A stretch of 20,807 nt of DNA from a virus, in the IMG/VR virus record IMGVR_UViG_3300035070_000079, positions 1 to 20,807 of that record. One strand, written 5' to 3'. This document shows positions 1-20,807 of the stretch, one piece after another. Both the position numbers and the translations under genes were made by a program. Numbering within the stretch: position 1 is the first letter of the stretch; the number at the start of each line of letters is the position of its first letter. The notes beneath the pieces were generated by a model. That model saw only the letters and a list, made by a program, of their open reading frames with translations. It had not been told where the DNA came from and made no database searches.

Positions 1-2
1 AA

Positions 3-179
3 CGTGACAACATCCTAACGACAGTCGTTGACCCACTGGTGTCTAACCCACTGCGTTGGGCTGACCTTACAGCAGACAAACAGGCTGAGTGGTCACAGTA
101 CCGTACAGACCTCTTGGGTGTACCACAGCAAGCAGGGTTCCCGAACAACATCACTTGGCCACAGGAGCCTTCAGCATGA
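3..179 (+). CDS. Phage tail assembly chaperone-like protein, 3' end only
   Basis: This is the C-terminal 58 codons of a gene whose start lies before the window; the frame is open from base 3 to the TGA at 177-179. The visible tail reads RDNILTTVVDP, then a YRTDLL segment, and ends in GFPNNITWPQEP. The pattern RD-x(n)-YR-x-L-x(n)-GFP-x-NITWP is typical of the phage tail assembly chaperone family (Phage_tail_APC type), usually encoded beside tail fibre genes. The gene at 1156-1410 ends in a similar way (GFPTNITWPTKP), so the two are probably paralogues. Its stop overlaps the start of the fibre gene as ATGA, implying translational coupling. The role as fibre-folding or attachment helper is inferred from family and position. 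Confidence 0.7.
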   Translation, partial: RDNILTTVVDPLVSNPLRWADLTADKQAEWSQYRTDLLGVPQQAGFPNNITWPQEPSA

Positions 180-1156
180 GCAGATCAAAGAACAGGAAGA
201 TTGCCGACCTCATCTCAGGCGGTACGTTTGATGACGGAGTAGTCGCAGCCTCAGAGGTTACAGGACTGCACTCAGTAGCTTCGACAGGGAACTTTAACGA
301 ACTGTCTAACAAGCCAGCACCCTTTGACCCTGCTACTTTGGCAAGTGTTGCAGTCTCAGGTTCCTTTAATGATCTAGCAGATCAACCAGCACCATTCGAT
401 CCAAGCACACTAGCTACGGTTGCAACGACAGGTGCTTACTCAGCCTTGTCAGGCAAGCCTTCATTAGGCACTGCGTCCACTCAATCCTCAGGTACATTTG
501 CTACGGCTGCTCAAGGTACTTTAGCTGCTAGTGCTGTACAGCCTAACACAAACCCTACGTTCGGTACAGTCTCAGCTTCTTCCTTGACGGGTGTCGGTAG
601 TATTGATGCTACTACGGCGTCGGCTATTGGTGCTGCTGGTGTAGGCGGTGCAATGAAGTTGTTATCTGACAGCACTTTTGGTGCGGTAGCGGGGGTGTAT
701 CAATCCTTTATAGGTAACTACCCTAGATACTTGATACAGCTTACTAATGCTCAAGTGTGGGGGTCTGCATCATTTGGGCTGACATTGCAGCTTACAGATA
801 GCTCAGGAACCCTTTTAAATACTTCATACTTTGCTGGTAATGACGTAAGCCGTTATGAAAATCAGGCATCGATGTTCTTCCAAACGTCTCATGCGGGTAG
901 TCACTCGATGATTGTAAGTTCAGATATCGTAGTTACAAACCCACATAGCTCAAGCATCCCTACACATGTTTCAGCCTCTGTTCATCAGCAAAGTTACGAG
1001 TCTGGTTATTATTACGACGACCACACGGTTGCTGGGGGCCATAGGAAGATAACCGCAGCCCCTTATGCAGAGGTTAACAATAGTGTTTACATTTCAAACA
1101 GTGGTTCGGGTACTAACTGGGGGCATGGAAATATTAAGATTTGGGGGATGAGTTAA
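176..1156 (+). CDS. Tail fibre protein (receptor-binding candidate)
   Basis: A 326-residue protein. The ATG at 176 overlaps the upstream stop (ATGA) and gives the N-terminus MSRSKNRKIADLISGG, a beginning I recognise from short tail fibre genes of marine phages. An in-frame extension to 89 exists but overlaps the chaperone and has no supporting ribosome site. Residues about 33-102 hold three related units built on the pattern VA-x-[ST]G-x-[FY]-x-x-L-x-x-[KQ]P, the low-complexity repeat of fibre shafts. Residues about 100-160 are Ser/Ala/Thr/Gly-rich. The last 165 residues lack repeats, are rich in beta-type, aromatic and His residues, and end IKIWGMS; this is the likely receptor-binding head. 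Glycine codon GGG is frequent in the head (six) and seen once before it. The gene's stop is joined to the next gene as TAATG. Confidence 0.85.
   Translation: MSRSKNRKIADLISGGTFDDGVVAASEVTGLHSVASTGNFNELSNKPAPFDPATLASVAVSGSFNDLADQPAPFDPSTLATVATTGAYSALSGKPSLGTASTQSSGTFATAAQGTLAASAVQPNTNPTFGTVSASSLTGVGSIDATTASAIGAAGVGGAMKLLSDSTFGAVAGVYQSFIGNYPRYLIQLTNAQVWGSASFGLTLQLTDSSGTLLNTSYFAGNDVSRYENQASMFFQTSHAGSHSMIVSSDIVVTNPHSSSIPTHVSASVHQQSYESGYYYDDHTVAGGHRKITAAPYAEVNNSVYISNSGSGTNWGHGNIKIWGMS
272..481 (+). repeat. Three diverged fibre-shaft repeat units
   Basis: Within the fibre gene, units of about 23-24 codons (residues 33-55, 56-79 and 80-102) share the core VA-x-[ST]G-x-[FY]-x-x-L-x-x-[KQ]P. The first two also share PAPFDP followed by an [AS]TL end. 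The DNA of the units has diverged, so the repeat is mainly visible at protein level. This is a common shaft arrangement in tail fibres. Confidence 0.7.
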
Positions 1157-1410
1157 TGCCTTTTGTGTTTAAAGACGGAGCTACTGTGGAAATCTCACAG
1201 GAAGAGCTTGATGCCATTCAGTTTCAGAGTGTTGAGACTAAAGAACTTTTAGTTCGTGTGAAACGTGACAGCCTCATAGCATCTACAGACGTATGGGCCT
1301 TATCAGACCGCACGATGACAGCAGAGCAGACAGCCTATCGTCAGGCTCTACGTGACATCACAGACCAAGCTGGTTTCCCCACTAACATTACATGGCCGAC
1401 TAAACCTTAA
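1156..1410 (+). CDS. Phage tail assembly chaperone-like protein
   Basis: An 84-residue protein starting MPFVFKDGATVEISQEE at the ATG that overlaps the fibre stop (TAATG). A TTG five codons upstream was not chosen because the coupled ATG is the better start. Residues about 37-84 carry the chaperone signature: KRDSL, then WALSDR, TAYRQALRDI, and GFPTNITWP at the end. The family helps assemble or attach tail fibres, and genes of this type normally follow the fibre gene they serve, as here. The partial gene at 3-179 has the same ending. The stop is joined to the terminase start as TAATG, so fibre, chaperone and terminase are likely translated from one message. Function is inferred from motif and position. 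Confidence 0.75.
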   Translation: MPFVFKDGATVEISQEELDAIQFQSVETKELLVRVKRDSLIASTDVWALSDRTMTAEQTAYRQALRDITDQAGFPTNITWPTKP

Positions 1411-2954
1411 TGGCATCAGTAGAAGAAATCAAAGAAGCTGCTGAACGTAGCCTTGTCACCTTCATTAAGCTTGTAGCACCTCAACGTGTACTGGGTAACT
1501 GTCACGAAGATGTCTGTAAGTGGTGGACACGACAAGAGGCTAAGTCTCATCAGCTTCTTCTATTCCCTCGTGACCACGGCAAGTCAGCTATGGTTGCCTA
1601 CAGGGTTGCTTGGGAGTTAACTAAGAACCCTACTTTACGGGTACTGTACATCTCAGCTACGTCTAACCTAGCTCAGAAACAGTTATCGTTTATCAAGAAC
1701 ATCTTTGAGTCTGACATCCACCAGAAGTACTGGCCTCTACATTTAAACAAAGAGGAAAGTAAACGAGAGAAGTGGACCACCTCTGAGATTGCACTAGATC
1801 ACCCAGCCCGTAAGAAAGAATCAGTACGTGACCCCTCTATCTTTACTGGTGGCCTTACTACTTCCTTAACTGGGATGCACTGTGACATTGCAGTACTGGA
1901 TGATGTTGTTGTGTTTGAGAATGCTTACACTAACGAGGGACGTAACAAGGTTAAGTCTCAGTACTCCCTGTTGTCCTCTATCGAAGGCAGTGAGGCACAG
2001 GAGTGGGTAGTTGGTACACGTTACCACCCTAAAGACCTTTACAGTGATCTGATGGGTATGGAAGAAGACCTGTACTCAAGCAAGGGTGAGCTAGAGGGCA
2101 AGGCTGACATCTACGAAGTAATGGAGAGGTCAGTAGAAGATAACGGAGATGGCACTGGAGATTTTTTATGGCCTCGTCAAACCCGTAGAGATGGTAAGTT
2201 CTTTGGCTTCGATATTAAAATCCTAGCTAAGAAACGTGGACAGTACTTAGACAGAGTACAGTTCCGAGCACAGTATTACAATGACCCTACTGACCCTGAC
2301 AGTCAACCGATAGCCTACGAGAAGTTTCAGTACTATGACCGTAAGCACATGACCCGTGATGGTGGCCAGTGGCTGTACAAAGGAAGTAAATTAAATGTTA
2401 GTGCAGCTGTGGACTTTGCTTACAGTGTCAGTAAACGTGCAGACTATACAGCAATTATCGTCATTGGAGTGGACTCTGAAAATAACGTCTACGTTCTAGA
2501 CATTGACCGTTTTAAGACAGATAAGATTTCTGAGTACTTCAAGCATATCTTAGACCTACTTAACCGTTGGGACTTTAGGAAGCTACGAGCAGAATGTACA
2601 GCAGCCCAGTCAGCTATCGTATCTGAACTTAAAGATAACTATATCAAACCTAATGGCCTAGCTTTAAAGATTGATGAGCATAGACCTAACAGACACCAAG
2701 GGTCTAAGGAAGAACGTATAGCTGCTATCCTTGAACCTCGTTACGACAACCTACAGATGTATCACTACCGTGGTGGTAACTGTCAGGTACTAGAAGAGGA
2801 GCTAGTCTCCTACAACCCTGCACACGATGACTGTAAAGATTGCCTTGCAGCTGCTGTAGAAGTAGCCATCAAGCCAAGCAGTACGATACGAAGAACACGT
2901 AGTCAAGATAATAATGTAGTATTCCATCCAAGATTCGGTGGTGTTGCATTTTAA
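1410..2954 (+). CDS. terL: Terminase large subunit (packaging ATPase and nuclease)
   Basis: A 514-residue protein of normal length for the family. It drives DNA into the procapsid through the portal and cuts the concatemer. The N-terminal ATPase has a Walker A-like loop FPRDHGKS (residues 52-59), a Walker B strand DIAVLDD (159-165) and a VVGTRYHPKDLY motif (200-211) where the coupling motif is expected. The C-terminal RNase H-like nuclease shows acidic residues in the expected order: D335 in AVDFAYS, E395 in AECT, and D477 in the HDDCKDCLAAA stretch near the end. The start at 1410 overlaps the chaperone stop (TAATG). No small terminase gene lies next to it, so that partner must be elsewhere. 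Unlike T7, where this gene is far from the portal, here the portal gene follows directly. Confidence 0.96.
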   Translation: MASVEEIKEAAERSLVTFIKLVAPQRVLGNCHEDVCKWWTRQEAKSHQLLLFPRDHGKSAMVAYRVAWELTKNPTLRVLYISATSNLAQKQLSFIKNIFESDIHQKYWPLHLNKEESKREKWTTSEIALDHPARKKESVRDPSIFTGGLTTSLTGMHCDIAVLDDVVVFENAYTNEGRNKVKSQYSLLSSIEGSEAQEWVVGTRYHPKDLYSDLMGMEEDLYSSKGELEGKADIYEVMERSVEDNGDGTGDFLWPRQTRRDGKFFGFDIKILAKKRGQYLDRVQFRAQYYNDPTDPDSQPIAYEKFQYYDRKHMTRDGGQWLYKGSKLNVSAAVDFAYSVSKRADYTAIIVIGVDSENNVYVLDIDRFKTDKISEYFKHILDLLNRWDFRKLRAECTAAQSAIVSELKDNYIKPNGLALKIDEHRPNRHQGSKEERIAAILEPRYDNLQMYHYRGGNCQVLEEELVSYNPAHDDCKDCLAAAVEVAIKPSSTIRRTRSQDNNVVFHPRFGGVAF

Positions 2955-2957
2955 CAC

Positions 2958-2986
2958 TTGACAAGAAAAATATATTGTGATATTAT
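2958..2986 (+). promoter_or_regulatory. Sigma-70 promoter P1 upstream of portal
   Basis: A TTGACA -35 box (2958-2963, full consensus) is followed by exactly 17 bases and a TATTAT -10 box (2981-2986, five of six consensus bases). TG at 2978-2979 makes an extended -10. It sits in the 63-base gap between terminase and portal, one of only two real gaps in the window. A TTAACAC heptamer occurs on both sides (2951-2957 and 2986-2992). Start of transcription would be near 2992-2995, leaving a short leader before the portal ribosome site. The block CTTGACAAGA is shared with P2. Confidence 0.8.
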
Positions 2987-3017
2987 TAACACATGGGCTA
3001 GAGGACTAGGAGTCAAA

Positions 3018-4811
3018 ATGGCTGGTACTACAATCGACATTGAGGACACTATTGATCCCCACGCCTTAGCTGTGGACATCTCTAGTCGTTGGGGCACTTG
3101 GAATACTGCAAGAGCTTCCAAACTGGAAGAGTGGAAAGAGTTGCGTAACTATGTTTATGCGACTGATACTAAGACGACTTCTAATAGCAAGTTACCTTGG
3201 TCTAACTCTACCACTACCCCTAAGCTTACTCAGATTTCTGATAACCTACATGCTAACTACTTTGCTGCATTGTTCCCACAGAAACGATGGTTTAAGTTTG
3301 AAGCTACGGATGCAGCATCTGATGTTAAGATGAAACGGGACATCATTCAGTCCTACATGGAATCTAAGATTAACGCATCTGACTTTGTTAACACAACAAG
3401 TAAACTAATTAATGACTACATCCAGTACGGTAACTGCTTTGCTACTGTAGAGTTTCAACGCAAGGTTACTAACTTTGAAGACGGAGACCGTGTAGTGAAC
3501 TACGTTGGGCCTAAGCTTGTCCGTATCTCCCCTTACGACATCTGCTTTAATCCAGTAGCTGCTGAGTTCTCTGATACACCTAAGATTATCCGTTCTGTTC
3601 TTTCCCTTGGTGAAGTGCAACGCATGGTTGAGAATGCTCCTGACAAGGAGTACATGGCTAGTGTGTTTGATAAGATGCTAGGTAACCGTGGTGCAGCTAA
3701 AGGAAACGAAATAGACTTGAGTAAATCACAAGGTTTTATTGCTGATGGTTTCTCCTCTTTGTCAGACTACTACGAATCCGATTACGTAGAGATTCTTACG
3801 TTCTATGGTGACATATACGATACCAAAGAAGGTAAGTACTTAAACAACCGAGTTATTACAGTCGTTGATCGTGCATACGTTCTAGCTAACGAAGAAAACC
3901 CTAGCTTCCTTGGACGTGACCCAATCTTCCACGTTGGTTGGAGAGACCGTCCAGACAACCTATATTCTATGGGTCCACTAGACAACCTTGTAGGTATGCA
4001 GTACCGTATTGACCACCTAGAGAACCTTAAGGCTGATGTGTTTGATCAGATCGCCTACCCTGTACTAAAGATACGTGGTGACGTAGAGGACTTTGATTTC
4101 GAACCTAATGCTCGTATCTACTTAGGTGATGAAGGCGATGTAGGTTACCTTGCTCCTGACTCGACTGCTCTTAATGCTGACTTCCAAATCAGAGAGCTAG
4201 AAGCTAAGATGGAGATGATGGCTGGTGCTCCTCGTGAAGCTATGGGTATTCGTAGTGCTGGTGAGAAGACAGCCTTTGAGGTTGGTCAGCTTATGACAGC
4301 TGCTGGCCGTATCTTCCAACACAAGACGGCTCACTTTGAACGTGTGTTCCTTGAGCCAATCTTAAACGCAATGCTAGAAGTATCTCGACGTAACATGGAC
4401 TATGAGGATACAGCTAAAATCCTTAACGATGATACAGGTCTATACTTCTTTACACAGATTACCCGTGACGATATTAAGTCTAATGGTAAGATCGTTCCTA
4501 TGGGTGCTCGTCACTTTGCTGAACGTGCACAACGTGTACAGAACCTTACGACTATGTACCAGATTAAAGCATCTGATCCAACAGTGGCTTCTCACTTGTC
4601 AGGTAAAGAGTTTGCTCGTTTGTTAGCTGATGAACTTGGTGAGCCAGCACTCTTCGGTGAGAACATTGCAGTGTCTGAACAGTTAGAGACACAGAAGGTT
4701 GTCACAGAGGCTCAGGTAGAGTTTGAAGCACAGCAAGAGGAACAGGCAGAGGCAGGTATGCAAGAGCTACAAGCACCCTCCCAGCCCCCCTCTGAGGAAG
4801 CCCCACAGTGA
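3018..4811 (+). CDS. Portal protein (head-tail connector)
   Basis: A 597-residue protein that would form the dodecameric ring at one capsid vertex. The start is ATG 3018, preceded by AGGAG at 3008-3012 with 5 bases spacing; an in-frame TTG at 2958 is the promoter -35 box and is rejected. Recognisable portal features are SRWGTW (residues 23-28), PWSNSTTTPKL (60-70), NLHANYFAALFP (76-87), YIQYGNCFATVEF (134-146) and PYDICFNP (172-179). A long region near 402-450 contains AGAPREAMGIR, GEKTAFEVGQLM and RIFQ, which recur in podovirus portals. The C-terminal 50 residues are rich in Gln, Glu and Ala with prolines, a flexible tail. The stop is coupled to the next gene by GTGA. The adjacent terminase, scaffold and capsid genes agree with this role. 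Confidence 0.92.
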   Translation: MAGTTIDIEDTIDPHALAVDISSRWGTWNTARASKLEEWKELRNYVYATDTKTTSNSKLPWSNSTTTPKLTQISDNLHANYFAALFPQKRWFKFEATDAASDVKMKRDIIQSYMESKINASDFVNTTSKLINDYIQYGNCFATVEFQRKVTNFEDGDRVVNYVGPKLVRISPYDICFNPVAAEFSDTPKIIRSVLSLGEVQRMVENAPDKEYMASVFDKMLGNRGAAKGNEIDLSKSQGFIADGFSSLSDYYESDYVEILTFYGDIYDTKEGKYLNNRVITVVDRAYVLANEENPSFLGRDPIFHVGWRDRPDNLYSMGPLDNLVGMQYRIDHLENLKADVFDQIAYPVLKIRGDVEDFDFEPNARIYLGDEGDVGYLAPDSTALNADFQIRELEAKMEMMAGAPREAMGIRSAGEKTAFEVGQLMTAAGRIFQHKTAHFERVFLEPILNAMLEVSRRNMDYEDTAKILNDDTGLYFFTQITRDDIKSNGKIVPMGARHFAERAQRVQNLTTMYQIKASDPTVASHLSGKEFARLLADELGEPALFGENIAVSEQLETQKVVTEAQVEFEAQQEEQAEAGMQELQAPSQPPSEEAPQ

Positions 4812-5050
4812 AGGCAGCATGGTTCAAAGACTGTAAGACTAAGAAAGAAAAAGATGCAGTAGCTCAAGTGCTACAGTCCAACATAGAAGGACTAGATCGT
4901 CTTAAAGAAATCCTAGAGCCTATGCTTAAGGACACTACCCCTGCTACTGATTATGACTCCCCTTCGTGGGCTTATAAACAAGCAGATCGTAACGGGTTCA
5001 ATCGAGCAGTGACCACTGTGTTGGACTTAATTAACTTAAACAAGGAATAA
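4808..5050 (+). CDS. Small unknown protein between portal and scaffold
   Basis: An 80-residue, charged, mostly helical protein, starting at a GTG that overlaps the portal stop (GTGA). GAGGAAG at 4794-4800, seven bases before the GTG, supports this start. The segment YDSPSWAYKQADRNGFNRA (residues 49-67) looks like a conserved signature that I associate with small genes next to portals in podoviruses, but no function is known to me. Two bases separate its stop from the scaffold ATG. It sits where T7-like phages carry small head-completion or assembly genes, so a head-assembly role is possible, without direct evidence. Confidence 0.7.
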   Translation: MKAAWFKDCKTKKEKDAVAQVLQSNIEGLDRLKEILEPMLKDTTPATDYDSPSWAYKQADRNGFNRAVTTVLDLINLNKE

Positions 5051-5052
5051 CA

Positions 5053-5817
5053 ATGAGTGTATTTTCTGAAGAACAGGTGACCCCTGTAACGCAGACTGAA
5101 CAAGGAAACTCTTTTGCGGAGCCGACCAGCCCCTCAATTCTAGGAGACCTTGTGGGAGAGGGACGAAAGTTCAACGATGTAGAAGCACTAGCACGAGGGA
5201 AAGTCGAAGCAGATCGTTTCATCGAACAAATGAAACAAGAGAATGCTTCACTAAAGGCTGACCTAGATAAGCAAGCCTACAAGATTGGAGTTTCTGACAA
5301 GATGGAAGAAATGGCCTCGGCATCCACAGTCGAACTTCCTGATCCCAACCAAAATAGTGGCACGTTGAACCAAGCTAATACCCAGCAAGTTTCGAGTGAA
5401 GCAGACATTGAGAGCCTAGTTGAACAGACCCTGAGGAAGCGAGAGCAAGAAGGCGTTGCTAAAAACAACATTGCTCTTGTCGAGTCGGAACTTGATAAAG
5501 CCTACGGAACGGAAGCAGCCTCTGCGGTACAGCAGAAAGCTTCTGAGCTAGGGCTACCAATGGCAGAGCTACAGAGCATGGCTGCTAAATCCCCTGCTGC
5601 TTTTATGCAGCTTATGGGTAAGGCAGCACCATCTTACTCTCCATTAATTCAAGGGAGCATTCGTACTGAAGGTTCTACAATGCAAGCTAACTCGGAGAAG
5701 GACTTTGGTTTCTATCAAAAGCTTCGTCGAGAAAACTCTAAACTATACTACAAACCCTCGACCCAACGTGCAATGATGGCAGATGCCGAACGCCTTGGGT
5801 CTTCATTCTATAAGTAA
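5053..5817 (+). CDS. Capsid assembly scaffolding protein
   Basis: A 254-residue protein located between portal and major capsid protein, the usual scaffold position (T7 gene 9). The sequence is acidic and low-complexity at the N-terminus. A coiled-coil-like charged helix follows (about residues 50-80, including RFIEQMKQENASLKADL), then Gln/Asn/Ser-rich linkers and a second helical region (about 120-190). It ends in a basic segment with FYQKLRRENSKLYYKPSTQ. Basic C-terminal helices of scaffolds contact the capsid protein in other phages. AAGGA at 5042-5046 lies six bases before the ATG. The assignment rests on position, helical composition and the C-terminal pattern; no catalytic site is expected. 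No capsid protease gene is seen nearby. Confidence 0.85.
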   Translation: MSVFSEEQVTPVTQTEQGNSFAEPTSPSILGDLVGEGRKFNDVEALARGKVEADRFIEQMKQENASLKADLDKQAYKIGVSDKMEEMASASTVELPDPNQNSGTLNQANTQQVSSEADIESLVEQTLRKREQEGVAKNNIALVESELDKAYGTEAASAVQQKASELGLPMAELQSMAAKSPAAFMQLMGKAAPSYSPLIQGSIRTEGSTMQANSEKDFGFYQKLRRENSKLYYKPSTQRAMMADAERLGSSFYK

Positions 5818-5828
5818 GGAATAATACA

Positions 5829-6770
5829 ATGGCTGGTAACACAGTAGCTACACTAGCACTAGCAAAACGGGCAGAAGTCTGGGGTGCAGAGCTAAAAGAA
5901 ATCTTGCGTGACGAACTGCAAGGCATGAAATATGTAAACTGGTTGGACTCTTTTCCAGACGGCGACACATTCAAAATCCCATCACTTGGTGATGCGACAC
6001 TTAACGACTACTCAGAAGATGCAGCTGTAACATACGATCCAATCGACGATGCACAGTTCACCTTCTCAATCACTGAGTACCTACAGTCTGGTAACTACAT
6101 TACCAACAAAGCAATGCAAGATGTGTACTACGCAAATGAGATCATGTCTCAGTTCGTACCACTTCAAGAACGTGCTTTGATGGAACGTGTTGAAACAGAC
6201 ATCATGGCTCTTGGTGGCCAGCAGACACTTGACGATGCTAACGTAATCAATGGCACTGCACACCGTATGCTCGGTTCTGGTGCTGGTGGTAAGATTGGCG
6301 TTGAAGACTTTGCTAAGGCAAACCTTGCCCTTAAAACTGGTAAAGTTCCACAACGTAACCTAGTTGCAATCGTTGACCCATCTGTTGAGTTTGAACTGAA
6401 CACTTTGTCAAACCTAACTAACGTATCCAACAACCCACGTTGGGAAGGCGTTGTACGTGATGGTATCGCAACTGGCATGTCGTTCATTGCTAACATCTAC
6501 GGTTTCGATGTTTACACTTCAAACTACTTGAAGACAGAAGCTGCTGAAACAATCGGTGGAACAACTGTCAACAATGCTAAGACTAACATGTTCTTCTCTG
6601 CTGACCAAACTGTGTTGCCATTCGTTGGTGCATGGCGTCAGATGCCAACTGTGGACACAGAGTATAACAAAGACTACCAACGTACAGAGTTCGTTACTAC
6701 TGCACGTTACGGTCTGAAGTTGTACCGTCCAGAGAACTTGGTAACAGTTTTGACTGCACCTCTTGCGTAA
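5829..6770 (+). CDS. Major capsid protein (HK97 fold expected)
   Basis: A 313-residue protein, similar in length to T7 gene 10A (about 345). It begins MAGNTVATLALAKRAEVWGA and has the elements expected of podovirus capsid proteins: an N-terminal helix, an ITEYLQSGNYITNKAMQD stretch (E-loop/spine region), VAIVDPS in the middle, and a C-terminal end YGLKLYRPENLVTVLT typical of the last strand of the HK97-like core. AAGGA at 5816-5820 gives a strong ribosome site seven bases before the ATG, almost identical to the one before the scaffold. Proline codon use is distinctive: ten of eleven prolines are CCA, whereas terminase uses mainly CCT (12 of 17). This is the kind of bias expected for the most highly expressed virion gene. 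A candidate terminator follows. Confidence 0.93.
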   Translation: MAGNTVATLALAKRAEVWGAELKEILRDELQGMKYVNWLDSFPDGDTFKIPSLGDATLNDYSEDAAVTYDPIDDAQFTFSITEYLQSGNYITNKAMQDVYYANEIMSQFVPLQERALMERVETDIMALGGQQTLDDANVINGTAHRMLGSGAGGKIGVEDFAKANLALKTGKVPQRNLVAIVDPSVEFELNTLSNLTNVSNNPRWEGVVRDGIATGMSFIANIYGFDVYTSNYLKTEAAETIGGTTVNNAKTNMFFSADQTVLPFVGAWRQMPTVDTEYNKDYQRTEFVTTARYGLKLYRPENLVTVLTAPLA

Positions 6771-6779
6771 CTAAAATAC

Positions 6780-6807
6780 AAGGGGAGGGGAGAAATCTCC
6801 TCCCTTT
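6780..6807 (+). terminator. Candidate intrinsic terminator after capsid gene
   Basis: Ten bases after the capsid stop, a purine-rich arm (6780-6792) can pair with a pyrimidine arm (6797-6806). Pairing is about ten base pairs with a small bulge of extra G bases and an AAAT loop. A short T run (6805-6807) and a T/C-rich stretch to about 6821 follow. The poly-U part is weak, so termination may be partial. Its place, between the capsid gene and promoter P2, supports the call. Confidence 0.6.
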
Positions 6808-6819
6808 ACTACTTTACTC

Positions 6820-6848
6820 TTGACAAGATATTTACATGTGTGTATAAT
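6820..6848 (+). promoter_or_regulatory. Consensus sigma-70 promoter P2
   Basis: A TTGACA -35 box (6820-6825) and TATAAT -10 box (6843-6848), both full consensus, are separated by 17 bases. It lies after the candidate terminator and 37 bases before the ATG at 6886. Transcription should start near 6854-6857, leaving a leader with AAGGA at 6872-6876. The block CTTGACAAGA (6819-6828) is identical in P1. It would drive the tail and internal-protein genes with the host polymerase. Confidence 0.88.
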
Positions 6849-6885
6849 AGTCTTAACAAGTCTCCCCCGATAAGGACCAATAACA

Positions 6886-7458
6886 ATGGCTAACGTCGAA
6901 CACTCCTCCCTTACTGGTAATGCCTTGCACGAACCTAAGGGTACTTCTACAGCTAACAGTGGTGAAGCTTACGTTGCTAACGGTTCTGGTAGTGGTGCAT
7001 GGCAACCTATCCATCGGCACTTAGGTGCCACCACAGCCTTTGCTTCATCTAGTCCTTATGCTTACTCTCTTGATACGGACATAGCAGAGAAGTTCCTATC
7101 TCCCTCTATTGCTGATTCACATGTAACAGGTTTTACTGTAGTTACATCCCCTAACCTTCGTTTTTCTTATGATGATTCAACAAACCTTACAGGTCTTATT
7201 AACTTAACCATGTCCTCTACTCAGTCCTCTGGACCAACAAAGAATGTAGAGTGGGCTTTGTTTAAGAACGGTACTGAGATTGTAGGGTCACGAACTATCC
7301 GTAGTATTGCTACAGGTACTTGGGGTTCTATTAGTGTAACAGGTGTTACCTCTCTTGTTCAGAACGACTACATTGAAATTAAAACTAAAGCAGATACAGA
7401 TAACGTAGACGTAAACTACGCAAACATCTATGTCTCCATTATTGGAATGAGTGCATAA
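6886..7458 (+). CDS. Capsid decoration or head-fibre candidate
   Basis: A 190-residue protein, first gene after promoter P2; AAGGA at 6872-6876 precedes the ATG. The N-terminal 40 residues carry LTGNALHEPKG and a Gly/Ser/Ala-rich YVANGSGSGAW segment, a pattern I associate with virion surface proteins of marine phages. From about residue 80 onward the alternating polar and hydrophobic residues (SGLINLTMSS-like strands, VEWALFKNGTEIVG, DYIEIKTKAD, NIYVSIIGMS) suggest an all-beta jelly-roll or C1q/TNF-like domain. T7 has no gene here, so this is an addition to the basic plan. A decoration or head-fibre role is inferred from position beside the capsid gene; a tail appendage is an alternative. The C-terminal IIGMSA loosely resembles the fibre's end, WGMS. 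Confidence 0.6.
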   Translation: MANVEHSSLTGNALHEPKGTSTANSGEAYVANGSGSGAWQPIHRHLGATTAFASSSPYAYSLDTDIAEKFLSPSIADSHVTGFTVVTSPNLRFSYDDSTNLTGLINLTMSSTQSSGPTKNVEWALFKNGTEIVGSRTIRSIATGTWGSISVTGVTSLVQNDYIEIKTKADTDNVDVNYANIYVSIIGMSA

Positions 7459-7459
7459 C

Positions 7460-8209
7460 ATGAAGATGACTCTCCTCGAAATGGTCCAGAACATCTTATC
7501 CGACATGGACTCGGAGGAGATTAACAGTATTTCTGACTCTAATGAAGCAGAGCAGATTGTTCAAGTTATTAAGACATCTTACTTTAATATGATTGCTTCT
7601 CGGTTTATACCAGAGCACTCCCAAGCTATCAAGCTAAACTCCCTGTCTCAATCTGCTAGACCTACACACTTTGTGTTTCCAGCTAGAGTTAAGAACCTTG
7701 AGTCCTTAAGCTACAACGTATCTGAAGTTACAGGTGGTGTAGAGTATCGGCGTCTACAGTACTTGACACCTGATGAGTTCTTTGGTGTTTCAGACAATCG
7801 AAACAGTGAAGCTTCTAATACTCTCAAGGTTCTTGATGTACAGGCTGACACTACTCTGCTTATACGTAATGATGTAATGCCCTCTTACTACACCACGTTC
7901 GATGATGAACACATTGTCTTAGACAGCTACAAGTCCACTGTAGAGGCTACCCTACCATCAGCCAAGACACGAGCCTACGGTGTACGTTACCCGACATTCG
8001 ACACTACCTCAGACGGATTTGTACCTGACATAGATGGCACAATGTTCCCTTTCCTATTAGCTGAGTCTAAATCAACAGCTATGTCGTTGTTTAAGTCTGG
8101 CTCCGATCCTAAGATCGAACAGGCTGCCCGTAGACAAAAGAGCTACGTTCAGAATGACATGCACCGAGTAAAAGTAGGAAGAACTAAAAATGACTATGGC
8201 AGACGTTAA
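7460..8209 (+). CDS. Tail tubular protein A-like head-tail adaptor (T7 gp11-like)
   Basis: A 249-residue protein starting MKMTLLEMVQNILSDMD at ATG 7460; a GTG at 7451 in frame is an alternative, and neither has a strong ribosome site (GGAATGAG at 7445-7452 is the best). The N-terminal helix, a middle beta-rich part with PTHFVFPARVKNLESLSY, and the C-terminal helical segment GTMFPFLLAESKSTAMSLF followed by AARRQKSYVQND fit the tail tubular A/adaptor family, which joins the portal ring to the nozzle. T7 gp11 is 196 residues, so this one is somewhat longer. Placement between capsid-associated genes and tail tube B supports the call. Its 3' end overlaps the next gene by 20 bases. Confidence 0.82.
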   Translation: MKMTLLEMVQNILSDMDSEEINSISDSNEAEQIVQVIKTSYFNMIASRFIPEHSQAIKLNSLSQSARPTHFVFPARVKNLESLSYNVSEVTGGVEYRRLQYLTPDEFFGVSDNRNSEASNTLKVLDVQADTTLLIRNDVMPSYYTTFDDEHIVLDSYKSTVEATLPSAKTRAYGVRYPTFDTTSDGFVPDIDGTMFPFLLAESKSTAMSLFKSGSDPKIEQAARRQKSYVQNDMHRVKVGRTKNDYGRR

Positions 8210-8513
8210 GATTACAAAGAGTCAAGACGGACAGGAGATCGTAGTAGAAAGTAACAAGACTGAGAAACCTATGAAGGTTTGTAAATCTCAGGGTGGTTTT
8301 AAGTTCTACAAGATCGTGTATGAAGGTGGTGGTCCAGTACCACAAGAGATTTCTGGTAACTTTACAGGTAGCTCTGGAGCCTTAAAAGCTCTTCTGTTAC
8401 ACCTAGAAGGTAAGAAACCTACCCCTAACAAAGCTGTCAACATTAGATCAAAAGAACGTAAGGCCGAGAAGGATAAACTGAATGGCACAAAGCCTGTCGC
8501 AGAGAACGGTTAA
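8190..8513 (+). CDS. Small unknown basic protein between tail tube genes
   Basis: A 107-residue protein; ATG 8190 is chosen over ATG 8196 because AGGAAG at 8176-8181 is eight bases away. The middle part (GGFKFYKIVYEGGGPVPQE, then GALKALLLHLEG) looks folded. The last 30 residues are Lys/Arg-rich and probably disordered or nucleic-acid or protein binding. It overlaps tail tube A at its start by 20 bases and tail tube B at its end by 32 bases, so it is firmly embedded in the tail operon. I do not recognise the family. A small tail-assembly or minor virion protein is the most natural guess from context. Confidence 0.7.
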   Translation: MTMADVKITKSQDGQEIVVESNKTEKPMKVCKSQGGFKFYKIVYEGGGPVPQEISGNFTGSSGALKALLLHLEGKKPTPNKAVNIRSKERKAEKDKLNGTKPVAENG

Positions 8514-10605
8514 CACGTTTATCAAAGGTCTCATTACTGAGGCCTCTGAACTTACATTTCCTGAGAATGCTTCTGTTGATGAGCTTAACTGTTCCCTAGA
8601 ACGGGACGGCACTCGTCGTCGTCGCAAGGCTTTAACTCTAGAAGAGAACAACGTACTGTCTACGGTTGTAGTTCCTGAGGGTGCTTTAGTCCAGACACTA
8701 GACTGGTTTAACGTAGCAGGTCAGGCTCGTCTTGAGTTCTTAGTTGTTCAAGTTAACAACCTTCTTTACATCTACGATAAAGCTAAAGAACCTCTTTCAG
8801 CTAACAGGTTCAATTACTCTTTTGATCTGAATACACAGACTGCAAGCAACAACCTTTCTCCTTCTGACAACCGTATTCAAGTGTCCTCTTTGAATGGTGC
8901 TCTCATTGTAGCATCCGCAGCATTAAACACATTCTACTTAGAGTACGATCCAGTTGCTAATACTTTTTCAAGTTCTTCTATTGACTTCAAGGAACGTGAC
9001 TTTGCTTGGCAAGGTTCTGATGTTGAAGTAACCTCTGAGTATTTTCAAAACGATTCCTCCCCTTCTATCGAACGTACTTACGATGCTAAGAACGTAGGCT
9101 GGGGAGAAGGCGGTGGACCCTCAACCTTTACCTTTGCTCTCACACATGCTTGGTATGCTGGTAAGACTGCGGATGGTGCTTTTAGCTCTACTGACTGGGA
9201 AGAAATTTATACAGGTTCATCCCTTGCAGCTAATGGTCACTTCGTAGTTGACGTGTTTAACAAGGTTAGATCAGGCCTCACTACAGAAGTAGAGACAGGC
9301 CGTTTCACTACTGTTGCAGCCTATGCTGGACGTGTGTTCTACTCAGGTATTGACTCAGCTAAGAACGGTGGTAAGATTTACTTCTCCCGTCTAACTGAAC
9401 GACTGGCTGATGTAGGTAACTGCTTCCAAGTCTATGACCCTACCTCCGAAATCATCAGTGACTTACTAGACACAGACGGTGGTGTTGTAAGTATCCCTGA
9501 TGCCTACAATATTCGTAAGCTGCACGTACTAGGTGCTTCTCTCTTGGTCTTTGCTGAGAACGGAGTATGGGCTGTTGCTGGTGTTGACAACGTGTTCCGA
9601 GCCACAGAGTATGCTATTACTCGTCTTAGTGATACAGGCTTAACGAACGAAAACTCCTTTGTAGTAGCTGACGGACTTCCTCTTTGGTGGAGTAAGACTG
9701 GTATTCATGCCATTCAGCAAGGTGAATCACTGAACGTACCTACAGCCCAGAACCTTTCTCTAGGAACTATTCAGTCTTTCTGGGTAGGTATCCCTAACGA
9801 GAAGAAAGCACAAGTACACGTAGAGTATGACAAAGTAAACAAAAGAGTTTTCTGGTTCTACCCCGATGCTAACGAGGCTGTTGATTATAAGTACAACAAC
9901 ATACTCATTATGGACTTAGCTTTACAAGCCTTCTACCCTTGGCGAGTAGAGGATACTGACAGTAATTCCTCCTACATTATTGGTACTTCTTACTTCTCAG
10001 GGTTAGGTTCTACGTCTACTGAGACACAAGTAGTCAACGGTTTAGATACCATTGTCAATGGCTCTGACACAGTTAAAGCAACTTTGTATAGAGACTTCCT
10101 TCAAGGCGATAGTGAAATTAAAATGCTTGTCAGAGATGGGGCAACTGGTAAGATGACCTTTGCTACATTTAAAGGTGACGGCTACCTCGACTGGGGTACA
10201 GCAGACTATAAGAGTTATACTGAAGCTGGTTATGATTTCATGGGAGACATGACAACATTCAAGAACGTACCTTACGTGACAACGTACATGCGAGTAACTG
10301 AGGACGGGTACGTGGCTAACGGTTTAGGGTACGAGTTTATCAATCCTTCCAGCTGCTTGATGTCGGTCTCTTGGAACCTAAATAAAACTAACAGCACTCC
10401 TAGGGAAATCTACAAACTAAAAGATGTTCCAGTTGTTGACCCTTCTGATCTAGGTTCTATACATTACCCCACTGACACCATTGTCACTAAGTCTAAAGTA
10501 CGTGGACGTGGACGTTCAATGAAACTTAGATTTGAAAGCACGTTAGGTAAAGACTTTCATCTAGTAGGATACGAGGTTATTGGTGCAAAAAACAACAGTT
10601 ACTAA
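8482..10605 (+). CDS. Tail tubular protein B-like nozzle protein (T7 gp12-like)
   Basis: A 707-residue protein (T7 gp12 is about 790). It forms the hexameric nozzle of the short tail below the adaptor ring. The N-terminus MAQSLSQRTVNTFIKGL, followed by EASELTFPENAS and ERDGTRRRRK (residues about 20-50), is a pattern I recognise as typical of tail tube B proteins. The rest is beta-rich with motifs such as GRVFYSGID and LLVFAENGVWAV that look like repeated blades, as expected for the nozzle's propeller-like part. AAGGA at 8469-8473 lies eight bases before the ATG, inside the preceding gene. The 3' end overlaps the GNAT gene by 23 bases. Confidence 0.9.
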   Translation: MAQSLSQRTVNTFIKGLITEASELTFPENASVDELNCSLERDGTRRRRKALTLEENNVLSTVVVPEGALVQTLDWFNVAGQARLEFLVVQVNNLLYIYDKAKEPLSANRFNYSFDLNTQTASNNLSPSDNRIQVSSLNGALIVASAALNTFYLEYDPVANTFSSSSIDFKERDFAWQGSDVEVTSEYFQNDSSPSIERTYDAKNVGWGEGGGPSTFTFALTHAWYAGKTADGAFSSTDWEEIYTGSSLAANGHFVVDVFNKVRSGLTTEVETGRFTTVAAYAGRVFYSGIDSAKNGGKIYFSRLTERLADVGNCFQVYDPTSEIISDLLDTDGGVVSIPDAYNIRKLHVLGASLLVFAENGVWAVAGVDNVFRATEYAITRLSDTGLTNENSFVVADGLPLWWSKTGIHAIQQGESLNVPTAQNLSLGTIQSFWVGIPNEKKAQVHVEYDKVNKRVFWFYPDANEAVDYKYNNILIMDLALQAFYPWRVEDTDSNSSYIIGTSYFSGLGSTSTETQVVNGLDTIVNGSDTVKATLYRDFLQGDSEIKMLVRDGATGKMTFATFKGDGYLDWGTADYKSYTEAGYDFMGDMTTFKNVPYVTTYMRVTEDGYVANGLGYEFINPSSCLMSVSWNLNKTNSTPREIYKLKDVPVVDPSDLGSIHYPTDTIVTKSKVRGRGRSMKLRFESTLGKDFHLVGYEVIGAKNNSY

Positions 10606-11041
10606 GATAAGGGAAGCTACTCAGGATGATGTCTTTGACATTTTAATCTTGGCAAAAGAGTTCTCCAAGGAAGCCCCACAGTCTCACAAGTGGAGTAAAG
10701 CTAAGACAGAAGCCTTTCTATTTAGTGCCCTACAGGCTGACACAATGACGATACTTGTTTTAGAAGTAGACGGAGATATTGTAGGGGCTATCGTTGCAGT
10801 AGTTACCGAGATGTATATGTCTCACACAACAATAGCTTCGGAGCTTGCTTGGTTTGTATCTAAATCTTATAGAGGAAAACCCAGTTCATTAAAACTTGTT
10901 TTTGCATACGAAGACTGGGCGAAGAGCAAACGTGCTCAATACATAGGTATGGGAGACATTCAAGGTATCTCCAATCTAGAGAAATTATACACTCGACTAG
11001 GATATAAAAAGTTTGAGTCGGTCTACATGAAGGAAATATAA
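10583..11041 (+). CDS. GNAT-fold protein in the T7 gene 13 position
   Basis: A 152-residue protein. GTG 10583 is chosen because GAGG at 10573-10576 is six bases upstream; the TTG one codon earlier is less likely. The sequence follows the GNAT plan: IREATQDDVFDIL at the N-terminus, the beta strand ILVLEVDGDIVGAIVA, then ELAWFVSKSYRGKPSSLKLV, and LYTRLGYKKFESVYMKEI at the end. In the acetyl-CoA loop the usual R-x-x-G-x-[GA] reads R-G-K-P-S-S, so both glycine positions are altered and catalysis is doubtful. As I recall, the T7 gene 13 family is placed near acetyltransferases, and this gene sits exactly where gene 13 would, between tail tube B and the internal proteins. It may be a virion-assembly protein with a GNAT fold rather than an enzyme. 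Confidence 0.8.
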   Translation: MQKTTVTKIREATQDDVFDILILAKEFSKEAPQSHKWSKAKTEAFLFSALQADTMTILVLEVDGDIVGAIVAVVTEMYMSHTTIASELAWFVSKSYRGKPSSLKLVFAYEDWAKSKRAQYIGMGDIQGISNLEKLYTRLGYKKFESVYMKEI

Positions 11042-11042
11042 A

Positions 11043-11531
11043 ATGGTAATAGCAACAGCAACAGCAATCGCAATCGCAGGGGCAACAGTAGCCGTGGCTG
11101 GTACTGTCAAAGCTAACAAAGCTGCAAAGGCTGCTAACGTAGCTTCTGTGAACAGAGCTAATGCCCAGCAAAAAGCACAAGACCTCCAAGCACGTAGACA
11201 AAGACGTGCAGCTATTCGTTCTAACATCTTAAATACTGCTAGGTCTAGAGCATCTGCACAGGCTGCGGGTACCTCGCAAAGTTCAGGTCTTTCAGGTGGT
11301 ATAGGCGCAGCTGCTTCAAACCTAGGTTCGGCCTTAGGTTTCGGTACACAAATGAGTGGCCTAGGACAAAGAGCTACTATGTTCGGCAACCAAGCCAGCA
11401 CTTTCCAAGCTAAGTCTCAACGATACTCTAACATTGCCCAGCTAGGTACACAGGTTGCAAGCTTTAGCTTAAACAATTCGGGTGCTATAAACGAAGGCGC
11501 AGCTGACGTGAAGAGCTTCTTTAAAGCCTAA
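11043..11531 (+). CDS. Internal virion protein, T7 gp14-like
   Basis: A 162-residue protein (T7 gp14 is 196). AGGA lies seven bases before the ATG and the gene starts one base after the GNAT stop. The first 22 residues are a run of Ala, Ile, Thr and Val (encoded by GCANNN hexamers), a possible membrane-inserting segment. They are followed by an Ala/Lys/Gln/Arg-rich helical region with RRQRRAAIRSNILNTARSRA, then Gly/Ser-rich sequence. This composition and position between a gene 13-like gene and the giant internal protein match gp14, which forms a pore in the outer membrane during ejection in T7. The assignment is by composition and synteny, not by catalytic motif. Confidence 0.7.
   Translation: MVIATATAIAIAGATVAVAGTVKANKAAKAANVASVNRANAQQKAQDLQARRQRRAAIRSNILNTARSRASAQAAGTSQSSGLSGGIGAAASNLGSALGFGTQMSGLGQRATMFGNQASTFQAKSQRYSNIAQLGTQVASFSLNNSGAINEGAADVKSFFKA
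11052..11087 (+). repeat. Hexanucleotide GCANNN run
   Basis: Six consecutive hexamers begin with GCA (ACA, ACA, ATC, ATC, GGG and ACA complete them), encoding alternating Ala and Thr/Ile/Gly at the N-terminus of the gp14-like protein. Loss or gain of a unit would keep the frame. Confidence 0.6.
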
Positions 11532-11547
11532 TAAAGGATACTACTAA

Positions 11548-14500
11548 ATGATCTCCTCCTTTGAAGACACCCTGACCAGCCTTGAAGATACCCTTGCTGT
11601 TGACGCAGCAGAGGTACCGAAGAAGGTTGACCCTAAGTCGCCTCTTGAGTTGGCTACAGTGCACGATCAGGCTGTTCTCTTAGGAGAAGACCCTGTTGTT
11701 GTTTCTGAAGCACGAGCTAACGGTGACTACTCCCATGAGAAATTAGCTAGGGAGTACCCTGACTTAGATGATTACCTTGAAACTCTATACGATGCTGGTG
11801 TTCCTTTAGAGGAAGCTGGCCGCATGGCGTCAGCCTATGAAGCTAGGGTTAAGGCTACCCTCTCCCCACGGGAGTTTATCTTTAGTAGTGCTTTAATGGT
11901 TGAAGACGATACAGTCAACCCTGAGACACTTCGTATGCTCACTAACTACGAACGTCTACAAGGTCGTATTGCTGCCCGTATGGAGGAATCCGATCCCTCT
12001 GCTTTCCGTTGGTTATCAGCTGGTGGTATTGAGTTTGCTAAAGAAGTTACAACAGCTTGGTTCACTGGCACACTGCGTAAGAATGAAGCTAAGGTAGAAG
12101 AGTATGCTAACACCTTGTTGCTCCCTTCAGAGGACTTTGATGAGTACTGGGACAACGAACTAGCTAATGCTGAGTCCTTGACTATTCGTGAGTACGAGAA
12201 CCTAGCTGAGATTAGACGTAACGTAGATAAGTTTGGTACTGACTACGATGCTAACTTTGTCCAGTTCATGGGTCTAGTTGACGCAGCCACCATAGGTGCA
12301 TCTGCTGTAGTACGTAACTCACTTCTAGCTGTTGGCAAAGGTGCTGTTAAAGGTGCTGTTAAAGGCACCATATCGGCAAGAGATACAGTTTCTAAAGTTC
12401 TGTCAGCTAAGTCATCCTCAGAGGTGGTAACAGCTGTAAGAGGCGAAGTTGCAGGTGCTGAAGCTACAGTGCAACAGCTAAACTCTAAAGGCACCCCTAA
12501 CTCAGCAGTACTCCACGCAGGTCCAGACACCTTTAACCCTAGTAACTCTGTTAATGTACCACACTCTGCGACAGTGCAAGAGGGTACTAGAGTTTCTATG
12601 ATCTTCGATGGAATGTTAGCAGCTATGCGGTCACCCGTTGCAGGTAGTACCTTCTCTCGCCAGAACCTTACAGAGGCAGCTGCTGAAGTTGGTGAACGCA
12701 TTGCGACAATGACTACTAATGCTTCTGTTAAGATGTCCCGTTTGGTTACTGGTGAGTCAGATACAGTTGTGTACTCTGTGCTTATTGGTAAGTCAGACAC
12801 AGGTGCAGCCTTTACAACTAAGGCAGCTGCTATGAAAGCTGTAAAAGGTGATGCAAGGTACACCCCCGTTCGTCGTAATGCCGAAGAAGTAGAAGGTACC
12901 TATGGACTTAAAGAAGAAAAACGTGGCTGGTACCTTGAGTACAAAGAACAAGTAAACACAAAGGCTCTAGGTGACGACATTGAGGATGTCAACCTACAGG
13001 AAGGCGTGTTTAAAAGAGCCGTAGCTGGTCTATTCTCTGCCCCACAGACTACACTTGGCCCCCGCCTAGGCTTTATGTTGAATGCAGCCGAAGGCATAGT
13101 AGCTAAAGTTAATAAACTGGCTACTAAAGAGTTCAAGGTTCTTAATAAACTTAATAAGACTGAGAAGGAAGGCCTAAATAAAGTCTTCACAGCCTATCGT
13201 GACAAACCTCTTAACGACACCCAGCAAGGTAAAGCTGCACAAAGAGAAGCACCTAGCTCAGAACAGTTTGCACTTGACTACTTTGAAGTAACACAGACTG
13301 TACCTACTGAAAATACAATGAAAGCCTACCGTGCCTTAATTGACTTCAACAATGCAGCATGGAATGTTAGAGCTACTGAAATCCTAAAGGACGTAATCTC
13401 CAGAGGCGGTCGTCTAGTTACAGTTGACGAAGGATATGACACTGTAGGTGTGGTAGCTAAAGTAGCTGAAGATGATGTAGTTTATAGCAGGTTGCAAGGC
13501 TCTATCAAAGGCAACAAGGTTGGTGAACGTATTGTCTACCGTCTAGATGAACCCTATGATGCAGGTAAAGGTAAGTTCTACGAGTTTGTAACTGATGTAA
13601 CGGATAGCCGTATTCCAGAGAAGTCAGATGTGTTAGGTTATAACGTAGGTGGACCTCGTAACAACGAGACAATCCTTAACTTTATTGGTACTCAGTATGA
13701 AGAAACTTTAGTCGGTGGTAAGAAAGCTGGAAAAGGTTTCCGTACACTGATAGGTTCTTACAGCCGTAAAGAAGCTGATAAAGCAGTTCAAGAACTTAAT
13801 GCTATTGTGGCTGTACTAGAACCAATTATGCAACGCACAGGTGTAAAGACAATCAAAGACTTGGGACTTGCTGGTGATGACCTTGTTAATGTCAACGCCG
13901 TGATTGCCCGTAGCAATTCTTGGAACCCGTCTATTGAAAACTTTGCAGACCTTCAGAAGATGGCTGCTAAACACAAAGAAACCTTTGCCACTGAGTTTGT
14001 TCGCAGAGGCCGAGACCAGAAGGTTGTCGAAGAGTTACCGTTTGGTTCTAGTATGACAGCTGGGGAGTATCAGTCTTTCCGAGTAGCCCGTAAACGTGGT
14101 GACACACCTCTTATGAACTACGGTGGTGAACGGGTTATGAACCAAGACCCTATCCAAAACATTGTTGAACAGTTTAAGTCTAGTGCTTACCGTTATACTC
14201 ACTACAAAGCGACACAGGCTTCTATTAACGGTTGGGTATCTAAGGCTCGTCGTCTGCAAAAACAACGTAAAGGTAACGTAACCTTTGAAAATGGTGCTAT
14301 ACCTGTAACAAATGAAGACTTTCTACGTACAGCTAAAGTCTCAGGTAACTCACCAGTTGAGCTTGAGATGGCTCAACAGCAGAAAGCAATCCAGAACCGT
14401 ATGGGTTTGATGGAACGTACAGACAAAGAGAATAACTTCTATGCTGCACTTGCCCAACAAATCTACGATAAGGGTGTGTTCGGGTTTAAGAAAGGATCAA

Positions 14501-16044
14501 CTACTAATCCAGAGGATTGGTTAGGTGGGGCAGCTGGTAAAGCTAGAGCCTTTACTTTCCACCTTAAGATGGGTTTTGCTAACCCTGCACAGATGGTACT
14601 TAATGCCTCCCACGTTGCACAGATTGCAGCTATCTCACCTATACACGGACTGAAAGTACAGGCTGCTGTGCCTGTCATTGCTACTCTTATGCTGAAAACT
14701 GAGAGTGCTATCCTAAAGGACATTGACAAGTTGTTCGAGGCAGGTTTTGCTGGTATGACCAAGCAAGAAATGATCGACACTGTTAAGTACATGAAGCAGT
14801 CAGGTCGGGATATTGTAGGCACCTCTGTCCTAGAACGTAGTGGTGACACATTTGATACTGCTACTTCTAAAGCTGGTGAATTGCTTGAGCAGGGGTTGAC
14901 ACCTTACAAACTAGGAGAACTATACGGACGTGTAGCAGCTGCTGCGACTGCTGTTTCAGAGCACTCAGCTAAAAGAATATCTGATGATGTCTTTTCAGAG
15001 GCTGGGATACAGTGGGTAGCTAACAGAGAGCAAGTACTTACCTTCCGTATGACATCTGGACAGAAGGGTGCTTACCAAGACGGACCAGTACTGGGTCTAG
15101 CTACACAGTGGATGTCCTATACTAACCGTTTTGTTGACAATGTTCTTATTGGCCGTGACCTAACCAAGGCTGAAAGAGCTCAGATGGTAGCCGTTAACAC
15201 TGTTTTGTTTGGTACACGGGGTATGGGCTTCACACCTAAGTGGACAGCTGCCCTCGTAGCCCTCGGTAAAGACCCAGAAGACCCTAACGTAGCTGAGACC
15301 TTGAACCGTGTTAAGTTTGGGTTCTTTGACTTCTTATTGTCTGAACTTGTAGGTGAAGATATTTCACTAGGCACTCGTATCTCTCCTTTAGGTGGTCTGG
15401 TTCAACAGTATCAGGACATCTTTGCTGAAGACCCACTATACTCCTCCTTAGGCGGTCCTTTTGCTCAGATCAGTGCTGACACATTTACATCTATCAAAGG
15501 TTTAATGAATGCTTTACACGGTGGACATAAACAAGTAGCTGAAGAAGAACTAAAAGCCTTGACTAGAGGTATAGCCTCTGCGGATATGTACTTTAAGATT
15601 GTAGAGTTGGTAGAAACTGGACAGTATCGTAGTAAACGTAGAGGTATTGCTGGTGAGTTCTCAGAGGAAGAGAGATCAAACCTAGGAATGGTTGCTCTAA
15701 TGACTGCTGGTGCTACACCTATGCGAGTTCTTAATAACTATGATACTAAGGACATCTCTTACTCAGAGGATTCTAAGTTCAGAGATGCTCGGTCAAGAAT
15801 AAATCGTTACGCAGATCAAGGAATTGCCTTGATTTTAACTGGAGAACCTGCTAAGATAAAGGAAGGTAAAGAGTTGTACAACGATGCTCTCAACCTTATT
15901 GAGGACGGAGGTTTCTCTATAGAGAACCAACACAAACTAAAGTCCAGTATCATCAGTATGGAAAAGACAGTTGATCTAATTAAGAAAACAAGTGGGCAGT
16001 CGGATGCCGCAAAGATTACAGCACAGGCTGCACAGGGAGAATAA
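11548..16044 (+). CDS. Giant internal virion / DNA-ejection protein, T7 gp16-like
   Basis: A 1498-residue protein, slightly longer than T7 gp16 (1318). AAGGA at 11534-11538 precedes the ATG. It is mostly helical. Landmarks are a small-residue, Lys-containing GAVKGAVKGT segment (about residue 267), a KMGFANPAQMVLNASHV segment near 1007-1023 followed by a hydrophobic stretch to about 1050, and SYTNRFVDNVLIGRDL near 1190. The NPAQ region resembles the C-terminal half of gp16-type proteins that form the trans-envelope channel and pull DNA into the cell. I see no lytic transglycosylase signature near the N-terminus, unlike T7 gp16; a lysozyme-like domain is instead encoded at 18113. The role in ejection is inferred from size, position and these segments. 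Confidence 0.75.
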   Translation: MISSFEDTLTSLEDTLAVDAAEVPKKVDPKSPLELATVHDQAVLLGEDPVVVSEARANGDYSHEKLAREYPDLDDYLETLYDAGVPLEEAGRMASAYEARVKATLSPREFIFSSALMVEDDTVNPETLRMLTNYERLQGRIAARMEESDPSAFRWLSAGGIEFAKEVTTAWFTGTLRKNEAKVEEYANTLLLPSEDFDEYWDNELANAESLTIREYENLAEIRRNVDKFGTDYDANFVQFMGLVDAATIGASAVVRNSLLAVGKGAVKGAVKGTISARDTVSKVLSAKSSSEVVTAVRGEVAGAEATVQQLNSKGTPNSAVLHAGPDTFNPSNSVNVPHSATVQEGTRVSMIFDGMLAAMRSPVAGSTFSRQNLTEAAAEVGERIATMTTNASVKMSRLVTGESDTVVYSVLIGKSDTGAAFTTKAAAMKAVKGDARYTPVRRNAEEVEGTYGLKEEKRGWYLEYKEQVNTKALGDDIEDVNLQEGVFKRAVAGLFSAPQTTLGPRLGFMLNAAEGIVAKVNKLATKEFKVLNKLNKTEKEGLNKVFTAYRDKPLNDTQQGKAAQREAPSSEQFALDYFEVTQTVPTENTMKAYRALIDFNNAAWNVRATEILKDVISRGGRLVTVDEGYDTVGVVAKVAEDDVVYSRLQGSIKGNKVGERIVYRLDEPYDAGKGKFYEFVTDVTDSRIPEKSDVLGYNVGGPRNNETILNFIGTQYEETLVGGKKAGKGFRTLIGSYSRKEADKAVQELNAIVAVLEPIMQRTGVKTIKDLGLAGDDLVNVNAVIARSNSWNPSIENFADLQKMAAKHKETFATEFVRRGRDQKVVEELPFGSSMTAGEYQSFRVARKRGDTPLMNYGGERVMNQDPIQNIVEQFKSSAYRYTHYKATQASINGWVSKARRLQKQRKGNVTFENGAIPVTNEDFLRTAKVSGNSPVELEMAQQQKAIQNRMGLMERTDKENNFYAALAQQIYDKGVFGFKKGSTTNPEDWLGGAAGKARAFTFHLKMGFANPAQMVLNASHVAQIAAISPIHGLKVQAAVPVIATLMLKTESAILKDIDKLFEAGFAGMTKQEMIDTVKYMKQSGRDIVGTSVLERSGDTFDTATSKAGELLEQGLTPYKLGELYGRVAAAATAVSEHSAKRISDDVFSEAGIQWVANREQVLTFRMTSGQKGAYQDGPVLGLATQWMSYTNRFVDNVLIGRDLTKAERAQMVAVNTVLFGTRGMGFTPKWTAALVALGKDPEDPNVAETLNRVKFGFFDFLLSELVGEDISLGTRISPLGGLVQQYQDIFAEDPLYSSLGGPFAQISADTFTSIKGLMNALHGGHKQVAEEELKALTRGIASADMYFKIVELVETGQYRSKRRGIAGEFSEEERSNLGMVALMTAGATPMRVLNNYDTKDISYSEDSKFRDARSRINRYADQGIALILTGEPAKIKEGKELYNDALNLIEDGGFSIENQHKLKSSIISMEKTVDLIKKTSGQSDAAKITAQAAQGE
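12337..12360 (+). repeat. 12-base tandem repeat, two copies
   Basis: AAAGGTGCTGTT occurs twice in direct succession, followed by a partial third unit (AAAGGC). It encodes the KGAVKGAV stretch of the giant internal protein and keeps the frame if copy number changes. Confidence 0.6.
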
Positions 16045-16047
16045 GAA

Positions 16048-18108
16048 ATGGCGTCTTTTACAGTAGAACAGAATATTGAAGGGGCTGGAGCATACTCTCA
16101 GGGTGTAGTACCTCAGAGAATGGCTGTCTCAGGGGCTACAGGGGTTCTTAGTTCCCTAGTCCAACTAGGTGACACGTATGCAAGGGCAGAGGCCCGTACA
16201 AAAGCTGCTAATGCCCCTACACAAACAGACCGAGACCGTAGTACCATCGCAGGTACTCTTCGGAATGCTCAAGCAGACCTAGCTAAAGGTATGTCGAAGG
16301 ACGAAGTTGGTCAGAAGTATGCTGTTACTTTTGCTACGTTAGATATGAACGAACAAGAGAGAGCACTTGCTGTTCAAATGGTAGGTGATGTCTTTGCTGT
16401 CCCTGTTCAACCAACCAGTACTCAAGACACTACTGTAGAGTTGTGGAACAGCCAGCCAGATGTAGTACGGGCTGGTTTGGTACAGGTAGAGATAAACAAT
16501 GCTACTGCTAATGGGGAGAAGATTACCCCAGAGGAAGCTCAATCAAGAGCTATCCAAACAAATCAAGCTGATCTTATTTCAGCCAATGCAGGTATCCTTC
16601 AAGGTAACCAGAGCTACATGAAAGGTTTTGCACAAAACATGCAGACCCTTGACTCATTCGGTAATGCTTTAGTATCAGCCTTAAACGTGGAGATCGAAGG
16701 GGGTAACTTTAGCCTCGAAGACTTGCAAAGAATGCGAGGGGCTATCTTAAGCCTTAAAGGACAGCCAGCCTTCCAGAAACCTACGGGTGAACAGGCTCTG
16801 GCTCTTTGGGCTAAGATGGAAACTAAGCTTCAGTCCTTTGATGCTATCTTTGAAGCCTTAGAAAACTACGATGCTAAGGATGCTACAGCTAAAGCTAAGT
16901 CTTTAATGGCACAGATTTCTCTTAACCTTGCTAAAGACGATCCCCTAGCAATCTTGGCTATGTCTAGCCCAGAGGTTATGATAGATTTAGCTGCTAAACT
17001 AAAACCTTCCTTCGCAGCAGAACTTTCTACTATGTCAGAGACACCGACTGTACGGTACAGTGACTTGAACTTTGACCCAGCTGTTCTAGAGGCCATGGGT
17101 TTAGGTGAAAGTGGAGAAATAGGTACAGGCACTGGGTCTGTTCCTCCTATCAATGAACCATTTCCAGCAAGTCTATCTGAAGCCTACAAGACTATAGAAG
17201 ATAAAGGTTTCACAGTTGACAACAAGGAATTTACTGGAGCCTTAACCTCTAACCGTGAACTAATCTCAGCCTTTTCTCAATCAACCTTAAAGACACCTGA
17301 GTCAATCGAAGCCTTTGCATCAGTTGTAACTTCTCAGGCTTACTTGTTGTCTAAAGTTGAGTCCCGTTCCAAGGAAAACCTAGATGGCTTATTTGCAGAG
17401 AATACTATCGGTATTTTAAACAGTATGTCTAAACAGGGTGGTGAACAAGGTCGTATTTCAGCCACTCTTCGAGCACAAATGGGTGCAGCCTTGGATAGAA
17501 GCAGGGCAGTACATGCTAAAGCAGCAGCAGGTATGGTAGATCGTCTTCCTTCTGTAGGCATTCTAAATGGCAAGTGGGCCTTGACGGGTTCAGACACTCC
17601 TGAGGTCCGACAACTACAGGCTGTAGCTGACTTGTACTACAATGGTGACTTTGAAGCCATGTGGAAACAGGGAACTACTGCACAGTCCCGTTTACAGAAC
17701 CGTCTAGCTGCAACGGGTGACATTACACCTAACTCGCCTGAGTACAGAAAGTTCTTAGCCTCTACTGAAGTACTGAAGTCAGCTTTCTGGGCAGGTCTAT
17801 CGGGTAGGTACAACACAGTAAAGGGTATCCCAGAACGGATTGCTCAGTTTAAGGAATATGGTAAAAAGATTGGTGTTGATGTAACTCAGGTTGAAGAAGA
17901 TCAAGCCTTTGCCACTGAAGCAGCTAACACAGCAGTTAATGCTATTACTCAAACTGAACTGGGAACAAAAGGTACACAGCAGAGTCCGTTTAGCCTAGGC
18001 CTAGAAGGGGCAACAGATGAGGAAACAGATGCAGCTTTTGATGCTCTCCCTGCTAATTCTTGGTTTATCAACCCTGCCGATGGCAAACTCCTTAAAAAGG
18101 AAGGTTGA
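16048..18108 (+). CDS. Internal virion protein, possibly T7 gp15-like
   Basis: A 686-residue protein of a size similar to T7 gp15 (747). AGGGAG at 16034-16039 lies eight bases before the ATG. It is predicted almost wholly helical from composition, with long amphipathic stretches (for example RNAQADLAKGMSKDEVGQKY near residue 72 and FDAIFEALENYDAKDATAKA near 265) and no signal peptide or catalytic motif that I can see. The C-terminal end carries FDALPANSWFINPADGK, a short pattern I associate with C-termini of phage ejection or tail-interior proteins. If it is the gp15 counterpart, its order relative to the giant protein is reversed compared with T7. A membrane-associated partner in the ejection channel is the inferred role. 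Confidence 0.65.
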   Translation: MASFTVEQNIEGAGAYSQGVVPQRMAVSGATGVLSSLVQLGDTYARAEARTKAANAPTQTDRDRSTIAGTLRNAQADLAKGMSKDEVGQKYAVTFATLDMNEQERALAVQMVGDVFAVPVQPTSTQDTTVELWNSQPDVVRAGLVQVEINNATANGEKITPEEAQSRAIQTNQADLISANAGILQGNQSYMKGFAQNMQTLDSFGNALVSALNVEIEGGNFSLEDLQRMRGAILSLKGQPAFQKPTGEQALALWAKMETKLQSFDAIFEALENYDAKDATAKAKSLMAQISLNLAKDDPLAILAMSSPEVMIDLAAKLKPSFAAELSTMSETPTVRYSDLNFDPAVLEAMGLGESGEIGTGTGSVPPINEPFPASLSEAYKTIEDKGFTVDNKEFTGALTSNRELISAFSQSTLKTPESIEAFASVVTSQAYLLSKVESRSKENLDGLFAENTIGILNSMSKQGGEQGRISATLRAQMGAALDRSRAVHAKAAAGMVDRLPSVGILNGKWALTGSDTPEVRQLQAVADLYYNGDFEAMWKQGTTAQSRLQNRLAATGDITPNSPEYRKFLASTEVLKSAFWAGLSGRYNTVKGIPERIAQFKEYGKKIGVDVTQVEEDQAFATEAANTAVNAITQTELGTKGTQQSPFSLGLEGATDEETDAAFDALPANSWFINPADGKLLKKEG
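18003..18010 (+). promoter_or_regulatory. Possible internal ribosome site for a longer lysozyme start
   Basis: AGAAGGGG lies six bases before an ATG at 18017 that is in frame with the lytic enzyme gene, inside the upstream gene in another frame. If used, it would add 32 residues resembling a Sec signal peptide. Overlapping coding sequence (Glu-Gly codons) can also explain the bases. Confidence 0.35.
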
Positions 18109-18112
18109 TTCA

Positions 18113-18874
18113 ATGGCTAGGGATTACTCAGATCGTGCAGTAGAAGCTGTGATGCCTGTGTTTGGTGACAGTAGTGAAAGGGTTAAAGAACTTCAGACTG
18201 CTTTGATTGCAAGAGGCTTCACTGAAGTAGGTAAGGCTGATGGCATCTACGGGGAAGCTACAAGAAAAGCTATAAGCAACTTCCAAAACTCTATTGACCT
18301 TGAGGTGACAGGACTAGCTGAACCTGAGACTTTTATTGAGCTGTACAAAATACCTGTAAAGACACAACCTACGTCTGCCGAGTCTAGTCTACAACCACAG
18401 TCAACCACTCAAACTACCCTACGTAAGGTCGAAGCAGGTGGGTACGATACTTTGTATGGTAACTTTGAGAAGGGTGGTACACCTTTTAAAGGTGTGTCTG
18501 TCTCTAACATGACTATAGGTGAACTTATTAAGTTTTCTCGTGCAACAGGTGCTTACGGCCAGTACGTTAAGCCACGTCTAGCTAAGAATACATACGCATA
18601 CAAGAAAGGTCTTACCTCCACTCCTATGGGTAAGTACCAGATCGTAGGGTCTACACTACGTGACCTGACTAACCGTATGAATCTACCTTCAGACACTGTA
18701 TTCAACAAAGAAACACAAGACAAGATGTTCCTATTCCTTGCTCGTGAGAACCTAGCTAGGGCTAACAACCCACAAGCTAAACGTAAGAACCTCCGTAGTA
18801 TCTGGGAAGGTTTTAAACACGTAAACAACAGCACCTTGGACAAGATCATCAAGGAGATTGACACAAATGGCTAA
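18113..18874 (+). CDS. Peptidoglycan-binding plus lysozyme-like muralytic enzyme
   Basis: A 253-residue protein from ATG 18113, with AGGAAGG at 18098-18104, eight bases upstream. Residues about 15-80 match the PG_binding_1 pattern: VKELQTALIARGF, DGIYGEATRKAI, FQ, and LAEPETFIELY. After a Ser/Thr/Gln-rich linker (about 82-103) a lysozyme-like domain follows, with a candidate catalytic Glu107 in KVEAGGYDTLYG, MTIGELIKFS (133-142) and TPMGKYQIVGSTL (170-182), comparable to the TxxGRYQ segment of glycosidases. It probably cleaves the glycan strand. It could be the endolysin or a virion-associated enzyme: the neighbours are ejection proteins on one side and membrane/lysis genes on the other. A second in-frame start at 18017 would add a signal-peptide-like extension. 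It overlaps the next gene by 8 bases. Confidence 0.82.
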   Translation: MARDYSDRAVEAVMPVFGDSSERVKELQTALIARGFTEVGKADGIYGEATRKAISNFQNSIDLEVTGLAEPETFIELYKIPVKTQPTSAESSLQPQSTTQTTLRKVEAGGYDTLYGNFEKGGTPFKGVSVSNMTIGELIKFSRATGAYGQYVKPRLAKNTYAYKKGLTSTPMGKYQIVGSTLRDLTNRMNLPSDTVFNKETQDKMFLFLARENLARANNPQAKRKNLRSIWEGFKHVNNSTLDKIIKEIDTNG

Positions 18875-19730
18875 AGATTATTCCAATGTTGCTGGTGTGG
18901 TAGGAGCAGTAATCAACACAGTTGACAAAGTTGCTACTGAGATCGGTCAAGAGGTCGCAGCAGCTACACCTATGTGGCAATCTGTAGTAGATCAAGCTTC
19001 TAGTGCTCTCGAATCTGGTGCAGATTATGTTGCAGATGCAGCTGAAGATGTATATGAAGCACTCCCAGAAATGGATGACGTAGTAGAGACGGCTTCAAGC
19101 ATTGGTTCCTTTGTAAAGGATGCTGTTCGTACTACAGCTGATGCCATTGTAGGACCAGAGTCAACAGTTAAAGCATTGATGTTTGCTGCACCTGTAGCTA
19201 ATGCCGTTCTACCTATCAATGCTGCTAAGTTTGCTGAGTTCCTTGCTAATGATGGTAAGATCGACATCACCTCAGAAGACTTGGGGGATGACTACGACTT
19301 CCTCAGAGAAAAGGCTATTGAAACTATCAATGAGGGTAAGAGTAGCTTTAGTTATGAGACTTGGGGTTTTGAAGACAAGAGTATCCTCATGTCAGACCTT
19401 GGTGAAACAGCTACAAAGTCTTTCACAGACCCTAACTACCGTATGGCTACTCTTATTGGACGTACAGGTGAAGGTAATGTCCGTATCGAAAATGGTCGTG
19501 TTATCGTAGAAGATGTGTATGACTTCAACACGGGACCAAGAGGTACTAAACTACAGCAAGCCCTAGTCTTGAAAGAGACAGGTGACATCGAAGGCTACGA
19601 GAGACTTGCAGAAGAAGCCTTAGGCGGTCAGACGTACTTCGGTAAGATGCGGATCTGGGGTGCTGCTCTGGGTGTTCCTCAAGGTGAAGGTACCCGTTTC
19701 AAACTAGACTTGGGGCCAGCACCAGAATGA
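18867..19730 (+). CDS. Unknown protein sharing the MA[RK]DYS start
   Basis: A 287-residue protein; ATG 18867 has AAGGAG ten bases upstream and overlaps the enzyme gene by 8 bases. A TTG at 18858 is rejected as too close to that site. It begins MAKDYS, nearly the same as MARDYS of the preceding enzyme. Residues 10-130 are Ala/Val/Asp-rich and helical (for example ADYVADAAEDVYEALPEMDD), with a mildly hydrophobic stretch VKALMFAAPVANAVLPINAA (101-120). The C-terminal 90 residues look like a compact domain, with IVEDVYDFNTG (213-223) and RIWGAALGVPQGEG (262-275) as its most distinctive parts. I do not recognise a function. The shared start and the coupling suggest it works with the lytic enzyme or travels in the same virion compartment. 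Confidence 0.75.
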   Translation: MAKDYSNVAGVVGAVINTVDKVATEIGQEVAAATPMWQSVVDQASSALESGADYVADAAEDVYEALPEMDDVVETASSIGSFVKDAVRTTADAIVGPESTVKALMFAAPVANAVLPINAAKFAEFLANDGKIDITSEDLGDDYDFLREKAIETINEGKSSFSYETWGFEDKSILMSDLGETATKSFTDPNYRMATLIGRTGEGNVRIENGRVIVEDVYDFNTGPRGTKLQQALVLKETGDIEGYERLAEEALGGQTYFGKMRIWGAALGVPQGEGTRFKLDLGPAPE

Positions 19731-20062
19731 GACTTGTAATCCTTCTACTTCTTTCTCTTTCCCTAGGTGGGTGTCTTAACCCCATGTCCTTGCTCACTGG
19801 TGGTGGACCTAACGTAGCTGCTAACGTACAGGCAGGTGCTGAGAACAACCAGACAGGTGCTCAGGTAGGTGACATCATCAAGGCTGATACAGTCAACACA
19901 GGCATCACTCCTAGTGGCTCTATCGAAGCACTGAACGTAACAAACGAGGACATACCCATGTGGGTGGTCCTACTTCTAATCTTAGGCTGGGTACTTCCAT
20001 CTCCTCAAGAGATATGGAGAGGCTTCTTGAAGACTATAACACTAGGTAGGTACCGTCCATGA
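19727..20062 (+). CDS. Lipoprotein with C-terminal membrane segment, u-spanin candidate
   Basis: A 111-residue protein whose ATG overlaps the preceding stop (ATGA). The N-terminus MRLVILLLLSLSLGGC is a lipoprotein signal with lipobox LGGC and lipidated Cys16. The mature part (16-76) is Gly/Asn/Ala-rich and carries no obvious catalytic residue. Residues about 77-92 (PMWVVLLLILGWVLPS) form a second hydrophobic segment, followed by a basic tail. An outer-membrane lipid anchor plus an inner-membrane C-terminal segment in one short protein is the plan of unimolecular spanins such as T1 gp11, which fuse the two membranes at the end of lysis. The next two genes are membrane proteins as well. An o-spanin working with the gene at 20529 is the alternative. 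Confidence 0.75.
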   Translation: MRLVILLLLSLSLGGCLNPMSLLTGGGPNVAANVQAGAENNQTGAQVGDIIKADTVNTGITPSGSIEALNVTNEDIPMWVVLLLILGWVLPSPQEIWRGFLKTITLGRYRP

Positions 20063-20532
20063 GTTTAGGTCTAAGAGGTACTTATGACAAAGTTATGTCA
20101 GCCAATGGTCCAGCCCAGATGCTTTCCTATGGCTTCTGGTCTGTGTTGGTGGCTGGTATGTTCTATCAAGTAGACCCTATGTGCTTCCCTGACAGCTTGA
20201 TTATAACTTGGGGCCTCTTAGGTCTGGCCGTTATCCCTGCTGCTGTGTGGGGTGGCCCTAGTCTACTGAAGTACATCTTGTTGCTAGATATGTTCGTGAC
20301 AGCTGTAGTTCTAGCTAAGTTTGTCATGCACGAACCTCATGCTGTGCAACAAGCAGTGTACCACATACAGACAGCAACAGGTTGGTCATCTTCTACCCGT
20401 GGTCATGAGATGAATACCCATAGCATCTCACAATGGTTCCACGGAGCAGCCTTAGTGTGGATGTCTTTTCACTCACTATACTTAGCCAACTTAATACAAC
20501 GTCAGCAGCTAGAAAAGAAGAGGTTCAAATGA
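20059..20532 (+). CDS. Polytopic membrane protein, holin candidate
   Basis: A 157-residue protein coupled by ATGA to the lipoprotein gene before it. Hydrophobic segments are visible at about residues 21-37, 46-64, 69-90 and 122-146, giving three to four membrane spans, with a charged C-terminus (LEKKRFK). The stretch between the third and fourth spans (about 91-121) is His-rich and polar. Size, span number and location among lytic-enzyme, spanin-like and coiled-coil membrane genes fit a holin, but no family signature is recognised and four spans is not the most common holin design. A membrane protein of unknown function is the conservative reading. Confidence 0.7.
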   Translation: MSLGLRGTYDKVMSANGPAQMLSYGFWSVLVAGMFYQVDPMCFPDSLIITWGLLGLAVIPAAVWGGPSLLKYILLLDMFVTAVVLAKFVMHEPHAVQQAVYHIQTATGWSSSTRGHEMNTHSISQWFHGAALVWMSFHSLYLANLIQRQQLEKKRFK

Positions 20533-20807
20533 ATGACCTGACCCAATATATGCCCGTAGTTCTAGCTGTAATAGGTTCAGCTGGTTTGTGGGGGTTCCTA
20601 TCCCAAAAAGCTAAGATGGCCCATGAGAAGGCTCTGAAGGATGATGCTACAGTGGCTAACTTTAACGACACTCTGAAGACACAAGTAGACAGGCTTGCAG
20701 AGAAGATGGATAAACTACAGCTAGACAAAGATGAGTTGCTTCTTCAGATGGCAGAGATGAAGGCACAACTAGCTGAGGCACACGTAACAATCAAACACTT
20801 GGAAGAA
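20529..20807 (+). CDS. Membrane-anchored coiled-coil protein, Rz-like (partial)
   Basis: The gene starts at the ATG overlapping the preceding stop (ATGA) and stays open to the end of the window (93 codons without a stop); AGAAGAGG lies just upstream. The N-terminus has one membrane span (about residues 7-25, PVVLAVIGSAGLWGFL), followed by a charged helix with heptad character (DRLAEKMDKLQLDKDELLL). This is the layout of inner-membrane spanin subunits (Rz), with the coil in the periplasm. As the 3' end is missing, length and any nested Rz1-like gene cannot be judged. A structural or membrane coiled-coil protein of another kind is possible. Confidence 0.7.
   Translation, partial: MNDLTQYMPVVLAVIGSAGLWGFLSQKAKMAHEKALKDDATVANFNDTLKTQVDRLAEKMDKLQLDKDELLLQMAEMKAQLAEAHVTIKHLEE

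Follow-up and report, generated by a model that had tools for sequence, protein, structure and literature searches.

A putative Sec-type signal overprinted on a virion-cluster gene precedes unrelated lysis enzymes in cobavirus-like phages

Results

Organization of the lysis locus

The stretch of DNA analyzed in this work, hereafter the window, comprises 20,807 nucleotides, positions 1 to 20,807 of the IMG/VR virus record IMGVR_UViG_3300035070_000079. It matches members of the Cobavirinae (Zobellviridae), i.e. SIO1, ICBM1, P12053L and CRP-4, and judging from these matches its source is a cobavirus-like roseophage of the SIO1/ICBM1 group. All the genes described below are located on the plus strand. 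The first of them, here referred to as U (16048..18108), encodes a protein of 686 aa assigned to PHROG 37630 (phrog_37630, E 1e-180) and belongs to the internal-virion-protein cluster; in ICBM1, internal virion protein D precedes it. The U gene of the original SIO1 record is interrupted by an in-frame stop (L011:3628) well upstream of the conserved C-terminus, and another SIO1 isolate (L018) is open at this place; the stop represents either a sequencing error or a real truncation.

U is followed by the lysin gene, whose short form (18113..18874, 253 aa) carries PG_binding_1 and phage lysozyme-like domains, with matches to PF01471 (E 3e-14), to the endolysin family phrog_90 (E 4e-19) and also to phrog_14527. 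For the catalytic domain, searches against solved structures and folds yielded nothing significant; the top fold match, lambda lysozyme (1am7), was non-significant (E 0.42) and is taken as a lead only. The next gene (18870..19730) encodes a protein of 286 aa with the N-terminus MAKDYSNVAG, and has no match in Pfam, PHROG or NCBIfam. Downstream of it there is a putative unimolecular spanin (19727..20062) with a lipobox (LGGC), a C-terminal TM, two hydrophobic stretches in all, and a match to NF037952 (spanin2, E 9e-13) that is under the cut-off of this family. The gene after it (20059..20532) is a holin candidate; its hydropathy, with two or more TM stretches, indicates a membrane protein, and family searches gave no match for it. 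In L086, L094, L104, L117, L138, L141 and L144, a highly conserved small protein that starts with MFGLPLELITMLFSTILGGVMS is present after the enzyme, with MFGLPLELITMLFSTVLGGVMS in L141 and L144.

A signal-like extension begins at a long start inside U

The lysin frame is free of stops between the stop at 18002 and position 18874, and it contains an ATG upstream of the short start, at 18017. This ATG is preceded by the Shine-Dalgarno-like sequence AGAAGGGG (18003..18010) and the six-nucleotide spacer CAACAG; the duplex of AGAAGGGG with the anti-Shine-Dalgarno has an energy of -7.1 kcal/mol, as compared with a mean of -1.5 for random sequences. Translation from the long start would add the 32 residues MRKQMQLLMLSLLILGLSTLPMANSLKRKVDS (18017..18112) and give a lysin of 285 aa. 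Nearly the whole extension is contained in the last 31 codons of U, in another frame. The initial annotation had described this open frame, the ATG, the six-base spacer, the 32 added residues and the 285-aa form, and all its coordinates proved to be exact.

A basic start followed by a hydrophobic core is the layout of Sec signals. In the window, the extension has the n-region MRKQMQ, the core LLMLSLLILGLSTLP (18035..18079), with a mean Kyte-Doolittle hydropathy of 2.17 across 15 residues, and a possible c-region, MANS (18080..18091, from the sequence), where type I cleavage could occur after ANS, before the following L. An AlphaFold model shows a helix at residues 2-33, which is confident (pLDDT 91 and 84) for the first 20 residues only. 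When all 179 ATGs that open frames of at least 60 aa on either strand of the whole window were searched for a basic and strongly hydrophobic N-terminus, just two were found, 18017 and 19727, the latter corresponding to the spanin lipoprotein.

Processing of the extension may vary. A loose lipobox was observed in six of 29 representatives (e.g. MAGC in CRP-4), and inspection of the ICBM1/SIO1 extension sequence revealed no clear signal peptidase cleavage site. In our view, the long form is probably a lysin that is targeted to the membrane or exported, with processing that differs among lineages.

The extension is maintained beyond what U forces

Relatives were gathered through the lysozyme-domain alignment and through searches with internal virion protein D, which took the place of U given that the U-only alignment, being so divergent, was unsuitable for searching the collection; together they yielded 145 viral-contig loci, many of them overlapping, in addition to isolate genomes. 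An open, Leu-rich extension was found wherever the lysis enzyme shares the window's frame relative to U. In this arrangement a silent change in U alters the extension, because the third position of each U codon coincides with the second position of a codon in the lysin frame. The expectation under the constraint of U was therefore calculated by keeping the amino acids of U fixed and redrawing its synonymous codons by each gene's own usage. An extension was scored as strongly hydrophobic when its mean hydropathy reached 1.8 over 15 residues, a cut-off chosen after an earlier look at 1.6 with fewer lineages and applied identically to the controls.

For the window alone, about 2% of the resampled sequences equalled the openness and hydrophobicity of the extension. 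Among the 55 distinct in-frame junctions, the extension was open in all 55 (18.7 expected) and strongly hydrophobic in 52 (6.1 expected), and an ATG with a net-positive n-region and a core, that is, a signal-like N-terminus on a muralytic enzyme, was present in 48 (3.1 expected). In contrast, in ten relatives with the same U family and the enzyme in another frame (phase 0 in L056; phase 1 in L050, L122, L131, L148, L152, L156, L157, L159 and L168), the corresponding stretch was open in three (1.4 expected), hydrophobic in one (0.75 expected) and had the complete layout in one. These relatives lack the extension, and therefore their lysin must function without it. Among control windows taken from inside the same genes, 57 of 275 were open and nine hydrophobic, as compared with 48.5 and 5.1 expected. 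Grouping the junctions into 27 clusters (less than 65% DNA identity of the overlap) gave 27 open and 25 hydrophobic against 9.7 and 3.2 expected, although the clusters are not fully independent and their tail probabilities are thus descriptive.

From the excess over resampling, and its absence in the ten out-of-frame relatives, it follows that U does not force the extension; the second frame is under selection. The initial annotation had left room for the hydrophobic run being a chance product of the overlapping frame, a doubt that the codon-resampling null and the out-of-frame group reject. Its proposed check by homologue alignment gave an extension conserved beyond the demands of the overlapping gene, and the case that it had regarded as contrary, a conserved enzyme behind a closed or non-hydrophobic extension, appeared in none of the same-frame relatives. 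The layout that it had described, with a basic start and a hydrophobic core, recurs in the 48 lineages mentioned above.

A specific version of that doubt holds that the hydrophobicity arises passively when the conserved C-terminal motif of U, LPxGxxFIDPxDG, is read one base over, and that only the short form is made. The residues of U do contribute, since alone they leave about one third of the resamplings open and make about one tenth strongly hydrophobic; nevertheless, these fractions fall far below the observed counts, the out-of-frame controls are at chance, and extensions persist in lineages with a different U C-terminus (CRP-5, L039, L119 and L154). As a full explanation this was refuted by the resampling and the controls, and we regard it as very improbable.

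Very little probability is likewise given to the proposal that the codons of the overlap serve RNA needs, i.e. a U-rich and weakly structured region near the next start, with hydrophobicity following from third-position T. Such a T does produce a hydrophobic codon in the shifted frame, and the overlaps are enriched in it (mean z +1.4). However, the out-of-frame relatives also start a gene here and show no excess of T (z -0.3); a harsher null based on the overlaps' own pooled codon usage predicts 37.8 open and 22.4 hydrophobic extensions, still short of the 55 and 52 observed; and T content alone cannot explain the ATG and the basic residues.

Since the extension overlaps U and reads in frame into the lysin, it could also be reached by programmed frameshifting from U, to yield a U-lysin fusion. 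Against this, in many lineages an in-frame stop lies 0-6 codons before the ATG (four in the window, one in L022, one in CRP-5, none in L041 and three in L128), and the basic residues come directly after the in-frame stop and the ATG, which is the layout of an initiation site. We consider frameshifting extremely improbable.

For close pairs, synonymous divergence was only mildly lower in the overlap (0.15 versus 0.21, p 0.03), and a similar drop occurs in the out-of-frame controls (0.21 versus 0.32), so this test is not specific. Conservation of phase was not counted as evidence, because the majority of the stop-to-start lengths (1, 4, 7 and 13) resemble moved stop codons and not indels, and therefore common descent explains it. 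Counting against the general picture, the out-of-frame control L050 also carries a signal-like stretch: its enzyme is in phase 1, yet the phase-2 frame (L050:3640-3734) still encodes a signal-like peptide, which stops shortly downstream of U and is probably left over from a recent change of frame.

A second start is conserved at the stop codon of U

In the window, the short start at 18113 has its own Shine-Dalgarno, AAGGAAGG (18097..18104), located inside U and with a duplex energy of -8.5 kcal/mol; the lysin gene thus has two in-frame starts, each with a ribosome-binding site. An in-frame ATG is present from -11 to +16 nt of the U stop in the 55 in-frame relatives, at +1 in 33 of them, and the extension-free lineages L056 and L050 begin their enzyme at the aligned start. 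The mean Shine-Dalgarno energy is -6.4 for the long starts (best of several starts) and -5.2 for the short ones, with the random value at -1.5; the long-start Shine-Dalgarno is weak in L113, L115, L139, L162 and L166.

The N-terminal motif of the short form, MARDYSDRAV (18113..18142), matches the N-terminus of the next gene product, and both co-vary: for about 10 residues in 19 phages, the score of the matched pairs was reached in 0 of 20000 permutations. Examples of lysin and next-protein motifs are ARDYSDRA and AKDYSNVA in the window, DFSNQATEYKP and DFSSQAKEFKP in L014, and NNFWEKDKP and ANFWDKDKP in L039; many of these pairs differ at silent sites. Since the ATG is kept in every in-frame relative and the short N-terminus co-varies with that of the next protein, both starts look real on the sequence evidence.

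The shared motif (18113-18142 and 18870-18899) is possibly a docking or packaging tag, and as a hint of virion carriage it is suggestive only. It is repeated inside the CRP-5 enzyme (L086:5979-6100, ANFWDNDEV ... ANFWDKDEV) and inside the L056 enzyme (L056:3875-3960, SEWNKADV ... SDWNKAAL; L008 is the same contig), and therefore it need not mark, or act at, the N-terminus only. In P12053L the gene after the lysin is lipoprotein/spanin-like, and not the tagged neighbour.

It could be argued that only the long exported form is made, that the ATG at the stop of U is idle and that the short-start annotations are wrong. In ICBM1/SIO1 the short start lacks a Shine-Dalgarno (-0.1) and the long start has one (-7.0); the annotation of SIO1 gp24 begins at the long start (L011:3818), and that of ICBM1 at the short ATG. 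In addition, a working export would make an unexported form needless. The long form as sole product is hard to reconcile, however, with an ATG kept in front of unrelated enzymes, with the mean strength of the short-start Shine-Dalgarno relative to random, with the use of the aligned start by the extension-free lineages, and with the co-variation of the short N-terminus, and we regard it as unlikely. The idea of the initial annotation that one gene may give two forms is in this way supported by the conservation of both starts.

Unrelated enzymes are found behind the same leader

The enzyme at this locus is not always of the SIO1 lysozyme type. An SLT transglycosylase is found in CRP-5 and L105, Amidase_2 in ICBM2, CHAP in L124, L128 and L151 (under the Pfam cut-off in L124 and L151), GH24 in L134, GH19 in L162, GH108 in L154, a pesticin-like domain in L155 and an M15 peptidase in L144; some enzymes, e.g. 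those of L115 and L138, gave no Pfam family match. In P12053L (L015, 4001-4891) the PG-binding N-terminus is kept and the catalytic part has diverged or been replaced. That a leader is common to unrelated enzymes argues that it has a function of its own.

Discussion

We consider it likely that this locus is a two-start lysis gene, in which an overprinted Sec-type signal or signal-anchor form is made along with a signal-free form, and in which the enzymes are exchangeable behind the signal. The long start inside U (18017 in the window) would give a lysin whose N-terminus is a signal or signal-anchor of the Sec type. This N-terminus is encoded by the 3' end of U in a different reading frame, and is maintained through the choice among synonymous codons in U. 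The second start at the U stop (18113 in the window) would give a signal-free lysin. The host Sec system would insert the long form into the inner membrane, or move it across, with no wait for the holin. We take the short form to be cytoplasmic, either retained until the holin opens the membrane or packaged in the virion. Muralytic enzymes could be swapped behind the same signal because the signal sits in U and the enzyme begins at the U stop. Translation of both forms, their export and their roles are what we infer from the sequences. More tentatively, the locus may act as a fixed export-signal socket for at least eight unrelated muralytic types, each gene producing a membrane-targeted lysin and an untargeted one that its motif would route elsewhere, e.g. 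to the virion.

If this is correct, lysis in a worldwide marine phage group would have to be modelled as Sec-assisted instead of depending on holin release alone, and a systematic error in the start sites annotated for cobavirus endolysins would be corrected. The locus would also be a clear natural example of overprinting that preserves an export signal through exchanges of the enzyme behind it. The initial suggestion of a virion-carried and a lysis form of one enzyme would become directly testable in cultured phages (ICBM1/2, CRP-4/5 and P12053L).

It has been reported that lysozyme, amidase and peptidase types of endolysin occur in cobaviruses, and that these endolysins are free of membrane-anchoring domains, from which a canonical holin lysis was inferred (ISME J 2019, PMC6775973). 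The same genes, read from the long start, each have a hydrophobic N-terminus, and the published statement appears to rest on the short starts. In the open-access literature searched, we found no report of a signal carried in another gene and common to swapped enzymes.

Like the SAR endolysins (P1 Lyz, phage 21 R and N4 gp61), the long forms have an N-terminal hydrophobic segment with a basic flank and a predicted membrane placement. In the SAR segments described so far, hydrophobicity is weak and Gly and Ala are abundant (for N4, PMC12642591), whereas the 15-residue cobavirus cores are rich in Leu, Ile and Val, with a mean of 5% Gly plus Ala, and are unlike the SAR type. Two starts in one frame, each with a ribosome-binding site, are known from lysA of mycobacteriophage Ms6, which gives a long and a short enzyme (PMC3111421); the cobavirus genes are predicted from sequence to share this arrangement. 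In Ms6, however, the second start lies within the enzyme proper and shortens it, whereas in cobaviruses the first start would add an export signal. A 2022 survey of two-product endolysins includes Gram-positive and mycobacterial hosts only (PMC9430671). The endolysin Lys44 of the Oenococcus phage fOg44 has an N-terminal Sec-type signal and is exported independently of the holin (PMC6116005). The cobavirus lysins resemble Lys44 in their predicted N-terminal Sec-type signal. They differ from it in the location of this signal, within the overlapping 3' part of a gene of the virion cluster, in its being common to unrelated enzymes, and in the conserved, signal-free second start that comes after it.
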